DNA from: Selenomonadales bacterium
GTDB lineage: Bacteria > Bacillota > UBA994
Assembly (NCBI GenBank): GCA_018335585.1
Contig: JAGXRZ010000041.1
Location: 1 to 64,000 of the forward strand
DNA: 64,000 nucleotides
Reading direction: 5' to 3'
Below the pieces are notes generated by a model. The model did not search any database. It was not told where the DNA came from and saw nothing but the letters and a program-made list of their open reading frames with translations. Positions within the stretch are counted from its first letter, which is position 1, and the number at the start of each line of letters is the position of its first letter. The position numbers and the translations under genes were made by a program. Shown in pieces: positions 1-64,000 of this stretch.

Positions 1-81
1 CCGTCTCTGTACACCAAACAAAAAACGCGGGGCGACTTTTCAAGCAGCCTGTAATTTGTTATGATTAACATGCTGTTTGGG

Positions 82-129
82 GAGACGTCTCGGGTGAATC
101 TGCTTAATTCACCGCAAAAGAGACGTCTT
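82..129. repeat. Nested palindromes, possible hairpin
   Basis: A 7-bp inverted repeat (GGTGAAT at 93-99, ATTCACC at 107-113) sits between two copies of the palindrome GAGACGTCT (from 82 and from 120), followed by a T-rich stretch. This could fold as a cruciform or act as a terminator for a gene left of the window. No coding potential is seen here. The role is inference only. Confidence 0.4.
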
Positions 130-182
130 TTCCTTTCCTAAGATACGGTCATTATATCCGTCAGCTTGCGGACAAACAAGCA

Positions 183-348
183 TGTCAACTAGTGGCCATT
201 ATGCGGGAGCTGAAACAATAACGCTATCACTCTATCTGATCAATATTTCGAATGATGACTGATCTACTTGCAATAGCCTACATTCATTTTTTCATCAATC
301 CTATCAACTCGCCACGTTTTTGCCAGCAATCGTGTCAACTCACCACAT
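183..348. mobile_element. IS21-like element end, remnant
   Basis: Three related direct repeats are visible: TGTCAACTAGTGGCCAT (183-199), TATCAACTCGCCACGT (302-317) and TGTCAACTCACCACAT (333-348). Multiple short repeats of this TGTCAACT..CCAC type are characteristic of the terminal repeats of IS21-family insertion sequences. No istA or istB gene lies in the window, so either only an end or relic is present or the element continues left of position 1. The rest of the first 490 bases holds no gene that I can support. The family assignment comes from recollection of such ends and is uncertain. Confidence 0.4.
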
Positions 349-410
349 CAATATCCATATCATCTTCTTAATCATCTAACCTGCCTATCTTGGATAAGTT
401 CCCACAAAGC

Positions 411-460
411 AAAAATCCGTGATTATCCTTCCGGCTTAGAACCAGACCTCAAATCACGGA
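411..460 (-). terminator. Rho-independent terminator of rlmD
   Basis: On the minus strand a 9-bp stem (TCCGTGATT/AATCACGGA, arms at 452-460 and 416-424) with an inner CTGG/CCGG helix is followed by a run of Ts (411-415). It lies about 30 bases past the rlmD stop codon. Confidence 0.7.
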
Positions 461-490
461 AAGCCTTTATTTACTTATCTTATTACACGC

Positions 491-1861
491 TTACTTATCA
501 ACCCTTGACATCAAGACTACCGTCTCAACATGGCTAGTATGTGGGAACATATCTACCGGTTGGACTTCTTCGGCGCGAAAGCCGTGTTCGCTTAAGTAAC
601 GCAAGTCGCGCGCAAGTGTCGAGGGGTTGCAGGAGACATAGACAATGCGCTTGGGTCGGGCGGCCGCGAGTGTAGCCAACAAACTTTCCTGACAACCGGC
701 GCGCGGCGGGTCGACGACGCAAACCTCTGGCGACTCACCCGCTGCGACAAGCCTCGGCACGACTTCTTCTGCCGCGCCGGTGATAAACGTTGCATTGGTG
801 ATGCCGTTAAGACGAGCGTTTTCCTCGGCGTCGCGCACAGCCTCCGGCACAATTTCGATGCCGGTCACTTGCCGCGCTTCGCGTGCTAGAAACAGCGAGA
901 TGGTGCCTACACCCGAATATAGGTCAAATACGTTTTCTCTGCCCGTAAGCGCGGCGTACTCCAGCGCTTTGCCGTAGAGTACGGCGGTCTGCACCGGGTT
1001 CACCTGCAGAAAAGAACGCGCCGAAACCTTAAACTTAAGCCCGGCCACTTCGTCGACAATATGTTCCCTGCCCCAAATAAGGCGAGTAGTCTCCCCCAAA
1101 ATGACGTTGCCGCGTTTGCGGTTGATGTTTATCTGCACCGAAACAACACTTGGCAAGCGTCGTCTAATTTCGCCTGCGAACTCCGCGGCTCGCGGCAACG
1201 TCTCGCCGTTGATGACTAAGACTATCATAGTCTCGTTTGTAGCCACCGCATGCCGCACGAGGACATGCCTGAGTAACCCCGTGTGCTGTGTTTCCTCATA
1301 CACGCTCCACCCAAAATGAGCAACCAGCTCGCCCGTAACAGCCAGAGCCGCATTGTTCGCGCTGTGCTGGATTAGGCACGTATCAACCGGAACTATCTCA
1401 TGACTGCGTCGCTTATAGCACCCCATCACGACCTTACCCGACTGCAAGCCCACCGGAAACTGCGCCTTATTGCGGTAGTTGTAGGGCTCCTGCATCGGGA
1501 TAATCGGCCGCACGACGACGCCGTCTAAACCACCGATGCGAGTTAATGCGGCCCGCACCTGCTCCTCCTTATAGCGTAGCTGTGCTGGGTAGCTTGCGTG
1601 CATAAGCTGGCACCCGCCGCACTTGGCATAGTACGGGCAAGGCGGAGTCGCGCGGTCAGGCGACGCGACCGCTACATTAGACAGCAACGCGCGTGCATAG
1701 TGCGGTTTAACCGAAATAACGTCAGCATCGACAACATCACCCGGCAATGCGTCAGGCACAAACACGGTAAACCCGTTATAGCGCATAACACCCTCCGCCT
1801 CGTGCGTTATGCCCTCCACCCGCAAACTGACGCGCTGCCCTACCCTAACGGGAACACTCAC
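491..1861 (-). CDS. rlmD: 23S rRNA (uracil-5-)-methyltransferase RlmD/RumA
   Basis: This is a SAM-dependent RNA m5U methyltransferase of the TrmA/RlmD family acting on 23S rRNA (RlmCD/RlmD type; the exact uridine cannot be told here). An N-terminal TRAM domain (about residues 5-60) is followed by the [4Fe-4S] cysteines of the CPYYAKCGGC motif (near residues 75-84), a class I methyltransferase core (DLYSGVGTISL), the DPPRAGC motif, and the catalytic cysteine in VSCNPSTLARD. I place the start at GTG 1861, 8 nt after AAAGGAG; the longer TTG start at 1867 would be only 2 nt from that Shine-Dalgarno. The start overlaps the end of ogt, so the two are co-transcribed. Confidence 0.92.
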   Translation of the reverse strand: MSVPVRVGQRVSLRVEGITHEAEGVMRYNGFTVFVPDALPGDVVDADVISVKPHYARALLSNVAVASPDRATPPCPYYAKCGGCQLMHASYPAQLRYKEEQVRAALTRIGGLDGVVVRPIIPMQEPYNYRNKAQFPVGLQSGKVVMGCYKRRSHEIVPVDTCLIQHSANNAALAVTGELVAHFGWSVYEETQHTGLLRHVLVRHAVATNETMIVLVINGETLPRAAEFAGEIRRRLPSVVSVQININRKRGNVILGETTRLIWGREHIVDEVAGLKFKVSARSFLQVNPVQTAVLYGKALEYAALTGRENVFDLYSGVGTISLFLAREARQVTGIEIVPEAVRDAEENARLNGITNATFITGAAEEVVPRLVAAGESPEVCVVDPPRAGCQESLLATLAAARPKRIVYVSCNPSTLARDLRYLSEHGFRAEEVQPVDMFPHTSHVETVVLMSRVDK

Positions 1862-2369
1862 CGGCAAGACTCCTTTGTTCTAGCTCCAGCAAAAACCGCT
1901 TGCACTCCAGCCCACCGGCAAAGCCACCTAAGCCCCCGCCCTGCGCACACACGCGGTGGCAGGGGATCACTAGCGGCAGGGGGTTGCGGCTGTTCGCCCC
2001 CCCTACTGCTCGCGCGCCCTTAGGCACACCTACGGCGCGAGCGATATCGGAATAACTGCGCCGCTCACCATAAGGGATATCGCGCAGCGCCTGCCATACC
2101 CGCAGTTCGAACTCCGTCCCCTGCATGTCTAGCGGGAATGAAAACTCACGGCGCGTGCCGCTAAAATACTCCTCTAGTTCCTTCTTTACATTGTGGAGCC
2201 CTTGCGTGTCAGGCAGGCAATCCGCGGCTTTGAACCCGCGGCGCTCCAATATACCAAAAGCCTCGGCCTGCGCCTGACCCGGCACCGTTATAGCCACCGC
2301 TCCCTGCTCAGTTACTGCGTAATGCACGGTGCCAAACTTCGTTTCAACACGTCCCAAATAGACTTGCAT
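1845..2369 (-). CDS. ogt: Methylated-DNA--protein-cysteine methyltransferase
   Basis: Suicide repair protein that transfers the methyl group from O6-methylguanine (or O4-methylthymine) in DNA to its own cysteine. At 174 aa it has the usual Ogt/AGT size. An N-terminal RNase H-like domain (residues 1-80) is followed by the winged-helix DNA-binding domain with RAVGGANSRNP and the active-site IPCHRV, where Cys137 is the acceptor. The full catalytic signature is present, so activity is expected. The downstream rlmD start overlaps its 3' end by 17 bases, indicating a two-gene operon. Confidence 0.94.
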   Translation of the reverse strand: MQVYLGRVETKFGTVHYAVTEQGAVAITVPGQAQAEAFGILERRGFKAADCLPDTQGLHNVKKELEEYFSGTRREFSFPLDMQGTEFELRVWQALRDIPYGERRSYSDIARAVGVPKGARAVGGANSRNPLPLVIPCHRVCAQGGGLGGFAGGLECKRFLLELEQRSLAGECSR

Positions 2370-2467
2370 CTCGCATGCCCCCTTTCTCCTAATGTTTCAG
2401 CATCGGGGAGCTATTTCCTGCACGAACTACGTCCACTCTTAGCTTGCCCAGGTGCCAAAATTTCGGT

Positions 2468-2581
2468 ATGCTAAGCTTAGACTATCTCGTACCCATCCTA
2501 GAGCAGTACCATGCGCAAGCTCGCGAGCGCCTGCGCCACAGAGAGCCTAAGGAAGTGACACGAAAGGCGGATGTAGAATAA
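2468..2581 (+). other. Short ORF, unrecognised, possible gene remnant
   Basis: A 37-codon reading frame opens at ATG 2468 and encodes a hydrophilic, helix-prone peptide (LDYLVPILEQYHAQARERL in its middle). Its stop overlaps the beginning of the decayed VOC-family gene that follows. No clear ribosome-binding site precedes it. It may be the 3' end of a lost gene rather than a real small protein; I do not recognise it. Confidence 0.2.
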
Positions 2582-2972
2582 CTGCCGCGAAGCCTTTGAC
2601 CTCTATGCCGACATTTTCTCAGCCGACAAAACGGCCATCTACACCTACGGTGACGCACCTCCTTCACCTGACTTTAGCCTGCCAGACACAACCAAGGATC
2701 TCGTACTGCATGCCGAACTCGTAATCCACGGCAGCAAGATTATGCTGTCGGACGCTCCTCCGGGCAGCACAATCACGGCCGGGGAGAACATCTCCCTAGC
2801 CTTGGTGCTAGACAATATAGCTGACATCGAGCACGCCTTTGCCCGCCTACGTGACGAAGGTGGGACGGTGCTTAAGGAACTGCAGGAGACCTTTTGGACT
2901 AAGTGCTACGGCGGCGTGAAAGACCGCTTTGGCATCCCCTGGTACTTCAACTTGGCAGGCGACGCTGACTAG
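2577..2972 (+). pseudogene. VOC/PhnB-like (glyoxalase superfamily) gene, 5' end lost
   Basis: The frame from 2577 reads NNCREAFDLYADIFSADK and continues to the stop at 2972 with typical PhnB/3-demethylubiquinone methyltransferase-like VOC sequence (SGxxIMLSDAPPG-type motif and C-terminal WTKCYGGVKDRFGIPW). Intact family members are about 135-145 aa and begin with a short strand just before the NCREAF motif. Here an in-frame TAG (2574-2576) stands directly before it and no start codon with a ribosome-binding site is available. Translation from the internal ATG 2742 would give only the last 76 residues, about half a VOC fold. I read it as a 5'-truncated pseudogene. Confidence 0.75.
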
Positions 2973-2976
2973 CTAT

Positions 2977-3042
2977 GAAGCAAAAAAGATGAAGCAAAAG
3001 GCTCCGTCCCTTTTGCTTCTCTTTTGCTTCGTTTTTGCTTCG
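2977..3042. repeat. Dispersed GCTCCGTCCC hairpin element, copy 1
   Basis: A long imperfect hairpin is built from repeated GAAGCAAAA units: an 11-bp perfect inner stem (GAAGCAAAAGG/CCTTTTGCTTC) with loop CTCCGTC, extended by a second pair of the same unit on the outside. It lies between the convergent ends of the VOC pseudogene and the glutaredoxin gene and could terminate either. Three other copies of its core are in this window (10609, 39517, 41602). Confidence 0.75.
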
Positions 3043-3049
3043 TCGAAGA

Positions 3050-3328
3050 CTAGGCCTTAGTCTCCGCTGCCATGTAGGCATCGAACACAGCGCGAATCTT
3101 GTCCTTGCTTGCTACACCTTCGTGCAACTTAGTCTTATCTAGGTAGTAGGTGGGAACTAAGTCATACATGAACTGGTTTGCTACGTCCGGTTGCTCGCGC
3201 TCGTTCACCGTTACTACCGGAATCTTGGCATAGCTTGGATTTTCGTTCCGCAGCTCCTCCATCCAGCGGATGGCATTTTTGCAGTGCGGGCAGGTTTGCA
3301 GCATAAAGAACCGCAGTGTCTTGCTCAT
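3050..3328 (-). CDS. Glutaredoxin/thioredoxin-like protein, CPHC
   Basis: A 92-aa single-domain thioredoxin-fold protein with a redox-active CPHC motif near residue 13, a cis-Pro region (VPTYYLD), and otherwise the size of glutaredoxin. It is likely a cytosolic thiol-disulfide oxidoreductase, but its partner is unknown. The start is ATG 3328 with GGAGGAG upstream. It lies 12 bases after the DUF302 gene and is probably co-transcribed with it from the Crp/Fnr-type promoter at about 3859. The pairing with DUF302 and a Crp/Fnr regulator suggests a redox or sulfur-related response; this role is inference. Confidence 0.75.
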   Translation of the reverse strand: MSKTLRFFMLQTCPHCKNAIRWMEELRNENPSYAKIPVVTVNEREQPDVANQFMYDLVPTYYLDKTKLHEGVASKDKIRAVFDAYMAAETKA

Positions 3329-3340
3329 GCTTGTCTCCTC

Positions 3341-3817
3341 CTACTTAATAATCTTCTGAATCATGCCCTCAGTGATAACCGAAGCTTCGGCGATGACTTT
3401 GTTAATCACTCCGCCAAACATGCGCCCAAAGAGCGGTGAGTTCATGCGGCCGATGTAGGTGTTGCCGTTGCTCTTCTCGTAGATAGCAATGCGGCAAGGG
3501 ATCAGCGGCGATACAATCCGCTCGTCGTCAAGCTTAAGGATCTCGGCCGAGTACTTAGCGGAGCACACCTCTATTATTTTAACATTTAGTACGTCATGTC
3601 CAAAATTGGCCAGCGTGCTTTTCATGTCGTGTTGACCGACGACTTTCCAGCCGGCCTTATCTACCTCCGCGATGAACGCTTCCACAGTGTGGTCAAACCC
3701 GTACTTACTCTGACTCTCCATCATCATAAGCCTAGGAGCCAAGCTGTACACGAGCCCACCCATTACCAGCATGCCCGCGACTAAGCTTACTGCTATCACC
3801 AAAAACATATTTTTCAA
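3341..3817 (-). CDS. DUF302 protein with membrane anchor
   Basis: A 158-aa protein with one hydrophobic N-terminal segment (residues about 4-26, an uncleaved anchor or signal) followed by a DUF302 domain (YGFDHTVEAFIAEVDKAGW through PCRIAIYEKSNG). DUF302 proteins are small alpha/beta proteins of unknown biochemical role, often linked to redox or metal contexts. I choose TTG 3817 as start because TAAGGAGGA lies 8 nt upstream; ATG 3808 would be 17 nt away, and the longer frame to 3910 overlaps the regulator gene. It is first in an operon with the CPHC glutaredoxin-like gene. Confidence 0.7.
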   Translation of the reverse strand: MKNMFLVIAVSLVAGMLVMGGLVYSLAPRLMMMESQSKYGFDHTVEAFIAEVDKAGWKVVGQHDMKSTLANFGHDVLNVKIIEVCSAKYSAEILKLDDERIVSPLIPCRIAIYEKSNGNTYIGRMNSPLFGRMFGGVINKVIAEASVITEGMIQKIIK

Positions 3818-3858
3818 CTCCAGTTCCTCCTTACATGCGCAAGCTTTTGCACTTGCTA

Positions 3859-3907
3859 TGTAACGAGTATATAGTGGCATGTGCCTGCTTACTGTGACTA
3901 AGTCACA
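3859..3907 (-). promoter_or_regulatory. Crp/Fnr-type activated promoter for DUF302-grx operon
   Basis: The perfect palindrome TGTGACTAAGTCACA (3893-3907) is centred at 3900. A -10 hexamer TATACT on the minus strand (3871-3866) predicts a start near 3859, which puts the palindrome centre at -41, the position of class II Crp/Fnr activator sites. No good -35 hexamer is present, as expected for an activator-dependent promoter. The palindrome overlaps the last codons of the adjacent Crp/Fnr-family gene, the obvious candidate regulator. Confidence 0.6.
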
Positions 3908-4577
3908 CAAGGCAAAAGTCGTTTATGACGTCCCTTTGCAGCACCGTTACGCTTCCACGCCCGAGTGTTAGGACGCCTTCTTGCTCAAACTCGCCCAATA
4001 CGCGGCTTACGACTTCTCTGGCCGTTCCGACTTCGAGAGCAATCTGCTCTCTGGTTAGCTTTAATTTGACCGACCCCTGCTTATGCATGGCATCACACAA
4101 GAACAACCCAACCCGCTGCTTGATTGGCACAAAGGTCACGAGCTCGACCACTTTCATAACCTGCCTGAGCCGCGTAAGAGCACTAGCCATGGTGTGCTTA
4201 TGTAGCGCGGGACTGCTGTGCATCAAGTTTTGATAGATGATTCCCGGCAAAGTTACTACCTCTGTCCCGGCACTGGCCTCGGCATTGGCCAGTAGCTCCC
4301 CTAAGCCCGCTAGACAAGATAGGGTAAACAAGCAGACATCCCCGGGCACCAAGCGATAAAGCGTAATCTCGCGCCCCTCCTCGGAAACCATATAGACACG
4401 AATGCTGCCGGTTAAGACAAAGAAGACGCTCTTGCACTGCTCAGCCTTGGTGATGAGCAACTGCTGGTCGGCAAACTTCACATACCCGAGGTTTGCTTTA
4501 ACAACAGCCTGCTCTTCGACCGAGAGGGCCGACAGCAGCGGAAACTTTGCGCTTATTGCGGAGTACATATCTTGCAT
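3903..4577 (-). CDS. Crp/Fnr-family transcriptional regulator
   Basis: A 224-aa regulator with an N-terminal cyclic-nucleotide-binding-like beta-barrel (about residues 15-130), a dimerisation helix, and a C-terminal winged helix with recognition region LTREQIALEVGTAREVVSRVL. The N-terminal Fe-S cysteine cluster of true FNR is absent; Cys residues occur at AEQCKS and GDVCLFTLSC, so the signal is unknown (redox or ligand). It is divergent from the MFS gene and upstream of DUF302-grx, whose promoter carries a matching palindrome. The start ATG 4577 has a weak ribosome-binding site; ATG 4568 is an alternative. Confidence 0.88.
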   Translation of the reverse strand: MQDMYSAISAKFPLLSALSVEEQAVVKANLGYVKFADQQLLITKAEQCKSVFFVLTGSIRVYMVSEEGREITLYRLVPGDVCLFTLSCLAGLGELLANAEASAGTEVVTLPGIIYQNLMHSSPALHKHTMASALTRLRQVMKVVELVTFVPIKQRVGLFLCDAMHKQGSVKLKLTREQIALEVGTAREVVSRVLGEFEQEGVLTLGRGSVTVLQRDVINDFCLV

Positions 4578-4647
4578 ATCTCATAACCACCCCATAACAT
4601 AAAAGCGATGTTCGCACCCGAGTTTTGTTACGTGAAGGAGGCAGCCC

Positions 4648-5781
4648 GTGAATATCTTCCTGCTTGGACTAATTAGCTTCTTTACCGACATCTCCTCTGA
4701 GATGGTTTATCCCCTTATCCCCCTATTTCTTACGACACAGCTAGGCGCAAGCCCTGCCGTATTGGGCTTAATCGAAGGGACAGCTGAAAGTTTGGCTGCT
4801 CTCATTAAAGTATTCTCCGGCCGTTACTCGGACAGACTAGGCCGCCGCAAGCCGCTAGCCATCGGCGGTTATGTATTTTCTGTGTTCGGCAAGTCATTCC
4901 TCGCTTTTGCCGGCAGTTGGCCGCTGGTTTTTGTGGCGCGCGGCCTCGACCGCATAGGCAAAGGGGTGCGCGGAGCCCCGCGCGACGCCCTAATTGCTGA
5001 GTCTGCGGCTCCGGGCAAGCTTGGCGCAGCCTTTGGATTTCACAGGTTTATGGACACGCTCGGAGCAGTCGTAGGCGTGCTATTTGCCTTCTTCTTGGTG
5101 AAGACATCACCGGAGCACCTGCAGCGGGTATTCCTGTGGTCTTTGCTCCCGGCAGCCATTGCGGTGCTGTGCTTTATCCCCGTCAAAGACGCGCCGGCAT
5201 TAAACAAAGTTGAAGCAAAAAAGTTGCCTCCCTTAAAAGAGCTCCCCCCGCCGGTGAAGAGATTCTTCGTGGTCTCGTTGCTATTTGCGCTTGGCAACTC
5301 CTCTAACCACTTCCTGCTGCTGCGCGCCTATGACATCGGATTCTTGCCGGCAAGCGTTATACTGCTGTACCTTACCTACAACTTAAGCTATACAGCCGTC
5401 TCCTACAGCGCCGGACAACTATCCGACAAAATCGGGCGCAAGCCGTTATTGCTTGGCGCCTACCTGCTGTACGCACTTGTGTATGCGGGCTTTGCAGTTT
5501 CCTCTTCCCCAAGCGCAGTGTGGTTGTTGTTTGTCATCTATGGGCTCTTTGCCGGTATCTCGGAAGGAGTAGAGAAAGCACTGCTCGTTGACATCGGCGC
5601 AAGCGTCGGCAAAGCAACGGTAATAGGCTGGCACGGCACCTTAGTGGGGCTATCCCTGCTGCCGGCGAGCTTAGTGGCCGGGCTACTGTGGAAGTTTGTC
5701 GGACCGGCAGCGCCCTTTGCCTTTGGTGCGGCTATGGCGCTTGCCGCTGCAGTGCTGCTAGCCAAGACAATCGACGCGTAG
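4648..5781 (+). CDS. MFS transporter
   Basis: A 377-aa major facilitator protein with about 12 hydrophobic segments. The N-terminal motif FFTDISSEMVYPLIP and the loop 2-3 signature GRYSDRLGRRKPL are typical of an MFS clade of unassigned substrate, and a second copy, GQLSDKIGRKPLL, marks the C-terminal half. It is an integral membrane transporter; the substrate cannot be read from sequence. It starts at GTG 4648 preceded by GAAGGAGG and is divergent from the Crp/Fnr gene, which may regulate it. Confidence 0.85.
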   Translation: MNIFLLGLISFFTDISSEMVYPLIPLFLTTQLGASPAVLGLIEGTAESLAALIKVFSGRYSDRLGRRKPLAIGGYVFSVFGKSFLAFAGSWPLVFVARGLDRIGKGVRGAPRDALIAESAAPGKLGAAFGFHRFMDTLGAVVGVLFAFFLVKTSPEHLQRVFLWSLLPAAIAVLCFIPVKDAPALNKVEAKKLPPLKELPPPVKRFFVVSLLFALGNSSNHFLLLRAYDIGFLPASVILLYLTYNLSYTAVSYSAGQLSDKIGRKPLLLGAYLLYALVYAGFAVSSSPSAVWLLFVIYGLFAGISEGVEKALLVDIGASVGKATVIGWHGTLVGLSLLPASLVAGLLWKFVGPAAPFAFGAAMALAAAVLLAKTIDA

Positions 5782-5846
5782 AGCAGCGCGAAAATCTCGA
5801 AAACATCGTAGGGGGCGTCCTACCCTGCTGTAAGGAGAGTGTGATT

Positions 5847-6830
5847 ATGCAGTGGATTGTAGAGAAGTTTCTCAAATTCGAAGGATCAGACAAGCAAAAG
5901 CCCAGAGATGGTTACGTTCAGTTTGGCTTTCATACTGCCAGCGGAAATCTGTATGCCATAGACAATGAGCAGCATTGGGTAGGGCTTGTGAATCACGAGG
6001 GCGCTCTATCTTGGACTGCAGGCCCTAACGTCGTGGTAGCTAGCGTCCCCCATCTTCATGTCGAACTCGAGGAACCGCATTACGTCTGCGATGCACCAGA
6101 TGGCAGCATACTAGTTGCAAGTAGTGGCAACTGCAGAGTATACAAGCTAGATCGGCTAACTAATATGGCAAGCCTCCTGATTGACGGCCACTCCCTCGGC
6201 ATTACGTTCCTCGGGAACTCTGTAGTGGACATGCACGGAAACATCAGGGTTAACGAGGTGAAGGGGTGCAAAATCCACAAGTTCAGTTCCTGGGGAGAGC
6301 TATTGCTGACATTCGGGAACGGTGTGCCGGGTTTTCAGCCAGGGACAGTCGCCCGCGAGGATGCTCAGTTCAACTGGGTGTATGACCTGCGCCTAGGACC
6401 AGACGGAAACATCTACGTTCTAGATAGCCGCAATTACGCTGTTCGCGTCATAGATACCGTGCGAGAGACAGTAACCACGGTAGCTGGAACTGGCTCAGGA
6501 GGGTATGATGGGGACGGTGGTGAGCCGATTAGTGCCACCTTCGGCAGTAACCCCAACACGTATTTTGACGGACCATGGTCACTATCCCTCGATGAACATG
6601 GCAATATTTACGTAGGGGACACATGGAACAGGGCAATCCGCGTCATAACCGCTGATCGAACCTCCATTAAAACCTTAGCAGGATCTTCCGATGGCCTGGA
6701 TCTCTATCACATCTGCGGGCTAGATTACTATGCGGGTCAGCTTTTCATTCCCCTTTGGGACGGCGAGTTAGTAGTTCTGCGGCACGGCAAGTATAGCGCA
6801 CGTCACCCGACTGAAGTTCCATTGAAGTAG
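5847..6830 (+). CDS. NHL-repeat beta-propeller protein
   Basis: A 327-aa protein without signal peptide or membrane segment. Repeated blocks such as LGPDGNIYVLDSRNYAVRVID and LDEHGNIYVGDTWNRAIRVIT, and GSGGYDGDGG between them, are NHL repeats that form a six-bladed propeller. Such propellers serve as binding scaffolds or lactonase-like enzymes; no catalytic assignment is possible here. The start is ATG 5847 behind TAAGGAG; a longer open frame reaches back into the MFS gene but has no ribosome-binding site. It follows the MFS gene by 65 bases, which contain a small GTAGG/CCTAC inverted repeat. Confidence 0.75.
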   Translation: MQWIVEKFLKFEGSDKQKPRDGYVQFGFHTASGNLYAIDNEQHWVGLVNHEGALSWTAGPNVVVASVPHLHVELEEPHYVCDAPDGSILVASSGNCRVYKLDRLTNMASLLIDGHSLGITFLGNSVVDMHGNIRVNEVKGCKIHKFSSWGELLLTFGNGVPGFQPGTVAREDAQFNWVYDLRLGPDGNIYVLDSRNYAVRVIDTVRETVTTVAGTGSGGYDGDGGEPISATFGSNPNTYFDGPWSLSLDEHGNIYVGDTWNRAIRVITADRTSIKTLAGSSDGLDLYHICGLDYYAGQLFIPLWDGELVVLRHGKYSARHPTEVPLK

Positions 6831-6861
6831 AGGGTCGCGCATGAAAGGTGAGAAGCCACAA

Positions 6862-6895
6862 GTTCGTATACACGAACACGCGTTTGTGGTAGAAT
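6862..6895 (+). promoter_or_regulatory. Promoter/operator candidate of the R-M operon
   Basis: An inverted repeat GTTCGTATACACGAAC (6862-6877, arms GTTCGT/ACGAAC) stands at the -35 position of a plausible -10 hexamer TAGAAT (6890-6895), 31 bases before the first methyltransferase start. An operator here could let a regulator or a methyltransferase control expression of the restriction-modification genes. No separate controller (C) gene is seen. Confidence 0.4.
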
Positions 6896-6925
6896 CATCT
6901 CAAAGACGCGGAAGGAGGCTATCTA

Positions 6926-7708
6926 ATGCCCGAGCTGCTTTTGGGCGATTGCATAGAAGTGATGAAGCGCTTACCAGCTGCTAGCGTTGATGTAGTGTTC
7001 GCGGATCCGCCATATAACCTCAGCAACGGCGGTGGGACCTGCCATGGGGGGCAGTGGGTGTGTGTTGACAAGGGGGAATGGGACAAATCCCGAGGGCTAG
7101 CAGAAGATCACGCCTTCAACCTGGCTTGGTTAGCGGAATGTAAGCGCGTGCTGAAGCGGAACGGGACCATATGGGTGTCGGGCACCTATCACGCAATTTA
7201 TTCCATTGGCTTCGCGCTACAGACCCTTGAGTACAAGATCCTTAACGACATTTGCTGGTTTAAGCCGAATGCGTCTCCGAATTTGAGTGGGCGGTACTTC
7301 ACCGCTAGCCACGAGACGCTCATTTGGGCTGCCCGCGATAAGTCGTCCCGCCACACTTTTAACTATGAGGCCATGAAGGCTGAGAATGGCGGCTTGCAGA
7401 TGCGTAGTATGTGGCCCATGCACAGCACGCCGCAAAGGGAGAAAACCCACGGCAAGCACCCAACGCAGAAGCCATTAAGTCTTCTCAGACGGATAATCCG
7501 TGCTAGCACGAAGCCTAGCGACCTCATTTTAGACCCGTTTTGTGGGTCTGGCACCACTGGGGTGGCTGCGTTGGAGTTGGGGCGCCGATTCATTGGCATA
7601 GATTTGAGTCCAGAGTACTTGCAGCTAGCTGAGAGACGCGTGGGCGAGGTTCAGATGAGTCTGGTCAGGGAAGAAACAGTCCCTTACGGGAGCGGCCTGG
7701 TTGGGTGA
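6926..7708 (+). CDS. DpnA-like DNA adenine methyltransferase (beta group)
   Basis: A 260-aa SAM-dependent DNA methyltransferase. The catalytic motif IV (ADPPYNLSNGG, about residue 28) precedes the SAM-binding motif I (LDPFCGSGTTG, about residue 206), the beta-class order, with GKHPTQKPLSLL just before. The protein follows the M.DpnIIB (DpnA) pattern along its length, including VDKGEWDK and the ASPNLSGRYFTASHETLIWA region. In DpnII the partner enzyme methylates adenine in GATC and can act on single-stranded DNA, which protects incoming DNA during transformation. The start is ATG 6926 after GGAAGGAGG. It is the first gene of a three-gene R-M operon. Confidence 0.88.
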   Translation: MPELLLGDCIEVMKRLPAASVDVVFADPPYNLSNGGGTCHGGQWVCVDKGEWDKSRGLAEDHAFNLAWLAECKRVLKRNGTIWVSGTYHAIYSIGFALQTLEYKILNDICWFKPNASPNLSGRYFTASHETLIWAARDKSSRHTFNYEAMKAENGGLQMRSMWPMHSTPQREKTHGKHPTQKPLSLLRRIIRASTKPSDLILDPFCGSGTTGVAALELGRRFIGIDLSPEYLQLAERRVGEVQMSLVREETVPYGSGLVG

Positions 7709-7761
7709 CAGCTCCGTGTGTGTGATGAAAGATTTCCGTACCCCCGCGTGATTATCTCTGT

Positions 7762-7778
7762 TATCATAAATGGTGATA
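7762..7778. promoter_or_regulatory. Inverted repeat before the Dam-like gene
   Basis: TATCA and TGATA arms separated by 7 bases lie between the two methyltransferase genes, 14 bases before the second start codon. This may be an operator or a local mRNA hairpin near the ribosome-binding site. The function is inference. Confidence 0.25.
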
Positions 7779-7791
7779 CGGAGGGATCCAT

Positions 7792-8637
7792 ATGGCTAAA
7801 AACAGGTTAGTTGTCCCTGTCGTCAAATGGGTAGGTGGCAAAAGGCAGATTATAGACGAAATAGCGAAGTACGTGCCCGAGAGGTTTAGTACATATTATG
7901 AACCCTTTGTTGGTGGCGGAGCAGTGCTATTTGAGTTGCAGCCATCTCGTGCAGTAGTTGGCGATGTTAACGCTGAGCTTATTAATCTCTATGAAGTGAT
8001 TAGAGACGAGTCTGATGCTTTAATAGAGGATCTGAAACAGCATAGGAACTCTGAGGAATATTTCTATGAAGTGCGAGAGAAGGACAGGGACAAGTCTTTG
8101 TACGCGACGCTTACGCCAGTGCAGCGCGCGTCTAGGTTACTGTTCCTGAACAAGACCTGCTACAATGGCTTATTTCGGGTAAATAGGGCAGGCGAGTTCA
8201 ATACACCTTTCGGTTATTACAAGAATCCTAACATCGTCAACGAGGTTACTATACGGGCCGTTAGCAGTTACTTTAGGAAGGCCAACGTCTCCTTCGTATG
8301 CTTGGATTTTGCCACAGCTCTTTTAGGGGCTAGCAAGGGTGATTTTGTTTATCTAGATCCGCCCTATGACCCGGTTTCAGATACATCTAGCTTTACAGGG
8401 TATGACAAAGGTGGCTTTGATCAAGAGGAGCAGCGGAGGCTGAAGCTGACTTGCGACGATCTTGAGGCAAGGGGAGTAAAATTCCTATTATCTAACTCCT
8501 CCACTGCCTTTATCAGGGAGCTGTACGCGGGGTATCGCGTGGAAGTAGTGCAGGCCAAGAGAGCTATTAACTCTAAAGCTGATAGGCGTGGCGAAGTGGA
8601 AGAGGTGCTGGTGATGAACTATGGCCGCGGGCGGTGA
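7792..8637 (+). CDS. Dam-family DNA adenine methyltransferase (DpnM-like)
   Basis: A 281-aa alpha-class N6-adenine methyltransferase of the Dam/DpnM family. The N-terminal motif PVVKWVGGKRQI and motif I (YYEPFVGGGAVLFEL, about residues 38-52) precede the catalytic DPPY (FVYLDPPYDPVS, about residue 190), the alpha-class order. Conserved elements FLNKTCYNGLFRVN and GEFNTPFGYYKNP match Dam enzymes, whose target is GATC. It would protect host double-stranded GATC sites from the nuclease encoded next. The start ATG 7792 is preceded by GGAGG. It overlaps the restriction gene by 17 bases. Confidence 0.93.
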   Translation: MAKNRLVVPVVKWVGGKRQIIDEIAKYVPERFSTYYEPFVGGGAVLFELQPSRAVVGDVNAELINLYEVIRDESDALIEDLKQHRNSEEYFYEVREKDRDKSLYATLTPVQRASRLLFLNKTCYNGLFRVNRAGEFNTPFGYYKNPNIVNEVTIRAVSSYFRKANVSFVCLDFATALLGASKGDFVYLDPPYDPVSDTSSFTGYDKGGFDQEEQRRLKLTCDDLEARGVKFLLSNSSTAFIRELYAGYRVEVVQAKRAINSKADRRGEVEEVLVMNYGRGR

Positions 8638-9916
8638 ACTTACCAAGAATGATGTGGCATGGGAGAAGCTTTTCGACCGTTATCGCATTCTGGAGCAGGT
8701 GAAGACCAAGGGCCTATGTGAGATCACCGCGACACAGATCAACGAGTACAGAGAAGCACGGCTGATGACGAAGTTTGATCATCACATAAACCTGCCAAAG
8801 CTATTTAAGGAAAACGGACTCGCTATTCTACCCATCTCCCGGGGCAGCTACGCAATATCCCATTTTGACGCGTATAGGGGCTTTGAAGTCTCGAGCAGTT
8901 TTGAGATTGTATCCGCCTCGTTACCAGAGCATATTAGCAGCGTTACTGTTGACGACATAACTAGCGAGGCGCTAGCTCTCAATTGCGCCTACGCTTCAGG
9001 GATTATTGCAGACTTCCTTGAGGACGAGGAGCTTTTGCCTACTGTCAGCGGCAGGATGAGCTCCGACATATTCTCTTACCGTATTAGGAACACGAACAGC
9101 TGCCAGCCGATGGAACTCTCAGCAACCAACTCCCAAGTTGAGATAGATGGGGGGTACGAGGGGATTCGCCAGCTAGCCATAGTTGAAGCCAAGAGCTTTC
9201 TGTCAGAGGATTTTCTGGTGAGACAATTGTACTACCCGTATCGGCTCTGGAGTAGTAGGGTGACTAAGCAAGTTACGCCTGTGTTCTTGGTGTATTCCAA
9301 CAGGATATACCAGTTATACGAGTACAAGTTTGTATCGCGTGATGATTACAACTCTCTTGTGCTTGTTAAGCATAAGCATTATAGCCTTGAGCCCGTCAGC
9401 ATCACGCTGGACGATATTTTGAGTATTATGCGTAGCGTACAGCTAATCCCGGAGCCAGACCTTCCATTTCCACAGGCAGATAGCCTAGAAAGGGTAATAA
9501 ATCTCTGTGAACTACTCGGGCAGGGGGACATGACGAAGGAGGATGTCAGCCTTAACTATGCCTTTGACCCTCGGCAGTCCGATTATTACGCCAATGCGGG
9601 TAGGTACCTTGGTCTAATAGCGAAGCCCGGGAGCGGTAACGATGGCGTGTACTCACTGACCTCGGAGGGCCGGAATTTGCTGAGGCTGGGGTATAGGGAC
9701 AGGCAATTGCTCATGGTTCACTGTATATTGCGTCATAGGGCATTTAACGAAGTGCTGAGACTCCATTTGTCTTATGGGAAAATGCCGTCGCGGGATGATG
9801 TAGTGGCGGTCATGAAAACATGCAACCTTTTCGGCTTGGAGGCAGAGAGCACTTTTGATCGTAGAGCTTCTACAATTATAAGTTGGACTAACTGGGTGTT
9901 GTCTTTGCGGCGGTAG
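8621..9916 (+). CDS. Type II restriction endonuclease of the DpnII-like system
   Basis: A 431-aa protein third in the operon with the two methyltransferases. A PD-(D/E)XK-like core is visible as QVEIDGGYEG ... LAIVEAKS (about residues 170-195), giving the expected acidic residue, spacer and ExK. The sequence resembles large type II restriction enzymes linked to Dam-type methylases rather than the 290-aa DpnII nuclease. The N-terminal third contains a winged-helix-like segment that may read DNA, and the C-terminal third (after about residue 300) may be a second helical DNA-binding domain. Cleavage at unmethylated GATC is predicted from the partner methylases, not shown. Its start at 8621 overlaps the Dam-like gene. 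Confidence 0.75.
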   Translation: MAAGGELTKNDVAWEKLFDRYRILEQVKTKGLCEITATQINEYREARLMTKFDHHINLPKLFKENGLAILPISRGSYAISHFDAYRGFEVSSSFEIVSASLPEHISSVTVDDITSEALALNCAYASGIIADFLEDEELLPTVSGRMSSDIFSYRIRNTNSCQPMELSATNSQVEIDGGYEGIRQLAIVEAKSFLSEDFLVRQLYYPYRLWSSRVTKQVTPVFLVYSNRIYQLYEYKFVSRDDYNSLVLVKHKHYSLEPVSITLDDILSIMRSVQLIPEPDLPFPQADSLERVINLCELLGQGDMTKEDVSLNYAFDPRQSDYYANAGRYLGLIAKPGSGNDGVYSLTSEGRNLLRLGYRDRQLLMVHCILRHRAFNEVLRLHLSYGKMPSRDDVVAVMKTCNLFGLEAESTFDRRASTIISWTNWVLSLRR

Positions 9917-9960
9917 GGGCGGCGGCGCAGAGATGGGTGGGAAAAAATGCAATCGAATGA

Positions 9961-10500
9961 TCACAACCGCTTGCCCCAGATGATGTCGGGCTTGCCATAA
10001 CCATTAGCGTCCGGCATAACCCCTATGATTTTGTACCCGAGCTTCATGTAAAACCCCGACTGGTGTGTTCCCGGGTTAAAACTGGCCAGCCTGTGCGGCA
10101 GGTCATCATACAAGTCTACATTGGCTAACGACGTCTCCCCCCCAGGCTTTTCATCGTCAGCCCCAAGGTAGATGGTTAGCCCTCCTTTTTGCCTCGCCGC
10201 GTCCTCTAGAGCCAGCACAATTGCACGGCCGACGCCTTTGCCCCGCGCATCGTGACTAACTGCCAGCGGATGCAGCTCAAAGACATTGCCATCGTAGCTG
10301 GGGGCTAAAATCCCGCCCCAACCTAACACTAGGTCGCCTTCGACGGCAGCTAGCATAGTGTTTTCGGGCACTAGCCGCTCGTGAATCTCTAGCAGCGCAT
10401 CCTCTAGCGTAGGCCACCCTATGGGGATGCTTTGCGTCAGAATCTCTGCCGCTTGCGTTATCTGGTCTTTACTTAACCGAGCCATGTCTACGATTAACAT
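9961..10500 (-). CDS. GNAT acetyltransferase, AAC(6')-like
   Basis: A 179-aa GNAT-fold N-acetyltransferase. The acetyl-CoA binding loop is at ARGKGVGRAIVLALE, and the C-terminal part (VDLYDDLPH, SGFYMKLGYKIIGVMPDANGYGKPDI) closely follows the pattern of aminoglycoside 6'-N-acetyltransferases. It may acetylate an aminoglycoside or a natural amine; resistance is not proven by sequence. The start is ATG 10500 with AAAGGAGG 8 nt upstream; the slightly longer GTG is too close to that site. It sits alone on the minus strand between the R-M and Wadjet operons. Confidence 0.75.
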   Translation of the reverse strand: MLIVDMARLSKDQITQAAEILTQSIPIGWPTLEDALLEIHERLVPENTMLAAVEGDLVLGWGGILAPSYDGNVFELHPLAVSHDARGKGVGRAIVLALEDAARQKGGLTIYLGADDEKPGGETSLANVDLYDDLPHRLASFNPGTHQSGFYMKLGYKIIGVMPDANGYGKPDIIWGKRL

Positions 10501-10608
10501 CGTCACGTCCTCCTTTATCTCCTCTTTGCCAACGAGCTAAGTGCTTATCACCTCAGCATGAGTATGTACTTTGTGTATACGCGGGTCAAGTGGAACACAC
10601 TGCGCTGT

Positions 10609-10637
10609 GAAGCAAAAAGCTCCGTCCCTTTTGCTTC
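10609..10637. repeat. Dispersed GCTCCGTCCC hairpin element, copy 2
   Basis: A 9-bp perfect stem (GAAGCAAAA/TTTTGCTTC) encloses AGCTCCGTCCC. It shares the core GCTCCGTCCCTTTTGCTT with the copies at 2977, 39517 and 41602. It lies in the intergenic region between the divergent acetyltransferase gene and jetA, about 80 bases before jetA. Confidence 0.7.
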
Positions 10638-10713
10638 GTCTGCAGGGGGTTTGTCGCAGCGTGTCGAAGTAAATAAGATACGTCTCTCCCCCTGAACCGT
10701 TAGGAGGCCGCCC

Positions 10714-12135
10714 ATGAAGTTGTTTGACGTAATGCCCGAGCGCTTTTTTATTCTGCTGGCGTCACCTAACCGCAAGGTCTACGCCGAAGCAGTTTTATTA
10801 TTGTACGAGCATTACTTGGCCAATCAGTTCGGCATTCCGTATGATGTCCTGCGCGACGCACTGCAGGAGTTGCTGGAGACCACCGCGCCCACCGGGTTAA
10901 CACTAGATCAACTGGACGGTGATGCCGTTCCACCCTCTGAGGACCTAACTGAAATTGACATATTCCGCGCCAGAGCAGGCACCTTGCTTAGGCAGCTTAA
11001 GCTCTATGGCTGGATAGACATTGAGGACAGGGCCAATTACCAGCGGTATGTCGTGCTACCTCGATATTCTAGCCGCATTCTTGAGGTGCTGAAAGAACTT
11101 TGTAGCCAGCGCGCAGTTGAGTATCAGCGCTTTGCGTTTGTCACCTATACTCTTCTGTCCAACAAAACCGACCGCCCCGGCTATGCCATCCTTGAAGCCG
11201 AAGACACCACCCGTAAGTTCATCAATGCGCTCCGCGAACTCACGCACAATATGCGCAGCCATATGGAAGAGGTTGTCAAGAAGAACTCCATCGAAGAAGT
11301 GCTCGACTACCACTTTGACGAATACAAGGCCAAGGTGGTAGACCGGAGCTACCACCGACTGAAGACGTCCGACCACGTCTCGCGCTACCGGCTAAAAATC
11401 CTTGAGACCGTGCAGAACTACCTTATTGATCCCCCGTCCTTGCGGGAGCTAGTGCAAAGCGCCACACAGGAAGACATTGCGGAGAACAAGGCGGAAGAGC
11501 AAATCCGCTCCGCACTGCTCTACATTGAAGAAGCCTACCGCAACCTAGACGATACGCTTAACCAGATTGACCTCCGCCACCACCAATACATCAGGGCCTC
11601 CTTCGACCGCGCCCGCTATCTTGGCCAATACAGTCAAGGGCTAGACAAGCGGCTTGGGCAGATCCTAGAGTGGGTAGCCCGCCACCCCGCGGCCGACATC
11701 ACTGCGGCCTTTAGCCTGTTTGGCGTTACCCAGCTAACTAACGCGTCACTGTTGCCGCCACGCAAGAAGCGGCCTCCCCTCGCCCCAGAGACCCCCACCG
11801 AAGTTGTCATCCCGGCACAACTGCGGCAGCGACAACGCGACTTAAACCTCGCGCGGCTAAGCAACGCCATCACACCGGCCAAGGTGGCAGACTTTATTTT
11901 GGCGCGCATGGGCGACCGCGAGTTAATATCTATGGCCGACCTAGCCCCAAGCTCTACCGAAGATTTCGTGTACATGGCCTTTGCTTACCTTTATGGGAAC
12001 GACGGCAAGAGCGGCTACAGAATAAGGCGTTCTCCCGACGCCCCGGTAGCAAGGCATGGGCCCTATACGTTTACGAATCACAAGCTAGTCAGGACTTCAC
12101 CCAAAGGAGGGAGTGCCCATGTTCGCAGGACTTAG
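10714..12135 (+). CDS. jetA: Wadjet component JetA (kleisin-like)
   Basis: A 473-aa protein opening with LFDVMPERFFILLASPNRKVYAEAVLLLYE, the signature of the Wadjet JetA family formerly called DUF5716. JetA is the MukF-like kleisin that bridges the SMC-like JetC heads. A winged-helix-like N-terminus and a central helical part (residues about 130-320) match this role. Wadjet recognises small closed circular DNA by loop extrusion and cleaves it, restricting plasmids. It starts at ATG 10714 behind TTAGGAGG and overlaps jetB by 17 bases. The JetA type suggests a type III-like (or type I-related) Wadjet, tentative. Confidence 0.88.
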   Translation: MKLFDVMPERFFILLASPNRKVYAEAVLLLYEHYLANQFGIPYDVLRDALQELLETTAPTGLTLDQLDGDAVPPSEDLTEIDIFRARAGTLLRQLKLYGWIDIEDRANYQRYVVLPRYSSRILEVLKELCSQRAVEYQRFAFVTYTLLSNKTDRPGYAILEAEDTTRKFINALRELTHNMRSHMEEVVKKNSIEEVLDYHFDEYKAKVVDRSYHRLKTSDHVSRYRLKILETVQNYLIDPPSLRELVQSATQEDIAENKAEEQIRSALLYIEEAYRNLDDTLNQIDLRHHQYIRASFDRARYLGQYSQGLDKRLGQILEWVARHPAADITAAFSLFGVTQLTNASLLPPRKKRPPLAPETPTEVVIPAQLRQRQRDLNLARLSNAITPAKVADFILARMGDRELISMADLAPSSTEDFVYMAFAYLYGNDGKSGYRIRRSPDAPVARHGPYTFTNHKLVRTSPKGGSAHVRRT

Positions 12136-12715
12136 CGAAAACGAAAAAGAGCAGATGCGGGATATCGTTAACCGCTTGCTGAGCGTAAACATCCTCGTTA
12201 AAGCCCGCGAACCAGAGCTTTATCATTTGGCTAGGCGCCATAGGGCCACCCTCGACGACTTCTTTAAGGCCTTGGGATGGAACTTCGTGCTTGATGACCG
12301 CCATGACTGCGTCTTCGTGCATTCGCCTGAGGCGCTCCACCGCCTACGCCTGACGCGGGAGGAGAGCATTTGGATTCTCGTCCTCCGCCTCCTGTACCAA
12401 GAGAAGCGGTCGGAACTAGCTTTAAGCGACTTCCCCCTAGTCTCGCTACATGAGATTCGCGCCAAGTACGCCACATTCCAAATACCTTTTGTCAACAAGA
12501 CTCGCCTGCAAGACCTAATTAAGCTAGGTGTTCGCAACAGCCTGTTTAGGCCGCTAGATACCGACCTGCGCTCTGACGACTGCCGCTTTACCCTCTACCA
12601 TTCGCTCTTACACGCCGTCAGCGCCGAAAAAATTGAAGACCTGTCCCACCGCATTGCCCGTTACACCCAAGACGAAGGAGGTGAGCCCGAGAGTGAAGTG
12701 GCTGAAGAAGCTTAG
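12119..12715 (+). CDS. jetB: Wadjet component JetB (MukE-like)
   Basis: A 198-aa protein of the DUF4194 family, the MukE-like winged-helix (KITE) subunit that dimerises and binds the JetA kleisin. Visible elements are an N-terminal helix (LSENEKEQMRDIVNRLL), a tandem winged-helix body (RLTREESIWILVLRLLYQEK and RLQDLIKLGVRNSLFR), and an acidic tail. ATG 12119 is preceded by AAAGGAGG with 8-nt spacing; GTG 12113 lies too close. It overlaps both jetA and jetC, indicating translational coupling and fixed stoichiometry. Confidence 0.88.
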   Translation: MFAGLSENEKEQMRDIVNRLLSVNILVKAREPELYHLARRHRATLDDFFKALGWNFVLDDRHDCVFVHSPEALHRLRLTREESIWILVLRLLYQEKRSELALSDFPLVSLHEIRAKYATFQIPFVNKTRLQDLIKLGVRNSLFRPLDTDLRSDDCRFTLYHSLLHAVSAEKIEDLSHRIARYTQDEGGEPESEVAEEA

Positions 12716-15700
12716 ACTAATTAACTGGCACTACTTTCCTGACGAGACCCTGCACTTCGGAACTCAGACCATCCTCACGGGCATGACCGGAGCAGGCAAA
12801 TCTACCATTATTGATGCCCTGCAGGTTCTTCTCGTGGCCAACAAGCACCAAATCCGCTTTAACTCTGCGGCGCACGAAGACGCTAAGCGCAGCCTCATAA
12901 ACTACCTGCGCGGCAAAATCGGCAGCCAAGAACGCGCCCATGTACGCGAAAACGAATTTACTTCCTACATCATCGCCGAGTTTCGCGACGACAAGCAGCG
13001 CGAGAGCTTTGTGGTGGGAGTAGTGCTAGACGTACACCGCGACGATGCCATCCACGACGAGTACTTTATAATCGACAAGTGCAGGTTAGAGGACCTAACC
13101 TTAAAGGGCCCGAGCGGCCACTGGTGTACACGCGAGGAGTTTAGGCGCAAGCACAACTCCCGAAAAAGCATCTTTGAGCGCACCAAGTCAAGCTACCAAA
13201 ATGCCCTCTGCCACCGCCTCGGTCAGCTAGAGAGCCGCTTCTTCTCGGTGTTCTGCCGCGCTCTCTCGTTTAAGCCCTTAGACGACATCCGCGACTTTGT
13301 CTATAGCTTTATCCTTGAAAAGCGAGAACTACAGCTTGGCCTCCTCAGAGAAAACTTTGAGCTGCACGAGAGATACCAGCGTGACTTGCGCGACCTAGAG
13401 GAGCGCCGCACGCATCTCACCAAGATTGCCGCGCGCTACGACAACTACACCCAACTGCGCGACACAATTAAGCAGCAGGACTACGTCATACGGAGCTTAA
13501 AGGCACAAGAGCGACAAGACGACATCCTGCACACCAAGGACTCTATTAAGCGGGAGCAAACCGCCTACGACGAAGTGCAATCCCTGCTAGACCTAACCCG
13601 AGAGGACCGTGACGAGGCCGAGAGAAACTACCTAGAAGCGCGGCAAAAGCGCGACAGCCACGGCACTCTCCACCTGCAAAGACAGCTAGAAAAGGACCGG
13701 GCAGCGGCAGAAGAAACACTCGCCAGGCAGCAAGCGACTTTGCGCACGCTCTGCGACACATTGCGGCGCGAGCATAGCCTTATCACCGAGCTCCTTAGTC
13801 ACCAAGGCACTGCAGCCTGGCGGTGGGACGCTAGCGACATAGAAACGTTGCAGGCTATAGCCGCATGCCTAGCTAACCTGCCACACCAATCTACCGCAGA
13901 CAGTGCGACAAAACTCCGCTCCGCAGGTGAACACCTCGCCGACCTCTATAGCCGCATGGTGGGACAGGAGGCCTTGCTGAAAAGCTCGATTGGTGAAATG
14001 GAGAAAAAGGCACAGCAGCTCCGCACGGAAATTGAGAACCTGCGCAAGAAACAGCGCCCCTACGGCGAGCAGTTGCGCACCCTAAGAGCCATCTTAACCG
14101 AGCGACTTGGCGCACGTTCGCCAGTATGGGTGCTCTGCGAAGAACTTGAGATTCGCGATGAGGCCTGGCGTGACGCAATCGAAGGCTATCTTAACACCCA
14201 GCGCTTCGACTTGCTGGTAGAACCGCACGCTTTCGCAGAAGCTTTAAGTATTTACGAGCGCGAGAAGCGCACCCACAACCTTGACGGCGTGGGCCTGGTA
14301 GATACCGAAAAGGAGCAAAAACACCTCGGTTCTGTGCGAACAGGCTCCCTTGCCGAGTTCCTCGACACACAAAACGCCGTAGCACGCGCCCGCATCCACC
14401 ATGTTCTCGGCCGCGTCATGTGCGCTGACGACGAGCAAGACCTGCGCCGTCACACCCATGCCGTGACCAAAACCTGCATGTCCTATAGCAACCTCGTCGC
14501 TAGGCAGATACCCCGCGAGCGCTTCGAAGTCCCCTATATCGGCGCGCAAGCCATCGTGCGGCAGCTAGAACAAAAGGGGCGTAGCCTAGAATTAGTAGAG
14601 GCTGAGCTGTCTGCCCTCGGCACGGCTCTCAAGTGGCTTAGCACTACCTCCGCCAAGCTGTCCGAGAAGCGGGCTCGCTATGAAGCCATGGCCGAGCAAC
14701 TCCACCTGCCGACAACTATCGCCGAGCTCGAAGCGTCGGTCAAGGACTTGGCTAGTCAGCTAGCTGCACTTGACGTCACCGAGCTGAAGGCTCTCGAGGC
14801 AGAGGCAGACTACTGGCTTAGGCAAAAGAGTGAACTCGGCAGCACCTACGACAAACTCACGGAACGCAAGGCTACCATAGGGACGAAACTTAACTCCCTT
14901 ACAGGGGAACTGCGCAACCGCGAATTCGCCTTGCGGCAAGCAGAGCTGGCCATAGAGCAGTGGGTCGGGGAGCACCCGGCAGACTTAGCCACGCTGGCTA
15001 AAGAGCGGTTGGCCGAAGCCCTAAAGACCCCCGGTACTTTTGCCGCGCGCATCGTCAACTGGGAGAACAACCAAAAAGGCAATATCACCCGTCGCGACAA
15101 CGAGTTTCAGGCACTGCGTGATGCTCGTCACACGTACAATCTCCGCTACACATTTAACGGCGACCATGCCGCCGAAGACAACGACACTTACCAGCAAATC
15201 CTCTCCCGCATCGGCGGTATAGACATTCCTGCCTACCAAAGCAAACTCGCGGACGCACAGCGTCAAGCCGAAGACCAGTTTAAGTCCCATTTCATGCACA
15301 AAATGCGCGAGGCGATTCTAGAGGCACGCCGCGAGTTCGACCGCATCAACAGTGCCCTGCATAACTTCCCTTTTAGTGACGACCGATACCGTTTTGAAGT
15401 GCGTGCCAGCGATAAGTACCGGCAGTTCTACGACTGCATTATGGACGACGCGCTCGCCGAGCGCGACTCCCTGTTTGCGCTGCCCGACGACGAAAGGGCT
15501 ACGGCACTGCAAAACCTGTTTGAGCAACTTATCCGTGGCGACGCCGACACACAAGAGGAGTTTACGGACTACCGCCGCTACCTCGACTTTGATATTGTCG
15601 TCACCAGCCAAGGCGCGCAGTACAAGTTCTCTAAGGTGCTGCGCGAAAAATCAGGCGGCGAAACGCAGACGCCGTTCTACATCATAATCCTCGCTGCCTT

Positions 15701-16007
15701 TAACCAACTTTACACCAACGGCAAGACCATGCGCCTAGTGGTGTTCGACGAGGCCTTCAACAAAATGGACGAGCAGCGCATTAGGACGAGTCTCCGCCTG
15801 ATAAAAAAGCTAAATCTACAGCTTATTGCGGCTGTCCCCGATGAGAAACTGCAGCATATGGCCCCCGAAGTGACCACCACGCTGCTTGTAGGTCGCACCC
15901 AGTACACGTGTTTTGTGGACATGCTGGCGCAAGAGGAGGTGGCTGTAGCCAATGACGACAGAGCCGCAGAGCTACAAGTACATCATACTCTCTTCCCTGT
16001 TGAGTAA
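12693..16007 (+). CDS. jetC: Wadjet component JetC (SMC/MukB-like ATPase)
   Basis: A 1104-aa SMC-like ATPase, the motor of Wadjet. Walker A (GMTGAGKSTIIDAL) lies near residue 31, a long coiled coil runs from about 240 to 450, a hinge-like region lies around 460-610, a second coiled coil follows to about 900, and the C-terminal head carries the signature SGGE and Walker B (LVVFDEAFNKMD). Both ATPase halves are intact. I start it at GTG 12693 (AAGGAGGTG upstream); the frame is open to 12633 but lacks a site there. It overlaps jetB by 23 bases and jetD by 56 bases. Confidence 0.93.
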   Translation: MKWLKKLRLINWHYFPDETLHFGTQTILTGMTGAGKSTIIDALQVLLVANKHQIRFNSAAHEDAKRSLINYLRGKIGSQERAHVRENEFTSYIIAEFRDDKQRESFVVGVVLDVHRDDAIHDEYFIIDKCRLEDLTLKGPSGHWCTREEFRRKHNSRKSIFERTKSSYQNALCHRLGQLESRFFSVFCRALSFKPLDDIRDFVYSFILEKRELQLGLLRENFELHERYQRDLRDLEERRTHLTKIAARYDNYTQLRDTIKQQDYVIRSLKAQERQDDILHTKDSIKREQTAYDEVQSLLDLTREDRDEAERNYLEARQKRDSHGTLHLQRQLEKDRAAAEETLARQQATLRTLCDTLRREHSLITELLSHQGTAAWRWDASDIETLQAIAACLANLPHQSTADSATKLRSAGEHLADLYSRMVGQEALLKSSIGEMEKKAQQLRTEIENLRKKQRPYGEQLRTLRAILTERLGARSPVWVLCEELEIRDEAWRDAIEGYLNTQRFDLLVEPHAFAEALSIYEREKRTHNLDGVGLVDTEKEQKHLGSVRTGSLAEFLDTQNAVARARIHHVLGRVMCADDEQDLRRHTHAVTKTCMSYSNLVARQIPRERFEVPYIGAQAIVRQLEQKGRSLELVEAELSALGTALKWLSTTSAKLSEKRARYEAMAEQLHLPTTIAELEASVKDLASQLAALDVTELKALEAEADYWLRQKSELGSTYDKLTERKATIGTKLNSLTGELRNREFALRQAELAIEQWVGEHPADLATLAKERLAEALKTPGTFAARIVNWENNQKGNITRRDNEFQALRDARHTYNLRYTFNGDHAAEDNDTYQQILSRIGGIDIPAYQSKLADAQRQAEDQFKSHFMHKMREAILEARREFDRINSALHNFPFSDDRYRFEVRASDKYRQFYDCIMDDALAERDSLFALPDDERATALQNLFEQLIRGDADTQEEFTDYRRYLDFDIVVTSQGAQYKFSKVLREKSGGETQTPFYIIILAAFNQLYTNGKTMRLVVFDEAFNKMDEQRIRTSLRLIKKLNLQLIAAVPDEKLQHMAPEVTTTLLVGRTQYTCFVDMLAQEEVAVANDDRAAELQVHHTLFPVE

Positions 16008-17199
16008 ATATGAGGCCAGCACAGCCTTTCAGGCAGGCAACCTAGGCAGGAGACGGCCGCAGTGGAGCATCGGCGATTCCCCGCTCGCGCGCGACTACAA
16101 TGACGAAATGGATTACGCCAAGCGCGAGGCCATTAACGCAGCTCTCTTGGAGCTAGAGGCAGAAGGCGTAGTTGCGCTAGCCTGGCCCAAATATCGCGAG
16201 CGAACCGAAGTCACGCGCGTGTACCTAGAACTAGGCGCGCTCGACCGAGCTTACGAACTGGCGGGACTTACTCCGAAGGCAAGTAAGCTTAGCTCCATGC
16301 GTACTATCCTGGAGCCACTCCTTGCGCACCCGTGGGGCTGGGTGGCCGACTGGGCACAGAGCACAGATGCAGCTCTTAGTGCCCGCAAAGCTGCCGGGCT
16401 CGACCTAGACGCACCCGACCTCTATTGCAGCTTGGTCAGAGTACTTCTAGCTCTCCCCTCCCTGACCGAAAGCACGCCGCGCCGTGTCTTTAGCCAGCGC
16501 GTCCTAGGCGATAGCAAGGAGTTTGAGCAGCGGGTTGAGAAAGTCTTGCTCCAAGTCTTGCGCGCACACGGCCCGGCCGAATACGAAACCGACGAGGAAT
16601 ACCTCGACAGCGTCAATCTAGTGGTGCACCCCAAGCTGACTTTGCTAGCCGGTGAGCTCGAGTTCACACTTAACGGAATAGCATCTAGCCTTGTGAACTT
16701 CCCCGGCGGGCTCGGCCTCGCCCATCAGAGCATTAAGGAGCTCAGCATCACCTCTTTGTCGACCAAACCAATGCTGACCGTGGAGAACCTTACGACATAC
16801 TACCAAGTCACTCAGCACCAACAATCCCGTTGGGGCTTGGTAGTTTACACCGGCGGCTTTCCTCACAGCGGCACCAAGCAGCTGCTTGCCAAGCTCGCCG
16901 TGACGCTAATAAGTAAAACCCCCGCAGCAGAAGTCTACCACTGGGGGGATATCGACTATGGTGGCATACGCATCTTTCAGCACCTAAAAGAAACGTTCTT
17001 CCCGTCGTTGCGCCCTTACCTGATGGACGTCGCTGCCTACAGGGAGTACGCCGAGCGGGGCCTATCCTTTGAGCAGAGTTACGCCCTTAGGCTACAGGCT
17101 CTCCTCCACGATGAACGGTATCTGGAATGGCGCCCACTGCTTTTGGAGATGTTATCCCGCAAAGTACGTGTGGAGCAAGAGAGTATCGGGCTGCAATAG
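15952..17199 (+). CDS. jetD: Wadjet nuclease component JetD
   Basis: A 415-aa protein with a helical/winged N-terminal half (residues 1-220) and a C-terminal DUF2220/Toprim-like domain. The acidic Toprim motif is seen in YHWGDIDYGGIRIFQHL (about residues 325-341). JetD is the topoisomerase VI-like subunit that cuts the circular DNA trapped by JetABC. The order A-B-C-D and overlap with jetC complete the system. The ATG at 15952 has GAGGAGGT about 10 nt upstream. Confidence 0.9.
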   Translation: MTTEPQSYKYIILSSLLSKYEASTAFQAGNLGRRRPQWSIGDSPLARDYNDEMDYAKREAINAALLELEAEGVVALAWPKYRERTEVTRVYLELGALDRAYELAGLTPKASKLSSMRTILEPLLAHPWGWVADWAQSTDAALSARKAAGLDLDAPDLYCSLVRVLLALPSLTESTPRRVFSQRVLGDSKEFEQRVEKVLLQVLRAHGPAEYETDEEYLDSVNLVVHPKLTLLAGELEFTLNGIASSLVNFPGGLGLAHQSIKELSITSLSTKPMLTVENLTTYYQVTQHQQSRWGLVVYTGGFPHSGTKQLLAKLAVTLISKTPAAEVYHWGDIDYGGIRIFQHLKETFFPSLRPYLMDVAAYREYAERGLSFEQSYALRLQALLHDERYLEWRPLLLEMLSRKVRVEQESIGLQ

Positions 17200-17205
17200 C
17201 GTGAG

Positions 17206-18267
17206 CTATGGCAGCCTGAGTTTGTCCTTGCCAAGCTGCGTTACCCCGCCGATTCGTCTTGCTACATGCGAGCCGACTTGTGTTACTATGTCACTCAGTT
17301 TTTTGCCCGCATCTGCGGCATCTTGCACGGCACGTGCCGAGTTAGCCTTGGCCGATTGGGTTGCTGCTTTTGCTGTAGCTACTCCGGTCCGCTTTACGGC
17401 ACGGAGAACTGCCCCACCAAAGCGAGCGACACAATCCTTTAAAATGCCGGCAAACAAGGGCACCGTTTGTATCGCCGCAGACCTACGTATGGCCGAGAGG
17501 TCTGCTTTCGACCTTGCGGCGCAATACCCCTTGGCGATAAGCCCAACGCGCAAGGTCAGCAACGCATTCCCCGCGCCCTGAGTGGCCGAGCCGAGCACAA
17601 GGGAGAGAACCCTGTTCACCATAGGCAGGTTTTGGCCGAGAATCTCCACAAAGAGCGACTCCAGTTGGGTTTCCAAGAGCTCGGTGTCTTCAAACTCGGC
17701 CGCAGCCAGCACGGAAGCGCCTACGTTAGTATAAAGTCGCAGCAGCTCCCGCGGGTGTGGCCGTTGGTTGTACACACACGCCACACGCCAGATAAGCCTA
17801 GCCTGCGCTACCAGCACAATAAAGGCGTCGAGCTTACCGTTTTGCGACAACGCCGTCGACAAGAACGTCGCCTTGGCGATACCCACGATTTTTTCCGTCG
17901 CAGCGCGGTCGAGGATAGCCAGCGCAGCATCGATGCTTGCCGGGTCAGCGGCAGAAATCGCTAAGTGCCTAGTGAGTGAGTTTCGCTGTAGCCTCGCCGC
18001 TAGGCTCTGCATGTACGCACTGTGCTTAGGCCCGCTTGTTTCGGCAGGTAGACTAAGCGCAGGCGACAGGCTAAAGAGCCTTACTATAGGGAAGATGACC
18101 AAGAGGGCGATAGCTACAAGCACTGCGACCAAGACAAAATAGCCGAGCAGAGGATGCACGGCGTAAGCGAGCGACACAACGTGCGCTACTTGGCTAATAA
18201 TGAACAGGATAGCCGCGATTAGCAGCAGTAGCGCTAGCGCACGCAGCGCATGCATGAGTTCGCGCAT
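17206..18267 (-). CDS. DUF697-like membrane protein
   Basis: A 353-aa protein with two strongly hydrophobic segments near the N-terminus (about residues 7-30 and 37-62) and a C-terminal DUF697-like region (residues about 130-300). The tail, rich in Ala, Lys and Thr, is helical and positively charged. DUF697 proteins (YcjF type) are membrane-associated proteins of unclear role, sometimes linked to GTPases. The start ATG 18267 follows a purine-rich AAAGGGGGAG; a longer frame reaches 18345. It converges on jetD with a 6-base gap, so it is not part of the Wadjet operon. Confidence 0.6.
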   Translation of the reverse strand: MRELMHALRALALLLLIAAILFIISQVAHVVSLAYAVHPLLGYFVLVAVLVAIALLVIFPIVRLFSLSPALSLPAETSGPKHSAYMQSLAARLQRNSLTRHLAISAADPASIDAALAILDRAATEKIVGIAKATFLSTALSQNGKLDAFIVLVAQARLIWRVACVYNQRPHPRELLRLYTNVGASVLAAAEFEDTELLETQLESLFVEILGQNLPMVNRVLSLVLGSATQGAGNALLTLRVGLIAKGYCAARSKADLSAIRRSAAIQTVPLFAGILKDCVARFGGAVLRAVKRTGVATAKAATQSAKANSARAVQDAADAGKKLSDIVTQVGSHVARRIGGVTQLGKDKLRLP

Positions 18268-18385
18268 GACACTCCCCCTTTGTGGGTTCCCCCACCCCAC
18301 TGTATTACCGTCCATATTCTGCTCAGTGGGATACTTTCCCTGCATACAGTCCCTCTAGTATACTGTTCCAAAGGAGGCGTGCACC

Positions 18386-18952
18386 TTGAAAAACCTGCTT
18401 GTAGTTGTGGACTACCAATACGATTTTGTTGAAGGGACGCTAGGTTTTCCGAAAGCCAAGGAGCTTGACGCAGTTATAGCTGCCAAGGTGGAACACTATC
18501 GCCAAGGCGGCCACGAAGTTTTGTTTACCATGGACACTCACGCTGATGACTACTTGGTTACACAGGAAGGCCGCAATCTGCCTGTTCGACACTGCACCAA
18601 AGGTACCCCCGGCTGGCAGCTTTACGGCATGGTGGGTGACAGTGCGCTACCAACTGATATGCGCATCGAAAAGGGCGCTTTTGGGTCCCTAGAGCTAGCC
18701 CAGTATTTACAGAACGGCAATTATGCTCGCGTGGAGTTCGCGGGATTAGTTTCAAACATCTGTGTTTTATCTAACGCCGTAATCGCCAAGGCGGCCTTAC
18801 CTGAAGCGACTGTTATCGTAGATGCAACGGCAGTTGCTAGTTACGACGAGCTGCTTCACAAGGCCGCACTTGACGTTATGGTAGCGCTACAAATTTCGGT
18901 GATTAACCGCGCCCAAGGTTCGGGGCCTTCAAATGGAGGTACCTGCTGTTGA
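18386..18952 (+). CDS. Isochorismatase-family cysteine hydrolase (nicotinamidase-like)
   Basis: A 188-aa cysteine hydrolase. The catalytic triad residues are visible: Asp in VVDYQYDF (near residue 9), Lys in IEKGAFGS (near 95), and the nucleophilic Cys in GLVSNICVLSN (near 129). A metal-site motif MDTHADDY (near 50-57) is typical of nicotinamidases (PncA-like), which convert nicotinamide to nicotinate for NAD salvage. The substrate assignment is likely but not certain. The start is TTG 18386 preceded by AAGGAGGCG. It is monocistronic and convergent with the sugar-acid operon. Confidence 0.8.
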   Translation: MKNLLVVVDYQYDFVEGTLGFPKAKELDAVIAAKVEHYRQGGHEVLFTMDTHADDYLVTQEGRNLPVRHCTKGTPGWQLYGMVGDSALPTDMRIEKGAFGSLELAQYLQNGNYARVEFAGLVSNICVLSNAVIAKAALPEATVIVDATAVASYDELLHKAALDVMVALQISVINRAQGSGPSNGGTCC

Positions 18953-18954
18953 TC

Positions 18955-19001
18955 TAAAAAAGGACCCCCAGCGGCAGATGTCTACCACGGGGGGGATGTC
19001 C
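18955..19001 (-). terminator. Terminator of the sugar-acid operon
   Basis: Read on the minus strand, a G/C-rich stem (GGACatCCCCC pairing with GGGGGTCC) is followed by six Ts (18956-18961). It lies about 70 bases after the end of the uxaA large-subunit gene. A second hairpin with matching outer ends (19007-19048) stands between it and the gene. Confidence 0.6.
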
Positions 19002-19006
19002 ACGAT

Positions 19007-19048
19007 GGACTCCTATGCATTTGTCATGACCCGAAAGGAGTACTGTCC
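19007..19048. repeat. Hairpin GGACTCCT...AGGAGT(ACT)GTCC
   Basis: Arms GGACTCCT (19007-19014) and AGGAGTactGTCC (19036-19048) form an 8-bp stem with a 3-base bulge. The hairpin repeats the GGAC...GTCC frame and size of the neighbouring terminator, so the two look like tandem relatives. The function is unknown. Confidence 0.4.
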
Positions 19049-19067
19049 ATAACCACTACAGTCAAAC

Positions 19068-20225
19068 CTAGAATGTTGAGATCATCTTGTAGATGCCGAA
19101 CTCACGGTGTTTAAGCGATTCCGCTTTGGTATACTTACCGTTCACAACTTCGCAAATCTCCCTGAAGATTTCCTCACCAACTTGAGCGATAGTTTTTTCG
19201 CCGTCAATGATCGTTCCAGCATTTATGTCAATGTTGTCCTGCATTTTCTTAAAGTTTTCGGAGTTGCCGCATACTTTGATGACAGGTGCTAAAGGCGAGC
19301 CTGTCGGAGTACCGCGCCCCGTGGTAAACACTATTATTTGCGCGCCTCCCGCCACCATGCCGGTAATCGACTCGATGTCTTGGCCTGGTGTGTCCATGAG
19401 CCATAATCCCTTTTTGTCCGGCATATCGGCGTAGTCCAACATACCTTGTATCGGCCTAGACCCGCCCTTATATATACATCCAAGTGACTTTTCCTCAATG
19501 GTAGTAAGTCCGCCCTGAATATTGCCGGGAGTAGGCTGCCCTGTACGCAAATCAACACCCATGGTATTAGCTTTGGCTTCGCAGTCCTTGACAAAATTCA
19601 CTATACGTCTGGCAACATCCTCGTTTACGGCACGCTTAGCAAGTATGTGCTCCGCGCCGATAAACTCCGTTGTTTCCGAAAACATGGATATGCCACCGCT
19701 GTCTACGACCTTATCTGAGGCATATCCAACGGCCGGGTTTGCAGATAAACCGCTGGTTGTATCAGACCCGCCACACTCGACTGCCAGGAAGATGTCCGCA
19801 AGAGATATCTCGCTCCTTTGCATCTGGCTTAGACTAGTCGCCATTGCACGCGCAATAGCTAATCCCTTGGCCTGTGTTTGCATAGTGCCGCCGTTCTCTT
19901 GTATTAGAAGATATTCCACTGGCTTCCCGGTAGTAGCGATTTCTGCTGCGACCATTGCTGTGTTAATGCCTTCGCAGCCCAGCCCTATGATCAGGGCTGC
20001 GCCCACATTTGGGTTTTTCCCCAAATTTATAAGCACTTTTGCAGTCAAGTCTAAGTCAGGCCCTATCTGACAGCACCCGTGCTGATTTTCTAGATAGACT
20101 GCGCCCTCCACACTATCCGCTACCCGTTTACAAACCTCAAGCGCGCAAATGGAAGCAGGGATGACTGCAAGGTGATTGCGTATACCGATAGCGCCGTTCG
20201 CTCTCTTATATCCATAAAGCTTCAC
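19068..20225 (-). CDS. UxaA-family dehydratase, large (C-terminal) subunit
   Basis: A 385-aa protein of the altronate/galactarate dehydratase family (UxaA, GarD, SuyB), catalytic part. Conserved stretches include GYKRANGAIGIRNHLAVIP at the start, ENQHGCCQIGPD with the metal-binding Cys residues, VECGGSDTTSGLSANPAVG, and FTTGRGTPTGSPLAPVIKVCGN. In this family the enzyme eliminates water (or sulfite in SuyAB) from a hydroxy acid using a divalent metal. Here the enzyme is split: the SAF subunit is encoded just upstream with a 4-base overlap (ATGA). The kinase, PdxA2 and KdgT neighbours point to a sugar acid, but the exact substrate is open. Confidence 0.85.
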   Translation of the reverse strand: MKLYGYKRANGAIGIRNHLAVIPASICALEVCKRVADSVEGAVYLENQHGCCQIGPDLDLTAKVLINLGKNPNVGAALIIGLGCEGINTAMVAAEIATTGKPVEYLLIQENGGTMQTQAKGLAIARAMATSLSQMQRSEISLADIFLAVECGGSDTTSGLSANPAVGYASDKVVDSGGISMFSETTEFIGAEHILAKRAVNEDVARRIVNFVKDCEAKANTMGVDLRTGQPTPGNIQGGLTTIEEKSLGCIYKGGSRPIQGMLDYADMPDKKGLWLMDTPGQDIESITGMVAGGAQIIVFTTGRGTPTGSPLAPVIKVCGNSENFKKMQDNIDINAGTIIDGEKTIAQVGEEIFREICEVVNGKYTKAESLKHREFGIYKMISTF

Positions 20226-20524
20226 TGTCCCCTTACCTCCAAGTCTCCGCGTCCACGGTCGCTTACGATATTATGAACGTGTGCATAATGGCCTATAGGG
20301 ATCTCTTCGATGGCATGTCCGATTATTTCCCCATACTTAATTACCTTCCCTTCTTTTGGTATAAAGGCGACTGCGAACTTGTGCCCAAAGGCAACTTTTT
20401 CCTGCAAAGTAACGCTCTGTGCCTTACCACCTATATCCAACAACACGGTCTCGCCTTTTTGCAGGTCTTTTACTGCCGTTGCTACATTGTCATTTTCATG
20501 CGCCACGACTGCGAACTTGAGCAT
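20222..20524 (-). CDS. UxaA-family dehydratase, small (SAF-domain) subunit
   Basis: A 100-aa SAF domain protein, the N-terminal domain of altronate dehydratase encoded separately as in SuyA. The motif AVVAHENDNVATAVKDL near the start and GHKFAVAFIPKEGKVIKYGEIIG in the middle are typical, and GHYAHVHNI is the conserved C-terminal element. It should pair with the large subunit downstream. ATG 20524 is preceded by AAGGAAGG with 8-nt spacing; an upstream GTG at 20533 overlaps that site. Confidence 0.85.
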   Translation of the reverse strand: MLKFAVVAHENDNVATAVKDLQKGETVLLDIGGKAQSVTLQEKVAFGHKFAVAFIPKEGKVIKYGEIIGHAIEEIPIGHYAHVHNIVSDRGRGDLEVRGQ

Positions 20525-20559
20525 TGCGAGCACCTTCCTTCATCATTTTGTTCTCGAGA

Positions 20560-21519
20560 CTAATCAGCGGTTACCATAGGCCTTGTATTGACTTTGTCAC
20601 GCTTGTCTAGGAAGTTGACCAGTAACGGACACAGGATGGCGGTTACAATGATAGCCGCAGCAATCTGCACTGTAGCAGAGGTAGCTAATTCTGCCAAGGC
20701 AGGGTCGGCAGCAGCCAAGGCCATGGGGGTTCCAACCGCGTTGCCCGCGGTCGTACCTATAGCAGCCCCAACTGCCGGACTCGGGTGGCGGATAAGCTTG
20801 AGTGCGTAATACCCACCAAACCCTGTAAGCACAACGCACAGCAAACCAAGAATGATTCCCGGGCCACCCGCCTGCACTAATTGTGAAAGGTTGAGTGCGG
20901 CTCCCAACGGAAAGGCAAAAAACGGTATAGTCATTTTAGTGCCCGGCTCAAGGAAAGTCCTTATATTTTCATCGAGATTACCCAACACACACCCTACAAC
21001 GATAGGTAAGATCACCGCTAAAAGCGCCATAATCGGGATATTGGCCATGCCAGCTGCACCTAGAGCCACCATAGTTAAGAACGGGCCATCGTTTATCGAG
21101 AGGACTGAAACGGCACCCACGTCGTTGGGGTCCCCGTATTGACTAGAGAGGGCAGCGTACAGCCCGCCGTTAGAGTTAGTTAACGCTGCGATGATGGCAA
21201 GGGGGGTGATCCCTAATATTCCCCACGGCCCCCACACTGCGTCAATCAGAATGCCGAGGAGCGCCCCTATGGCAAACTTGACAATAGTTAAAATCACACC
21301 GCGCGAGAGGGGCTGACCCGCTTGCTTTACGTTTATTTGCGCGCCATTGCAGAACAGGAACAAGCCCAAGATAGCTGGCACACCCGTTCTCCAAAGCCCT
21401 GTAGTGAACCCGCCGATATCTATAACACTAGGTACAAATGTGTTCACTAGAATCCCCAGAAACAAAGGTACAACCATCAGCCCGCCCGGTATTTTCCTTA
21501 CTGTTGATAGAATTGGCAT
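20560..21519 (-). CDS. kdgT: KdgT-family sugar-acid permease
   Basis: A 319-aa integral membrane protein with about ten hydrophobic segments belonging to the 2-keto-3-deoxygluconate permease family: it begins with KIPGGLMVVPLFLGIL and contains the conserved GLWRTGVPAILGLFLFCNGAQI and ALTNSNGGLYAALSSQYGD motifs. It is a cation-coupled importer of a sugar acid. Family members next to DUF1537 kinase and PdxA2 genes may carry four-carbon acids rather than KDG, so the symbol describes the family, not a proven substrate. It lies between the kinase and the dehydratase subunits in one operon. Confidence 0.85.
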   Translation of the reverse strand: MPILSTVRKIPGGLMVVPLFLGILVNTFVPSVIDIGGFTTGLWRTGVPAILGLFLFCNGAQINVKQAGQPLSRGVILTIVKFAIGALLGILIDAVWGPWGILGITPLAIIAALTNSNGGLYAALSSQYGDPNDVGAVSVLSINDGPFLTMVALGAAGMANIPIMALLAVILPIVVGCVLGNLDENIRTFLEPGTKMTIPFFAFPLGAALNLSQLVQAGGPGIILGLLCVVLTGFGGYYALKLIRHPSPAVGAAIGTTAGNAVGTPMALAAADPALAELATSATVQIAAAIIVTAILCPLLVNFLDKRDKVNTRPMVTAD

Positions 21520-21609
21520 TGCCTATCCTCCTTTACTTGACGTGAGCCATCATTTCCGATCAGCATCTTATGGATATGTTTCGTAGCCTACCATGACTCC
21601 CCCCTCGAC

Positions 21610-22827
21610 CTATTTTTCTTTGAGCTTTCTGAGACAATGGACAATGGCATCTTGCTTCCCAAATGCACCCGCTTTTGTTATCACCTTCATTCCATCGCAC
21701 TTAGTGCCAACCATCTTCATGAGCGGAATCCCGACCAGCACTTCTGAAATGATGTCAAAACTCCTTGCACCGAGGCGGTCGAAAAACCCCATGGCGGTAT
21801 CTCCGCCTGTCAAAAATATGCCTGAGATTCTCGTACTACCCACAACATCGACGGCTATTTTGCCAATGCCCGCTTGGATTTTTCGCCCCACATCAACAGC
21901 AGAAAGCCCCAACTTCTCGCCTTCAGCCTGAGACTGAGCGACCTCATCTCTATCAAAACAGGCCACAGACACCAACACAGCATCTTTCCCGTCCTTGATG
22001 ACTCGCGTGGCTAGGTCGACATAGCTCGAATACTCCTCGCGAAACAGATCCCGCCATGATATGGGCACAAGTACCGCACCGTTTTCTTCAGCACACCTCA
22101 CTTGCTCACGGCTTGTTTCACTCATACTGGCAACCACAGCGAGAGCCGGATATTGAGGGGCTTCAACCTGCATCAGACTATCGACAATCCCTGCAGAGCC
22201 AACCCAGAGAATCTTCTTCCTTCCTGATTTGAGTGCAGCCAACACCACAGCCTCCATGTGCTCATTGGTTATGGCATCAGACGTGAATACCCTACCTTCC
22301 CCAAAATCAATCCTGTCCTCTTCAATCTCTTTGACCCCAATGTTGGTTACTTCTTCGCTGTAAACAGACTTGAGGATGCTACGCAGATTATCCTCCTTAA
22401 CTGGCGTCTTTGGGTCACGGGCTATTTCAGTTTCAGTAACCCTCTTACCTTTCAGCATGTGTACGCCGTTCCTAGTCGTACGCCCCATATTTGGGAATGC
22501 CGGCATAAATACTATCAGGTCGCTCCCATATGCCTTATCTGTAGCAAAAACTTCGTACGCGACATTCCCCCTCAGGGTGGAGTCGATCTTTTTGACCACA
22601 TGCGAAAATGCACAACAGTCTATGATTTGCAGCTGCTGTTCTAGGACGGCAAAGGCTTCTTCTCCGGGTAAAGCACGGCTTTCTGTATCCAAAACATAGC
22701 TCTTCGGCAGTCCCCCAACCGCGCTCGCATCTAAGGTTACTACGGTGTCAATGCCGCGCCGCACCAGTTGAACCCCAGTATCGTTGGCACCTGTAATGTC
22801 ATCCGCGATTATTAAAAGTCGGCTCAT
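21610..22827 (-). CDS. Four-carbon acid sugar kinase (DUF1537 family)
   Basis: A 405-aa kinase of the DUF1537/OtnK-DtnK-DenK family. The N-terminal substrate domain opens with LLIIADDITGANDTGVQLVRRG and contains KKIDSTLRGN. The C-terminal nucleotide-binding domain shows GIFLTGGDTAMGFFDRLG and VITKAGAFGKQDAI. Such kinases phosphorylate D-threonate, D-erythronate or 3-oxo-tetronates at C4. With a PdxA2-type dehydrogenase encoded nearby, phosphorylation followed by oxidative decarboxylation to dihydroxyacetone phosphate is the established route for D-threonate and D-erythronate. It is first in the operon; its start ATG 22827 has a weak GGGAG-type site. Confidence 0.85.
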   Translation of the reverse strand: MSRLLIIADDITGANDTGVQLVRRGIDTVVTLDASAVGGLPKSYVLDTESRALPGEEAFAVLEQQLQIIDCCAFSHVVKKIDSTLRGNVAYEVFATDKAYGSDLIVFMPAFPNMGRTTRNGVHMLKGKRVTETEIARDPKTPVKEDNLRSILKSVYSEEVTNIGVKEIEEDRIDFGEGRVFTSDAITNEHMEAVVLAALKSGRKKILWVGSAGIVDSLMQVEAPQYPALAVVASMSETSREQVRCAEENGAVLVPISWRDLFREEYSSYVDLATRVIKDGKDAVLVSVACFDRDEVAQSQAEGEKLGLSAVDVGRKIQAGIGKIAVDVVGSTRISGIFLTGGDTAMGFFDRLGARSFDIISEVLVGIPLMKMVGTKCDGMKVITKAGAFGKQDAIVHCLRKLKEK

Positions 22828-22924
22828 TTGTCCCGCTCCCGCCTTACTTCAACATTTAGCTCATGACAATGGACTTGTTGTAATTGTAATATCAGTTGCG
22901 ATAGTCAGTTATATCTATGCGCAA

Positions 22925-22953
22925 AAAAAACGTTTCACTATGAAACGTTTTTT
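22925..22953. terminator. Bidirectional hairpin; regulator-gene terminator
   Basis: A perfect 13-bp stem (AAAAAACGTTTCA/TGAAACGTTTTTT) with loop CTA stands 19 bases beyond the stop of the PrpR-like regulator gene. Read on the minus strand it is followed by 8 Ts, so it is a good terminator for that gene. Its core also contains a palindrome that may be an operator. Confidence 0.75.
22932..22946. promoter_or_regulatory. Operator candidate GTTTCACTATGAAAC
   Basis: A 15-bp palindrome (arms GTTTCA/TGAAAC) lies about 105 bases before the kinase start, upstream of a possible -10 (TATAAC on the minus strand). A near-identical site (GTTGCATTATGAAAC, 24877-24891) overlaps the pdxA start. Two sites of this kind flanking one regulator gene suggest they are its binding sites. 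Confidence 0.5.
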
Positions 22954-22971
22954 CACTGACGCAACTTCTGG

Positions 22972-24732
22972 TTAACCACTCCCTCTTTGAAGCATCCTCC
23001 AAAGGGTTGTGCGGCTTATCCCCAACCTTCTGGCCGCCCTAGTCTGGTTCATGCCCTCTTCCCTCAAAACGGCCGCCAGAATATCATGTGTAATTTTTTC
23101 AATTGGTTGTTTGGTGTTTACACTAACCTGACCCGTCGCAGGGAGTATTTGCTTCCACCCTTCATTATCAAGTGCCCACTTCACATCATGTGCCGAAATG
23201 TAGGAACCCTTAGTTATGGAAGCCAGCGTGCTTAGCACTCGCTTTAGCTGGCCAAGGTTGTGCTCCCAGGGAAACTGCTTTAGCATGGCAATCCCTTCTG
23301 GTTCGCAACCCAGTATGTTGAGGCCGTGTACGACGTTGATCTCATTGAGGAAGGCTCCTAAAAGCCCTGGGATATCCTCCGCTCGCTCCCGCAGCGGGAG
23401 CAGCTTTATGGTGAGGCTGGGCATACGACTGTTAAACGCACGGTAGGCATACTTATGGTGCAGGTCGGAAAGGCGCGTAGTCAAAGTGACAATCAGGCGG
23501 TTCCTAAGATGAAGCTGGCTACTTTCCACAAAAGCGAGCAGCCTTTGTAGCCGCTCTTCAGTTAGGCTATGGATGTTTTTGAAACACACCGTGCGTTCCT
23601 TAAGAAGTAAACACGAGTCAGTGCTGCCCAAAAGGTGAGCGAGGCCCTTGGTATCGAGTTCGTCAAAGTCGATGCAGTAGCTTTTCCCCCTCCCAGAAAT
23701 AAGCATGTTAGCCACCCGCTCTTTACCGGTACCGGTTTCGCCGACAACTATCACCGGCAACCTACTATTCCGGCAACGGTCAATGTCCTGCAGCAGCTTT
23801 GAGTCGTAGCTGGAATTCAAACTAAAATAGCTCCCGTGTAAGTCTTGCTTAACAATAGCGTACACCCCAGGAATCACATGGTTCTCACCCCGGTCCACCT
23901 GTTCGATCAAGTAGATGCAATATGTCGTGCCGTCTATCTGCACTAAGTGGCCTGAGACCTTGACATTACGATTATCCACCTTCTGTACTAAGGTATGCCT
24001 ACTATTTCTGAGAACAGTGGGATTCATTTCCCGTGTAATTCTTAAGAATAGTTCCTTATCCTTCTTTATGTTACTGAATATAGGGTCGCGCTCTGCAAAG
24101 ATAATGACACCGCCGCCACCTAAGCGGGTGGCTTGGTGTAACATCTGATTTTGACCCCTAATCTTTTCAAGGTTACGGTAGAAGCTTACAGCTTCCTCAA
24201 CAGCTGTTAGTGCGCTTTCTCGAGAGGATGTAATTAAGACAGCTGTCAAGCCCTGTCTTTGCGCCTCAGTAAAGGAGATTGTGTCCCCAAAAATCATGGT
24301 GTACCCTTTCTCTGCTAGGGTTTGTATGGCACCGTAAACGTCATTCGTCCTTTCGATCTCCACAATTTCCACTTTGCTTTGGAGGATGTCGCGCAACACC
24401 TTGGCCATTTTGCATATGTTGGGGAATCCCACAATGGCACATTTACCGATGTGGGATTCGGCTAGCTTCATAACACCCATGAGGTCGTAGTGCGAGAGCG
24501 CAATTTCGATTACCGGTAGTTGGGCAGTGTCCCGGATCAGCTTGGCCGTGCCACCCCGTGAGATGATGATGTCGTACTCAGATTCATCAAGCTGCCGAAC
24601 GAGATCAGCTCCTGCCTCCAAATCGGCCTGGTAGGCTGTAATCTCTAAATCATCACGATTTTCCCCAATACTCATGAACATGTCTTTAAGCCCTGCATAA
24701 GGAGCGACAACCAAGATCCTCAGCTTCCGCAT
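22972..24732 (-). CDS. PrpR-N/AAA/Fis transcriptional regulator lacking GAFTGA
   Basis: A 586-aa protein with a PrpR N-terminal sensor domain (residues about 5-185, DIIISRGGTAKLIRD), a PAS-like linker (about 200-290), a sigma-54-type AAA+ domain (about 310-510) and a C-terminal Fis-type helix-turn-helix (NQTRAARRLGISRTTLWRML). The AAA domain has Walker A GETGTGKER and the LPLRERAEDIP motif, but the region after Walker A is shortened and the GAFTGA loop that contacts sigma-54 is missing. It is therefore unlikely to activate sigma-54 promoters and probably works as a ligand-responsive repressor or sigma-70 activator of the flanking sugar-acid genes. It is divergent from pdxA. Confidence 0.8.
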   Translation of the reverse strand: MRKLRILVVAPYAGLKDMFMSIGENRDDLEITAYQADLEAGADLVRQLDESEYDIIISRGGTAKLIRDTAQLPVIEIALSHYDLMGVMKLAESHIGKCAIVGFPNICKMAKVLRDILQSKVEIVEIERTNDVYGAIQTLAEKGYTMIFGDTISFTEAQRQGLTAVLITSSRESALTAVEEAVSFYRNLEKIRGQNQMLHQATRLGGGGVIIFAERDPIFSNIKKDKELFLRITREMNPTVLRNSRHTLVQKVDNRNVKVSGHLVQIDGTTYCIYLIEQVDRGENHVIPGVYAIVKQDLHGSYFSLNSSYDSKLLQDIDRCRNSRLPVIVVGETGTGKERVANMLISGRGKSYCIDFDELDTKGLAHLLGSTDSCLLLKERTVCFKNIHSLTEERLQRLLAFVESSQLHLRNRLIVTLTTRLSDLHHKYAYRAFNSRMPSLTIKLLPLRERAEDIPGLLGAFLNEINVVHGLNILGCEPEGIAMLKQFPWEHNLGQLKRVLSTLASITKGSYISAHDVKWALDNEGWKQILPATGQVSVNTKQPIEKITHDILAAVLREEGMNQTRAARRLGISRTTLWRMLQRGSG

Positions 24733-24816
24733 GCCATCTCCTCCCCTACGCTAATTGTTTCATTAATGTACGAACAACCTTGGTTCCGCAGATTGCAGTG
24801 GCTAACCGCGACAGAT

Positions 24817-24830
24817 ATTATCATGATAAT
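24817..24830. promoter_or_regulatory. Perfect 14-bp palindrome in divergent promoter region
   Basis: ATTATCATGATAAT lies midway between the divergent regulator and pdxA genes. It may be an operator for a second regulator or part of the divergent promoter. Nothing else in the window shares it. Confidence 0.35.
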
Positions 24831-24876
24831 CATAGCAAAAACAAAATCACAGCCTACACGTAGGTTGACGGAGGGT

Positions 24877-24891
24877 GTTGCATTATGAAAC
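24877..24891. promoter_or_regulatory. Operator candidate GTTGCATTATGAAAC
   Basis: A 15-bp palindrome with one mismatch, overlapping the pdxA start codon (ATG 24885). It matches the palindrome at 22932-22946. Its position over the translation start suits a repressor or roadblock site. Confidence 0.5.
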
Positions 24892-25928
24892 AGGGCAAGC
24901 CGATTATTGGCATAACTATGGGTGACCCGGGAAGCATAGGTCCCGAGATTTCGGTAAAGGCTTTGCGCGATTCCGCAATATACGAGAAATGTCGGCCGAT
25001 CATTATTGGTGATGTGCCTGTAATGCAAAAAGCACTTGAAATTGTCGGCAGCAACGATCTCAACGTTAATTCGGTCAGTGATGTCAGTTCAGCCCGCTTC
25101 AAGCATGGGATCATAGACGTATTCGACATGGGTGCCATTTCAATGGACAAGGTGGATATCGGTAGATTCACGGCCGCTAATGGTGCGGCTTCCTATCGCT
25201 ATGTAGAAAAAGCCATCACCTTAGCATTGAGCGGTGACATTGACGCAACAGTAACAAACGCGTTGAGCAAAGAGGCGATCAACTTAGCTGGACACGTCTA
25301 TGCAGGTCATACCGAAATCTATGCTCACCTGACCGGGACTACTCAATATGCTATGATGCTCGCCCATGATGATCTGCGGGTAGTTCACGTATCGACTCAT
25401 GTTTCCTTGCGGGAAGCATGTGAACGCGTGAAAGAACATCGCGTCTACGAAGTTATCGTGCTGGCAGATAGAGCCTGCAGAACCCTTGGGATTAAGCGCC
25501 CTGCAGTAGGGGTGGCCGGGCTTAACCCCCACAGCGGAGAAGCGGGAATGTTTGGCACCGAGGAAATCGACGAAATCATCCCCGCTATTGAAAGGGCAAG
25601 GAAAGAGGGCATAAGCGTAGAAGGACCTATCCCGCCGGACACAATATTTCCAAAAGCTAGGGGCGGATGGTATGATATCGTGGTAGCCATGTACCACGAC
25701 CAAGGACATATTCCGCTGAAAATGGAAGGTTTCGTTTATAATAGAGTTGAGAAAAAATGGGATGCAGTGTCCGGTATCAATGTCACGCTAGGCTTGCCAA
25801 TTATCCGTACCTCAGTTGACCACGGCACCGCAATGGACATAGCTTACAAGGGAACGGCTAGCCCATCCAGCCTTGTAGCAGCCATATCCTGTGCTGTGAA
25901 GTTTGCTGAAAATCGAAATGCCCCGTGA
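24885..25928 (+). CDS. PdxA2-type 4-phosphate dehydrogenase
   Basis: A 347-aa member of the 4-hydroxythreonine-4-phosphate dehydrogenase (PdxA) family. It begins with the conserved IGITMGDPGSIGPEI; metal-binding histidines are seen in YAGHTEIYAHLTG and MYHDQGHIPLK, and GLNPHSGEAGMFG is the substrate loop. In this context, with a DUF1537 kinase and KdgT, it is most likely PdxA2, which oxidises and decarboxylates D-threonate or D-erythronate 4-phosphate to dihydroxyacetone phosphate and CO2 with NAD. True PdxA of vitamin B6 synthesis is less likely because no B6 genes are nearby. The start is ATG 24885 after GGAGGG. Confidence 0.85.
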   Translation: MKQGKPIIGITMGDPGSIGPEISVKALRDSAIYEKCRPIIIGDVPVMQKALEIVGSNDLNVNSVSDVSSARFKHGIIDVFDMGAISMDKVDIGRFTAANGAASYRYVEKAITLALSGDIDATVTNALSKEAINLAGHVYAGHTEIYAHLTGTTQYAMMLAHDDLRVVHVSTHVSLREACERVKEHRVYEVIVLADRACRTLGIKRPAVGVAGLNPHSGEAGMFGTEEIDEIIPAIERARKEGISVEGPIPPDTIFPKARGGWYDIVVAMYHDQGHIPLKMEGFVYNRVEKKWDAVSGINVTLGLPIIRTSVDHGTAMDIAYKGTASPSSLVAAISCAVKFAENRNAP

Positions 25929-26001
25929 CAAGACCATTCATCCCTTTGCTCACTACATTGTGCAAGTTCATCAAATCGGCGAACCCGCAGCTTCCCCGCT
26001 T

Positions 26002-27861
26002 TCACGGCGTACTGCCAGTGCGGGCGGCGGTCAACCCTTCTGCCACAAAGCGTGACCGCGCCACGGTGCGACCGCGAATCTGCTTAGGCGAAGTTATGCA
26101 CAGCCTGTTTTTTGCCCGCGTGCAGCCGACGTAGAACAAGCGGCGTTCCTCTTCGAGCTGTTCGGGATGCTCTGCTAAACTGTGCGGCAACAACCCCTCT
26201 ACTGCCCCTATAATCCACACGGCCTCAAACTCCAGCCCTTTGGCACCGTGAAGCGTCATGAGGTTTAGCTTCCCCGGCACGGCATCTTCGCTGCGCGCTT
26301 GGACTAACACCCGCGCGCGCTCTTTGGCATGCTGCAGATATGCGGGTACGGAGCTAAAGGACTCCATTTCTAGCCTTAGCTCCTCGCAGATTTCGGTGTA
26401 CTCGCCGCGCGCTACCCCCCGATGCGCCGCATAGTTTTGCAGATAGCGGCGAAACCCCATTTCCTCTAGATAGTAGTCCAAGGCCGCCGCAGGTGCCAGA
26501 CGAGCCGCTGTACTTAAGTGCAGTTTGAACTTCGAAACACGCTCCGGCGAAACTAGTCTCGCCGCCCGCTGCCAAACACCCTCGCCTTGCGACAAGCGCT
26601 GTAGCTCTGCACCCTGTTCCGCCGACAAGTTTAGTTGACGACGCGCCACCTGCGCGAAGGGTTCAACCTGATTTGGATTTACCGTTAACTCTAAAAAGGA
26701 TAGCACTTCGCGCACAACCCAGTGTTCCTCAAGGAAACGCTCTTTGTCGCGCACGACAAACGGAATACTGGCTGCCACCAACTTGCCGACCAGATGATGA
26801 TTATAGCGGTTGACGCGGTAAAACACAGCCATGTCTTCTAGAGCAGTGCCAGCTTGGCTCTGCTTCTTAACCATAGTGACGATGCTAGCCGCCTCGGCCT
26901 GCTGGCTACTGGGATTAAGGCTTAGCGGCGCTTCCCCGCCCTGGCGCGCGGCGCGACCGACGACCGCGTGGCGCAAAGAATTGCGCGCAATTAAGCGATT
27001 CGTGTACCCGACAATCGCCGGCGTCGACCGGTAATTTGCCGTCAGCTCGATACGCCGTGCACCCGGAAAGTAGCTGCCAAAGTTTAGCAGATACTCTGGC
27101 TTAGCGGCACGCCAGGCGTAAATGGCTTGGTCGACATCGCCCACGGCGCAGATGTTGCCGTGTGCGGCGGCTATCATCCTTAGCACTTCGAACTGAGCGC
27201 GATTAGTATCTTGAAACTCGTCCACCAGGAGGTAGCGAGCCTGCGCTTGCATATGGCGCAGGGCCTGTGGGTTCTCGCGCAGCAGGGCATGGGTCTCAAA
27301 CAGCATATCGTCAAAGTCTAACCTGCCAGCGGCGGTCTTTACTTCTTCGTAACGCACCCACACATCTCGCAGCAGCTTCTTCTCGGGTGGGACGTCCGCG
27401 ACTGACTGCAGGTTGTTCTTGTGCCAGCTGATTATACGCTGCAGCTCGTCTATCTGGTCGTCTCGCACTTCTTCGCCGAGCTTCCGCAACACCTCAGTTA
27501 TCCACTTGCGCTTGAGATTGTCGTCTACAAGCTCGCCGGAAAAGCCAAAGCGCCGTAGCGTCTTCCAGAACAAAGCGTGAAACGTACCGATGTTAACCGT
27601 CCCCGCCCTTTGGTCGGCCTTCTGCAGGAGCCGCACCAGCCGCAACTGCATTTCCCGCGCGGCGGCCTTCGTAAAAGTCACCACCGTAATCTCGGCCGGG
27701 TTCACACCGCTTTCAATAAGCACCGCCGCCCGCGCTGTTACTACCCGCGTCTTGCCGCTCCCCGGCCCTGCTACAACCAAAAGCGGCCCGTCGCGGTGCA
27801 TTACCGCCTGCCGCTGCGCCTCGTTTAGGGTGAATCCGCTTAATATGCTGCTCTCTCGCAC
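26002..27861 (-). CDS. UvrD/Rep-family ATP-dependent DNA helicase
   Basis: A 619-aa superfamily 1A helicase. Motifs in order: Q motif LNEAQRQAV, Walker A AGPGSGKTRVV (about residue 34), motif II VDEFQDTNRAQFE, motif III GDVDQAIYAWR, motif IV ANYRST, motif V TLHGAKGLEFEAVW, motif VI EERRLFYVGCTRAK. It is shorter than PcrA/UvrD (about 720-740 aa) because the C-terminal extension that contacts RNA polymerase is missing. It is probably an accessory DNA repair helicase. It starts at GTG 27861 with a weak site. It stands alone between pdxA and the sigma factor operon. Confidence 0.9.
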   Translation of the reverse strand: MRESSILSGFTLNEAQRQAVMHRDGPLLVVAGPGSGKTRVVTARAAVLIESGVNPAEITVVTFTKAAAREMQLRLVRLLQKADQRAGTVNIGTFHALFWKTLRRFGFSGELVDDNLKRKWITEVLRKLGEEVRDDQIDELQRIISWHKNNLQSVADVPPEKKLLRDVWVRYEEVKTAAGRLDFDDMLFETHALLRENPQALRHMQAQARYLLVDEFQDTNRAQFEVLRMIAAAHGNICAVGDVDQAIYAWRAAKPEYLLNFGSYFPGARRIELTANYRSTPAIVGYTNRLIARNSLRHAVVGRAARQGGEAPLSLNPSSQQAEAASIVTMVKKQSQAGTALEDMAVFYRVNRYNHHLVGKLVAASIPFVVRDKERFLEEHWVVREVLSFLELTVNPNQVEPFAQVARRQLNLSAEQGAELQRLSQGEGVWQRAARLVSPERVSKFKLHLSTAARLAPAAALDYYLEEMGFRRYLQNYAAHRGVARGEYTEICEELRLEMESFSSVPAYLQHAKERARVLVQARSEDAVPGKLNLMTLHGAKGLEFEAVWIIGAVEGLLPHSLAEHPEQLEEERRLFYVGCTRAKNRLCITSPKQIRGRTVARSRFVAEGLTAARTGSTP

Positions 27862-27960
27862 TGCGTCACCGTCCTGAATCAGCTCTTATTGCGTCCTGCG
27901 ACTATATCTTTCCACACTGCACATGCATCCTCCTGCCCTCGCCATGCCGCGCGTGGTGCA

Positions 27961-27987
27961 ACAGCTTCAGACAAACGCCTAAGCTGT
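27961..27987. promoter_or_regulatory. Inverted repeat before the ECF sigma gene
   Basis: A 7-bp inverted repeat ACAGCTT/AAGCTGT with 13-base spacing lies about 40 bases before the sigma factor start. It may be part of its promoter or operator region. No clear ECF-type -35/-10 pair was found. Confidence 0.25.
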
Positions 27988-28024
27988 GCGTTATAGTAAG
28001 TGAAAAAGGAAGTGTGGTGGTTTC

Positions 28025-28546
28025 GTGGACGCGGCAACCTATTCAGTGTTAGTGGCGCGCTATCAGCGCCTTGCGTACAGCATTGCTTGGCAGTTGCTGC
28101 AGAACCGCGAAGAGGCAGAGGACGTGACGCAAGAGGCTTTTGTCAAGGTGTATAACCGCCTTAAGGCTATGCCCGACCTAAACTTCCTCCCCTATCTTAA
28201 AACTACCGTCGCTAACTCATGTAAGGACAAACTGCGTCGACAGCAAACGGCGGCCAAGTACCTGGCAATGAACGTAAGTCCCAATGAGGCAGAACTCCCC
28301 TCGCCGGAAGACATAGTCATAGAGCTCACCCAACACCAGCTGCTGCAGAAAGCCATAGATTCACTCCCAGATATGTACCGGCAAGTTCTTGTACTGCACT
28401 ACGCCTGCGAGCACTCGTACGAGCACATAGCAGAGCTGCTCAATCAGCCACTATCAATCGTTAAAAACCGCATCTTCCGCGGCAAGAAGCTGCTAAGAGA
28501 CGCCTATCTTAAGATAGAAGGAGGGACGACAGGTGAAGTGCCTTGA
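28025..28546 (+). CDS. ECF RNA polymerase sigma factor
   Basis: A 173-aa sigma-70-family factor with region 2 (RLAYSIAWQLLQNREEAEDVTQEAFVKVY split by a short loop, residues about 13-45) and region 4 (LPDMYRQVLVLHYACEHSYEHIAELL, about 115-160). Regions 1 and 3 are absent, as in extracytoplasmic-function sigma factors. It starts at GTG 28025. It overlaps the anti-sigma gene by 14 bases, so it is translationally coupled to its likely inhibitor. The operon also encodes two envelope proteins, which suggests an envelope stress regulon. Confidence 0.9.
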   Translation: MDAATYSVLVARYQRLAYSIAWQLLQNREEAEDVTQEAFVKVYNRLKAMPDLNFLPYLKTTVANSCKDKLRRQQTAAKYLAMNVSPNEAELPSPEDIVIELTQHQLLQKAIDSLPDMYRQVLVLHYACEHSYEHIAELLNQPLSIVKNRIFRGKKLLRDAYLKIEGGTTGEVP

Positions 28547-29036
28547 ACTAGAGCACAAGTTTGAAGCGTACCTCGCGGGCGACTTAACCCCTGCGGACAA
28601 CCTACACGTAGAACAGCACCTAGAGTCGTGTCCCGCCTGCGCTGCCCTCCTGCTACGCGATGACCCTCTGCTCGACAACCTGTTAGCCTCAGACTGGTAC
28701 ATGCGCGAAGCACCCGATGTGACATCTCGAGTCATGCAGTCCATACACACGCCCAGCCAGTCAAGACTAATGTGGGTACTGGCAACTTTGTCGGTCTACA
28801 TGGTATTGGTGCTCGGCGGCACTGGGGCCCTTCTGTTCTCGCCAAAACTTGGGCTCGCGGCGGATGTGTGGCGTTACGTGACAATCCTCTGGCAATCGAT
28901 GGCCCTAGTACTGAGGTTAATAGTAACCGCCTTTGGCTTCTACGAGCTGAGCGCACTCGCGCTCACCCTTGTCTTTGCCCTCGCGACCGCTGCACTTTTT
29001 GGCATGGCTCTACTTAGTAAGGAGGAATTTGCGTGA
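28533..29036 (+). CDS. Zinc-finger anti-sigma factor
   Basis: A 167-aa membrane protein with an N-terminal zf-HC2 anti-sigma domain (LEHKFEAYLAGDL ... HVEQHLESCPACAALL, the HxxxCxxC motif near residues 31-38) and two or three hydrophobic segments after residue 75 (ATLSVYMVLVLGGTGALLF and two more). It should hold the co-encoded sigma factor at the membrane. The start is GTG 28533, 9 nt after GAAGGAGGG. It overlaps the next gene by 4 bases (GTGA). Confidence 0.85.
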   Translation: MKCLELEHKFEAYLAGDLTPADNLHVEQHLESCPACAALLLRDDPLLDNLLASDWYMREAPDVTSRVMQSIHTPSQSRLMWVLATLSVYMVLVLGGTGALLFSPKLGLAADVWRYVTILWQSMALVLRLIVTAFGFYELSALALTLVFALATAALFGMALLSKEEFA

Positions 29037-29878
29037 AGAAGTATTTAGTTGTCGCGGTGTTTGTTGCTGTGCTGTTACTTCCGGCGCTAGCCGGCGCAGC
29101 ATCACAAGACAGCATCGTCAGATTTGGCGAGGACGCCGAGGTACCCCAAGGAACCACCGTCGACACCAACGTGGTTGTCTTTAACGGCAACGCCACCGTG
29201 CGCGGCCGCGTGCGCGAGAACGTGGTTGTAATTATGGGGGATATCTATCTCGAACAAGAAGCTGTGGTCGACGGCAATGTTGTCGCAGTGGGCGGCCGCG
29301 TAGTAAAGAGCCCCACGGCCCATATCGGCGGCGAGAACGTAAGCCTTGGCGCGGGCAACCTCCGCTTTATGCCGCATATGAATTTCTCGTATGCGCGACA
29401 CGTAGGTGTACATTCTGTGTGGAAATTGCTGTCGATAATGTTTCTGGGTGGGGTGCTCTACTGGTTGCTCCCCGCTCCCGTAGTGAAAGTGGCCAGCGCA
29501 GCCAGCGCCGACCCACTGAAATCTGTACTCTACGGCCTGCTGGGCTATCTGGCGGTGATACCCCTCACCGTCATGCTGATTATCACTATTGTCGGGATAA
29601 TGGCCTTGCCGCTGCTGTGGGCGTCTGTATTCGCCGGCCGCTTCCTAGGGCAAGTGGCACTCGGCTTGCTCGCGGGCAAGTTCATCGCCGAACGGATGAA
29701 TCTGAGCTCAAGCGGCGCAGCGCATGTACTCCTTGGGCTGTTGGCGCTTGGCCTCTTTACGCTTATCCCGGTCGTAGGCGGCCTGATGTCCTTGTTCTAC
29801 AGCCTGCTCGGCTTTGGAGCCGTAGTGTGGACTCTATTGGCACAACGGGCAGCGACTAAGGAGGGAGGCAATGTCTAA
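29033..29878 (+). CDS. Secreted-domain bactofilin-like membrane protein
   Basis: A 281-aa protein with a signal peptide (residues 1-22, KYLVVAVFVAVLLLPALAGA), a short beta-helical polymer-forming/bactofilin-like domain (residues about 25-105, with repeated VRGRVRENVVVIMGDIYLEQE and VVDGNVVAVGGRVVKS), and four hydrophobic segments in the C-terminal half. The beta-helix would sit outside the membrane. The function is not established. It starts at GTG 29033 overlapping the anti-sigma stop codon; GGAGGAATT precedes. Confidence 0.75.
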   Translation: MKKYLVVAVFVAVLLLPALAGAASQDSIVRFGEDAEVPQGTTVDTNVVVFNGNATVRGRVRENVVVIMGDIYLEQEAVVDGNVVAVGGRVVKSPTAHIGGENVSLGAGNLRFMPHMNFSYARHVGVHSVWKLLSIMFLGGVLYWLLPAPVVKVASAASADPLKSVLYGLLGYLAVIPLTVMLIITIVGIMALPLLWASVFAGRFLGQVALGLLAGKFIAERMNLSSSGAAHVLLGLLALGLFTLIPVVGGLMSLFYSLLGFGAVVWTLLAQRAATKEGGNV

Positions 29879-30692
29879 ACTGATTAGGGCGTTTCTTGTC
29901 GTCGCGGGGCTTTGGGTTCTGCTTGGCGCCCTCGTGGTCGTGCCCTTTCACAATTTCCTGTTTAACGTAATGCCAGAGCTTATCCAAGTAGCCGACGAGG
30001 TGAGGCGCGAAGAGGTAATAACGAAGCCTGCGGCTGGCATTAATACGTTGCAGGTGCAGACCATCAGCGGCTCTATTATTGTGACCGGTGCGGACACAGC
30101 CGAGATTACCATCAGGGCCTACTACAGCTCGCGCGGTCACAATGCCACAGCTCGCGTGCACGAGCTACGAACCGACACAGCAATACAAGGCGATACGCTC
30201 GCGGTGAGTGCGGTGTTCCCGACCAGAGTTATGGCTCACGACGCCGTCCGCTATGAGATAATCGTCCCCCGCACCATAAACCTTAACGCGTCTACTGTCA
30301 ACGGACGGGTCGACGCCCATGAGTTAATTGGGATAGTAGATGTAACGGCCACTAACGGCCCCGTAGAGGTGCTGGGCGAAACCGGTCCGAGCCAGCTCAC
30401 CGCGCGCACAACTAACGGAGGCATAACCGTAAAGGTGGCTCCTCGGCAAGGCCAGTACGAGCTTCGTACCGTCAACGGTTCCATACGCGTCGCACTGCCG
30501 GAGGACTTAGGCGTCACCTTGCGCGCGAATGCCGTCAACGGCGGCGTAACGCTAGACTACGGGCAGTGGATGTTGCAGGGCGGACAAATCAGCCGCCGTA
30601 ACGTGAACGCCACCCTCGGCGACGGCGCGCTGCAGCTTGATGTCAACACAGTGAACGGCAGCATTAGGCTTGAGCGGTTGGGGAGAAGGTAG
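29871..30692 (+). CDS. DUF4097 beta-strand-repeat protein
   Basis: A 273-aa protein with an N-terminal membrane anchor (residues about 7-28) and a long repetitive beta-structure of the DUF4097/putative adhesin type. Units ending in NG recur: STVNGRVDAHE, TATNGPVEVLG, RTTNGGITVKV, RTVNGSIRVAL, NAVNGGVTLDY, NTVNGSIRLER. These form a beta-helix or solenoid presumed to lie outside the cell. DUF4097 proteins are often encoded with sigma/anti-sigma or PspC-type stress genes, as here. The start ATG 29871 overlaps the preceding gene by 8 bases. Confidence 0.8.
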   Translation: MSKLIRAFLVVAGLWVLLGALVVVPFHNFLFNVMPELIQVADEVRREEVITKPAAGINTLQVQTISGSIIVTGADTAEITIRAYYSSRGHNATARVHELRTDTAIQGDTLAVSAVFPTRVMAHDAVRYEIIVPRTINLNASTVNGRVDAHELIGIVDVTATNGPVEVLGETGPSQLTARTTNGGITVKVAPRQGQYELRTVNGSIRVALPEDLGVTLRANAVNGGVTLDYGQWMLQGGQISRRNVNATLGDGALQLDVNTVNGSIRLERLGRR

Positions 30693-30702
30693 ATTCATTT
30701 CT

Positions 30703-30780
30703 CTAGAGGGCCTCAAACCACGTCCGTATGCGTTCGGCCATCACGTAGTCGTCGATTACGTTCCAAAGGTTCAGCGTCGG
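30703..30780 (-). other. Possible 3' gene remnant
   Basis: A minus-strand frame ending at TAG 30703 reads PTLNLWNVIDDYVMAERI-RTWFEAL, which looks like a natural protein C-terminus but has no start codon and runs into the end of the desulfhydrase pseudogene. It may be a fragment of a deleted neighbouring gene. I do not recognise the family. Confidence 0.25.
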
Positions 30781-30790
30781 CACTGCTCTG

Positions 30791-31616
30791 CTACCCCAAC
30801 ACCTGCTCCCGATAGTGATAAAGCGCGGGCGAACCGCCGGTATGCAGAAACAGCACCTTGTCGTCCGGTGCAAAGAAGCCTTCGCGTACTAGGCCGATTA
30901 GCCCTGCCATTTGCTTGCCGGTGTAGACTGGGTCAAGCAGAATGCCTTCGCTCTGAGCTAGGAGTGTTACCGCCTCAGCCATTGCCGGTGTGGGGCGGGA
31001 GTAACCTGCGCCTACGTAACCGTCAAAGCAGCGCACCTTGTCGCGCGTCGGCGCTGGGCAGCCGACATGGTATGCGGTTGCCGCAGCCAAGTCAAAAATC
31101 AGCTTCTCCTGCAGAGCGTTTGGACGACTTACGTTTATGCCTAAGACGGGGAGGTTTAGGTGTGTGCCTTCTACGCCGACTAGCACGCCGGCGTGGGTAC
31201 CGCCGCTGCCGCTAGGCACGACTATGAAGTCGAAGCTTAGCCCCTGCTCGAACATCTGTTGCGCTAACTCCTGCACGCAGGCAACGTAACCTGTCGCACC
31301 GAGGGGATTTGAACCGCCGCCCGGGATAATGTAGGGTCTACCCCCCTCCTGCCGCACTGCCGCGGCGACGGTTTCCATCGCTTGCAGCATGTCGCTGCCG
31401 CCCGGCACGACGGTTATCGCCTCAACGCCAAGGAGTTGATACAAGAAGTTGTTGCCCCCCGCTGCAGGGTCGAAGCTACCTGCGACGCGCTCTTCTAGCA
31501 CTAAGCGGCAACGCAAGCCCTCGCGCACAGCGGCGGCTAAGGTGAGACGGCAGTGGTTTGACTGCACAGCGCCACAGGTAATCAGGGTGTCGGCGCGGAA
31601 ACTTGGCTAGGTTCAT
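30791..31616 (-). pseudogene. D-cysteine desulfhydrase/ACC deaminase, internal deletion
   Basis: A PLP-dependent enzyme gene of the D-cysteine desulfhydrase family is broken near its 5' end. A proper start (ATG 31616 behind GGGAGG) reads MNLAKFPR, the family N-terminus, and then jumps at about 31591 into DTLITCGAVQSNHCRL in another reading frame. About 60 codons are missing at that point, including the GGNKTRK motif whose lysine binds PLP. The rest (VVPGGSDMLQAM, IPGGGSNPLGATGYVAC, PSGSGGTHAG, FLHTGGSPALYHY) is intact. Translation from GTG 31567 would give 258 aa without the catalytic lysine. I call it a pseudogene with recent deletion. Confidence 0.85.
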
Positions 31617-31730
31617 GCTTTCGCCTCCCGATAATGACAATGTGGGCGCAAAATCTGGCTATCACGCCATATAACGTTCGCCATTTTCTGGCGGATTCCT
31701 GCATGTAATTCTGCCCCCTACTATCGACTA

Positions 31731-31759
31731 TTGTATTTTGTCTTCTTCTTGCATATACT
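31731..31759 (+). promoter_or_regulatory. Promoter of the AbrB/PIN toxin-antitoxin operon
   Basis: TTGTAT (31731-31736) and TATACT (31754-31759) with a 17-base spacer form a good sigma-70/SigA promoter, about 58 bases before the antitoxin start. Confidence 0.6.
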
Positions 31760-31763
31760 GAGG

Positions 31764-31788
31764 GTAGGGTAAGTAGGACTTTCCCTAC
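31764..31788. promoter_or_regulatory. Operator candidate for the antitoxin
   Basis: Inverted repeat GTAGGG/CCCTAC with 13-base spacing lies at the predicted transcription start of the toxin-antitoxin operon. AbrB-type antitoxins usually repress their own promoter, so this is the natural place for the site. Confidence 0.45.
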
Positions 31789-31816
31789 ATCAGAGTTTAC
31801 TTAAGGAGGTAGCAAG

Positions 31817-32089
31817 ATGACCGCTCCATTAGTTGATAATGCAAAGGTAATGGCCAAAGGCCAGATTACCCTGCCCAAAGACATCCGCTCCAAGCTTCGC
31901 CTTGCCAGCGGCGACCGTGTTACGCTGATTTGCGAAGGTGACCAGGTCATTCTCATGAACTCAGCTCTGTATGCTATGAAAATGCTACAGAGAGAAATGC
32001 GAGGTGAGGCAGGCAAGGCTGGACTCCTTACCGATGACGACGTACTTGAACTTGTGAAGGAAGTCCGTGCGGAGATTGAGGGGCTGTGA
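31817..32089 (+). CDS. AbrB/SpoVT-type antitoxin
   Basis: A 90-aa protein with an N-terminal SpoVT-AbrB swapped-hairpin DNA-binding domain (VMAKGQITLPKDIRSKLRLASGDRVTLICEGDQV, split over residues 11-46) and an acidic helical tail (LTDDDVLELVKEVRAEIEGL) that would block the toxin. The ATG 31817 follows TAAGGAGG. The stop codon overlaps the PIN toxin start by 4 bases. It is likely antitoxin and autorepressor. Confidence 0.88.
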   Translation: MTAPLVDNAKVMAKGQITLPKDIRSKLRLASGDRVTLICEGDQVILMNSALYAMKMLQREMRGEAGKAGLLTDDDVLELVKEVRAEIEGL

Positions 32090-32499
32090 GAGTATTGATC
32101 GACACCAATATCTTGGTCTCGGCTGCTTTGAGTGGCGATGGCGCACCATACCAGGCATACATCAAAGCGGTTACGCACCCGAATCGCGGCATCGTCTGCG
32201 ACCAAAACGTCGATGAAATTCGCCGAGTATACAACCGAAAATTCCCCCACAAAGTCCAAGCGCTCGAACGCTTTTTGGCTCTCGCCCTCACAGTCCTCGA
32301 AGTAGTGCCAACTCCTGTTGTTGACGTGCCCGATGAGGCCCTTCTAAGAGATGCAAGCGATAGGCCGATCCTCAGGGCAGCAATTACTGCAAGGGCCGAT
32401 GTGCTTGTAACAGGGGACAGAGACTTCCTGCAATCTGGTATAACGAGTCCAAAGATCATGACCGCTACTGAGTTTCTGCAAATGGACCAGCTGCCTTAG
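32086..32499 (+). CDS. PIN-domain toxin (VapC-like ribonuclease)
   Basis: A 137-aa PIN-domain protein of the putative toxin (COG1569-like) type. It starts with LIDTNILVSAAL (first catalytic Asp and Asn) and carries the acidic residues in DRPILRAAITARADVLVTGDRDFL. It is expected to be a Mg-dependent endoribonuclease neutralised by the co-encoded AbrB-type protein. The start is GTG 32086 overlapping the antitoxin stop. Such a pair may stabilise the region or respond to stress. Confidence 0.88.
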   Translation: MRVLIDTNILVSAALSGDGAPYQAYIKAVTHPNRGIVCDQNVDEIRRVYNRKFPHKVQALERFLALALTVLEVVPTPVVDVPDEALLRDASDRPILRAAITARADVLVTGDRDFLQSGITSPKIMTATEFLQMDQLP

Positions 32500-32526
32500 A
32501 CGAGAAAGCGATAGGAGGGGAAAGCA

Positions 32527-33405
32527 ATGCGCATTCCGCGTGAAAGTGTTATCTACTCTATGGATAGGGCTAACGCGCCCGTGCTCTGGGTGGAGCCCGG
32601 CGCTGTCGTCACTTTTGAGACGACAGATGCTTTTGGGGGGCAGGTGCAGGAGTCGGGGCAGGCTTTGGCAGCCCTTGACTGGAGCAGGGTTAACCCGGCT
32701 ACCGGACCGCTGTACGTCGAGGGGGCGGAGCCGGGCGATACGCTTAGGGTAGATATCCTAAGCATCGAAGTGGCGGAGCAAGGAGTGATGGCCGCTATTC
32801 CCGGTGCGGGGCTGTTTGGCGACCGCGTGCGCGACGCGGAGGTTAAGCTTGTGCCGCTAAGTGGCGGGCGCGCGATGCTCTGCGCAGGCATTAGCGTGCC
32901 GCTTAAGCCCATGATTGGCGTCATCGGGGTGGCACCCGCGGGCGAAAGCGAAGGTTGCGGCGTGCCGGGGAGGCATGGAGGAAATATGGATAACGCGCGC
33001 ATTACCGCGAACACGACGCTGTACTTACCTGTGTTTGTCCCGGGGGCATTACTTGCCCTAGGCGATTTACACGCCGTGATGGGTGACGGCGAGGTAATGG
33101 TGACAGGCGTGGAGTGTAGCGGCGAAGTTACGGTGCGCGTCGACGTACTTAAGGGCATGTCTATTCCTAACCCACGCCACGAAGATGCAGAGTTCTTCTA
33201 TACCATTGCTTCGGACGTAGACCTAGACCAGGCCGTGCGCAGGGCGGCAAACGATATGCTAGATCTCGCGATGGAGAAGCTCGGCTTGTCGCTAAATGAG
33301 GCGGGCATGCTCCTAAGTGCCCTTGGCAGCACGGAAATCTGCCAAGTGGTAGACCCAAAAATGACGGCGCGTTTTGCCGTGCCGCGGTGGCTGGTTCGAG
33401 TTTAG
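32527..33405 (+). CDS. Acetamidase/formamidase family protein
   Basis: A 292-aa amidase of the FmdA/AmdA family. Typical motifs are NPATGPLYVEGAEPGDTLRVDI (split near residues 56-77), PMIGVIGVAP, GRHGGNMDNARI and SALGSTEICQVVDP near the C-terminus. The family hydrolyses short amides such as formamide or acetamide to ammonia and the acid. It is of the shorter (about 300 aa) bacterial type. The start ATG 32527 has TAGGAGGGG upstream. It follows the toxin gene by 27 bases and is ended by a strong terminator. Confidence 0.87.
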   Translation: MRIPRESVIYSMDRANAPVLWVEPGAVVTFETTDAFGGQVQESGQALAALDWSRVNPATGPLYVEGAEPGDTLRVDILSIEVAEQGVMAAIPGAGLFGDRVRDAEVKLVPLSGGRAMLCAGISVPLKPMIGVIGVAPAGESEGCGVPGRHGGNMDNARITANTTLYLPVFVPGALLALGDLHAVMGDGEVMVTGVECSGEVTVRVDVLKGMSIPNPRHEDAEFFYTIASDVDLDQAVRRAANDMLDLAMEKLGLSLNEAGMLLSALGSTEICQVVDPKMTARFAVPRWLVRV

Positions 33406-33423
33406 CGTGGCTAGCTACTAACC

Positions 33424-33460
33424 AAAGCCCCTGTCACGCTTTAAAGCTGACAGGGGCTTT
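33424..33460. terminator. Bidirectional terminator between acetamidase and nrfA
   Basis: A perfect 13-bp stem AAAGCCCCTGTCA/TGACAGGGGCTTT with an 11-base loop lies between the convergent stops. Short T-runs on both strands make it a terminator for both genes. Confidence 0.85.
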
Positions 33461-33468
33461 GCGATTTC

Positions 33469-34734
33469 CTATCGTCCGATTGCTCTGTTTGTGAGCGTCG
33501 CCATTTCGCCTACGAGCCGTTGGGCCTCGCCTAGAATGCGCCTGCCTTCACGTGCATTATGAAAACCGGTGCTGTTCTCTACGAGGAACCAGTCGAGCAT
33601 CAGTTGGGCTTGGCGGTGCTTGGTTTGTGCCTGGGCAATGAGCGCTGCATTCGCGGTCGGGTTGCGGCGCGCGTCGCGCAGGGCGTTAATCGCCTGCTCG
33701 AGATCTGCACCTATCGCATTGGCGGTAGTTCTAAGCTCGCCTTGTAGCTTTTCTGTTCTAGCCCTAAGTGCGGTCATGTCCATCCCATGACACCGCTGAC
33801 ACGATGCTTCCATATGTTTTAGCGGGCTTGCCAGCCAGTGTTGGGTGTACGTGCGGCCTTGGGCATCTTTTACTTGCGGCATATGACAGTCGGTGCAAGT
33901 CAGTCGGGCCTCCCAGTGCACGCTCCCCTGGAAGAATTCAAACTCAGGATGCTGAATCTTGTGCACACCGGCACCAGTACGCGGATGCGTCCAGTCGGAG
34001 AAGTTTGCGGCATCCTTGTGCGCCAAAGCATCCTCGGGCCTAAAACCACGGCTCCACGGGAAAACAATCTTGTTTGTGACGCCGGGGCCCTCAAAGTAGT
34101 ACTCCGAGTGACACTGCGCGCAAACGAGCGACTTCATGTCGAAGTCGGCGAGGGTGCGGCCTTGCGACTCTATAGCCGCAATCAGCCAGGGACGGGTTAT
34201 CGTCAGCGCAAAGTCTGGAGTATTGGGGTCGTGGCAGTCGATGCAGGATACCGGATGATTAGTCTTCGTTGCTGCCTCACTCCAATACATGGTGTCAAGC
34301 TCTCGCTGCCCGTACTTAGCTACCAGTGCGGGGTAGTCGGCCGACTTGCAGCCCCAGCACACTCCGCCAAACTTCGGACGCCCGATGTTAATTGTGTCCT
34401 CGATGGTGTAAAGGTGCCCGCGCGACTCGCGGAAATCGAACCAGAAGCCAAACCCGTGGTACATGGCTCGCATAAAGGGGTACTTCGTTAGCTTCTGATA
34501 GGGGACCGACCCGCCGTGTGCTGTCGGCTCCATTTCCAGCGTGCGCATGTAGCTTGCTACCTGCGCGGGGAAGCGGTCCTGCCAATAGAGCGTCGCCGCG
34601 GGCGTCAGCGCTTGGGCAGGCGGCTCGGGCTGTGCGACCGTCTGCAAGGTGACGTACCTCGCCCCTATAGCCACGGCTACGACTATTGCCGCCGTGAGGA
34701 TGTAGAACATCCATGATGGGCGACTTGTGTCCAT
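33469..34734 (-). CDS. nrfA: Ammonia-forming cytochrome c nitrite reductase NrfA
   Basis: A 421-aa pentaheme enzyme that reduces nitrite to ammonium with six electrons. A single N-terminal hydrophobic segment (residues 10-28) anchors it outside the membrane. The active-site heme motif is CWGCK (about residue 123), followed by four CxxCH motifs: CIDCH, CAQCH, CTDCH, CQRCH. Conserved GRPKFGGVCWGCKSADYPAL and HPEFEFFQGSVHWEARLTC support the assignment. No nrfH (tetraheme quinol oxidase) gene is present, so the electron donor is unknown. It is the last gene of the ccm/res operon, consistent with dedicated maturation of its unusual CxxCK heme. Confidence 0.95.
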   Translation of the reverse strand: MDTSRPSWMFYILTAAIVVAVAIGARYVTLQTVAQPEPPAQALTPAATLYWQDRFPAQVASYMRTLEMEPTAHGGSVPYQKLTKYPFMRAMYHGFGFWFDFRESRGHLYTIEDTINIGRPKFGGVCWGCKSADYPALVAKYGQRELDTMYWSEAATKTNHPVSCIDCHDPNTPDFALTITRPWLIAAIESQGRTLADFDMKSLVCAQCHSEYYFEGPGVTNKIVFPWSRGFRPEDALAHKDAANFSDWTHPRTGAGVHKIQHPEFEFFQGSVHWEARLTCTDCHMPQVKDAQGRTYTQHWLASPLKHMEASCQRCHGMDMTALRARTEKLQGELRTTANAIGADLEQAINALRDARRNPTANAALIAQAQTKHRQAQLMLDWFLVENSTGFHNAREGRRILGEAQRLVGEMATLTNRAIGR

Positions 34735-34780
34735 TTTCTTTCACCTCCTTCTTCGAGTGATAATTGGGTGCGCGCCTAGT

Positions 34781-35656
34781 CTAGCCGAACGCATGAATGC
34801 CGGGCAGCAGCCACGCCACGCCAACCCAGGTAAAGAGCATGGCTACCCAGCCGAGCGCCACTAGCGCTATGGCGCGCATGCCGGTCCAGCCGCGCGTAAT
34901 GCGCGCGTGCAGGTATACGGCAAAAACAAACCAAGTTATGAGCGACCACATTTCCTTTGGGTCCCACCCCCAATAGCGTCCCCACGATATGTCTGCCCAG
35001 ATGGCGCCGCTGATGATCATCGCTGTTTGAAACAGGAACCCAAACCCCGCCGCCCGATAGATATACTCGTCGAGTGAGTCGGCGCTTGGCAGCATGCGCA
35101 CGAGCGGTGACCCCGCGCGCAAAACAAGGCGCGCAAGCCAGATAGCAGCGCCGGCAAAGGCCACGGTAAATCCGGCGTAGCCAAGCACAGAAGTGGCGAC
35201 ATGGATAGACAGCCAGTCCGATTGCAGAACGGGGGGCAGCGGGCGATGCGCCCGGCTCACCACGATGCCCGGGATAATGCTCGGAATAACCGTGAGGTAG
35301 GAGAGATACAGCATCATAAGTGGCGTTAGAAAAGCGCCCACTGCATAGTAACTCTCTTTAAGGCGCCACTCCGTCCACAGGTAAACGAGTGCACTGCCCC
35401 AAATAAAGAGGTTACCGAACTCGAAGTGCCCTACAAATGGCAACCGCTGCACGTTGTAGGCCCTAAGCAGGATAAACGCCGATTGCACGGCAAAGGCGAT
35501 TTTCAGTACGGCCGAGGCAAAGCTCCCCCACTCGCTTTTCCCCTGCATGTAAATCCAGTAACTAATGGTCGCCGCTCCATATAGAATGGCCGCAAGTACA
35601 AACAAGGCGTTTTCTATCCACATGGCTAGCGGAGAGACTTCTATTAAAATCGGCAT
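34781..35656 (-). CDS. ccsA: Cytochrome c biogenesis protein CcsA/ResC
   Basis: A 291-aa membrane protein with about eight hydrophobic segments and the tryptophan-rich WGRYWGWDPKEMWSLITWFVF heme-handling motif (WWD domain), split over residues 222-242. With ResB it forms the System II cytochrome c synthase that attaches heme to CxxCH outside the membrane. Conserved histidines flank the WWD segment. It lies 2 bases after resB and 46 bases before nrfA, so it may be dedicated to NrfA. Confidence 0.9.
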   Translation of the reverse strand: MPILIEVSPLAMWIENALFVLAAILYGAATISYWIYMQGKSEWGSFASAVLKIAFAVQSAFILLRAYNVQRLPFVGHFEFGNLFIWGSALVYLWTEWRLKESYYAVGAFLTPLMMLYLSYLTVIPSIIPGIVVSRAHRPLPPVLQSDWLSIHVATSVLGYAGFTVAFAGAAIWLARLVLRAGSPLVRMLPSADSLDEYIYRAAGFGFLFQTAMIISGAIWADISWGRYWGWDPKEMWSLITWFVFAVYLHARITRGWTGMRAIALVALGWVAMLFTWVGVAWLLPGIHAFG

Positions 35657-35658
35657 CG

Positions 35659-36957
35659 CTATTTCGCATCCCCTCTCTGCTTGAGGCGCTCCTCTAGGAG
35701 ATCTAATGTCGGGTTAAGGTTCAATTTGCTGCGGTACCTGCTGCCGCCAAGCAGAAGAGTGCCATCTTCCTGCTGCAGGGCATAGATGCGCAGGGGTGAG
35801 ACGAAAAAGCTTAAGTAAAGGCCGAGAAGTAGCAGCAGAGAACCCACAAAGAGGTACGGGCGACCGAGATTCTTGCTTATGGAGTACACCGCGGCAAGGT
35901 CAAACCCGGTCATCATAACTTCGACACGGCCGTCTGGGGTATCGAACACCTGCGCCTTGTTTAGCGGCAGGAAGACGGGGCCTTGCGGTTGGTTGTTGCG
36001 CATCAGTGCCCCGATAGCAACCGGGCGCTCCGGCCTGTAGTCTATATTAAAGGGCGTCCCATCGGCGCGCATTGAAAAATGCGGGAAAAAGTCTTGCAGG
36101 CGAATGTGTAAAGTCCTCTTTGCATCAAGGTACACCCTGTCGCCGGCTAGAAAGCGACTAGAGCCCACTTCACCGGTTTCAATGTCTGTCAGGCGAAGTA
36201 CCGGAAAATGCAGAAACGTGGAGTGGTAGATGGTGTTGCCGAGAAAGCGCACGGGGTAGTTTATGGACACCGTGTCATTGGCGAGCACCTTGCCGTCACG
36301 GCGCACCGTAACGTCGCTGTAAACGCGGGGCCGTATGCGCGGGTCTTCGGCCTGCACCATGCGAATATCGGTAATCTCGACGCTAAAGCCGCCCTCTTGC
36401 ACCGTGAACTGACTGCCGACCCAGCCGCCATTCTGAACGTCGTAGCCGGTAACAACGCCGTATACTGCGCCAAAAAGAATAACCAGCAGGCTTACGTGAC
36501 TAATCCATGAGCCAAAGTAACCCAGTCTACCCCGCTCGCCGCAGATTACAGTCCCGGAAGGGCCTTCTTGTGCCGTCACGCGCATCCCCATGGACTTTAA
36601 GGCCGCGCTGGCGACAGTTACAGGGTCTGTGCTACCTAGCAGCCTTACTGCGCGGCTGTTCGGCAGGCGGCTAATGTCTGCGGCACCAAGCGTACGCTCT
36701 GTCTTAAATGCCAGGCGATAGAGCGGCCCTAGGCGCTGCAACGAACACAACAGCAGGTTAAGCGAGAGGAGAGCTAGCAGTGTTAGATACCACCACGAGC
36801 TGTACACGCGCGCAATCGCCTGCTCCATATCTAGCAACGTGGCGCCTGCCGAAACTGCCGCGACCAGTAGCAGGAGCACCAGGCCAAATTGCATCGAGCT
36901 AAAGAACTTAATAGTTTGTCTGAGGGGGCTTTCAGGCGCGACATGCGGTCCTCTCAA
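35659..36957 (-). CDS. resB: Cytochrome c biogenesis protein ResB/Ccs1
   Basis: A 432-aa System II synthase subunit. Three N-terminal membrane segments (about residues 20-40, 60-80 and 150-170) are followed by a large extracytoplasmic domain and a final membrane helix (LFVGSLLLLLGLYLSFFVSP). Typical ResB motifs are LRQTIKFFSSMQFGLVLLLL and SWISHVSLLVILFGAVYG with a conserved His. I place the start at TTG 36957 just after the ccmE stop; no ATG is available and a longer frame overlaps ccmE to 37005. It acts with CcsA. Confidence 0.88.
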   Translation of the reverse strand: MRGPHVAPESPLRQTIKFFSSMQFGLVLLLLVAAVSAGATLLDMEQAIARVYSSWWYLTLLALLSLNLLLCSLQRLGPLYRLAFKTERTLGAADISRLPNSRAVRLLGSTDPVTVASAALKSMGMRVTAQEGPSGTVICGERGRLGYFGSWISHVSLLVILFGAVYGVVTGYDVQNGGWVGSQFTVQEGGFSVEITDIRMVQAEDPRIRPRVYSDVTVRRDGKVLANDTVSINYPVRFLGNTIYHSTFLHFPVLRLTDIETGEVGSSRFLAGDRVYLDAKRTLHIRLQDFFPHFSMRADGTPFNIDYRPERPVAIGALMRNNQPQGPVFLPLNKAQVFDTPDGRVEVMMTGFDLAAVYSISKNLGRPYLFVGSLLLLLGLYLSFFVSPLRIYALQQEDGTLLLGGSRYRSKLNLNPTLDLLEERLKQRGDAK

Positions 36958-36961
36958 CGTA

Positions 36962-37330
36962 CTACCTACCGCCTTCCTGCATAAACCTAGTCGGGCACTT
37001 AACAAGAATGTTGCGCGCCACGAAGACTTCGCCGTCGACGCGCCCGGAGACTACAATATATTCGGCCGTGAACAGGTTCGGCGGGACATTGCCGCGGTGT
37101 GACACGGTTAGTGTCTTTCCTGCCTTATCGGTTACGGCAAAAGTAAACGATGCCGCATCCGCTGTTTGCAGCGACCCGCTGACAGCTACGCCCTTAACCT
37201 GGGCCGGACGCCCTCCTAGCTCGGCTTCGGCAAATGTAATGTAGGAGCTAAAGGCTGTTTGTGCAGTCATAAAAATGCCTGCGCCGAAGACTATAATTAG
37301 CGCAAGCAAAACGACCTTGTCATACCTCAT
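36962..37330 (-). CDS. ccmE: Heme chaperone CcmE, Cys-type
   Basis: A 122-aa membrane-anchored OB-fold heme chaperone. One N-terminal helix (VVLLALIIVFGAGIFMTAQ) precedes the beta-barrel (VKGVAVSGSLQ, VSHRGNVPPNLF, EYIVVSGRVDGEVFVARNILVK). The heme-binding position is ILVKCPTRF: a cysteine replaces the histidine of HxxxY CcmE, as in the CxxxY variant known from Desulfovibrio and archaea, and the last residue here is Phe rather than Tyr. The ATG 37330 overlaps the end of ccmD. Confidence 0.85.
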   Translation of the reverse strand: MRYDKVVLLALIIVFGAGIFMTAQTAFSSYITFAEAELGGRPAQVKGVAVSGSLQTADAASFTFAVTDKAGKTLTVSHRGNVPPNLFTAEYIVVSGRVDGEVFVARNILVKCPTRFMQEGGR

Positions 37331-37436
37331 CGCGCCGTTCCACCTCTCTTAGCTTTAAATCGATGCGCAGCATATAAAGAAACAATCCAAGCCAAATCGC
37401 TAGCGTCGCCGCTAACACAAATACGAGCTCTCCCAA
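37320..37436 (-). CDS. ccmD: CcmD-like small membrane protein
   Basis: A 38-codon gene fills the gap between ccmC and ccmE. It encodes GELVFVLAATLAIWLGLFLY as a single membrane helix followed by a charged tail (LRIDLKLREVERRDEV), the layout of CcmD, which assists release of heme-loaded CcmE from CcmABC. The start is TTG 37436, 2 bases after the ccmC stop, with GGGAGAGAGG upstream; the stop overlaps ccmE. It is easily missed by gene callers. Confidence 0.75.
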   Translation of the reverse strand: MGELVFVLAATLAIWLGLFLYMLRIDLKLREVERRDEV

Positions 37437-37438
37437 CT

Positions 37439-38104
37439 TTAGGCACCTCTCTCCCTAGTTAAGCGGTCGTGCAAAGCGAGGACACGGACTTGCAGCCTAT
37501 AGGCCCAGGCGTAGATCGCAGTGAAGCCGGCTATCGAGGCGAGAAACACTACGAGCACTTCACGGCTCATAATACTTACCCTTTCTTCGACACCGCCTAA
37601 ATTAGGGTGTAGCGACGGGAAAACCCGCGGCACCACAAACACTAAGAAGGGTACTGTAAGAAAAGCCAACACGGCATAAACGGCGGAAAGCCTTGCCCGT
37701 AGCTCGGCATCGCTGAGCGCACCGCGCAAGATAAAGTAAGCAGCATAGATCATAAGCAGTATGGCTATAGACGTTTGGCGCGGGTCCCAGTTCCAGTACA
37801 TGCCCCATGCGGCCCGGCTCCAGATTGCTCCTGTTACCGTAGCAAGAACACAAAACACCATGCCGAGCTCGGCGTTCACTAATGCGCGCATGTCTAAGTT
37901 TAGGTCTCGCTTTTGCAGGTAACGAATGGATTGCACTGTCGCCATAAGAAAGGCCAGCACGGCAACCCAGGCTGTCGGCACATGGTATACAATTAGCCGC
38001 GCGGTTTCGCCGGTTGCGCCAAACCCGGCGATTGCGGGGATATAGAGAAATGAGGCAACGATAACCGCCGCCATCCACACGCCTAAAGCCACTTGCCATA
38101 TCAA
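37439..38104 (-). CDS. ccmC: Heme exporter subunit CcmC
   Basis: A 221-aa membrane protein with six hydrophobic segments and the WWD-type heme motif RAAWGMYWNWDPRQTS (near residues 117-132). Conserved histidine in VYHVPTAWVA lies before it. CcmC presents heme to CcmE on the outer face of the membrane. It follows ccmB by 46 bases and directly precedes ccmD. Confidence 0.9.
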   Translation of the reverse strand: MIWQVALGVWMAAVIVASFLYIPAIAGFGATGETARLIVYHVPTAWVAVLAFLMATVQSIRYLQKRDLNLDMRALVNAELGMVFCVLATVTGAIWSRAAWGMYWNWDPRQTSIAILLMIYAAYFILRGALSDAELRARLSAVYAVLAFLTVPFLVFVVPRVFPSLHPNLGGVEERVSIMSREVLVVFLASIAGFTAIYAWAYRLQVRVLALHDRLTRERGA

Positions 38105-38150
38105 CTGACTCGCCTCCTCTTGCTCAGGTTTGCTCAGGGTTTGCTGCAGG

Positions 38151-38831
38151 CTAATCCCAAATATGTTCGAACAAAAGAAATGATGCCGCCACGATGATGC
38201 CGTTATAGAAGAAGAGGAACCATAGGTCGGGCATCACGCCTCTAGCAGCTCCTCCGCCTAAAGTTAGGCGTGTTCCGTTAATGGCGCTAATAAGTAGAGG
38301 GATGACTATCGGGAAAGACAACACGGTCATAAGTGCCCCCTTTACGGCAGCGCGGGCGGCAATCGCCGCGATAATCGTGCCACCGCCAACTAACCCGAGG
38401 GCTCCGAGAAATACAATCGCAAGAAATCCAAGCGGGTGCGCGACCGTAACGCCGGCGAAAACAAGAAAGAGCGGGACTATTAGTGCCGTTAAGCTTAGCA
38501 GTAGCGCCGCGTTAAACAAGTACTTCCCCAGGAGAACCGGTTCTGGGTCGGCGGCGAGCCTAAGTGCGAGAATAGTGCCGGTCTCTTCTTCTTGCGCAAA
38601 TGACCTCGACAAACCGGTCATCGAAGAAAAGAAGAGAATGACCCACAACATCGAGGCGGCCACGTCGGGGTCGGCGAGTCTACCGCCCATGGAAAAGCTT
38701 ACTGCTATTAACGTAGTTACGGCAAAGACCACTTGGGCGCTGTAGGCATAGCGACAGCGGAACTCAACCTGCATGTCCTTGTGCAACACAGCCAGTGCGC
38801 GCCTAAGCAAAGACGAGGGTTTGGTCTCCAT
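38151..38831 (-). CDS. ccmB: Heme exporter subunit CcmB
   Basis: A 226-aa ABC permease with six hydrophobic segments. Motifs typical of CcmB include HKDMQVEFR near the start and LSFPIVIPLLISAI late in the protein. With CcmA it forms the ABC module that drives release of holo-CcmE. I start it at ATG 38831 after GGGAGGAG; it overlaps ccmA by 29 bases. A longer frame to 38861 has no site. Confidence 0.88.
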   Translation of the reverse strand: METKPSSLLRRALAVLHKDMQVEFRCRYAYSAQVVFAVTTLIAVSFSMGGRLADPDVAASMLWVILFFSSMTGLSRSFAQEEETGTILALRLAADPEPVLLGKYLFNAALLLSLTALIVPLFLVFAGVTVAHPLGFLAIVFLGALGLVGGGTIIAAIAARAAVKGALMTVLSFPIVIPLLISAINGTRLTLGGGAARGVMPDLWFLFFYNGIIVAASFLLFEHIWD

Positions 38832-39423
38832 AGCGGAGCTCCTCCCGTTCATTTGTGGCAATAACGACTATCCCCCGGCTACGCTGCTGCTCTACAATGT
38901 CCCACACCAAGGCCACCCCTGCCGCATCTAGGTTACTGGTCGGCTCGTCAAGGAGCAGGATGTGCGGTCGATGCCAGAGGGCACAAGCATACTTCATGCG
39001 CTGCTTCATGCCGGCAGAAAATGTGCGGAGCAGCTCGTGCCCGCGCACCTTAAGGCCCACCCGTTCTAGGACTCCTCGCGCCTCGTCGGCGGAGTAGGCA
39101 AAGCCGCGCACGGCCGAAAAGAACGCCAGATTCTCTGCCGCCGTCAGGTCGTCGTAGAGCCTTAGGTCAGGCGAAACAAGACCAAGCGCACGCCTTCTTT
39201 CGCCGGGAGACAGGGCGCGGCCGTGCAAATACACATCTACTTTTCCGGTGGTGGAGGGGATGAGCCCGCACAACAAGTGCAAGAATGTGGTCTTGCCGGA
39301 ACCATTGGGGCCATGGACCACAAGTGCCGTTCGGTCAGGAATAGTGAGGCTTATATCCGCAAAGAGCGGGCGTCGGCTATAGGCCTTGCCGAGGTTTCTG
39401 ACCTCGATGCGGTTGCCGAGCAC
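38803..39423 (-). CDS. ccmA: Heme exporter ATP-binding subunit CcmA
   Basis: A 206-aa ABC ATPase: Walker A GPNGSGKTTFL (near residue 37), a signature-like FSAGMKQRMKYACAL (the usual LSGGQ degenerated as is common in CcmA), and Walker B ILLLDEPTSNLD. It is the first gene of the ccmABCDE-resB-ccsA-nrfA operon. The start is placed at GTG 39423, where homology begins; GGAGGG lies 15 bases upstream, so the true start may differ by a few codons. Confidence 0.88.
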   Translation of the reverse strand: MLGNRIEVRNLGKAYSRRPLFADISLTIPDRTALVVHGPNGSGKTTFLHLLCGLIPSTTGKVDVYLHGRALSPGERRRALGLVSPDLRLYDDLTAAENLAFFSAVRGFAYSADEARGVLERVGLKVRGHELLRTFSAGMKQRMKYACALWHRPHILLLDEPTSNLDAAGVALVWDIVEQQRSRGIVVIATNEREELRYGDQTLVFA

Positions 39424-39516
39424 AGCGAGTTCACATCCCTCCGCTAGAGACTTCACTATATAATTCACCGTGCTAAACAATTTTCCTGCAACTAGTGCCG
39501 ACGAAGAAGAAGAAAA

Positions 39517-39543
39517 AGGGACGGAGCTTAGTCCTCCGTCCCT
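39517..39543 (-). repeat. Dispersed GCTCCGTCCC hairpin, copy 3 (terminator-like)
   Basis: A perfect 10-bp stem AGGGACGGAG/CTCCGTCCCT with loop CTTAGTC overlaps the stop codon of the GGDEF/HD-GYP gene and is followed by Ts on the minus strand. It is near-identical to the copy at 41602 and shares its core with those at 2977 and 10609. Confidence 0.75.
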
Positions 39544-41497
39544 ACAGACACCTTCCCTCATCTGCCGCATCCCAATAAGCGAGAAAGACATCCACTATCT
39601 CGGGGTCGAACTGCTTGCCGGCACAAGCCCTGAGCTCTGTTCTAATTGCTGCCCCAGACATGGCCGGCTTGTAGGGCCGTCCAGTAGACATGACATCTAC
39701 GGCATCTAGCACGGCGGTGATGCGAGCGAGCAGCGGGATTTCCTTTCCCTTCAGACCTTGAGGATAGCCGTTGCCATCCCAACGCTCGTGGTGCGACAGA
39801 ATGTCATTGGCCACATGCGCGAACTCGATGGTGGCGCGCGCTATGCGGCTACCTACTTGGGGATGAGTCTTCATTATCTCCCACTCGGCGGGGCTAAGGG
39901 GACCGGCGCGCGTCAGGATCTCCTCGGGTGTGTTTATCTTGCCGATATCATGGAGCGTAATCACCAACATTAGTTTGGCTAGTTCATCATCGGACAGGCG
40001 CAGCCGCTCGCCGACCTTGATGCCAACCTCCTGCATCCGTAGCACGTGCGACTGCGTCTCGCAGCTCTTTTCCTCTAGGGCTCTCAGCAACGCGCCTAGG
40101 ACACTGCTTCTGACACTACTCGCCTCAGCTAGCTTGTTCTTGTACATGGCATCTTCTGCAGTTCGTAAGACCGTGAACAAGTCTTGTTCTGTGTCTATTT
40201 TGGTTGCTATGCCTATGGCCACCGACACCGGCACGTCACCTACCCGCGCTGCACGGCAGTTCGCCACGATAGCCTTAGCGACCGCCTCGGTTGCCAATGC
40301 GTCTGCCTGGGGCATTAGCACAAGGAACTCGTCGCCGCCCCAGCGCGCCACAACGTCTTCTGGTCTGCAGCTTGTTTGAATGGCCAGCGCGGCCGACCTA
40401 AGTAAATCGTCGCCATACAAATGGCCATATGTGTCGTTAACTACTTTTAGTCCGTTCACGTCTGCCATGATGATAGACAGCGGCAGCTGGTCATACACAT
40501 CAAGACGCTTTATTTCGGCGTCGAGATAGCGCCGATTGTACAGCCCGGTTAGGTGGTCGTGAAAGCTTAGGTGATGTATCTCCTCTTCAGCCCTAATGCG
40601 GCGCAGAGAAATGCAGGCGAGGTAGGTAAAAGGGTCAAGAAATTCCTCCGGGGGATGCCGGTCCCTAAGCCCTAGGAGAACCGTAGCGTAAAAGATGCCG
40701 TCAAGCGCGAGACATATTACATAAAAGCTCTGAACACCAGAAGCTTCGTGTAGTGCCTGGGAGACTGCTTCCGGAAGCACGCCATTCGTAACCTCCGCCA
40801 GCGTTTGTTCACGCAACCTGACGCGAGAGACCAACGCCGCAAGCTCTTCGGCGTCCACCGGAACCTGAAGTCCAACCGCCTCGCTGCCGACTACCTCGGC
40901 AAATCGCCTCAGTAGTTCCTCCTCCGCGTGAACAAGTTTCACATCTAGAGCCTTCTTCTCTGGGCTGTACTCGCTGTAGGCGACTACTACTGCCTGCGTA
41001 AACTCATTTATCTGCCTAACTATCGTCGCGACGAATGATTCACCGGTGCGGCATTCTGCCTGCTCAAGGCTGTACCTGTGCAAGGCATCTAGAATCGCGT
41101 TCTTCTCCCTTAGTGTCGCCTCGGCACGCTTCAGCTCGGTGATATCCGTATGTATACTGGCAAACAGACCGGGCCCAGGGGAGTAGCTTAACACTTGTGA
41201 GTACCGCTGTGCTCTCACGGAGAAAAACTCCTTGACATGAGGCTCACCGGTGAGTGCTACGCGTCCTAGGGCCTCTATGGTCTCGTCAGATACGGCAGGG
41301 TTAACAACGCGAATTGATTTGCCCCTTAGCTCGGCCATGTTAAGCCCATACAGCCGCTCTAGGCTAGGGTTTCCATCGACAAATATGTAGTCAATAACTT
41401 TGCCGTTCACGTCCTGGACGATTTCGTGAACCGAGATCGCCTGTTGCGTTTGCATAAAGAGCGCCTTGTACTGCGCCTCACCATTGGCCGTTGCCAT
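39542..41497 (-). CDS. PAS-GAF-like-GGDEF-HD-GYP signalling protein
   Basis: A 651-aa soluble protein. It has an N-terminal PAS domain (residues about 8-125), a GAF-like domain (about 145-305), a GGDEF diguanylate cyclase domain with intact motif VVARWGGDEFLVLMPQ (about residue 405), and a C-terminal HD-GYP phosphodiesterase domain with LHDIGKINTPEEIL and HHERWDGNGYPQGL. It could both make and break c-di-GMP, with the balance set by the sensor domains. ATG 41497 is preceded by AAGGGAG and AGGGTGAG; a longer frame to 41596 overlaps the repeat hairpin. It is monocistronic. Confidence 0.88.
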   Translation of the reverse strand: MATANGEAQYKALFMQTQQAISVHEIVQDVNGKVIDYIFVDGNPSLERLYGLNMAELRGKSIRVVNPAVSDETIEALGRVALTGEPHVKEFFSVRAQRYSQVLSYSPGPGLFASIHTDITELKRAEATLREKNAILDALHRYSLEQAECRTGESFVATIVRQINEFTQAVVVAYSEYSPEKKALDVKLVHAEEELLRRFAEVVGSEAVGLQVPVDAEELAALVSRVRLREQTLAEVTNGVLPEAVSQALHEASGVQSFYVICLALDGIFYATVLLGLRDRHPPEEFLDPFTYLACISLRRIRAEEEIHHLSFHDHLTGLYNRRYLDAEIKRLDVYDQLPLSIIMADVNGLKVVNDTYGHLYGDDLLRSAALAIQTSCRPEDVVARWGGDEFLVLMPQADALATEAVAKAIVANCRAARVGDVPVSVAIGIATKIDTEQDLFTVLRTAEDAMYKNKLAEASSVRSSVLGALLRALEEKSCETQSHVLRMQEVGIKVGERLRLSDDELAKLMLVITLHDIGKINTPEEILTRAGPLSPAEWEIMKTHPQVGSRIARATIEFAHVANDILSHHERWDGNGYPQGLKGKEIPLLARITAVLDAVDVMSTGRPYKPAMSGAAIRTELRACAGKQFDPEIVDVFLAYWDAADEGRCL

Positions 41498-41601
41498 CTC
41501 ACCCTTGCTCCCTTCAGCCGAGCATCTCGCTGAAAGCTCTTTCCACACTGACCATGGATTTCCCTGCTGTCGCCAGACGAGAGAAGCATAAGACAAGCAA
41601 A

Positions 41602-41628
41602 AGGGACGGAGCTTAGTCCTCCGTCCCT
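41602..41628 (-). repeat. Dispersed GCTCCGTCCC hairpin, copy 4 (terminator-like)
   Basis: Stem AGGGACGGAG/CTCCGTCCCT with loop CTTAGTC, followed on the minus strand by TTTTGCTT. It lies 23 bases after the stop of the NSS transporter gene and probably terminates it. Confidence 0.75.
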
Positions 41629-41651
41629 CGCAGACACTCCTTCGTCCTCTG

Positions 41652-42992
41652 TTACTTCCAGAGGCCGAAGTAGCGCAGCGCGCCGCCTACAAGGATGAAC
41701 AGCGTGCCGAACACCGCGACATACTTGCCTAGGAAATCCCACCACAGCGGCATAGGGGTTGCCGCACCGTGGTTAACCTCTTTGCGGATTAGGCTGCTGC
41801 CATAGACCCAGAAAATGACTATCATCATGATGAGCGTCCCTACGGGCATGACGATGGCCGAGGTGAAGCGCATCCAGCTAGTGAACCACGCTTGGTTGAG
41901 CGCCAACGGCAGCCCCATTAACAGGGAGAGCGCGCCGGTGGCCAGGGTGGATTTTTTGCGATCCCATTTGAAGGCATCCATCATCGGCTCAACGGCCGAT
42001 TCAAAGAGAGAAACGGCCGAGGTAATGGCAGCGAAGGCTACCAACAGAAAGAAGAGTGTGCCAAACAGGGCACCGGCAGGCATCTGTGCAAAGAGACCCG
42101 GCAAAGTGACGAACAGGAGCGGAATGCCCGAGTTCGGTGCCACGCCGAAGGCAAACGCGGTCGGGAACACGATGAGAGCGGCTAATATGGCAGCTCCGGT
42201 ATCGAACACCGCAGTGTACAAGGCGGCCTGCGGTATGTCGGTTTCTTTGGGCAAATAACTGCCGTAGATGACGAGGGTACAGCCGAGTAGACTAAGCGAG
42301 AAGAGTGCTTGGGCGAGAGCATTAAACCACGTCAGGGGGTTGCCGAGGTGGCTGAAATCAGGTGTGAAGATAAAACGCAATCCTTCGTCGGCACCAGGCA
42401 AAGTCAAGGCACGCACGGCAAGGACAACCAAAATTCCGAACAACGCAGGCAGTAAAATATTGTTGGCGGGTTCCAGTCCTTTTTTGACGCCGAAATACAC
42501 AATGGCCGTTGTTAAGACAATGGCCAGGATGTGCCACGGCACAGACCCAGACGACCCGGCGAACGAGTTAAAGGCTGCCGCCAAGTTGTGTCCGGCAAAG
42601 CCGCGCAAGGCAAAACCGACGTAGTTGAACACCCAACCCACCACGATCATGTAAAAGACCGTGACGGCTCCGGTAGCGAGTACCGGTAGCAACCCCACCC
42701 ATTGCCCGCCGGCTAGCTTGCGACTTGCGAATGCCTCTTTAACGGCGCTGATCGGACCTTTACCATAGACGCGCCCAAGCGCAAACTCGCCCATGAGTGC
42801 CACAACACCGATAAGCGCGACGATCAGCACATAAATAAGCAGAAATGCACTGCCGCCGTAGGTTCCCATACGCCACGGGAACATCCAAATGTTGCCGAGT
42901 CCAATTGCCGAGCCGGCGCTAGCTAGGATAAAAGCCAGCTTGCCTGACCAAAGCTCTCGACCCGGCTGCGTAGTAGGTGTCTTGTCACTCAT
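41652..42992 (-). CDS. Sodium-dependent transporter, NSS/SNF family
   Basis: A 446-aa Na+-coupled amino-acid transporter. The family signature WSGKLAFILASAGSAIGLGNIWMFPW covers the first membrane segment (split here near residues 15-40), with unwound helix 1, and 11 to 12 hydrophobic segments follow as in LeuT-type bacterial homologues. Likely substrates are neutral or aromatic amino acids; the exact one is unknown. It ends with a short FGLWK tail. The ATG 42992 has GGGAGG 11 nt upstream. A structured-looking leader with a second Shine-Dalgarno-like element precedes it. Confidence 0.92.
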   Translation of the reverse strand: MSDKTPTTQPGRELWSGKLAFILASAGSAIGLGNIWMFPWRMGTYGGSAFLLIYVLIVALIGVVALMGEFALGRVYGKGPISAVKEAFASRKLAGGQWVGLLPVLATGAVTVFYMIVVGWVFNYVGFALRGFAGHNLAAAFNSFAGSSGSVPWHILAIVLTTAIVYFGVKKGLEPANNILLPALFGILVVLAVRALTLPGADEGLRFIFTPDFSHLGNPLTWFNALAQALFSLSLLGCTLVIYGSYLPKETDIPQAALYTAVFDTGAAILAALIVFPTAFAFGVAPNSGIPLLFVTLPGLFAQMPAGALFGTLFFLLVAFAAITSAVSLFESAVEPMMDAFKWDRKKSTLATGALSLLMGLPLALNQAWFTSWMRFTSAIVMPVGTLIMMIVIFWVYGSSLIRKEVNHGAATPMPLWWDFLGKYVAVFGTLFILVGGALRYFGLWK

Positions 42993-42998
42993 AATTAA

Positions 42999-43118
42999 TC
43001 AATCCTCCCAAACTGCTTCCTTTGCTTCCGTTCGTGTCGTGCCTGCTAACGATACAGAGCTTAGAGACGTCGCCGTTTTTCTGCGGTCGCTCACCTCCTC
43101 CTAGGACGATGTCCAAAA
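42999..43118 (-). promoter_or_regulatory. Leader of the NSS gene with orphan Shine-Dalgarno/short ORF
   Basis: The 5' leader contains CTAGGAGGAGGTGA, a near-perfect ribosome-binding sequence about 105 bases before the NSS start, and a 31-codon open frame (GTG 43094 to TGA 42999). The GTG is only 2 bases from the AGGAGG, too close for normal initiation, and the peptide is hydrophilic (RRKTATSLSSVSLAGTTRTE), unlike the hydrophobic MetS small subunits of NSS transporters. A CCG/CGG hairpin lies inside. It may be a leader peptide, an upstream ORF or a structured RNA; I do not recognise a known riboswitch. Confidence 0.35.
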
Positions 43119-43173
43119 ATTATGTATATGGTCGATATCTTAGCGCAAAAACACAGTGCAAGTCAACAGAATT

Positions 43174-43210
43174 CTTAAATAAAATAAGAGCCCGGATAAA
43201 TCCGAGCTCT
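43174..43210 (-). terminator. Terminator of the AGCS symporter gene
   Basis: A hairpin of GAGCCCGGAT and ATCCGAGCTC (one mismatch, 2-base loop) with a T-rich tract following on the minus strand lies about 28 bases past the stop. Confidence 0.7.
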
Positions 43211-43237
43211 CGGCGAGGGACTACGAAACTCCGCAGC

Positions 43238-44671
43238 TTATTTTTGCTTGTAGTAGGTGGGGTTTTCGTCGTAAGGCACGTAGCGCTCGCCTGCAAAGTA
43301 GGACTTCGTGATGGCCGCAAAGGGACCGGTGAGCGCTATCACGGCGATGATGTTGGGAACAGCCATGAAAGCATTGAGGATGTCGGCGATAGCCCACACC
43401 GGCACCACGCCAAAGGAGCCTACGTAAAGTGACGGCAGGAAGAGTGCACGGTAGACCATGTTAGACTTTGGCCCAACCAGGTACTCCAGGCATTTCTCAC
43501 CGTAGACCGACCAGCCTAGCATGGTGGTGTAAGCAAAGATGAGTATCCCGGTGGCTGCGACGGCATTCCCAATCACAGGCCCAATAAAGGACGACGAGAA
43601 CGCGTACATAAACGTAGCCATTGCTGTCTGCCCCTGCGTCCATGCACCGCTGGTGAGAACTGCGAGTGCGACGGCTGTGCAGACTACGTGGGTGTCAAGC
43701 AGAACTTCGATAGCTCCCCAGAAACCTTGCCTGACCGGATGGTTGGTCTCTGCGGTGGCATGGGCAATGGGAGCGGAGCCGAGACCCGCTTCGTTGGAAA
43801 AGATACCGCGCATCAGGCCGTACCGTATGGCTGAGGCGATGGCCGCACCCGCGAAACCGCCCACGGCACCCTGAGTCGTAAATGCTCCGACAAAGATGCG
43901 GCTGAAAGCTTCCGGGATTAAGGTGATATTTTGAATGGCGACTAATGCGCAGCCTATGACCATCGCAATCGCCATAAAGGGAACTGCCCGTTCCGCAACC
44001 TTACCTACGCGCTTAATGCCGCCAATAATGACAAGGCCGACTAGTATCATCAAAGCGATGCCCGACACAGGGCGCGGCACGTTAAAGGCACGCTCCATGG
44101 CACCGGCCACATTGTTAGCCTGCACCAAGTTACCTATGCCAAAGGCCGCTATCGAACCGGCAATACAAAAGATTACCGCAAGCCACTTCCAGCCGAGGCC
44201 CTTTTCTATGTATTTCATAGGACCGCCGATTATCAGGCCGTTTTTGCTGACTTCACGGTAGTGAACTGCCAGTACAATTTCGGCAAACTTGGTGGTTATG
44301 CCAAAGAAGCCGACCATCCACATCCAGAAGACAGCACCGGGCCCCCCAAAAAGAATGGCGGTTGTGGTGCCCACTAGGTTACCCACGCCCATGGTGGCTG
44401 CCGCCGCGGTGGAGAAGGCCTGGAAGGGTGTAATGTCTCCTTTACCTAGCTTTTCTTGTTTCTTAAATATCTTGCCGACCGTACTGCTGTAGTAGGCCCC
44501 AAACCTGCTGACCTGAAACCAGCCTGTCCTCACCGACAGGTATAGCCCACACAAGCCTAGCAGAGCCCAAGTCGGCGGACCCCAAACTATGCGCCCGATC
44601 TGTTGCAGCATTGCAGTGATTTCTGCGTAGGTCATAAATGACTGCCTCCTTGTTTTTAAGTTTAAGAACAC
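43238..44671 (-). CDS. Alanine/glycine:cation symporter (AGCS family)
   Basis: A 477-aa Na+-coupled symporter of the AGCS (AlsT/DagA) family. It shows the typical N-terminal GPPTWALLGLCGLYLSVRTGW-like segment, TPFQAFSTAAAATMGVGNLVG (substrate/cation-binding helix), GIFSNEAGLGSAPIAHAT, and the late TMLGWSVYGEKCLEYL. About ten hydrophobic segments are present. It imports alanine or glycine with Na+. It has its own promoter (44774-44801) and terminator and is thus separately regulated from the NSS gene. Confidence 0.93.
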   Translation of the reverse strand: MFLNLKTRRQSFMTYAEITAMLQQIGRIVWGPPTWALLGLCGLYLSVRTGWFQVSRFGAYYSSTVGKIFKKQEKLGKGDITPFQAFSTAAAATMGVGNLVGTTTAILFGGPGAVFWMWMVGFFGITTKFAEIVLAVHYREVSKNGLIIGGPMKYIEKGLGWKWLAVIFCIAGSIAAFGIGNLVQANNVAGAMERAFNVPRPVSGIALMILVGLVIIGGIKRVGKVAERAVPFMAIAMVIGCALVAIQNITLIPEAFSRIFVGAFTTQGAVGGFAGAAIASAIRYGLMRGIFSNEAGLGSAPIAHATAETNHPVRQGFWGAIEVLLDTHVVCTAVALAVLTSGAWTQGQTAMATFMYAFSSSFIGPVIGNAVAATGILIFAYTTMLGWSVYGEKCLEYLVGPKSNMVYRALFLPSLYVGSFGVVPVWAIADILNAFMAVPNIIAVIALTGPFAAITKSYFAGERYVPYDENPTYYKQK

Positions 44672-44773
44672 TTAAAGGCAAGAGCTGCATGCATCTATGT
44701 TTGCGCTCACTTTCCCTATAGCCCACTCTCCCCTCGTCTAAGGTGTGCAGGCGTCGTTCATGCTGACACTACA

Positions 44774-44801
44774 ATACTAATGCATATCAGATATTTGTCA
44801 A
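44774..44801 (-). promoter_or_regulatory. Promoter of the AGCS symporter gene
   Basis: On the minus strand, TTGACA (44801-44796) and TAGTAT (44779-44774) are separated by 16 bases. The leader is about 100 bases long and contains an AT-rich inverted repeat (TTTAAGT/ACTTAAA) close to the ribosome-binding site AAGGAGG. I found no glycine riboswitch motif. Confidence 0.6.
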
Positions 44802-44910
44802 TAGTTTGCATGTCTGCATGTTCAATCTTTTTGAGGGCACGTGCAGCAAATCGGCATTAATCTCCAAATTCATCTATTTTTCGCCACAGTTCGACAGGCC
44901 ATCGACTCTA

Positions 44911-45960
44911 TTAGTGGCGGCCGCTGCTCGCTTTCAGTCTCTCAACAATGCCCGTTGCCTGGTCTGACACAAGAAACGCCAGCGTCGTCTCCGGCACTAG
45001 CTGGGGCAGGGCGGCAAAGTCGCCCTCCCGCAAGGCTTGACGGACGAGCGAGGCGGAAATGGCTCTCCCACCCTGCTCTAGGCGCGATATTTCGAGGAGT
45101 TCCATGTTGTGGCTCACTAAGGTCTCGCGCAGCACCTGATTGTAAATGGCGGTGACCGGCGAGTAAGGTTCCGTGCCGACAAAGCGCGTCCTTACCCGAA
45201 GTGCCGGCGCTATATGCGCGGCATACAAGGTGGCGTCTATACTTGCCCCGGCCCGCGCATGCGCAGTTTCTTCCTCGCTAAAGTAACTGGGGAAAGTAGC
45301 GATTGAAACGGCGTAGGGCCCGGTGGGGAGAACCGTCACATTCTCAAATTGACGCGTGCCTTGCCTGACTAGTTCGAGCCTCACAGCAAAAGGGAACACC
45401 GACTTGTCTTCTTCTACAACCAACAGAAAGACGCGGTCGCATCTTTCTGCGGCTGCTTTTACTAAGTGCGCGTGCCCTAGTGTAAAGGGATTGCAGTTCA
45501 TTACCAGCCCGCCTACGAGGCCGCCCTGCATGGCGGCTTGACTGCCAGCAACAGCCCTAAGCTGCGCCAAGTAATCCGCAAAAGATGGGTAGCCGCTCTC
45601 TAGCAGTGCTGCCCATTTTGTCTTGACCAACGTGCGAAACCCGAGGCTGGCAAAAAGATGCGCCTGCACAGGCGTGGTGTAGATAAAGACACGTGTGTGC
45701 CCGGCCCTGTGGGCGATTAGCATCAGGTGGTGTATAAGCTTGCCTGACAAGCCCTCTCCCTGTAGCGAGGGGCTTACGGCTAAACACTGGAGCACATTGC
45801 CCTTTAACGAGCCTGTCGCCACGATATCTCCTGCTACCCGTATCTCCGTAGTTACATCACTACCTGCGTCGTAGCGCAAGCCAAACTGCGCAAGGAAACG
45901 CTCGACCGCGCGCTTATCATGGCTCTCTATGACTTCGTAAGGAGTCCACACGCTGCTCAC
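44911..45960 (-). CDS. citC: Citrate lyase ligase CitC
   Basis: A 349-aa [citrate (pro-3S)-lyase] ligase. It acetylates the phosphoribosyl-dephospho-CoA arm of the citrate lyase ACP using acetate and ATP, activating the enzyme. An N-terminal GNAT-like domain (residues about 10-120, with VSPSLQGEGLSGKLIHHL) precedes a nucleotidyltransferase domain with MNCNPFTLGHAHLV (HxGH-type motif near 160) and SASLVRQAL near the end. It is last in the citrate operon and overlaps citG by 4 bases (GTGA). Confidence 0.93.
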   Translation of the reverse strand: MSSVWTPYEVIESHDKRAVERFLAQFGLRYDAGSDVTTEIRVAGDIVATGSLKGNVLQCLAVSPSLQGEGLSGKLIHHLMLIAHRAGHTRVFIYTTPVQAHLFASLGFRTLVKTKWAALLESGYPSFADYLAQLRAVAGSQAAMQGGLVGGLVMNCNPFTLGHAHLVKAAAERCDRVFLLVVEEDKSVFPFAVRLELVRQGTRQFENVTVLPTGPYAVSIATFPSYFSEEETAHARAGASIDATLYAAHIAPALRVRTRFVGTEPYSPVTAIYNQVLRETLVSHNMELLEISRLEQGGRAISASLVRQALREGDFAALPQLVPETTLAFLVSDQATGIVERLKASSGRH

Positions 45961-46862
45961 CCCCGAAATAAACTTGGGCGAAGTAGAACTTGTGGCGAGG
46001 GGAGGCCTTTCTCTAAGAAGTAAAGCGCGAGCGACAAGGCCAAGAGGTCGCCGCTGCCACCCGGGCTAAGCCTAGCGGCCGAAAACTCATTATGCGCTTG
46101 TCGGATGATGCTCCGCCCAGAGTCACTAAAGACACTGCCGGCAGAGAGTATGTCCTGCGCCGTGTTCTGCACTTTGGCTAGGCCCGCTTCGCCCGCCCTG
46201 TGTAGAACCGTGGTGTCGGACAAGTGCGCCATTATGCAAAGTAACGCGTGTACAGCCGCGTCGTTAAGACTTACTTCTCGGCACAAGGCAAAGAGAAGCG
46301 CGGGATAGCCCACGCGCTCCACGCTGGGGAAGCCAGCCTCCGCTTCTCCCCTTACGCCCGTATATCCTTTGTGCAGAAAGAGTCTCTCCCCTGCTGTGCG
46401 CGCGTCGCTCTTTTCGAGCTTGGCTAGTTCGCGCTCGGTCAGCCCAGAACAGGCAGACTTAACGGCAGAGAAAAACTCGGGTGAGGGAACTTTGATGCCC
46501 TGGGCCAAGCATACGCCGGTTACCCCTGCGGCGAGGCCTAACACAAAAAGCTGACCACGCTGCGTGTTTACGCCAGCAGTAGCCCGCAGCAACGCCGCCT
46601 CTCCCCGCACGCCGACTGCCCGCAGCTTGGCAAACACATAATCTAGGCTTTTCTCTTCCTCCTGAAAGCCGGTGGCTACGCATTCGGTAAAGTACGGGGC
46701 AAGGACGCTGCTGCCAAGCACAAAAGTGAACAGGTTCATGTCGGTGTGCGCGCCATTGTCGAAGGGGTTAACCAGACCCGGCGAAGGGCTGACACACACC
46801 TCAAAGAGCGAAGCGGCAGTAAAACAGGCGCCTTTTTGGTAAATATCGTCTATCGGTAGCAT
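45957..46862 (-). CDS. citG: Triphosphoribosyl-dephospho-CoA synthase CitG
   Basis: A 301-aa enzyme making the precursor of the citrate lyase prosthetic group from dephospho-CoA and ATP. Family motifs: CVSPSPGLVNPFDNGAHTDM near residue 35 (family form EVxxxPKPGLVD..N.GaHxDM), SGLTERELAKLEK, and ARLSPGGSGDLLALSLALYFLE near the C-terminus. The start is ATG 46862, forming TAATG with the citX stop; a longer frame through citX is not used. Confidence 0.92.
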   Translation of the reverse strand: MLPIDDIYQKGACFTAASLFEVCVSPSPGLVNPFDNGAHTDMNLFTFVLGSSVLAPYFTECVATGFQEEEKSLDYVFAKLRAVGVRGEAALLRATAGVNTQRGQLFVLGLAAGVTGVCLAQGIKVPSPEFFSAVKSACSGLTERELAKLEKSDARTAGERLFLHKGYTGVRGEAEAGFPSVERVGYPALLFALCREVSLNDAAVHALLCIMAHLSDTTVLHRAGEAGLAKVQNTAQDILSAGSVFSDSGRSIIRQAHNEFSAARLSPGGSGDLLALSLALYFLEKGLPSPQVLLRPSLFRG

Positions 46863-47362
46863 TAAGTCGCTACTCCTCGCGCTATTGCCTGCGCCACGGC
46901 GACCGCTTCCTCCGGTAGGTGCCTGCCGCTCTGCCGACACACATGCGCTTCCGCTTGCCGGCACACCCAACACGTGCGCCCGTCTGCACCCATTTGGCGG
47001 CGGTCGATAGCACCTGCCGGCGTAATTACGTCGATATCCCACAGCCGCCCGCGCGGCGACATCTCCTCGAGGGCCATGCACAGGCGCTTTATGCTCCGGG
47101 CGTCACCTGTCACGGCAAATAAGCTGCAGGGGCCTAGGGCATCGACGCCGTCGTACGCAGCGGTTACACTTGCCCCCAGTTCATTAAGCGCTGCAGACAG
47201 CGCGGCGCTCGCCTCAGCCATCAGCTCCTGCCATGGGTATAAGGCGTACCCTCCCGGCAAGTTAAGCGATACCTGCACTAGAACCGTTTCCTCTATATTA
47301 AGCAACCGCTGCTGGCGGGTAAACCTTTCTTCCCTAGCCGCGAGGACGCCTGCTACCCCCAT
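46862..47362 (-). CDS. citX: Holo-ACP synthase CitX
   Basis: A 166-aa apo-citrate lyase phosphoribosyl-dephospho-CoA transferase that loads the prosthetic group onto CitD. Conserved REERFTRQQRLL near the N-terminus, LWDIDVITPAGAIDRR, and the C-terminal GRTCWVCRQAEAHVCRQSGRH-type cysteine pattern (three Cys and a His) identify it. I favour ATG 47362 because the AGGA element is too close to the GTG at 47371. It is coupled to citG by TAATG. Confidence 0.9.
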   Translation of the reverse strand: MGVAGVLAAREERFTRQQRLLNIEETVLVQVSLNLPGGYALYPWQELMAEASAALSAALNELGASVTAAYDGVDALGPCSLFAVTGDARSIKRLCMALEEMSPRGRLWDIDVITPAGAIDRRQMGADGRTCWVCRQAEAHVCRQSGRHLPEEAVAVAQAIARGVAT

Positions 47363-47394
47363 GCTTTTCACCGTCCTAAGCTTACTTGTTCTTT

Positions 47395-48900
47395 CTATGC
47401 CGCTCTGGCCTTAGCCATTTTCTTGATGATCCCGCCTAGCACGGGCGCAAGAAGAATGGCTATGCAGGCCAAGAGGAGAGCTGCGGTTATTGGCTTTGAC
47501 AGCACTGCCGCTAGGTCCCCGCCTTCAAGCAAAATCGCTCGCCTTAGATTAGCTTCGGTCAGGCTACCTAGCACCAACCCAAGCACCAGCGCCGCAGCCG
47601 AGAACTTGAACGAGGCCAAGGCAACGCCGATGATACCGGCCACAATCATCAGCACCACGTCGCCGGTGCTGTTCTTGAGGGCGAAGCTGCCCATGGCGGC
47701 AAACAGCACAATAAGTGGCCCGAGGATGCTATAGGGAACATTCAGTACCTTGTTAAAGACCTTGGCAATCGCCATCGAACAAAACACCATCAAAACGTTT
47801 GTCAGCATCATGGAAGCAAACACGGCGGAAAGGAACTGAGGCTGCGTGCGGTGCAGAATAGGCCCGACTTGTACCCCTTGCAACACCAGCGCCGACATCA
47901 TCACGGCGGCAGCAGTACCGCCCGGGATGCCGAGTGCCAGTAGCGGCACCATAGAACCTCCGGCGGCAGCATTGTTGGCAGTCTCCGATGCGGCAATTCC
48001 TTCTATGGCGCCATGGCCAAACTGCTTTCTGTTCGGCGAGATTTTAGCCTCGGTGGAGTAACTAAGGAATGCGGCGATAGTTGCGCCTGCCCCAGGCAAA
48101 ATGCCTACCAGTGTCCCCATAATAGACGAGCGAATGACGGTCCAGCGAATAGACCACGCTTCGCGTAGAGTTAGTAAATCCGTCTTAAAGTTGCTGCCCG
48201 CCTTAGAGGAAGTTGGGTCTAGTTTAAGCGGCTTACTGGTTTGCTTGAGAACCTCGGTAATGGCGAAGAGGCCGATCAGCACCGGAATCATCTCAACCCC
48301 GCCAAGGAGAGCCGGATTCCCCCACGTAAAGCGCGGCACGCCGAGCAAGGGGTCCATGCCGATGGTAGCGAGAAACAGCCCGATTAAGCCCGAAATTAGT
48401 GTCTTAATGACGTTATCGCTGTCTAGCGCCGTAAGCACGCTGAGCCCAAGTACAGAAACGGCAAACAGCTCCGAAGGGCCAAATCGCAGCCCAATGCTAG
48501 CTAGCTGCGGCGCGAGCAAAAGCATGGCGAGGGCTGAGACCGCGCCACCAATCGCGGAGCAGACCAGCGAAATGCCTAGCGCTTTGCCAGCCTTCCCTTG
48601 TTGCGCCATTGGGTACCCGTCAAACGTAGTCGGCGCATTGGAGGGTGTGCCGGGAATCTTAAACAAAATAGCCGTGATGCCGCCGCCTGTTATAGAAGCG
48701 CAATAAACCGCCACAAGAAAGGCAATAGCAACTACCGGCGACATCGCATAGGTAAAAGGAACCGCTAAGGCCACCGACATGGAGGCGCTAACGCCGGGCA
48801 TGGCCCCGAAGATAATGCCGAGGATAGTCCCCGCAAAGATTAGGAGAAATGTCGCGGGCGAAAAGACAATCTGAAAGCCTGTCATCAACAAATCAAACAT
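47395..48900 (-). CDS. tctA: Tripartite tricarboxylate transporter permease TctA
   Basis: The 501-aa large membrane subunit of a TTT-type transporter with about 12 hydrophobic segments. Typical motifs are GTILGIIFGAMPGVSASMSVAL near residue 25, FDGYPMAQQGKAGKALGISL, and GILPGAGATIAAFLSYSTEAK. With TctB and the binding protein TctC it imports a tricarboxylate or related acid, here presumably citrate for the co-encoded lyase. It lies between tctB and citX in the operon. Confidence 0.92.
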   Translation of the reverse strand: MFDLLMTGFQIVFSPATFLLIFAGTILGIIFGAMPGVSASMSVALAVPFTYAMSPVVAIAFLVAVYCASITGGGITAILFKIPGTPSNAPTTFDGYPMAQQGKAGKALGISLVCSAIGGAVSALAMLLLAPQLASIGLRFGPSELFAVSVLGLSVLTALDSDNVIKTLISGLIGLFLATIGMDPLLGVPRFTWGNPALLGGVEMIPVLIGLFAITEVLKQTSKPLKLDPTSSKAGSNFKTDLLTLREAWSIRWTVIRSSIMGTLVGILPGAGATIAAFLSYSTEAKISPNRKQFGHGAIEGIAASETANNAAAGGSMVPLLALGIPGGTAAAVMMSALVLQGVQVGPILHRTQPQFLSAVFASMMLTNVLMVFCSMAIAKVFNKVLNVPYSILGPLIVLFAAMGSFALKNSTGDVVLMIVAGIIGVALASFKFSAAALVLGLVLGSLTEANLRRAILLEGGDLAAVLSKPITAALLLACIAILLAPVLGGIIKKMAKARAA

Positions 48901-48917
48901 TTTACCTGCCCCTCACC

Positions 48918-49424
48918 CTATAAGCTTTCGAGGAAAATAGCAAAATCGCGTAGGATTCCTACTCCACGCGGTAGCATTACGCCTAACGCGCGGGAGAAGA
49001 CGAAGTACACCGCGAATGTGGCAATAAAGGAGCTGAGGACAAGCAACTTGGCACTCTTTTGGCCGACAATCTTGGCGTAAACCATAAAAAACACGAGGGT
49101 ACTTAGGATAAACCCAGCGGCCTGCAGAGACATGGCATAGACGAACAGCGACAGCATGGCCAAAGACAGCTTGCTTTGCACAAGGGCGGCTAAGCTCAGG
49201 CGGCGCAGTTCTGCCAGCTCATTGGCCTGTGTGCCTGCCCCTTTGCGGTAGACCTGATACATGTTGACGCAGAGCAAAAAGATGAGCATCAGCAAGATGG
49301 CTTGCGGCCACACCTGTGCTCCCCATCCGGGGCCCGGCGCGGCGGGCACACTAGCCCCAATGAAGAAATACGCATACGTAAAGAGGGCGACGAGTCCGGC
49401 GTTAAACAGAAGTTCTAGCAACAC
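48918..49424 (-). CDS. tctB: Tripartite tricarboxylate transporter TctB
   Basis: The 168-aa small membrane subunit of the TTT transporter with four hydrophobic segments. The middle loop (QVYRKGAGTQANELAELRR) and the fourth segment resemble TctB; sequence conservation in this family is low, so the position between tctC and tctA supports the call. It starts at GTG 49424 after AAAGGAG. Confidence 0.8.
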   Translation of the reverse strand: MLLELLFNAGLVALFTYAYFFIGASVPAAPGPGWGAQVWPQAILLMLIFLLCVNMYQVYRKGAGTQANELAELRRLSLAALVQSKLSLAMLSLFVYAMSLQAAGFILSTLVFFMVYAKIVGQKSAKLLVLSSFIATFAVYFVFSRALGVMLPRGVGILRDFAIFLESL

Positions 49425-49507
49425 ACGTGTTAGCTCCTTTCATATGTTCCCGCTATTTCCGCTACAGGGCGGGGCAGTAGATGCTGCCCCGCCCTCGGAA
49501 TTGCGGG

Positions 49508-50482
49508 CTATTTGAAGCGGTCAAACAGCTCCTTTAGGGTTGTGTTCTGTTCCTCCCAGATTTTCTTTAAGTCTGCCGTGTTAGCAAAGGCGGGGCGTTG
49601 GTCAAGCGCATTGGCTTTCATCCACGCTTGGAACTCGGCCGTGGCGTGTGCCTTTACTGCTGCGGCCTCGAATGCTTTTATGGCCGCTTCCGGCGTACCC
49701 TTTTTGGCAAAAATGGCGCGCATCGGCCCAAGGTAGGAGTCAATATTGCGCTCACCCGTGGCGGTGACATCGGGCAATATGGCGATACGGCGCTCGGCCG
49801 CTACCACGATTGCCTGCATATCGCCGGCTGCGAGCAGTCCCTTTACCTCGGCCGGGCCCACTACAGCAAGGTGCACATGCCCGCCGAGCACGGCTGCGTT
49901 AAGCTCTGCGCCTGTGCTAAACGGCACTAGCGGCACTTCTACGCCTGCTTCGAGGAAGGTCTGTCGAATCATAAAGGCGTCTAGTCCAGTTACAGTTAGC
50001 ACTCCCGCTTTAACTACGCCCGGATTTGCTCTGATGTGGGCCAGCAATTCGTCAAAGTTCCTAAACGGGGCCCTAGCCGAAGCTACGAGAATGTTTGTAT
50101 CATGCACAAGTCGTACTACCGGGATAAAGGCATCCATGGGGTTAACGCTGGTGAGTCCTTGGAAGTGCGCTAGAAGGTGCGACTGCGTGCCGAGCATAAA
50201 AGTGTAGCCGTCAGCCGGCTGCCGGTTGGCATGCTCAAACCCCATTACGCCGCCGCCGCCGGAGACATTGTTGACGACTACCGGCACCCCTAAGGCTCGC
50301 TCAAGATGAGGAGCAAAAGCCCGCACGGTGGTGTCGGCTCCGCCGCCTGCGCCCCAAGGTACAATAATCTCAACGCTGCGGGTGAACTTAAATTCTTCTT
50401 GCGCTTGTCTGCGAGCGCATCCGGTAAAGGCCAGAGCGAGAACGAGCAACAAAGCCACAACTAAAGACAACCGTTTGTTCAC
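49508..50482 (-). CDS. tctC: Tripartite tricarboxylate transporter binding protein TctC
   Basis: A 324-aa substrate-binding lipoprotein of the TctC/Bug family. A lipoprotein signal (RLSLVVALLLVLALAFTGC, lipidated Cys at about 22) is followed by VEIIVPWGAGGGADTTVRAF, the family signature loop, and VVNNVSGGGGVMGFEHANR. It should deliver citrate or another tricarboxylate to TctAB. It starts at GTG 50482 preceded by AAGGAGG; the open frame extends upstream without a site. Confidence 0.9.
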   Translation of the reverse strand: MNKRLSLVVALLLVLALAFTGCARRQAQEEFKFTRSVEIIVPWGAGGGADTTVRAFAPHLERALGVPVVVNNVSGGGGVMGFEHANRQPADGYTFMLGTQSHLLAHFQGLTSVNPMDAFIPVVRLVHDTNILVASARAPFRNFDELLAHIRANPGVVKAGVLTVTGLDAFMIRQTFLEAGVEVPLVPFSTGAELNAAVLGGHVHLAVVGPAEVKGLLAAGDMQAIVVAAERRIAILPDVTATGERNIDSYLGPMRAIFAKKGTPEAAIKAFEAAAVKAHATAEFQAWMKANALDQRPAFANTADLKKIWEEQNTTLKELFDRFK

Positions 50483-50532
50483 TGTTTTACCTCCTTGATT
50501 GTGTGATATGTGGTACCTATGGATTCGCACCG

Positions 50533-52746
50533 TCACCTGTGGCGGTAGAGATTGATCAAGCCCCCTTTCAAGAGAGTCTGCCGCTCCTCCGGAGTTAAAA
50601 CCCCTACGGTGAGACGGATTTCGCGCGGAGCCGCGCCGAGGATGTAGGCACAGATGTCGACTTGCCCCAGTTCCAGGACCCGCCTGATGTCGGGGATATA
50701 GAGATAATCGCCGCAAGTCAATTTTGGGTCTTCTTGTATAAGGAAGGGCAGGATTCCCCAGTTGATTAGGTTAGCGCGATAGCGCCGTGTGGCGTAGGCA
50801 TGGGCAATGTTTGCCCAACCACCGAGCACCCTTTGCGAAGAAGCTGCCTGCTCACGCGCCGAGCCGTCGCCAATCTTTTTGGCACAGATTACGCTTCCTA
50901 AGCCGATAGCTGCGTATCCTAGCTCTTCGTTGCTACGCAAGCGGCTGAAAACTGCCGTAAGCTCGGGAAAATGCGTGCTTAGGTCATGCCCTGCTCGTCT
51001 GGCTAGCTCAAAGGTCTGTACGTGCTTAGCATGCGCTACATAGGCTGGCTCCCTGCGGGCGAGCGCGAACTCGGCTAGACGCAGGGGGTTAGAGCGCAAC
51101 GACGACACCTCGCCTGAGGGGAGCAAGTCGTCGGTCGTAGTTACGGGGTCTTTTAGCACCGCGGCGACACTAAGCAGCAAATGCTCGGGCAAGGCAGACA
51201 TCTCCGGCCAATCCGTAATGTTTGGCCCAAGCCTTATTTCCGCGTCCATATCAGCCTTGCCAAACCCGTAATAGACTCGCTTAGCATAGATATCCGGCGT
51301 GAATTGGTATGAGGGGGAGCTTAGGCGCACGGCTAGGTCGGTAGCAGCCGTCAGCTTACCGCCGTTTAGTGCCGTCGCCGCGATAGAGCGGGAATCCATC
51401 AGTGCCACATAAGCCATTTGCCCCTCGTTTGGCACCGAGCCTTCGCGATGCACGAAGTTGCGCGTAGTGTGACGGATGGAAAAACCGCTGTTCGCCGGCA
51501 CATCCCCCGCGCCAAAGCAAGGGCCACAAAAGGCAGAGCGCATAACCACACCTGCACCGAGCAGCTTTTCGGCTATACCGCTTTGCATAAGGCTCATATA
51601 CATGGGCTGGCTTGAGGGATAAATGCTGAGAGAAAACTCACTGCTCCCGGCCGCTTTGCCGCCGATAATATCCGCTACCGCGGCAATGTTCTCAAACATA
51701 CCGCCGGCACACCCGGCAATTACGGCTTGGTCGGCTACAAGTTTGCGACCCGTGAGAATGTCGCCTGGGTTAGCTTGGACTTCCTCAATAGTGAAGACGT
51801 TGCTCGGGTGAAACGGCAAGGCAATCATGGGCTTGACCAGAGACAAGTCGACATGCATCAGTCCGTCGTAGTAGGCGACTGCCTGCGGGGCTAACTGTCG
51901 ATAGGCCGCCGGCCTGCCATGCGCCGCTAGATAGTCTTTTACTTTTTCATCTGTGCACCAGACGGACGAAAGGCACGCAGTCTCTGCCGTCATCACGTCT
52001 ATGCCATGGCGAAACTCGACCGAGAGCTCATCTATGCCGCTACCAACGAACTCCATGATTTTGTCCTTGACATACCCGTTCTTAAAAACGGCCCCGATTA
52101 TGGCTAAAGCCACGTCTTGCGGCCCCACACCGGGCTGCACGCTCCCGTCTAAGTATACTGCCACCACGTCAGGCGGCGTCAAAGTGTAAGTCTTGCCAAG
52201 GAGCTGTTTGACCAGCTCGCCGCCGCCTTCGCCGATACCTAGGGTCCCCAAGGCGCCATAGCGCGTATGGCTATCAGACCCGAGAATCATCATACCCCCG
52301 CCCGCCATCATTTCGCGCATGTACTGGTGGATGACCGCTAAGTGCGGCGGAACGTAGATGCCACCGTACTTTTTGGCGGCCGAAAGCGCGAAGGCGTGGT
52401 CGTCGGCGTTAATGGTGCCGCCTACCGCACAGAGGCTGTTATGGCAGTTAGTCAATACGTAAGGCAAGGGGAACTTGTCTAAGCCGCTCGCCCGTGCCGT
52501 CTGGATAATGCTGACGTGGGTAATATCGTGTGAGGCCAAAGCGTCAAAGCGTAGCTCTAGCCAAGCCGGGTCTGGCGAAGTGTTGTGCTTAGCTAGAATG
52601 GAGTGCGCAATGGTGCCCTGCCTGGCTTGTTCGCGCGTGACGACTCGGCCTTGGCGCAGCGCTATAGCGTTCTCGGCGTGTTGGTCGGCGTGGATGATTT
52701 CGCGCCCATCCACGAGGTAGACACCTGCGGGCGACAGCTTAACCAT
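50533..52746 (-). CDS. Aconitase-family hydratase (YbhJ-like)
   Basis: A 737-aa member of the aconitase superfamily resembling the uncharacterised hydratase YbhJ. Visible elements are TNCHNSLCAVGG, GSDSHTRYGALGTLGIGEGGGEL, IAGCAGGMFENI and AFCGPCFGAGDVPANSGFS with cysteines placed for a [4Fe-4S] cluster, and a swivel-like C-terminal domain (NLINWGILPFLI). The substrate is unknown. Inside a citrate lyase operon it may interconvert citrate with isocitrate or aconitate, or feed a related tricarboxylate to the lyase. The start ATG 52746 has AGGAGGG upstream. Confidence 0.82.
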   Translation of the reverse strand: MVKLSPAGVYLVDGREIIHADQHAENAIALRQGRVVTREQARQGTIAHSILAKHNTSPDPAWLELRFDALASHDITHVSIIQTARASGLDKFPLPYVLTNCHNSLCAVGGTINADDHAFALSAAKKYGGIYVPPHLAVIHQYMREMMAGGGMMILGSDSHTRYGALGTLGIGEGGGELVKQLLGKTYTLTPPDVVAVYLDGSVQPGVGPQDVALAIIGAVFKNGYVKDKIMEFVGSGIDELSVEFRHGIDVMTAETACLSSVWCTDEKVKDYLAAHGRPAAYRQLAPQAVAYYDGLMHVDLSLVKPMIALPFHPSNVFTIEEVQANPGDILTGRKLVADQAVIAGCAGGMFENIAAVADIIGGKAAGSSEFSLSIYPSSQPMYMSLMQSGIAEKLLGAGVVMRSAFCGPCFGAGDVPANSGFSIRHTTRNFVHREGSVPNEGQMAYVALMDSRSIAATALNGGKLTAATDLAVRLSSPSYQFTPDIYAKRVYYGFGKADMDAEIRLGPNITDWPEMSALPEHLLLSVAAVLKDPVTTTDDLLPSGEVSSLRSNPLRLAEFALARREPAYVAHAKHVQTFELARRAGHDLSTHFPELTAVFSRLRSNEELGYAAIGLGSVICAKKIGDGSAREQAASSQRVLGGWANIAHAYATRRYRANLINWGILPFLIQEDPKLTCGDYLYIPDIRRVLELGQVDICAYILGAAPREIRLTVGVLTPEERQTLLKGGLINLYRHR

Positions 52747-52769
52747 GACCTACCCTCCTCGCGCCTGTG

Positions 52770-54317
52770 TCACAGCACACGCCGCACAACGTCAATTAGC
52801 GTGCCGTCGCGGTACTCGACTAGTGCCACCAGTTCATCGCCTTGTGCTAAGGGCTCGGGCTTGCCGGTCAGTTTTTCTGCGCGCCACTGCAACTCTTCAA
52901 TGGAAACGGTCGCAATGCCCGCTTCGTGTAGCCTCTCCCGCAGTGTCGGCTGTGTGGGGTTAACGGCGATGCCGCGCTCTGTGACCAACACGTCGATGCA
53001 CTCTCCCGGTGTAATGACGGTATGCACGCTGTCCACCACAATGGGGAATCGCCCGCGAATGAGCGGCGCGGTAACTAACCGCAGTTTTGTCCCGGCTGCG
53101 GTATCGGAATGGCCTCCCGAGGCCCCCATCATAATGCCGTCCGAACCCGTAAGCACGTTAACGTTAAACGCTGTGTCTATTTCGGTGGCTGCCAGCATCA
53201 TAATGTCGGTAATGTGAGCGGTACAGGCCTTAGCGTGCGGGTTAGCATAATAGGAGGCAGACATTTCGACGTGGCGCGGATTGGTGCGCAGACTCTCCAC
53301 CGCGGCCAGGTCAAAACACTGTGTGTCCAAAATGGCCGAGAAGTACCCCTCCTTGAGCATCTCGCAGATGTAGCCGGTGCTACCCCCGGTAGAGAAGCCG
53401 CCGCGGAGACCCGTTGCAGCCATTTTTTCCTTGAGAAATTTGGCGACCGCGAGGGACGCTCCGCCTGTGCCAGCCTGAAACGAGAACCCCTCACAGAAAT
53501 AGCCCGACGCCTCGATGACGCGCGTAGCTTGCGCCGCGATGTAGAGCTCAAGCGGGTCGCGCGTGAGGCGCGTTGCGCCCGTCATAATCCCCTTGGGGTC
53601 GCCAACTTTGTCTACCTGCACTACGAAGTCTACTTGCGTTTGCGGAATGCTGATGGGAAGCGCGGGATAAGGGACGATGTTATCCGTCACACCGACTACG
53701 CAATCTGCGTACTGCGCGTCTACCATGGCGTAGCCTAGAGAGCCGCATGCCGCGGGCCCGTGGATGCCGTTCATGTTGCCGTATATGTCTGCCGCCGACG
53801 CGCCTAGGAAGGCTACGTCTATCTTGAGTTCCCCAGATTCGATCGCGCGCGCACGGCCCCCATGTGAGCGAATGAGAACCGGGGACTTAAGCAAGGACTC
53901 GCGCGTTAGGACTTCGGCTAGCTCGCCGCGCAGGCCGCTGGTAGTGATGGCAGTGATGACGCCACTCCTAATGTGGGGGATGAGTGCCTGGTGAATGCTC
54001 TGCAGGGAGCTTGGCGCAAGTGTAATGTCCCTAAGGCCGAGTGCGGCGATTTCGTCTACGACCATGTTGACGAGCAGGTCGCCGTTCCTGAAGTGGTGAT
54101 GAAAGGAGATGGTCATGCCGCTTTGAAGCCCACTCGCTAGGATGGCTTGGCGCAGGGACGACAACAACTTTTTGCCCCCTGCCGCAGGCTTGCAGAGAGG
54201 CGGAGCATAGCGGCGGCCTGTAGGCGGGGTGGCAAAAACGCCGGCGAAGGGCTCGAACTCCCCTAGGTTCTCGACAAATGAGGGCACTAAGCGGCCTACT
54301 TTATTAGCTATCATCAC
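52770..54317 (-). CDS. citF: Citrate lyase alpha subunit CitF
   Basis: A 515-aa citrate:acetyl-ACP transferase. It has the two CoA-transferase-like halves; conserved stretches are SGMTISFHHHFRNGD, GGRARAIESGELKIDVAFLGA, GSLGYAMVDAQYADCVVGVTDN and MGASGGHSDTAAGTKLRLV. It exchanges the acetyl group on the ACP for citrate to form citryl-ACP, which CitE then cleaves. The start overlaps citE by 4 bases. Confidence 0.95.
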   Translation of the reverse strand: MMIANKVGRLVPSFVENLGEFEPFAGVFATPPTGRRYAPPLCKPAAGGKKLLSSLRQAILASGLQSGMTISFHHHFRNGDLLVNMVVDEIAALGLRDITLAPSSLQSIHQALIPHIRSGVITAITTSGLRGELAEVLTRESLLKSPVLIRSHGGRARAIESGELKIDVAFLGASAADIYGNMNGIHGPAACGSLGYAMVDAQYADCVVGVTDNIVPYPALPISIPQTQVDFVVQVDKVGDPKGIMTGATRLTRDPLELYIAAQATRVIEASGYFCEGFSFQAGTGGASLAVAKFLKEKMAATGLRGGFSTGGSTGYICEMLKEGYFSAILDTQCFDLAAVESLRTNPRHVEMSASYYANPHAKACTAHITDIMMLAATEIDTAFNVNVLTGSDGIMMGASGGHSDTAAGTKLRLVTAPLIRGRFPIVVDSVHTVITPGECIDVLVTERGIAVNPTQPTLRERLHEAGIATVSIEELQWRAEKLTGKPEPLAQGDELVALVEYRDGTLIDVVRRVL

Positions 54318-55210
54318 CGCACTCTCCCCTCTAGCGAGCTCTCGCTTGCCTTGGCTAGACTTACGATTCGTTGCGCTTTAGCGACAATCGGGCCGTCTAC
54401 CATTTTGCCGTCGACCGCAATCACGCCGCTTCCTTGCTGCAGCGCATCGGCAAAGGCGGCGAGTACGCGCTCCGCTTTCATAACTTCCTCGGCCGTGGGT
54501 GAAAACACGTCGTGTACAACCGCTATTTGGCGAGGGTGCACGCAACTTTTCCCCGCAAAGCCCATCTGCTTGGCGGCATGCACATCGGCTCTAAAGCCCG
54601 CATCGTCGTCGACCTGCGAATACACGGTGTCGATAGGGTCTATACCTGCCGCGCGTGCCGCTAGGACTACGGCTGCACGCGCTAAGAGCAGTTCGTGCCC
54701 GTGAGATGTGCGCTCCGACTGAATGCTGTTTGTAAAATCCTCGGCGCCAAATGACATCGCCACTAAGCGTGGAGAGGCTAAAGCAATTTCGCGCGCGTTT
54801 AGGACGCCTTGGGCAGTCTCAATGGCAGCCATAATCTTTATTGTGCCAGGCGTTAAGGCAGCTTCCGCTTCGCACTTAGTTAGGAGTTCATCCAAACAGG
54901 CGATATCTTCCGCCGACTCGACCATGGCCAAGCGCAGCGCGTGCGGCCGCGCCGGGGTAAGCGCGCGTACGTCCTCCGCGAAGAAGGGGGTGTGGCGGGC
55001 GTTAATGCGCACGCATATCTCCGAGGGGCCAAAATCCAGGGTCTTAAGCGCACTGACTACGAGTTCGCGTGCGGCGTCCTTTTGGTCAACTGCCACCGCG
55101 TCCTCCAAATCTAGAATAATGCTGTCGGGCGCAAAGACCGGAGCATCAATGATGAGTGCCGGGTTATTGCCGGGCACAAACAACATACTGCGACGAAGAC
55201 GTTTAGGCAT
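54314..55210 (-). CDS. citE: Citrate lyase beta subunit CitE
   Basis: A 298-aa citryl-ACP lyase with a TIM-barrel of the HpcH/CitE family. Motifs: RRSMLFVPGNNPALI at the start, DSIILDLEDAVAVDQKDAARELV with the metal ligands, VRINARHTPFFAEDV, IKIMAAIETAQGVLNA and MSFGAEDFTNSI, and GFAGKSCVHPRQI. It splits citryl-ACP into oxaloacetate and acetyl-ACP. It overlaps citD by 8 bases and citF by 4. Confidence 0.95.
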   Translation of the reverse strand: MPKRLRRSMLFVPGNNPALIIDAPVFAPDSIILDLEDAVAVDQKDAARELVVSALKTLDFGPSEICVRINARHTPFFAEDVRALTPARPHALRLAMVESAEDIACLDELLTKCEAEAALTPGTIKIMAAIETAQGVLNAREIALASPRLVAMSFGAEDFTNSIQSERTSHGHELLLARAAVVLAARAAGIDPIDTVYSQVDDDAGFRADVHAAKQMGFAGKSCVHPRQIAVVHDVFSPTAEEVMKAERVLAAFADALQQGSGVIAVDGKMVDGPIVAKAQRIVSLAKASESSLEGRVR

Positions 55211-55481
55211 CGGCGGCGACCTCCATCGCTCTTTTTAGGGCCGTCGTTACCCGGGCCCGCAGCACGAAATCTAGAGCACCACTGTCCACAATTTCTATAG
55301 AAGCAGCGGTAACACCCAATAGAGCGGCCACTGCGCGCACGCTTGCCTGCATAGATGAAGCGAACCTAGGGCCGACTTTGCTCTTAATGTTCACCGCGAG
55401 ATTATCGGCGACAGCCGGTGCTACCTGCACCAAGACATCGCCGGATTCGAGACTCCCGGCCTGTGCGTAGCGTTTAATCAA
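55203..55481 (-). CDS. citD: Citrate lyase acyl carrier protein CitD
   Basis: The 92-aa gamma subunit carrying the 2'-(5''-phosphoribosyl)-3'-dephospho-CoA arm. The serine in AGSLESGDVLVQVAP (about residue 14) is the attachment site. It starts at TTG 55481 with GGAG about 10 nt upstream. It is the first gene of the citrate operon, and the 240-base region before it holds operator candidates. Confidence 0.92.
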   Translation of the reverse strand: MIKRYAQAGSLESGDVLVQVAPAVADNLAVNIKSKVGPRFASSMQASVRAVAALLGVTAASIEIVDSGALDFVLRARVTTALKRAMEVAADA

Positions 55482-55541
55482 TGCAGCATCGCTCCACTCT
55501 GTATGTCTTTACCTTGACCGCAAGGACACATGGCTCTGCTA

Positions 55542-55557
55542 TGTATTCATGGATACA
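55542..55557. promoter_or_regulatory. Operator candidate before citD (TGTAT-N6-ATACA)
   Basis: The inverted repeat TGTATTCATGGATACA lies 60 bases upstream of citD. Larger arms CTGCTAT/ATAGCAG (from 55536 and 55582) enclose it. GntR/FCD regulators bind short palindromes of TGTATACA type, so the regulator encoded next door is the natural candidate. Confidence 0.5.
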
Positions 55558-55640
55558 CAGCACGCCGATATGAGCGCATGGATAGCAGAATACCGCCCTT
55601 TTCGCCCAGTCCCCGCTAGTTATTGAGCTCTGATGGATTC

Positions 55641-55650
55641 ATGTATACAT
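55641..55650. promoter_or_regulatory. Operator candidate ATGTATACAT
   Basis: A perfect 10-bp palindrome 160 bases upstream of citD and 73 bases past the end of the GntR-type gene. It shares the GTATAC core with a site upstream of that regulator gene (56424-56429). Confidence 0.5.
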
Positions 55651-55723
55651 TCTAAACGATTTCATCCGCGCCTGCAAGCACTATTTGCGCTTGCAAGACT
55701 TTTTTGTGAGTTCGAGCATGACT

Positions 55724-56383
55724 TTATGCCCACTCCTCTAGATAAGCCGCCTTGGCGTTCTCTACATGCCTGCGAGCTAAAAGCTCGGCTAGTTCGGCAT
55801 CCCGCGCCTCTACAGCATCAACTATGGCGCAGTGTTCCTTCCATGCTAAGAGCTGTCGCTCGGGGGTCGTCAGGCTGATGCCGCGCAAGCTGCGCAGCTG
55901 CCCGGTAAAGGAGCCTACTAGCTGTTCAATGCGGGGGCTCCGGCTCGCCCTAATTAGGATGGAGTTAAACTCAGCATGTACCGCCATGTAACCCCCCAGG
56001 TTCTCCGGCAGCGGCCGCATTTTTTCAAGCCTTGTGCGCAGCTCCCACACCTCGTTGCGCGTGATGAGATGGGCCGCTAGTCTAACTGCTAATCCCTCTA
56101 AGACTGAACGAATATTATAGATTTCTATGGCATCTTCTTGCTTAAGGCTGCACACAATCGTCCCACGGCGGGGTGTGACGACGATTAGCGCTTCTTGCTC
56201 TAGCATGCGCAAAGCCTCACGCACCGGCGTGCGACTCACGCCGAGCTGTTTAGCTAACTGCGTGTCGAAGAGGCGCTCGCCTGAGGCCAAGTGCCCGCGC
56301 AAAATGGCCGTGCGCAATTTCTCATGCACAATGTCTCTTATTGGCCGTAGGTCTGTTACTTCTACCGGCGTCAGTACCGACAT
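55724..56383 (-). CDS. GntR-family (FCD-type) transcriptional regulator
   Basis: A 219-aa regulator with an N-terminal winged helix (LRPIRDIVHEKLRTAILRG, QLAKQLGVSRTPVREALRML, residues about 12-70) and a C-terminal FCD ligand-binding domain (YNIRSVLEGLAVRLAA, AVHAEFNSILIRASRSPRI with metal-binding His, EHCAIVDAVEARD). FCD domains often bind organic acids via a metal, consistent with citrate as signal. ATG 56383 follows AAGGAG. It precedes the citrate operon on the same strand and is divergent from iorAB. Confidence 0.9.
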   Translation of the reverse strand: MSVLTPVEVTDLRPIRDIVHEKLRTAILRGHLASGERLFDTQLAKQLGVSRTPVREALRMLEQEALIVVTPRRGTIVCSLKQEDAIEIYNIRSVLEGLAVRLAAHLITRNEVWELRTRLEKMRPLPENLGGYMAVHAEFNSILIRASRSPRIEQLVGSFTGQLRSLRGISLTTPERQLLAWKEHCAIVDAVEARDAELAELLARRHVENAKAAYLEEWA

Positions 56384-56423
56384 GCATACAACTCCTTGCA
56401 TCAAACAGAAATTCCTGCACACA

Positions 56424-56429
56424 GTATAC
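56424..56429. promoter_or_regulatory. GTATAC core between gntR and iorA
   Basis: The same GTATAC core as in the citD operator candidate occurs here, 41 bases upstream of the GntR gene, and could allow autoregulation. The flanks are less symmetric. Confidence 0.3.
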
Positions 56430-56502
56430 CACTCCCGGCGCTAAAGCAGAAAGCGAAGGTGTGTGATAAAATATAGGGTGGAAAAATCGTAGGAGGGTTA
56501 CG

Positions 56503-58230
56503 ATGAAAGCACTGCTTACAGGTAACGAGGCCATTGCCCGTGGCGCGTATGAGTTCGGCGTCACGGTAGCGGCGGCCTACCCGGGGACGCCGAGCACCGA
56601 GATACTGGAGAATGTGGGCCAGTACAAGGAGATTAAGGCGCAGTGGTCGCCTAACGAGAAAGTCGCGATGGAAGTGGCGGTGGGCTCCTCGATTGCCGGC
56701 GCGCGCACGTTAGCGGCGATGAAGCACGTAGGCGTAAACGTCGCGGCTGACCCTTTGTTTACTATGTCCTACGCAGGAGTAAACGGAGGCTTGGTGCTAG
56801 TCTCGGCGGACGACCCTGGTATGCACAGCTCACAGAACGAGCAGGACAACAGGTACTACGCGAAGTTCGCTAAAGTTCCCATGCTTGAACCAAGCGACAG
56901 CCAAGAAGCTAAGGATTATGTGGGACTCGGGCTAGAGATTAGCGAGCGGTTTGATGTGCCCGTGCTGCTTAGGGTTACTACGCGCATTTCCCATTCTAAG
57001 ACGCTCGTGGAACTAAGAGACCCTATACTTCGGACAGTAAAGCCTTACGTGAAGGACATTAAAAAGTACGTTATGATGCCGGCCTTTGCGCGCGCGAAGC
57101 GACTAGAGCTCGAGCAGAGATACGCCCGCCTTAAGGAGTACAGCGAAACGACGCCTGTAAACCGCGTTGCATGGGGCGACAAGCGGATTGGCGTTATTAC
57201 GTCGGGCATTGCATTTCAATACGCGCGGGAGGCGCTCCCGCACGTCTCTATTCTTAAGCTCGGGTTAACCTGGCCGCTGCCCGAGAAGTTAATTAAAGCC
57301 TTTGCCGCCGCAGTCGAAACGCTTTACGTTATCGAGGAAGGTGAGCCCTATCTGGAAGAACACGTAAAGGCTCTCGGAATACCGGTAGTTGGCAAGGGTA
57401 TCTTCCCAAGCGTGGGCGAACTATCTGTACGGACAGTTTTGCAGGCCTTCGGTGGCTCGGGCGTGGCGACTGGAAAGCCTGCGGCACAAGTCCCTGTGCG
57501 CCCGCCTGTGCTCTGCCCCGGGTGTCCGCACCGCCCGGTGTTTTATCTGCTTAAGCAGTTGAAGCTGTTTGTTACTGGGGATATTGGCTGCTATACGCTG
57601 GGGGCACTGCCGCCGCTTGACTCTATGGACACGTGCATCTGCATGGGCGCATCGGTGCCGATGGCGCTAGGCTTCGAGAAGGCCCACCCGGAGCTCGCAG
57701 AGAAGACCGTCGCGGTTATCGGGGATTCGACTTTTGTGCATAGCGGTATTACCGGCTTAATCGACATCGTCTACAACCGCGGCACTTCTACCGTGCTGAT
57801 TCTAGACAACAGCACCACCGCCATGACCGGCCACCAAGAGCATCCCGGCACCGGCAAGACGCTCGACCGGCAGCCTACGGCAGCCCTAGATATTGAGGCG
57901 CTGTGCAAGGCTGTAGGCGTAAAACGCACTTTTGTCGTCGACCCGTTTGATATGGCGGGACTTAAGGAAGCTTTGCAGCGCGAGGTCGCTACGCGCGAAC
58001 CTAGCGTAATTATCGCCAAGCGGCCATGCGTGTTAATCGTTAAGCAGGAAGACCCGTTGCTTACCATCGACCACGCGAAGTGCGTAGGCTGCAAAATATG
58101 CATGCGCCTTGGCTGCCCGGCTATCAGCCACGACAACAAAAAGAGCACCGTCAATGCGGCGCTTTGTGTAGGTTGCGCAGTCTGCGCGCAGGTCTGTAAG
58201 TTTGACGCTTTTGTAAGGGAGGCCGATTAA
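56503..58230 (+). CDS. iorA: Indolepyruvate:ferredoxin oxidoreductase alpha subunit
   Basis: A 575-aa thiamine-diphosphate enzyme of anaerobes converting aryl pyruvates to aryl-acetyl-CoA with reduction of ferredoxin. The N-terminal pyrimidine-binding domain starts with LLTGNEAIARGAYEFGV and YPGTPSTEI; the ThDP-binding domain shows GDIGCYTLGALPPLDSMDT and VIGDSTFVHSG ... DNSTTAMTGHQEHPG; the C-terminus carries ferredoxin-like cysteines (CVGCKICMRLGCP and CVGCAVCAQVC) for [4Fe-4S] clusters. It starts at ATG 56503 after TAGGAGGG. Its stop overlaps iorB by TAATG. Confidence 0.95.
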   Translation: MKALLTGNEAIARGAYEFGVTVAAAYPGTPSTEILENVGQYKEIKAQWSPNEKVAMEVAVGSSIAGARTLAAMKHVGVNVAADPLFTMSYAGVNGGLVLVSADDPGMHSSQNEQDNRYYAKFAKVPMLEPSDSQEAKDYVGLGLEISERFDVPVLLRVTTRISHSKTLVELRDPILRTVKPYVKDIKKYVMMPAFARAKRLELEQRYARLKEYSETTPVNRVAWGDKRIGVITSGIAFQYAREALPHVSILKLGLTWPLPEKLIKAFAAAVETLYVIEEGEPYLEEHVKALGIPVVGKGIFPSVGELSVRTVLQAFGGSGVATGKPAAQVPVRPPVLCPGCPHRPVFYLLKQLKLFVTGDIGCYTLGALPPLDSMDTCICMGASVPMALGFEKAHPELAEKTVAVIGDSTFVHSGITGLIDIVYNRGTSTVLILDNSTTAMTGHQEHPGTGKTLDRQPTAALDIEALCKAVGVKRTFVVDPFDMAGLKEALQREVATREPSVIIAKRPCVLIVKQEDPLLTIDHAKCVGCKICMRLGCPAISHDNKKSTVNAALCVGCAVCAQVCKFDAFVREAD

Positions 58231-58832
58231 TGCGTACTCAGAACATCCTGCTGGTCGGCGTGGGCGGCCAAGGCACTATCCTCGCCGCCAAGATTCTCGC
58301 CGAAGTTGCCGTGCTGCAAGGGTTTGACGTCAAGATGTCTGAAGTACACGGCATGGCGCAGCGCGGCGGCAGTGTAGTTACACACGTGCGCTTAGGCGAG
58401 CAAGTGCATAGCCCCCTTGTAGAACAGGGCGAGGCCGACTACATTGTGGCCTTTGAAAGACTGGAAGCGCTGCGTTGGGCGCACTTTCTGCGCGAGGGCG
58501 GCTGTATTGTGGTTAACGACCAAAGAATCGACCCCATGACCGTTATTACCGGGCAGTTCCGCTATCCGCCGGAAATCCTGGCGACGCTGCAGGCGGGCGC
58601 AGGCGATGTAGTGGTGTTAGACGCCTTGCAGCTCGCGCGCGAAGTGGGTAGCATTAAGGCTGTAAACGTCGTGCTGCTTGGCGCTCTCGCCGAGCGGATG
58701 CAGATAGAGAAAGACCGGTGGCTAGAAGCCATTCGCCGCACTGTCCCCGCCAAGACGCTTGCGCTAAACCTAGAGGCCTTTGCGGCGGGGTTTGCAGCGG
58801 CAGGCGCTCCCGAGCAGGCGGATGCCTACTAG
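58230..58832 (+). CDS. iorB: Indolepyruvate:ferredoxin oxidoreductase beta subunit
   Basis: The 200-aa gamma-type 2-oxoacid:acceptor oxidoreductase subunit that pairs with IorA. Conserved GVGGQGTILAAKILAEVA at the N-terminus, KMSEVHGMAQRGGSVVTHVRLG and the VVLLGALAERM segment are typical. It has no Fe-S motif. It is convergent with ahpF with only 7 bases between stops, with no terminator visible. Confidence 0.93.
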   Translation: MRTQNILLVGVGGQGTILAAKILAEVAVLQGFDVKMSEVHGMAQRGGSVVTHVRLGEQVHSPLVEQGEADYIVAFERLEALRWAHFLREGGCIVVNDQRIDPMTVITGQFRYPPEILATLQAGAGDVVVLDALQLAREVGSIKAVNVVLLGALAERMQIEKDRWLEAIRRTVPAKTLALNLEAFAAGFAAAGAPEQADAY

Positions 58833-58839
58833 ACGCCCG

Positions 58840-60375
58840 TTAGGCTTCTAGTTTCATCAGATAGTCGAACGCGCCTAGGGCTGCGGTTGCGCCGGAACCC
58901 ATGGCGATGACAATTTGCTTGTAGGCGGTGTCGGTGCAGTCGCCGGCGGCAAACACGCCGGGTAGACTCGTGGCACCGTGTTTGTCTACGACTATTTCGC
59001 CCATCCAGTTTCTTTCCAGGGTGTCTTTTAGCCACGCGGTGTTAGGCACAAGGCCGATTAGGATAAAGACGCCGTCGACGGCAAGCTGTTTGGTCCTGTT
59101 GGTGTCGCGCTCCATATAGGTTAGGCCGTTCACTTTGTCTGCTCCGGTAATCTCAGTGGTCTTCACGTTCTTAAGCACAGTCACGTTCGCAAGGCTGTAG
59201 AGGCGCTTCTGGAGCACGGCATCGGCCTTAAGCTCCGGCATAAACTCTAGCACCGTTACGTGCTTGGCCACACAGGCTAAGTCAATCGCGGCCTCGACAC
59301 CGGAGTTGCCGCCGCCTATTACGGCCACATTCTTGCCCTTAAACAGTGGGCCGTCGCAATGCGGGCAATAGGCGATACCTTTGTTCTTAAACTCCTTTTC
59401 GCCGGGGATGTTAAGGCTTCGCCACTGCGCGCCGGTGGCTAGGACGACTGTCTTACTCTTAAGCCTTGCACCGTCCGCGAGCTCGAGTTCAAGCAAAGTT
59501 TCCCGCGAAAGCTTGCGCGCCGAAAGCCCGGCAAGGACGTCGATGTTGTAGGCCTTGATATGCTCTTCGAGGCCAAGGGCAAGCTTCGGCCCCTCGGTGT
59601 AGGGCATGCCTATGAAGTTCTCGATGCCTAAAGTGTCTTTCACTTGGCCGCCAAGTCGGTCCGCCACCATGGCGGTGCGCAGATTCTTGCGGGCGGCGTA
59701 TATGGCCGCCGCAACACCTGCCGGGCCGCCGCCTACTACTAAGACGTCGTACGGTGTATCAGCAAGCTCTTTCGGGAGGGCTTGTTTGGCACCTAGCTTA
59801 GCTAGAATTTCCTCTAGCTCCATGCGTCCGCTCGCGAGGTGCTCGCCGTTAACAAACACCGTCGGCACAGCCATAACCTGACGCTGCTCGGCCTCGGCGG
59901 CAAAGACGGCACCGTTAATTGTTACAGTGGATATCCCTTCATTTAGGACGCTCATCAGGTTGAGCGCTTGCACAACCTCTGGGCAATTGTGGCAGCTAAG
60001 GCTTACAAATACTTCGAAGTTATAGACGCCGCGCAGCTTGCATATCTCCTGCACCGTTTTGGCTGAAGCTTTCGGCGCGCGTCCGCTTACCTGCAGGATG
60101 GCTAATACGAGAGAAGCGAACTCATGCCCCATGGGCACGCCAGCAAAGGTGACACCTGTGCACTCTAGCGGGCGGTCTACCTGAAAACTAGGCGTGCGGG
60201 GTAACGTGACATACTCGGCCTTAATACGCGGCGAAGCGCGGAGCAGTTCTTGGACTAGTTCTTCCACGTGGCGCGAGTCGCGGTCGTCGCCTAGGCTTAC
60301 TTTGAGGACTACCTCGCCCTCCATGAGAGCGAGGTAGTCTTTAAGTTGCGTTCGTAAATTATCGTCAAGAAGCAT
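58840..60375 (-). CDS. ahpF: Alkyl hydroperoxide reductase subunit F
   Basis: A 511-aa flavoprotein that passes electrons from NAD(P)H to AhpC. The N-terminal double thioredoxin-fold domain (residues 1-200) has the CHNC redox motif near 129. The C-terminal thioredoxin-reductase module has VVGGGPAGVAAAIYAARKNL (FAD), CPHCDG as redox pair, VIGGGNSGVEAAIDLA (NAD(P)H) and GVFAAGDCTDTAYKQ. It lies 11 bases after ahpC and is co-transcribed with it from the PerR-box promoter. Confidence 0.93.
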   Translation of the reverse strand: MLLDDNLRTQLKDYLALMEGEVVLKVSLGDDRDSRHVEELVQELLRASPRIKAEYVTLPRTPSFQVDRPLECTGVTFAGVPMGHEFASLVLAILQVSGRAPKASAKTVQEICKLRGVYNFEVFVSLSCHNCPEVVQALNLMSVLNEGISTVTINGAVFAAEAEQRQVMAVPTVFVNGEHLASGRMELEEILAKLGAKQALPKELADTPYDVLVVGGGPAGVAAAIYAARKNLRTAMVADRLGGQVKDTLGIENFIGMPYTEGPKLALGLEEHIKAYNIDVLAGLSARKLSRETLLELELADGARLKSKTVVLATGAQWRSLNIPGEKEFKNKGIAYCPHCDGPLFKGKNVAVIGGGNSGVEAAIDLACVAKHVTVLEFMPELKADAVLQKRLYSLANVTVLKNVKTTEITGADKVNGLTYMERDTNRTKQLAVDGVFILIGLVPNTAWLKDTLERNWMGEIVVDKHGATSLPGVFAAGDCTDTAYKQIVIAMGSGATAALGAFDYLMKLEA

Positions 60376-60386
60376 AAACGTGCTAC

Positions 60387-60950
60387 CTATATTTTCCCGA
60401 CCAGGTCAATGCCGGGAGTGAGCGTTTTGGAGTCTTCCTGCCACTTGGCGGGGCAAACCTCGTTGGGATTCTTGCGTACGTACTGGGCGGCCTTAATTTT
60501 GTTAATCAAAGTGCTGGCGTCGCGCCCGATGCCGCCAGCGTTAATCTCTACAGCTTGAATAACGCCATCGGGGTCGACTATAAACGTGCCGCGGTCGGCC
60601 AAACCTGCTTCCTCAATGAGGACGCCGAAGTTGCGCGAAATGACATGCGACGGGTCGCCAATCATGGTGTACTTAATCTTCTTAATGGCGGGTGAGCTAT
60701 CGTGCCAGGCTTTGTGCGCGAAGTGTGTGTCCGTTGAAACCGAGTACACTTCGGCACCAAGCGCCTTTAGCTTCTCGTATTCGTTCTGCAGGTCCTCAAG
60801 TTCGGTTGGGCAGACAAAGGTAAAGTCGGCGGGATAAAAGGCAATTATGCTCCACTTCCCCAGCAGGTCTTGGTCGGTGACGGCAACAAACTTGCCCTCC
60901 TTAAAGGCATTGGCTTTAAAGGGCAGCACCTTGGTTCCGATTAGTGACAT
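60387..60950 (-). CDS. ahpC: Peroxiredoxin AhpC
   Basis: A 187-aa typical 2-Cys peroxiredoxin that reduces hydrogen peroxide and alkyl hydroperoxides. The peroxidatic Cys is in [17 protein letters not shown] (about residue 47), the resolving Cys in [10 protein letters not shown] (about 166). The start ATG 60950 has AAGGAGG upstream. It is the first gene of ahpCF; a SigA-type promoter with an overlapping PerR-like box precedes it. Confidence 0.95.
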
Positions 60951-60975
60951 TGAACACGCCTCCTTAGGTTTAATC

Positions 60976-61010
60976 GTAATAATTATTACCTAGGAGTACG
61001 TATTTGTCAA
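60976..61010 (-). promoter_or_regulatory. ahpC promoter with PerR/Fur-type box
   Basis: On the minus strand, TTGACA (61010-61005) and AATAAT (60987-60982) are separated by 17 bases. The perfect palindrome GTAATAATTATTAC (60976-60989) covers the -10 hexamer and resembles the PerR box consensus TTATAATNATTATAA. Binding there would block RNA polymerase until peroxide inactivates the repressor. No perR gene is in the window. Confidence 0.8.
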
Positions 61011-61020
61011 GCCTATCGAG

Positions 61021-61287
61021 CTACAACTTCCCTAGGAGCTTAATCGCCGCTTCAATGGCCTCATCTGGGTCCTGACCGGTCTGCATTTGAGATTTGACGG
61101 CATCGGCCATAAAACAGCCAAGCACCTTCATGCCAACCTGGTCAACCGCGGCCTTCATAGCGGCCAACTGAATGAGAACTTTTTCGCAGTCTGCCTGTTC
61201 GTCAATCAGGCGCTGCACTCCCCTCGCCTGGCCTTCAATGCGACTCAGGCGGTTCTTAAGCTCTACTGCTAGTTTTTCTTTGTTCAT
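61021..61287 (-). CDS. CsoR/FrmR-family (DUF156) repressor
   Basis: An 88-aa four-helix repressor of the CsoR/RcnR/FrmR family (RLSRIEGQARGVQRLIDEQADCEKVL near residues 13-38). The first ligand Cys is present (Cys34). The His and second Cys of copper-type CsoR (HxxxC) are absent: the matching stretch reads VLGCFMADAV, with a Cys (Cys58) next to the usual His position. It may sense a thiol-reactive signal or another metal. No metal transporter gene is adjacent; ahpC follows but has its own promoter. Confidence 0.85.
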   Translation of the reverse strand: MNKEKLAVELKNRLSRIEGQARGVQRLIDEQADCEKVLIQLAAMKAAVDQVGMKVLGCFMADAVKSQMQTGQDPDEAIEAAIKLLGKL

Positions 61288-61344
61288 ACAACATCCTCCT
61301 GGCCAGAACCTTGCTCTTTATAGCACCCGCCTTAGGCACATTAA

Positions 61345-62094
61345 CTACCACAGAGCCGAAAGTGATACCTGCAGTCCGGGCAGTCTTGGGTGAGATACCA
61401 CTTCGCTATCCATACCGCTGGCTACAAGTGCGTAGAGCCCCCCACTGAGGCAGTAACACTCCATGGTCTTTTCTTCCGGGTCGACTATCCAATAGTGGGC
61501 CACCCCTGCATTTTGGTAAATACGCATCTTTTGCAGCCTGTCCTTGCGCAGGCTAGACGGCGACAAAATTTCAACAACAAGCGTCGGTGCACCGTCGACC
61601 CGCGCGTGCAACACAAGCTCTTTCTGTTGTGACGAAACGTAGAAAAGGTCGGGCTGTACGACTGTGTGCTTGCCTAGGGTAAGGTCCAAAGGTGCATCAA
61701 ACACCTCGCCCGCAGGGTCTATGGCCAGAAAATAATCTTCTAGTATGCGCTGAAGGCGACGCGACACGCGCTGATGTGGCACAGTTGCAGACGGCTCCTT
61801 CACAAGCAGGCCGTCTAGCACTTCTAGGCGAAATCCCGGTTCCTCGGGCATAGCGCAGTAATCCTCGTAGGTTATCTTCTTGGATCCATCCGCAGAGTAC
61901 TCCCCCGCTCGCTCCTTAACCTCGCCGCTTAATGCCTTTAGAACATCGGACAGCTGGTAGCGGTACTGCCTGCCGCTAAGCTCGATAAACGGTATGCGCT
62001 GTTCCCGCGTATAGCGCCAAATAGTCTCTACCGACAGGTTAAGTTCCTTCGCCAACATCTGCGCCGTGATCAAGCTGTTATCAACCATTGACAA
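61345..62094 (-). CDS. HTH-Uma2 fusion protein
   Basis: A 249-aa protein joining an N-terminal MerR/excisionase-like helix-turn-helix (LITAQMLAKELNLSVETIWRY ... IELSGRQYRYQLSDVLKAL, split over residues 8-55) to a Uma2/DUF820 PD-(D/E)XK-like domain (from about 70). The nuclease-like residues are in VVQPDLFYVS and PTLVVEILSPSS with the adjacent basic KDRLQKM. Uma2 proteins are abundant in cyanobacteria and some Firmicutes; their function is unknown. The fusion to a DNA-binding domain suggests a DNA-targeted nuclease or regulator. Confidence 0.8.
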   Translation of the reverse strand: MSMVDNSLITAQMLAKELNLSVETIWRYTREQRIPFIELSGRQYRYQLSDVLKALSGEVKERAGEYSADGSKKITYEDYCAMPEEPGFRLEVLDGLLVKEPSATVPHQRVSRRLQRILEDYFLAIDPAGEVFDAPLDLTLGKHTVVQPDLFYVSSQQKELVLHARVDGAPTLVVEILSPSSLRKDRLQKMRIYQNAGVAHYWIVDPEEKTMECYCLSGGLYALVASGMDSEVVSHPRLPGLQVSLSALW

Positions 62095-62153
62095 CCCACC
62101 TCAACACTAATATACAGAGACGAAGAGGTGCTGTCAACAAAAATGAGCAGCTG

Positions 62154-63352
62154 TTAGCCTATCTGGTTCACCCAATGCAGAGCATCAAAATATGCCGACA
62201 TAAACTCCCCCACTGGTACTCGGCAGAAAAGGTCGCTTAATTCTACCGTGTGCCACTCGGCGCGTTCGTAGGCAATTACGCTCTCTAACGCCGTGCGTAA
62301 GTCGTTGCGTTCCCCCAGTAGTGCGCTGCGCACCCCGGTTGGTAGAGGTAGATCCTTAACAAGATCCGCCATTGGGCGACTGAGAAGTGTGTCTATCGAA
62401 GAGAAGAGACCGGTAAGAAAGTGGGCAAACTCCCCCTGCGACTCGCTAGGGTAGCGCGCAATCTCTTCCATAAGCTTCCCACGCACTAAGCAGCTCTTGA
62501 CTAGCTCTAGATTCTTGCCTGGGGCTTGTATGTCCATCAGAATCATCAGGTAAACCCACTTGCGAAACTCATTGAGTCCAATGCGCAGCAGTGCTTGCTC
62601 AATTGATTCAATTCGCTGTACCGAGCCATAGGCCGCCGAGTTAGCTAGCCTTAACAGCTTGTACATTAAGCCAACATCGCGCTCGATAATCGCCTTTATT
62701 GCCTGGTAATCCGGCTCTTCTCTGGATAGCTCGGTAACTATCTTGACTAGTCTTGCGTTAAAGGGCTGAATTTCGCGACCCGAGATAATCGCAGGCTTGC
62801 TAAAAAAGTAGCCCTGGAAGAGGTGAAACCCGAGCCTATGCGCTGAGTCAAAATCAGCCTGCGTGTCGAGTTTCTCGGCGACAAAGCATTTCTCTCCACG
62901 ATAATGGAAAAAGAACTGCTTCTGTGAGTCGTCGCGCAGTGAGCCTAGTTCCAGTTTGACGATTGAGGCGAGTTCGAGCAGCGGCTGCATCTCTTCCCGG
63001 TGCACATAGTCGTCAAGCGCGAGCACATAGCCCTGCTTTACTAGCTTGCGGCAGGCCGAGACAACGGAGTCCGTGGGCAAAACTCGCTCTAGCACTTCCA
63101 CGACCAGGTGCTCTTTGGGTAAGAGCAGGGGCACCTCGCGTTCTAGCAGGTCGCCGGAGAAATTGATAAAAGCGCGTGTGCCGCTCGTGAGGTCGCCAAA
63201 GTGCATAGCACGTTGTTGATTAACTCAGCCGTGGCCTGATTGTCGCTCAGCCCTTCAAAGAAATTGTTCTGGCTACGGCGGTAGAGAAGCTCGTAGCCGT
63301 ATGTCTTCATGCGTCGGTCAAAGATAGGCTGTCGGCCGACATACACATCCAA
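62154..63352 (-). pseudogene. EAL/HDOD signalling gene, frameshifted
   Basis: A YuxH/CdgJ-like gene with an EAL-like N-terminal half (LDVYVGRQPIFDRRMKTYGYELLYR at the start) and a C-terminal HDOD domain (DVGLMYKLLRLANSAAYG, IGLNEFRKWVYLMIL). The reading frame shifts at about 63204-63208: the upstream frame gives ELINNV and then leaves, while the downstream frame resumes with MHFGDLTSGTRAFINF, exactly the expected continuation. One missing base explains it. The EAL motif itself is degenerate, as usual in this family, which lacks phosphodiesterase activity. The start is TTG 63352 behind GGAGGAG. It is either a recent pseudogene or a sequencing error. Confidence 0.8.
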
Positions 63353-63380
63353 ATGAACTCCTCCAAGCATGGAAAGTGGC

Positions 63381-63419
63381 AAAACTAAGCCTTAGCCGTG
63401 ATGCTCCGGCAAGGCTTAG
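63381..63419 (-). terminator. Hairpin, possible terminator of the DUF4349 gene
   Basis: A perfect 9-bp stem CTAAGCCTT (63385-63393)/AAGGCTTAG (63411-63419) followed by TTTT on the minus strand lies 120 bases after the DUF4349 stop. The T-run is short. Confidence 0.5.
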
Positions 63420-63538
63420 CGCCATCCATTTTGTTTGCTATGGCGAGACGGCGTCTATACAGATTGCTAGTCTCTGCCATATTTCGACACGCATAGACAG
63501 AATCCTGCTACTCTTTAGGCGGAATTTGAACTGCCTAC

Positions 63539-64000
63539 CTAGGAAACAGCCGGTGGCTTTTTACTAGAGTTTAGCCGCCGATACACAAGCAACACAATCA
63601 CAAGCGCGGGTAGCAATATTATGAGGAGCGGCAGACCGGCGGCAAGGAGCACGAGGGTTCCTGAGACAAACTCCACTACAGTGTTTAGGCCCTGTCTGAA
63701 TGCTGCGCTTAGGCGCTTGCCAAGACCCGCAAACCCTACCGGCCGCGGCGTAACCGCACCTTTGACTGGGGTAAGGCGGAGGTTTACAGTCGCCATCGCC
63801 ACGTTGTGCGTCAGGAGCTTAAGGCGACCGGTCGCCTGCTCGATTTCAATGCGCACGCGGGTGAGGTGGCTTTCTACCTTAAGGTAGTCGTCAATGGTAT
63901 TAGCGCGACGCAGGAGCTCTAGCAGGCGGGCCTCCTCTTGCCGCATAACAGCGAGGCGCGCCTCAAGGTCGGTGTATTCTTCTGTGACGTCTTGGCGATT
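63539..64000 (-). CDS. DUF4349 membrane protein, partial
   Basis: The 3' part (153 codons) of a DUF4349 gene whose start lies beyond the right edge; the frame is open to 64000 (NRQDVTEEYTDLEARL at the edge). A coiled-coil segment (EEARLLELLRRANTIDDYL, VESHLTRVRIEIEQATGRL) is followed by a C-terminal membrane helix (LVLLAAGLPLLIILLPALVI) and a basic tail. DUF4349 proteins are usually lipoproteins or exported proteins anchored at the C-terminus; the function is unknown. An internal ATG at 63946 is not the true start because homology continues upstream. Confidence 0.85.
   Translation of the reverse strand, partial: NRQDVTEEYTDLEARLAVMRQEEARLLELLRRANTIDDYLKVESHLTRVRIEIEQATGRLKLLTHNVAMATVNLRLTPVKGAVTPRPVGFAGLGKRLSAAFRQGLNTVVEFVSGTLVLLAAGLPLLIILLPALVIVLLVYRRLNSSKKPPAVS

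Follow-up and report, generated by a model that had tools for sequence, protein, structure and literature searches.

A conserved locus joining a split UxaA/GarD-type dehydratase to a four-carbon acid kinase and PdxA2, and its possible role in D-threonate utilization

Described relatives of the locus

In its accessible part, PMC10079672, which refers to Zhang 2016, describes a route from D-threonate to dihydroxyacetone phosphate (DHAP), and reports that a KdgT protein imports D-threonate and, together with D-threonate kinase and 4-phosphate dehydrogenase, enables Escherichia coli to grow on this acid. Two enzymes of the UxaA/GarD superfamily, picked for their (2S,3R) substrates, convert D-threonate to 2-oxo-4-hydroxybutyrate (OHB) (PMC10079672; for the superfamily, PMC6336799; accessible parts of both). 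The active enzymes Hh.AraD and Aa.AraD are slow; E. coli UxaA was also assayed on D-threonate, but the accessible text does not list it with those that showed activity (PMC10079672). D-Threonate dehydration has so far been known solely from D-arabinonate dehydratases, as a side activity; to the knowledge of the authors of that text, no natural D-threonate dehydratase has been reported (PMC10079672), and the accessible part of another paper presents this step as a bottleneck in 2,4-dihydroxybutyrate production (PMC13279387). The XduR kdgT-uxaA genes of Clostridiales have been labelled 'pectin degradation' (PMC6615313), and the corresponding Clostridioides difficile operon belongs to those whose repression is strongest when the organism is co-cultured with D. 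piger (PMC10174544, accessible part).

Gene content and regulation

The window is a 64,000-nucleotide stretch of a Selenomonadales bacterium (contig JAGXRZ010000041.1). Its minus strand encodes a DUF1537 four-carbon acid sugar kinase of 405 amino acids (21610–22827; PF07005 and PF17042), a KdgT-family permease of 319 amino acids (20560–21519; PF03812, E 2e-120, 402 bits), and the SAF-domain small subunit (103 amino acids; 20222–20533; PF08666, E 7e-9) and large subunit (385 amino acids; 19068–20225; PF04295, E 2.6e-37; PF20629, E 4e-101) of a UxaA/GarD-type dehydratase, the reading frames of which overlap by 4 bases. A PdxA2-type 4-phosphate dehydrogenase of 347 amino acids (24885–25928; PF04166, E 2e-105) is encoded on the plus strand, divergent from the other genes. 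All genes named in an earlier note on this DNA are located where it placed them, as judged by coordinates and Pfam domains. The single operon proposed there holds for the kinase, KdgT, and the dehydratase, but not for PdxA2, which lies beyond a regulator. That note did not list the PrpR_N regulator gene (22972–24732, minus strand; PF06506, PF14532, PF25601, PF02954), which is flanked by both gene sets, the oxidative branch and the dehydratase branch.

The PrpR_N regulator has an AAA domain resembling those of sigma-54 activators, with an intact Walker A motif (GETGTGKE), and keeps a Fis-type helix-turn-helix. A motif check detected neither the GAFTGA loop nor the Asp-Glu of Walker B, and no RpoN DNA-binding domain was found in the bacterium's own genome (about 96% complete), so that GAFTGA, Walker B, and RpoN, by which an XduR-type sigma-54 activator is recognized, are all missing. 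A site scan likewise found no −24/−12 sigma-54 site in the intergenic region ahead of the kinase–KdgT–dehydratase operon (22828–22971, minus strand) or in the divergent region between the regulator and PdxA2 (24733–24884). Judged by these motifs, the regulator is one that has lost its sigma-54 features, in a genome with no detected sigma-54 factor, and would clearly exemplify how an activator of the sigma-54 type can be retained after such a loss. A sigma-70 promoter scan of the window gave 12 matches, which is not usefully above the 8.0 expected from shuffles, and a terminator scan gave 5, compared with 6.5 expected. The latter scan missed a perfect 13-nt inverted repeat with A and T runs between the regulator and the kinase (22925–22953), a probable terminator.

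Dehydratase type, conservation, and separable branches

The large subunit has four conserved Cys residues (residues 27, 51, 84, and 151), which are present in the window protein and in 89 of 92 alignment rows and are partly missing in MRAD_SuyB, HALOM_Ua, and HALOM_Ub. These four residues are conserved in all UxaA/GarD superfamily members except SuyB (PMC6336799). The protein has the GD_AH_second and GD_AH_C domains of the superfamily, with the SAF domain on a separate chain; a profile of the window protein, L003, and L004 matches the solved GarD 6u7l with 283 bits; and identity is 33% to UxaA, 37% to GarD, and 37% to a SuyB-like protein. The last value and the split subunits would agree with the sulfolactate sulfo-lyase SuyAB, a type that the earlier note had applied to the enzyme and also named as an outcome that would overturn its proposal. 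However, three of the four Cys residues retained here are missing in the SuyB-like protein, the superfamily rule (PMC6336799) also speaks against SuyAB, and the domains found at the locus include neither a sulfite exporter nor a sulfolactate dehydrogenase family. Because it keeps these Cys residues, the large subunit is predicted to be a dehydratase, not a sulfolactate lyase; the Cys test and the neighbors rule the latter out and leave it next to no probability. A role for the UxaA protein itself as an epimerase was also considered; the characterized D-arabinonate dehydratase showed no 2-epimerization (PMC6336799). In the literature consulted, no measured substrate was found for any enzyme of the window's dehydratase clade.

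The kinase has the two-domain DUF1537 architecture of the D-threonate kinase DtnK. It scores 270 bits with the D-threonate kinase model NF047819, the best of three DUF1537 models (96 and 46 bits for two other kinase families) but below the cut-off of 450 bits. For 15 kinases of the same gene set (cassette), the best E values are 1e-113 for D-threonate kinase versus 6e-59 and 4e-23. On these scores, the kinase appears nearest to DtnK. The nearest solved chains of PdxA2 include 2hi1 (PdxA 2) and 6e85 (D-threonate 4-phosphate dehydrogenase); of the PdxA models, the protein exceeds the cut-off for the general one alone, TIGR00557 (342 bits, cut-off 290), and is below the cut-off of NF002891 (330 of 583 bits). 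Because PdxJ is absent from all 20 searched genomes that carry either the cassette or its minimal version, including the bacterium's own, a vitamin B6 role of PdxA2 was ruled out.

The gene set recurs across many anaerobes. At the 80 loci of the closest dehydratase relatives in 84,980 genomes, all six genes are found in 27, and the kinase and PdxA2 occur in the same stretch in 31. Of 397 genomes drawn evenly from the phylum of Clostridium tetanomorphum, 68 have the kinase, 73 have the dehydratase (E ≤ 1e-80), and 31 have both; the two genes are at most 10 kb apart in 13 of these 31 (place tables compared by eye), and every dehydratase with at least 60% identity (11 of 11) lies within about 3 kb of a DUF1537 kinase. 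This association exceeds chance. The view that the dehydratase has no place in the kinase/PdxA2 route is borne out, and its functional tie to that route is supported by conservation in many genomes.

The two branches also stand alone. The dehydratase and KdgT occur without the kinase in 11 of the 80 nearest loci, KdgT and the kinase occur without the dehydratase at L149 and L098, and 33 of the 80 loci have only the SAF and large subunits. A linear route, in which dehydration precedes phosphorylation, had been raised as one explanation and would agree with the shared operon of dehydratase and kinase in the window and the cassettes. However, a 2-keto-3-deoxy product carries no C3 hydroxyl, which PdxA2 needs for oxidation, each branch occurs without the other, and no DUF1537 kinase was found in the C. 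difficile genome searched. The chemistry and the separate occurrence of the branches rule out the linear route, to which we assign only a very slight probability.

KdgT belongs to the Pfam KdgT family and is below the cut-off of the KDG-transporter equivalog TIGR00793 (241 of 453.8 bits). In the KdgT tree, C. difficile KdgT nests among the cassette KdgTs. Because its genome has no kinase, this common clade suggests that the dehydratase probably serves the same acid that KdgT imports.

A possible D-threonate module and rival substrates

We tentatively propose, at slightly less than an even chance, that the locus is a D-threonate utilization module with two exits. KdgT would bring D-threonate into the cell, where the DUF1537 kinase would convert it to D-threonate 4-phosphate, and PdxA2 would oxidize and decarboxylate this intermediate to DHAP, with formation of NADH and CO2. 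In the second exit, the split UxaA/GarD-type dehydratase, probably Fe-dependent, would remove the C3 hydroxyl of D-threonate to yield OHB, which general cell enzymes may reduce, transaminate, or cleave. If half of the D-threonate were oxidized and half dehydrated, the process would resemble glycerol dismutation, which the dha regulon performs, and would suit anaerobic carriers.

This proposal draws on the conserved linkage of kinase and PdxA2, the closeness of the kinase to D-threonate kinase, and the absence of PdxJ, which argues against a B6 role. A ketopantoate-reductase-family gene follows the dehydratase in three close Synergistota genomes, and ketopantoate is 3,3-dimethyl-OHB. LarA-type epimerases with the signature FFWQ are encoded in seven dehydratase operons and also in the KdgT–kinase operon L149, which has no dehydratase. 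No cassette operon at the 80 nearest loci includes a DHDPS, FAH, or semialdehyde-dehydrogenase partner, in contrast to the UxaA operons for longer acids. The proposal also agrees with the import of D-threonate by KdgT and its dehydration by superfamily enzymes (PMC10079672, accessible part). Against it, an HpcH/HpaI aldolase adjoining the cassette in Sedimentibacter (L073, L080) would be equally compatible with a 2-keto-3-deoxy acid of greater chain length, the window operon has no dedicated OHB-consuming gene, the kinase is below its cut-off, E. coli UxaA goes unmentioned among the enzymes active on D-threonate, and the active AraD enzymes are slow, as described above.

The main rival substrate is glycerate, a possible though improbable alternative. 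The dehydratase would convert L-glycerate to pyruvate in cells using mixed acids, with C4 acids passing through kinase/PdxA2 and C3 acids through the dehydratase, and LarA racemases, where present, would supply L- from D-glycerate. The Gln of the FFWQ signature in dehydratase operons is linked to glycerate preference (PMC11770544), SuyAB of the same superfamily uses a C3 acid (PMC6336799), a glycerate kinase is encoded close to the cassette at L015, L017, and L080, and pyruvate as product would account for the loci with partnerless dehydratases. However, at L149 the FFWQ LarA accompanies KdgT and the DUF1537 kinase with neither dehydratase nor glycerate kinase, an arrangement suggestive of a tetronate; the window locus encodes neither LarA nor glycerate kinase; and a literature search turned up no natural dehydratase for L-glycerate. 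The LarA fragment in the bacterium's own genome adjoins an apparent lactate operon (L147, judged by eye) and was rejected as part of the pathway.

A shade less probable is another D-threo or related 2,3-dihydroxy acid, such as D-tartrate (yielding oxaloacetate), D-arabinonate, or a deoxy-tetronate. The superfamily accepts several (2S,3R) acids (PMC10079672, PMC6336799; accessible parts), and oxaloacetate formation by one enzyme would suit the minimal clusters, but the neighboring kinase and PdxA2 favor a tetronate, and no tartrate gene was noticed among the scanned neighbors.

Action on D-altronate or another hexonate to form 2-keto-3-deoxygluconate is lower still in our estimate. Superfamily membership, the published pectin label, a KDPG aldolase in the bacterium's own genome (G000:C23), and, next to the cassette in Sedimentibacter, an HpcH/HpaI aldolase and a glycerate kinase speak for it. 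However, the uronate isomerase UxaC is absent from 14 of 20 genomes searched, including C. difficile, and present in 6; it is also absent from the bacterium's own genome, which weakens the earlier note's alternative of an altronate dehydratase with partner genes elsewhere, since UxaC would serve altronate supply. Three of 10 cassette genomes have no member of the KDPG aldolase family, nor do M. mangenotii and Anaerotignum (drafts; the latter two with the minimal cluster), and a hexonate leaves the conserved C4 kinase and PdxA2 unexplained. A pectin or altronate role is thus disfavored.

A broader combination extends the D-threonate proposal and is, taken as a whole, less likely than not: that the dehydratase is the natural D-threonate dehydratase, that together with the kinase/PdxA2 branch it enables anaerobes to ferment D-threonate by disproportionation with OHB or 2,4-dihydroxybutyrate as electron sink, that FFWQ LarA-type nickel enzymes are tetronate C2-epimerases, and that C. 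difficile kdgT-uxaA is a D-threonate rather than a pectin operon. If the D-threonate reading is right, it would assign a role to genes that are widespread but at present annotated as altronate hydrolase or pectin degradation, including the C. difficile operon, provide candidate natural D-threonate dehydratases, and predict a tetronate-epimerase subgroup of LarA.

Comparison with known systems

UxaA/GarD superfamily members (D-altronate, galactarate, D-arabinonate, and D-idonate dehydratases) share both Pfam domains, the SAF domain, and the four Cys residues with the window enzyme, which differs in its two chains, its neighbors, and its 33–37% identity to UxaA/GarD. SuyAB shares the two-subunit organization, whereas the SuyB-like protein lacks Cys residues that the window protein has, and the neighbors differ. 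In the D-threonate pathway (DtnK, PdxA2, and KdgT; for example, the Burkholderia multivorans plasmid locus L098), KdgT, a DUF1537 kinase, and PdxA occur together as in the window; the known-type loci examined have a DeoR-type regulator and no dehydratase, whereas the window has a PrpR_N regulator and the split dehydratase. The XduR kdgT-uxaA regulon of C. difficile (regulator CD2869, kdgT1-uxaA) has KdgT (about 64% identity), split UxaA (large subunit, 61%), and a PrpR_N-type regulator in common with the window, but differs in having a −24/−12 promoter and an intact Walker B, neither of which the window has, and its searched genome is without the DUF1537 kinase. Whereas the dehydratase and kinase of the dha regulon are unrelated to those of the window, which has no dedicated reductase, the dha regulon, if the D-threonate proposal is right, likewise combines a kinase/dehydrogenase exit to DHAP with a dehydratase exit.

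A conserved six-gene module

The minus-strand genes of the window locus run in the order PrpR_N regulator (22972-24732), DUF1537 kinase (21610-22827), KdgT (20560-21519), SAF small subunit (20222-20533) and UxaA/GarD large subunit (19068-20225), and PdxA2 (24885-25928, plus strand) is divergent from them. By window coordinates, the two subunit genes share 4 bases. A perfect 13-nt inverted repeat with A and T runs (22925-22953) lies between the regulator and the kinase operon. The window is contig C41 of a 2.34-Mb draft genome (completeness 96.18, contamination 3.99), whose class is small (15 genomes). It also carries JetC (12633-16007; 1164.8 bits) and JetD (15952-17199; 438.5 bits), components of an anti-plasmid Wadjet system of type I; two more ORFs (10714-12135 and 12113-12715) probably encode JetA and JetB.

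The locus is a conserved module. A profile of three aligned large subunits was run over 84,980 species genomes, and neighbours in the best 80 loci were scored by tblastn with the window proteins; cassette counts are lower bounds because some loci stop at contig ends (e.g., L010, L020, L021). All six genes occur in at least 27 of these best 80 loci, kinase, PdxA2 and KdgT in at least 30, kinase and PdxA2 in at least 31, and the kinase in at least 32; KdgT without kinase occurs in 11, and only the SAF and large subunits in 33. Carriers include Clostridium, Tissierellaceae, Thermosediminibacter, Sedimentibacter, Acetomicrobium, Treponema, Acidaminococcus, and one Sumerlaeota genome. In a 92-row large-subunit tree, the window falls within a 25-row clade (support 100/100), in which the kinase accompanies 17 of the 24 fetched loci and is absent from 7. 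Kinase-bearing cassettes also occur in two other regions of this tree, one of which holds the minimal cluster of C. difficile (KdgT and split UxaA without kinase).

A sample of 397 genomes, spread evenly over the phylum that includes Clostridium tetanomorphum, contains the kinase in 68 cases (E <= 1e-25), the large subunit in 73 (E <= 1e-80) and PdxA in 92 (E <= 1e-45). Tables compared by eye give 31 genomes with both kinase and large subunit, which lie within 10 kb of each other in 13; most DUF1537 kinases of the sample have no dehydratase nearby. Every one of the 11 large subunits with at least 60% identity to that of the window has a kinase no more than about 3 kb away, and below about 57% only two, one in G113 and the other a second copy in G078, have one within 10 kb. 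The kinase link is therefore a feature of one section of this dehydratase family. A literature search with little reach into subscription journals returned no paper that connects the DUF1537/PdxA2 route with a split UxaA dehydratase.

Regulator and dehydratase type

The kdgT-uxaA regulon of XduR has been described under the label pectin degradation (PMC6615313), and a sigma-54-type promoter is given for kdgT-uxaA in C. difficile (PMC7438776). A scan within 400 bases of regulator genes (at most 2 mismatches) placed sigma-54-type sites downstream of 35/43 regulator genes versus upstream of 1/43, and detected none in the window intergenic regions. The window regulator, a PrpR_N protein of sigma-54-activator descent, keeps Walker A and lacks GAFTGA and Walker B, and a search of its genome for the RpoN DNA-binding domain found none; the regulator has thus probably been re-wired to another sigma factor. 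GAFTGA is also missing from the L062 and L083 regulators, and the L083 genome (G028) has the RpoN domain. In Clostridium thermopalmarium, the gene immediately after the cassette (L014:12603-13679) encodes a PrpR_N-containing methyl-accepting chemotaxis protein, making chemotaxis via a sensor domain like that of the regulator possible.

Four Cys residues are conserved across the UxaA/GarD superfamily, sulfolactate sulfo-lyase excepted, according to PMC6336799. Alignment places them at C27, C51, C84 and C151 of the window large subunit, which is thus of the dehydratase type as judged from these residues. All but three of the 92 rows have all four. The exceptions are a Methylobacterium radiotolerans protein (L090), which lacks three, and a haloarchaeal Halomarina pair, of which HALOM_Ua lacks three and HALOM_Ub the fourth. 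The L090 protein appears to be SuyB, given its neighbours (TauE/SafE exporter, NAD(P)-dependent oxidoreductase, Ldh-family oxidoreductase) and 77-79% identity to Paracoccus homologues. On haloarchaeal megaplasmids (L085:7989-10629; L087:3196-10626, the latter also with PdxA), two UxaA large subunits in tandem accompany a DUF1537 kinase. An Escherichia albertii plasmid (L086:7663-12330) carries the minimal cluster as SAF, UxaA, KdgT and a sigma-54-type regulator, and a Desulfurococcaceae archaeon (L069:9989-12851) has a close large subunit (55%), a small ORF, then pyruvate:ferredoxin oxidoreductase-family genes.

Candidate acids

Against three DUF1537 models, the window kinase scores best with D-threonate kinase (270 versus 96 and 46 bits), below that model's cut-off of 450 bits. 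Bearing on the role of PdxA2, PdxJ was found in 0/20 genomes by a search positive in 4/14 control genomes. D-threonate has the same C2/C3 configuration as D-altronate. In agreement, PMC10079672 describes enzymes picked for (2S,3R) acids. Two D-arabinonate dehydratases were active as D-threonate dehydratase in that study, an activity that, to its authors' knowledge, had not been reported before. It also describes import of D-threonate by a Ralstonia eutropha KdgT: E. coli supplied with the kinase and the 4-phosphate dehydrogenase grew on D-threonate only when this KdgT was present (PMC10079672). In a KdgT tree built by a quick method, with several long branches, KdgTs of C. difficile and other minimal clusters nest among cassette KdgTs. 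In searches of 20 genomes each, the kinase (E <= 1e-8) is missing from four (one C. difficile, two Desulfosporosinus, one Thermodesulfobacterium), the KDPG aldolase family from eight, and UxaC from 14; the window's own genome lacks UxaC. That genome has a second sugar-acid locus (L148, G000:C23:20000-28000) with TRAP-type genes and KDPG aldolase (PF01081) and, by eye, an FGGY-type kinase, a 2-hydroxyacid dehydrogenase, and a LarA-like gene.

In the scan of the best 80 loci, no cassette has an immediate neighbour homologous to DHDPS, FAH or semialdehyde dehydrogenase. L009 and L045 have weak semialdehyde-dehydrogenase matches at a distance from the cassette, and the only DHDPS match is beside a second, paralogous UxaA-SAF-KdgT set in Acetomicrobium hydrogeniformans (L018:2-3075). 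This set resembles plasmid loci of Salmonella (L089) and Metabacillus (L088), and is a different pathway built from the same parts. A ketopantoate-reductase-family gene comes immediately after the large subunit in L062 and L131-L133 (L132 being the same contig as L062); the sequences are 93-100% identical, and these close relatives therefore count as one observation.

The dehydratase has a LarA-family gene as its neighbour in L015, L020, L021, L023, L073, L077, L080 and L140 (L139 and L143 are copies of L020 and L023). PMC11770544 names four specificity residues of LarA and links Q as the last of them to a preference for glycerate (LarAH43). These residues are FFWQ in seven dehydratase operons (the L073 match is cut off), FFWE in L067 and FFWS in L146; more distant LarAs (L047, L079, L134, L135) have others. 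L150-L152 have WE at the last two positions (the first two read in L151 and L152 only) and, by eye, electron-transfer flavoprotein and FAD-linked lactate dehydrogenase genes nearby. The L149 operon has an FFWQ LarA with KdgT and kinase and without dehydratase, which ties LarA to the KdgT/kinase acid. However, given the published link of this Q to glycerate and the glycerate kinase genes close to L015, L017 and L080, glycerate remains a live rival as the substrate.

Two proposed exits for one acid

The locus is best read as a D-threonate module with two exits, in which D-threonate would be drawn off both by kinase and PdxA2 and by dehydration to 2-oxo-4-hydroxybutyrate (OHB). From the shared transporter clade and the sharing of LarA, we infer that one acid feeds both exits; that D-threonate is the main substrate of the dehydratase has a slightly less than even chance. 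The earlier note had suggested, as one example, dehydration before phosphorylation, an order that is not borne out: OHB lacks a C3 hydroxyl on which PdxA2 could act, so dehydration cannot precede the kinase-PdxA2 exit. More speculatively, the second exit might serve redox balance, by analogy with glycerol dismutation.

Follow-up and report, generated by a model that had tools for sequence, protein, structure and literature searches.

Systems I and II of cytochrome c maturation are taught as two distinct solutions, each with a heme route of its own, and the locus described here raises the question of how heme reaches its target where parts of both are encoded together. In the window (the whole 64,000-nucleotide stretch of DNA that was analysed) ccmA, ccmB, ccmC, a ccmD-like gene, ccmE, resB, ccsA and nrfA follow one another as a single minus-strand operon in which the intergenic gaps do not exceed 46 nt and several genes overlap. 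The sequence-only reading had proposed that ccmABCDE is joined to resB/ccsA and nrfA in this way, and matches to Pfam and NCBIfam profiles, from which the gene identities were taken, bear it out for every gene.

The first gene of the run, ccmA (38803..39423; GTG start), encodes the heme ABC exporter ATPase (TIGR01189, 1.7e-31), its score of 109.5 bits being below the cut-off of 131.6, and its end is overlapped by ccmB (38151..38831; PF03379, 2.1e-19), which encodes the membrane subunit. The product of ccmC (37439..38104; TIGR01191, 2.3e-29) is the WWD heme-handling protein (WGMYWNWDPRQTS) that loads CcmE, and the ccmD-like gene (37320..37436; TTG start) specifies a membrane peptide of 38 residues that passes the cut-off of TIGR04391 CcmD_alt (9e-9). 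The heme chaperone is encoded by ccmE (36962..37330; PF03100, 1.6e-14), and the two subunits of a System II synthase by resB (35659..36957; TTG start; PF05140, 4.9e-40) and a ccsA of the CcsB/ResC type (34781..35656; TIGR03144, 2.6e-56, over the cut-off). Last comes nrfA (33469..34734; PF02335, 8.3e-102), whose predicted product, with a CWGCK motif, four CXXCH motifs and a hydrophobic N-terminal segment, has the features of a pentaheme ammonia-forming nitrite reductase with a CXXCK active site; no nrfH adjoins it in the window. Directly 3' of nrfA an inverted repeat read in the sequence (AAAGCCCCTGTCA...TGACAGGGGCTTT; 33424..33460, minus strand) forms a terminator-like end to the operon; its loop is longer than the loop limit of the consensus terminator scan, which for this reason did not list it. 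A terminator-like hairpin on the same strand (39517..39543) separates ccmA from an upstream GGDEF/HD gene.

The System I synthase is missing. A search of the whole genome from which the window comes with the CcmF_C profile found no CcmF, and the same was true of the 12 other genomes that carry the hybrid gene order; CcmH (PF03918) was found in none of the 13. These genome-wide searches agree with the absence of both proteins noted from the sequence alone, and because the window's genome also has a single ResB, a single CcsA and no second ccsBA, the hybrid stands. PF01578 has only two members in the window's genome, CcmC and CcsA, which makes a divergent CcmF very unlikely, and the idea that one had been missed was rejected on this ground.

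A survey of gene order identified ccmABC(D)E-resB-ccsA in 12 further genomes, so the arrangement is due neither to chance nor to misassembly. The 13 carriers are anaerobic, mostly uncultured Bacillota of two families, the window's own and the Dethiobacter family. In a 399-genome sample of the phylum CcmF is present in 70 of the 83 genomes that bear CcmE; among other CcmE-bearing genomes in which it was not detected, two have short contigs and may be incomplete (G248 and G302) and one has no ResB/CcsA beside its ccm genes (G271). Both halves of the hybrid appear to have a common history, as the hybrid CcmC, ResB and CcsA proteins each form one clade (SH-aLRT 99, 100 and 100, respectively). All genes tested (ccmABCE, resB and ccsA) are under purifying selection; dN/dS lies at 0.02-0.43 in the ccm genes and at 0.05-0.14 in resB/ccsA, so CcmABCE are not relics. 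In two hybrid genomes assigned to different genera (G003 and G007) ccmC-ccmE-resB-ccsA is near-identical (dS 0.04-0.14; 0.39 for ccmB) and the flanking ccmA (dS 2.3) and nrfA (dS 1.2) are far diverged; judging from these sequences, a block containing both System I and System II halves has apparently been transferred between genera. We also note a family member (G005) in which CcmF occupies the place held by ResB-CcsA in the others. In the open-access literature, to which the search was confined, we found no account of a ccmABCDE-resB-ccsA operon.

The hybrid thus has the CcmABC and CcmE of System I and lacks its CcmF and CcmH. It resembles System I*, the form known from archaea and sulfate reducers, in having CcmABC, a CcmD-like peptide, a cysteine in the CPxxY/F motif of CcmE and no CcmH; the absence of CcmH, frequent in System I*, is by itself permitted there, but CcmF is its synthase, and ResB-CcsA stands in that place here. 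CcmE of the window is a cysteine variant (Cys112, in KCPTRF) with Phe instead of Tyr in its CPTRF motif, a rare form of cysteine-type CcmE of which four examples are on record (PMC3601427). The sequence-only reading had not mentioned the cysteine type. The WWD motif and both periplasmic histidines of CcmC are present in the alignment of all 13 hybrids. The cysteine of CcmE is retained as well.

On the System II side, ResB and CcsA are complete. ResB keeps its transmembrane His154, CcsA has WWD, P-His152, TM-His250 and P-His288, and the residue survey found the WWD motif, both periplasmic and both transmembrane histidines intact in 13/13 hybrids. Structures were predicted for ResB (pLDDT 93.5) and CcsA (pLDDT 89.7), the nearest solved fold to CcsA being that of CcsBA (7s9y). 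The pair resembles ResB-ResC or CcsB-CcsA, or the fused CcsBA of Helicobacter, but the ordinary form of System II occurs without CcmABCDE and the hybrids add clade-specific residues, three histidines among them. CcsA His77 and His137 and ResB His245 are specific to the hybrids and invariant in them, and topology places all three outside the membrane; at the last of these positions 28 of 30 ordinary System II proteins have Gln. CcmE has a His at position 78 in 11/13 hybrids, where most CcmF-type relatives have a conserved Tyr in our alignments. A control clade likewise has clade-specific sites, but none of those in its CcsA is His or Trp. Since the hybrids form one clade with a long stem, such residues may reflect mere ancestry; the new histidines of CcsA, ResB and CcmE may nevertheless be a clue to heme transfer, and one that can be tested.

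We consider it probable that this operon is a self-contained cytochrome c maturation unit of mixed origin, and a hand-off of heme from CcmE to ResB-CcsA is the reading that we judge best, with a fair degree of confidence. CcmC and the CcmD-like peptide would bring heme to the outer face and load CcmE through Cys112, and CcmAB would spend ATP to release holo-CcmE. Holo-CcmE would then pass its heme to the outer site of ResB-CcsA, formed by WWD and the two periplasmic histidines, with ResB-CcsA acting as the replacement for CcmF. The transmembrane histidine pair of ResB-CcsA would hold a heme that might reduce the delivered heme, as has been proposed for CcmF, or might still be passed outward as in ordinary System II. 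ResB-CcsA would finally attach heme to CXXCH, and to CXXCK as well in those genomes whose sole multiheme cytochrome detected is NrfA.

That CcmE hands heme to ResB/CcsA had been suggested from the sequence, and the suggestion fares well in part: the conservation of the gene set, the co-inheritance of its halves and the replacement of one synthase by another argue for it, and the retention in 13/13 hybrids of all the residues that mark an autonomous System II synthase argues against it. We know of no hand-off from CcmE to CcsBA. A lost heme-channel histidine in ResB-CcsA was sought as a strong argument for hand-off, and none has been lost. CcmF itself, however, retains a transmembrane heme that serves as reductant (PMC10663686), so the retained transmembrane histidines are compatible with hand-off. 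CcmF also has channel-blocking tryptophans (W216 and W253 in E. coli; PMC10663686), and, as read from sequence position, there is no clean signal that hybrid CcsA has gained both: Phe stands at the position of W216, and at that of W253 the majority of ordinary Bacillota CcsA likewise have Trp. Only the hybrids have Trp 270/277/282, which lie in the last CcsA helix. A fuller version of the hand-off reading, which we offer tentatively and at a little short of an even chance, is that cysteine-type CcmE feeds a ResB-CcsA that has turned from exporter into CcmF-like acceptor, that its transmembrane heme is a reductant, that the new outward histidines on CcsA, ResB and CcmE form the transfer interface, and that one synthase serves both CXXCH and CXXCK.

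The same retained histidines, all four of them, could instead mean that two heme routes run in parallel to one synthase, with ResB-CcsA exporting and attaching heme by itself and CcmABCDE adding chaperone-borne heme when heme is scarce. It has been suggested that lower heme suffices for System I than for System II (PMC9616876), and several hybrid operons of the Dethiobacter family adjoin hemA-hemX-hemC; but two heme entries to one active site would be unusual and there is no direct evidence for dual use, and we regard this reading as rather unlikely. Less likely again, and in our view doubtful, is that ResB-CcsA, with its full set of synthase residues, carries out all cytochrome c maturation, and that CcmABCDE exports or buffers heme to some other end and lies in the same operon for reasons of regulation. 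We know of no case in which Ccm proteins interact with ResB/CcsA, but neither do we know of any acceptor for CcmE other than a synthase; moreover, each of the two halves groups in a single clade, they appear to travel together, and ResB-CcsA sits where relatives have CcmF.

It had also been suggested that ResB-CcsA acts as a lyase reserved for the CXXCK heme of NrfA; the other hemes would then be attached by another system. There is precedent in Wolinella, where NrfI, encoded in nrfHAIJ, is a System II type synthase dedicated to CXXCK (PMC12285233), and nrfA adjoins the hybrid operon in 6/13 hybrid genomes. This linkage is variable, however, and two genomes carry the hybrid without NrfA (G108 and G289), so that the hybrid is not restricted to NrfA genomes as a lyase of the NrfI type would be. 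NrfI is, furthermore, one of several synthases, whereas the hybrid has a sole unfused pair, accompanied by CcmABCDE and not by nrfH, and the window's genome has no second synthase. Three hybrid genomes are rich in multiheme cytochromes (G219, G243 and G372) and no CcmF was found in them; the two that were searched for ResB (G219 and G243) have one each, and the same ResB-CcsA must therefore serve CXXCH too. These genomes contradict the suggestion, to which we attach very little probability: ResB-CcsA of the hybrids is a general synthase and not a CXXCK-only lyase. For the window's own genome, a CXXCH pattern search matched at least 100 places, and none of the five paired places checked was a multiheme gene; a PF14522 search for multiheme cytochromes is weak, as the window's own NrfA fails to pass it. 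A protein resembling CcdA, which with ResA makes up the thiol-reducing arm of System II, is present, but one also occurs in two genomes (G001 and G002) where no NrfA, CcmE or multiheme cytochrome was seen.

That this is an ordinary System I whose CcmF fell into an assembly gap, as a draft genome (96% complete, 69 contigs) might allow, has a negligible probability, given that CcmF is absent from 13/13 assemblies, of which 9 of the 10 with stated completeness are at 95-99%, that the 70 other CcmE-bearing genomes do show it, and that PF01578, which catches even the divergent CcmF of G005, has no third member here.

In E. coli the Ccm exporter and CcmE serve NrfA alongside NrfEFG (PMC3601427). The hybrid would be alike in the use of a Ccm exporter and CcmE for NrfA, but its genome has no lyase of the NrfE/CcmF type. 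With a System I exporter and chaperone conserved beside a System II synthase in 13 genomes, the departure from the textbook division that had been suspected from this locus is upheld, and an either/or division of Systems I and II does not hold in hybrid-bearing Bacillota. A conserved and apparently mobile operon that combines a System I loader with a System II synthase indicates that the parts are modular. The hybrid thus provides a natural test of whether any synthase besides CcmF can receive its heme from CcmE, of what the transmembrane heme is for, and of how the CXXCK heme of NrfA is attached by a System II synthase without a dedicated NrfI.

The operon comprises eight genes, all read from the minus strand of the window between 39423 and 33469, in the order ccmA, ccmB, ccmC, a gene for a CcmD-like peptide of 38 residues, ccmE, resB, ccsA and nrfA; several of them overlap, and no intergenic gap exceeds 46 nt. 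A terminator-like hairpin (39543-39517, minus strand) lies between ccmA and the GGDEF/HD gene upstream of it. 3' of nrfA, an inverted repeat can be read in the sequence at 33460-33424 on the same strand. CcmE has the Cys-type form of System I* (Cys112 in KCPTRF), with the rare Phe replacing Tyr (PMC3601427). NrfA (33469-34734) carries CWGCK and four CXXCH motifs and has a hydrophobic N-terminal segment; NrfH is not adjacent. A tetraheme gene adjoins a different NrfA in G372 (L140), a genome of the Dethiobacter family. Near the operon, a MazE-type antitoxin gene followed by one for a PIN-domain protein (31817-32499, plus strand) is a probable toxin-antitoxin pair, and consecutive genes for an SNF-family sodium symporter, a sodium:alanine symporter and citrate lyase ligase (41655-45960, minus strand) suggest citrate use and sodium-coupled uptake.

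The sequence-only reading had held that the System I synthase CcmF/CcmH is missing, and a genome-wide check bears this out: profile searches of the whole 2.34-Mb draft, which is 96% complete, gave no match to CcmF_C and none to CcmH. A hidden divergent CcmF is very unlikely, because PF01578, which spans CcmC, CcmF and CcsA, detects even a CcmF too divergent for CcmF_C, and its members in this genome are exactly two, the CcmC and CcsA of the operon. That sensitivity is seen in G005, a genome of the window's family whose CcmF falls below the CcmF_C cut-off yet is caught by PF01578. Nor did the rest of the window's genome yield a second synthase, ResB being single copy and PF01578 giving one CcsA. 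The G005 operon (L118, 5531-10827) is the CcmF counterpart of the hybrid; its order is nrfA-ccmABC-ccmE-ccmF, with a very divergent CcmF of 594 aa in the position of ResB-CcsA and a CcmE of 112 aa that the Pfam search missed. Besides this one CcmF genome, the family holds five hybrids and two genomes (G001 and G002) in which neither CcmE nor NrfA was found; ResB was not found in G002.

Twelve genomes besides the window's share the gene order ccmA-B-C-(D)-E-resB-ccsA. Four belong to the same family (G003, G004, G006 and G007) and five to a second, f69, the Dethiobacter family (G108, G219, G243, G289 and G372). Four MAGs from the CROMO site (L038-L041; Dethiobacter sp. and Clostridium sp.) were found through CcmC similarity among the closest 80 of 535 CcmC loci; the Dethiobacter MAG L040 lies in f69, is the same as G219 and is counted once. 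At L125, L126 and L128 the operon start is cut by a contig end, or a gene was missed through reading-frame choice. Profile searches gave no CcmF or CcmH match in any of the 13 hybrid genomes, which are drafts and MAGs. In our CcmF survey, which covered one phylum, CcmE was present in 83 of 399 genomes and CcmF in 70 of those 83; ten of the other 13 are hybrids. Of the remaining three, G248 and G302 may be incomplete, and G271 (L130; 96% complete) has CcmA, CcmB, CcmC and a CcmE, with no CcmF detected and no adjoining ResB/CcsA. In G022, which encodes CcmF elsewhere, a 610-aa frame matching CcmA and CcmB (L022, 6234-8063) is a probable fusion.

Quick trees of CcsA, ResB and CcmC place all 13 hybrids in a single clade (support 100, 100 and 99, respectively). 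The sequences set against them, which fall outside this clade, were 30 ordinary System II pairs and 40 rows labelled CcmF-type; for a few of these rows the stretch did not include CcmF. Purifying selection was detected in all genes tested (ccmA, ccmB, ccmC, ccmE, resB, ccsA and nrfA, ccmD being left out), with dN/dS of 0.02-0.13 in well-diverged pairs. Between G003 and G007 (L033 vs L030), assigned to different genera, ccmC-ccmE-resB-ccsA is nearly identical (dS 0.04-0.14), ccmB has a dS of 0.39, and the flanks are far diverged (ccmA dS 2.3, nrfA dS 1.2). This mosaic looks like the pattern expected from recombination or transfer of a block with parts of both systems, and the event looks recent.

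To our knowledge, CcmABCD and CcmE have a single job, the loading and release of holo-CcmE, and we know of no acceptor for CcmE other than CcmF. Since CcmF is gone and ResB-CcsA takes its position, the simplest account, of which sequence is no proof, is that holo-CcmE would pass heme to ResB-CcsA at its outer site. Alternatively, ResB-CcsA could act alone, as in System II, because the transmembrane pair (ResB His154 and CcsA His250), the outer pair (CcsA His152 and His288) and the CcsA WWD motif are all kept in 13 of 13 hybrids. This conservation is neutral between these models, as CcmF also retains a transmembrane heme, with a proposed role in reducing heme delivered by CcmE (PMC10663686). 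For the hand-off from CcmE, residues particular to the hybrids may offer a clue. CcsA His77 and His137 and ResB His245 are invariant in hybrids; ordinary System II proteins have His at these sites rarely or never. The first two are placed outside in the model topology (CcsA model pLDDT 89.7, closest solved fold CcsBA), and the third lies in a beta-domain strand, at a position that is Gln in 28 of the 30 ordinary proteins. CcmE His78 or its equivalent occurs in 11 of 13 hybrids, being missing from G108 and G289, and most CcmF-type relatives have Tyr. These histidines are a clue and not proof, because clade-only sites also occur in six ordinary proteins taken as a control clade, none of them His or Trp in CcsA.

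The other earlier proposal, that ResB/CcsA is a lyase dedicated to the CXXCK heme of NrfA, fails on genomes G108 and G289, where the hybrid is present and NrfA was not found, and on multiheme-rich G219, G243 and G372 (10-19 multiheme matches), where CcmF was not found. ResB is single copy in G219 and G243, in a sample whose listing covered neither G289 nor G372. nrfA adjoins the hybrid in six genomes (three downstream, three divergent) and does not do so in f69. There the hybrid often stands directly before what we take, from the sequence, to be hemA, a HemX-like PF01578 protein gene, a siroheme-type dehydrogenase gene and hemC (L040, L126, L127 and L129), a neighbourhood linking heme attachment with heme synthesis. 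Dethiobacter alkaliphilus AHT1T has 31 predicted multiheme cytochromes, many detected in proteomes, in a paper that makes no mention of maturation genes (PMC10376724). A weak family search returned NrfA as the sole multiheme protein in the window's family, so there one ResB-CcsA pair would have to attach both CXXCK and CXXCH hemes. The hybrid is not an NrfA-only device.

We found no description of this conserved CcmF-free combination in the open literature searched. We class the hybrid, whose ResB-CcsA may or may not work independently of the Ccm proteins as in System II, as a full member of neither System II nor System I; the CcmF synthase of System I was searched for and is missing, and the individual parts of the hybrid are known.
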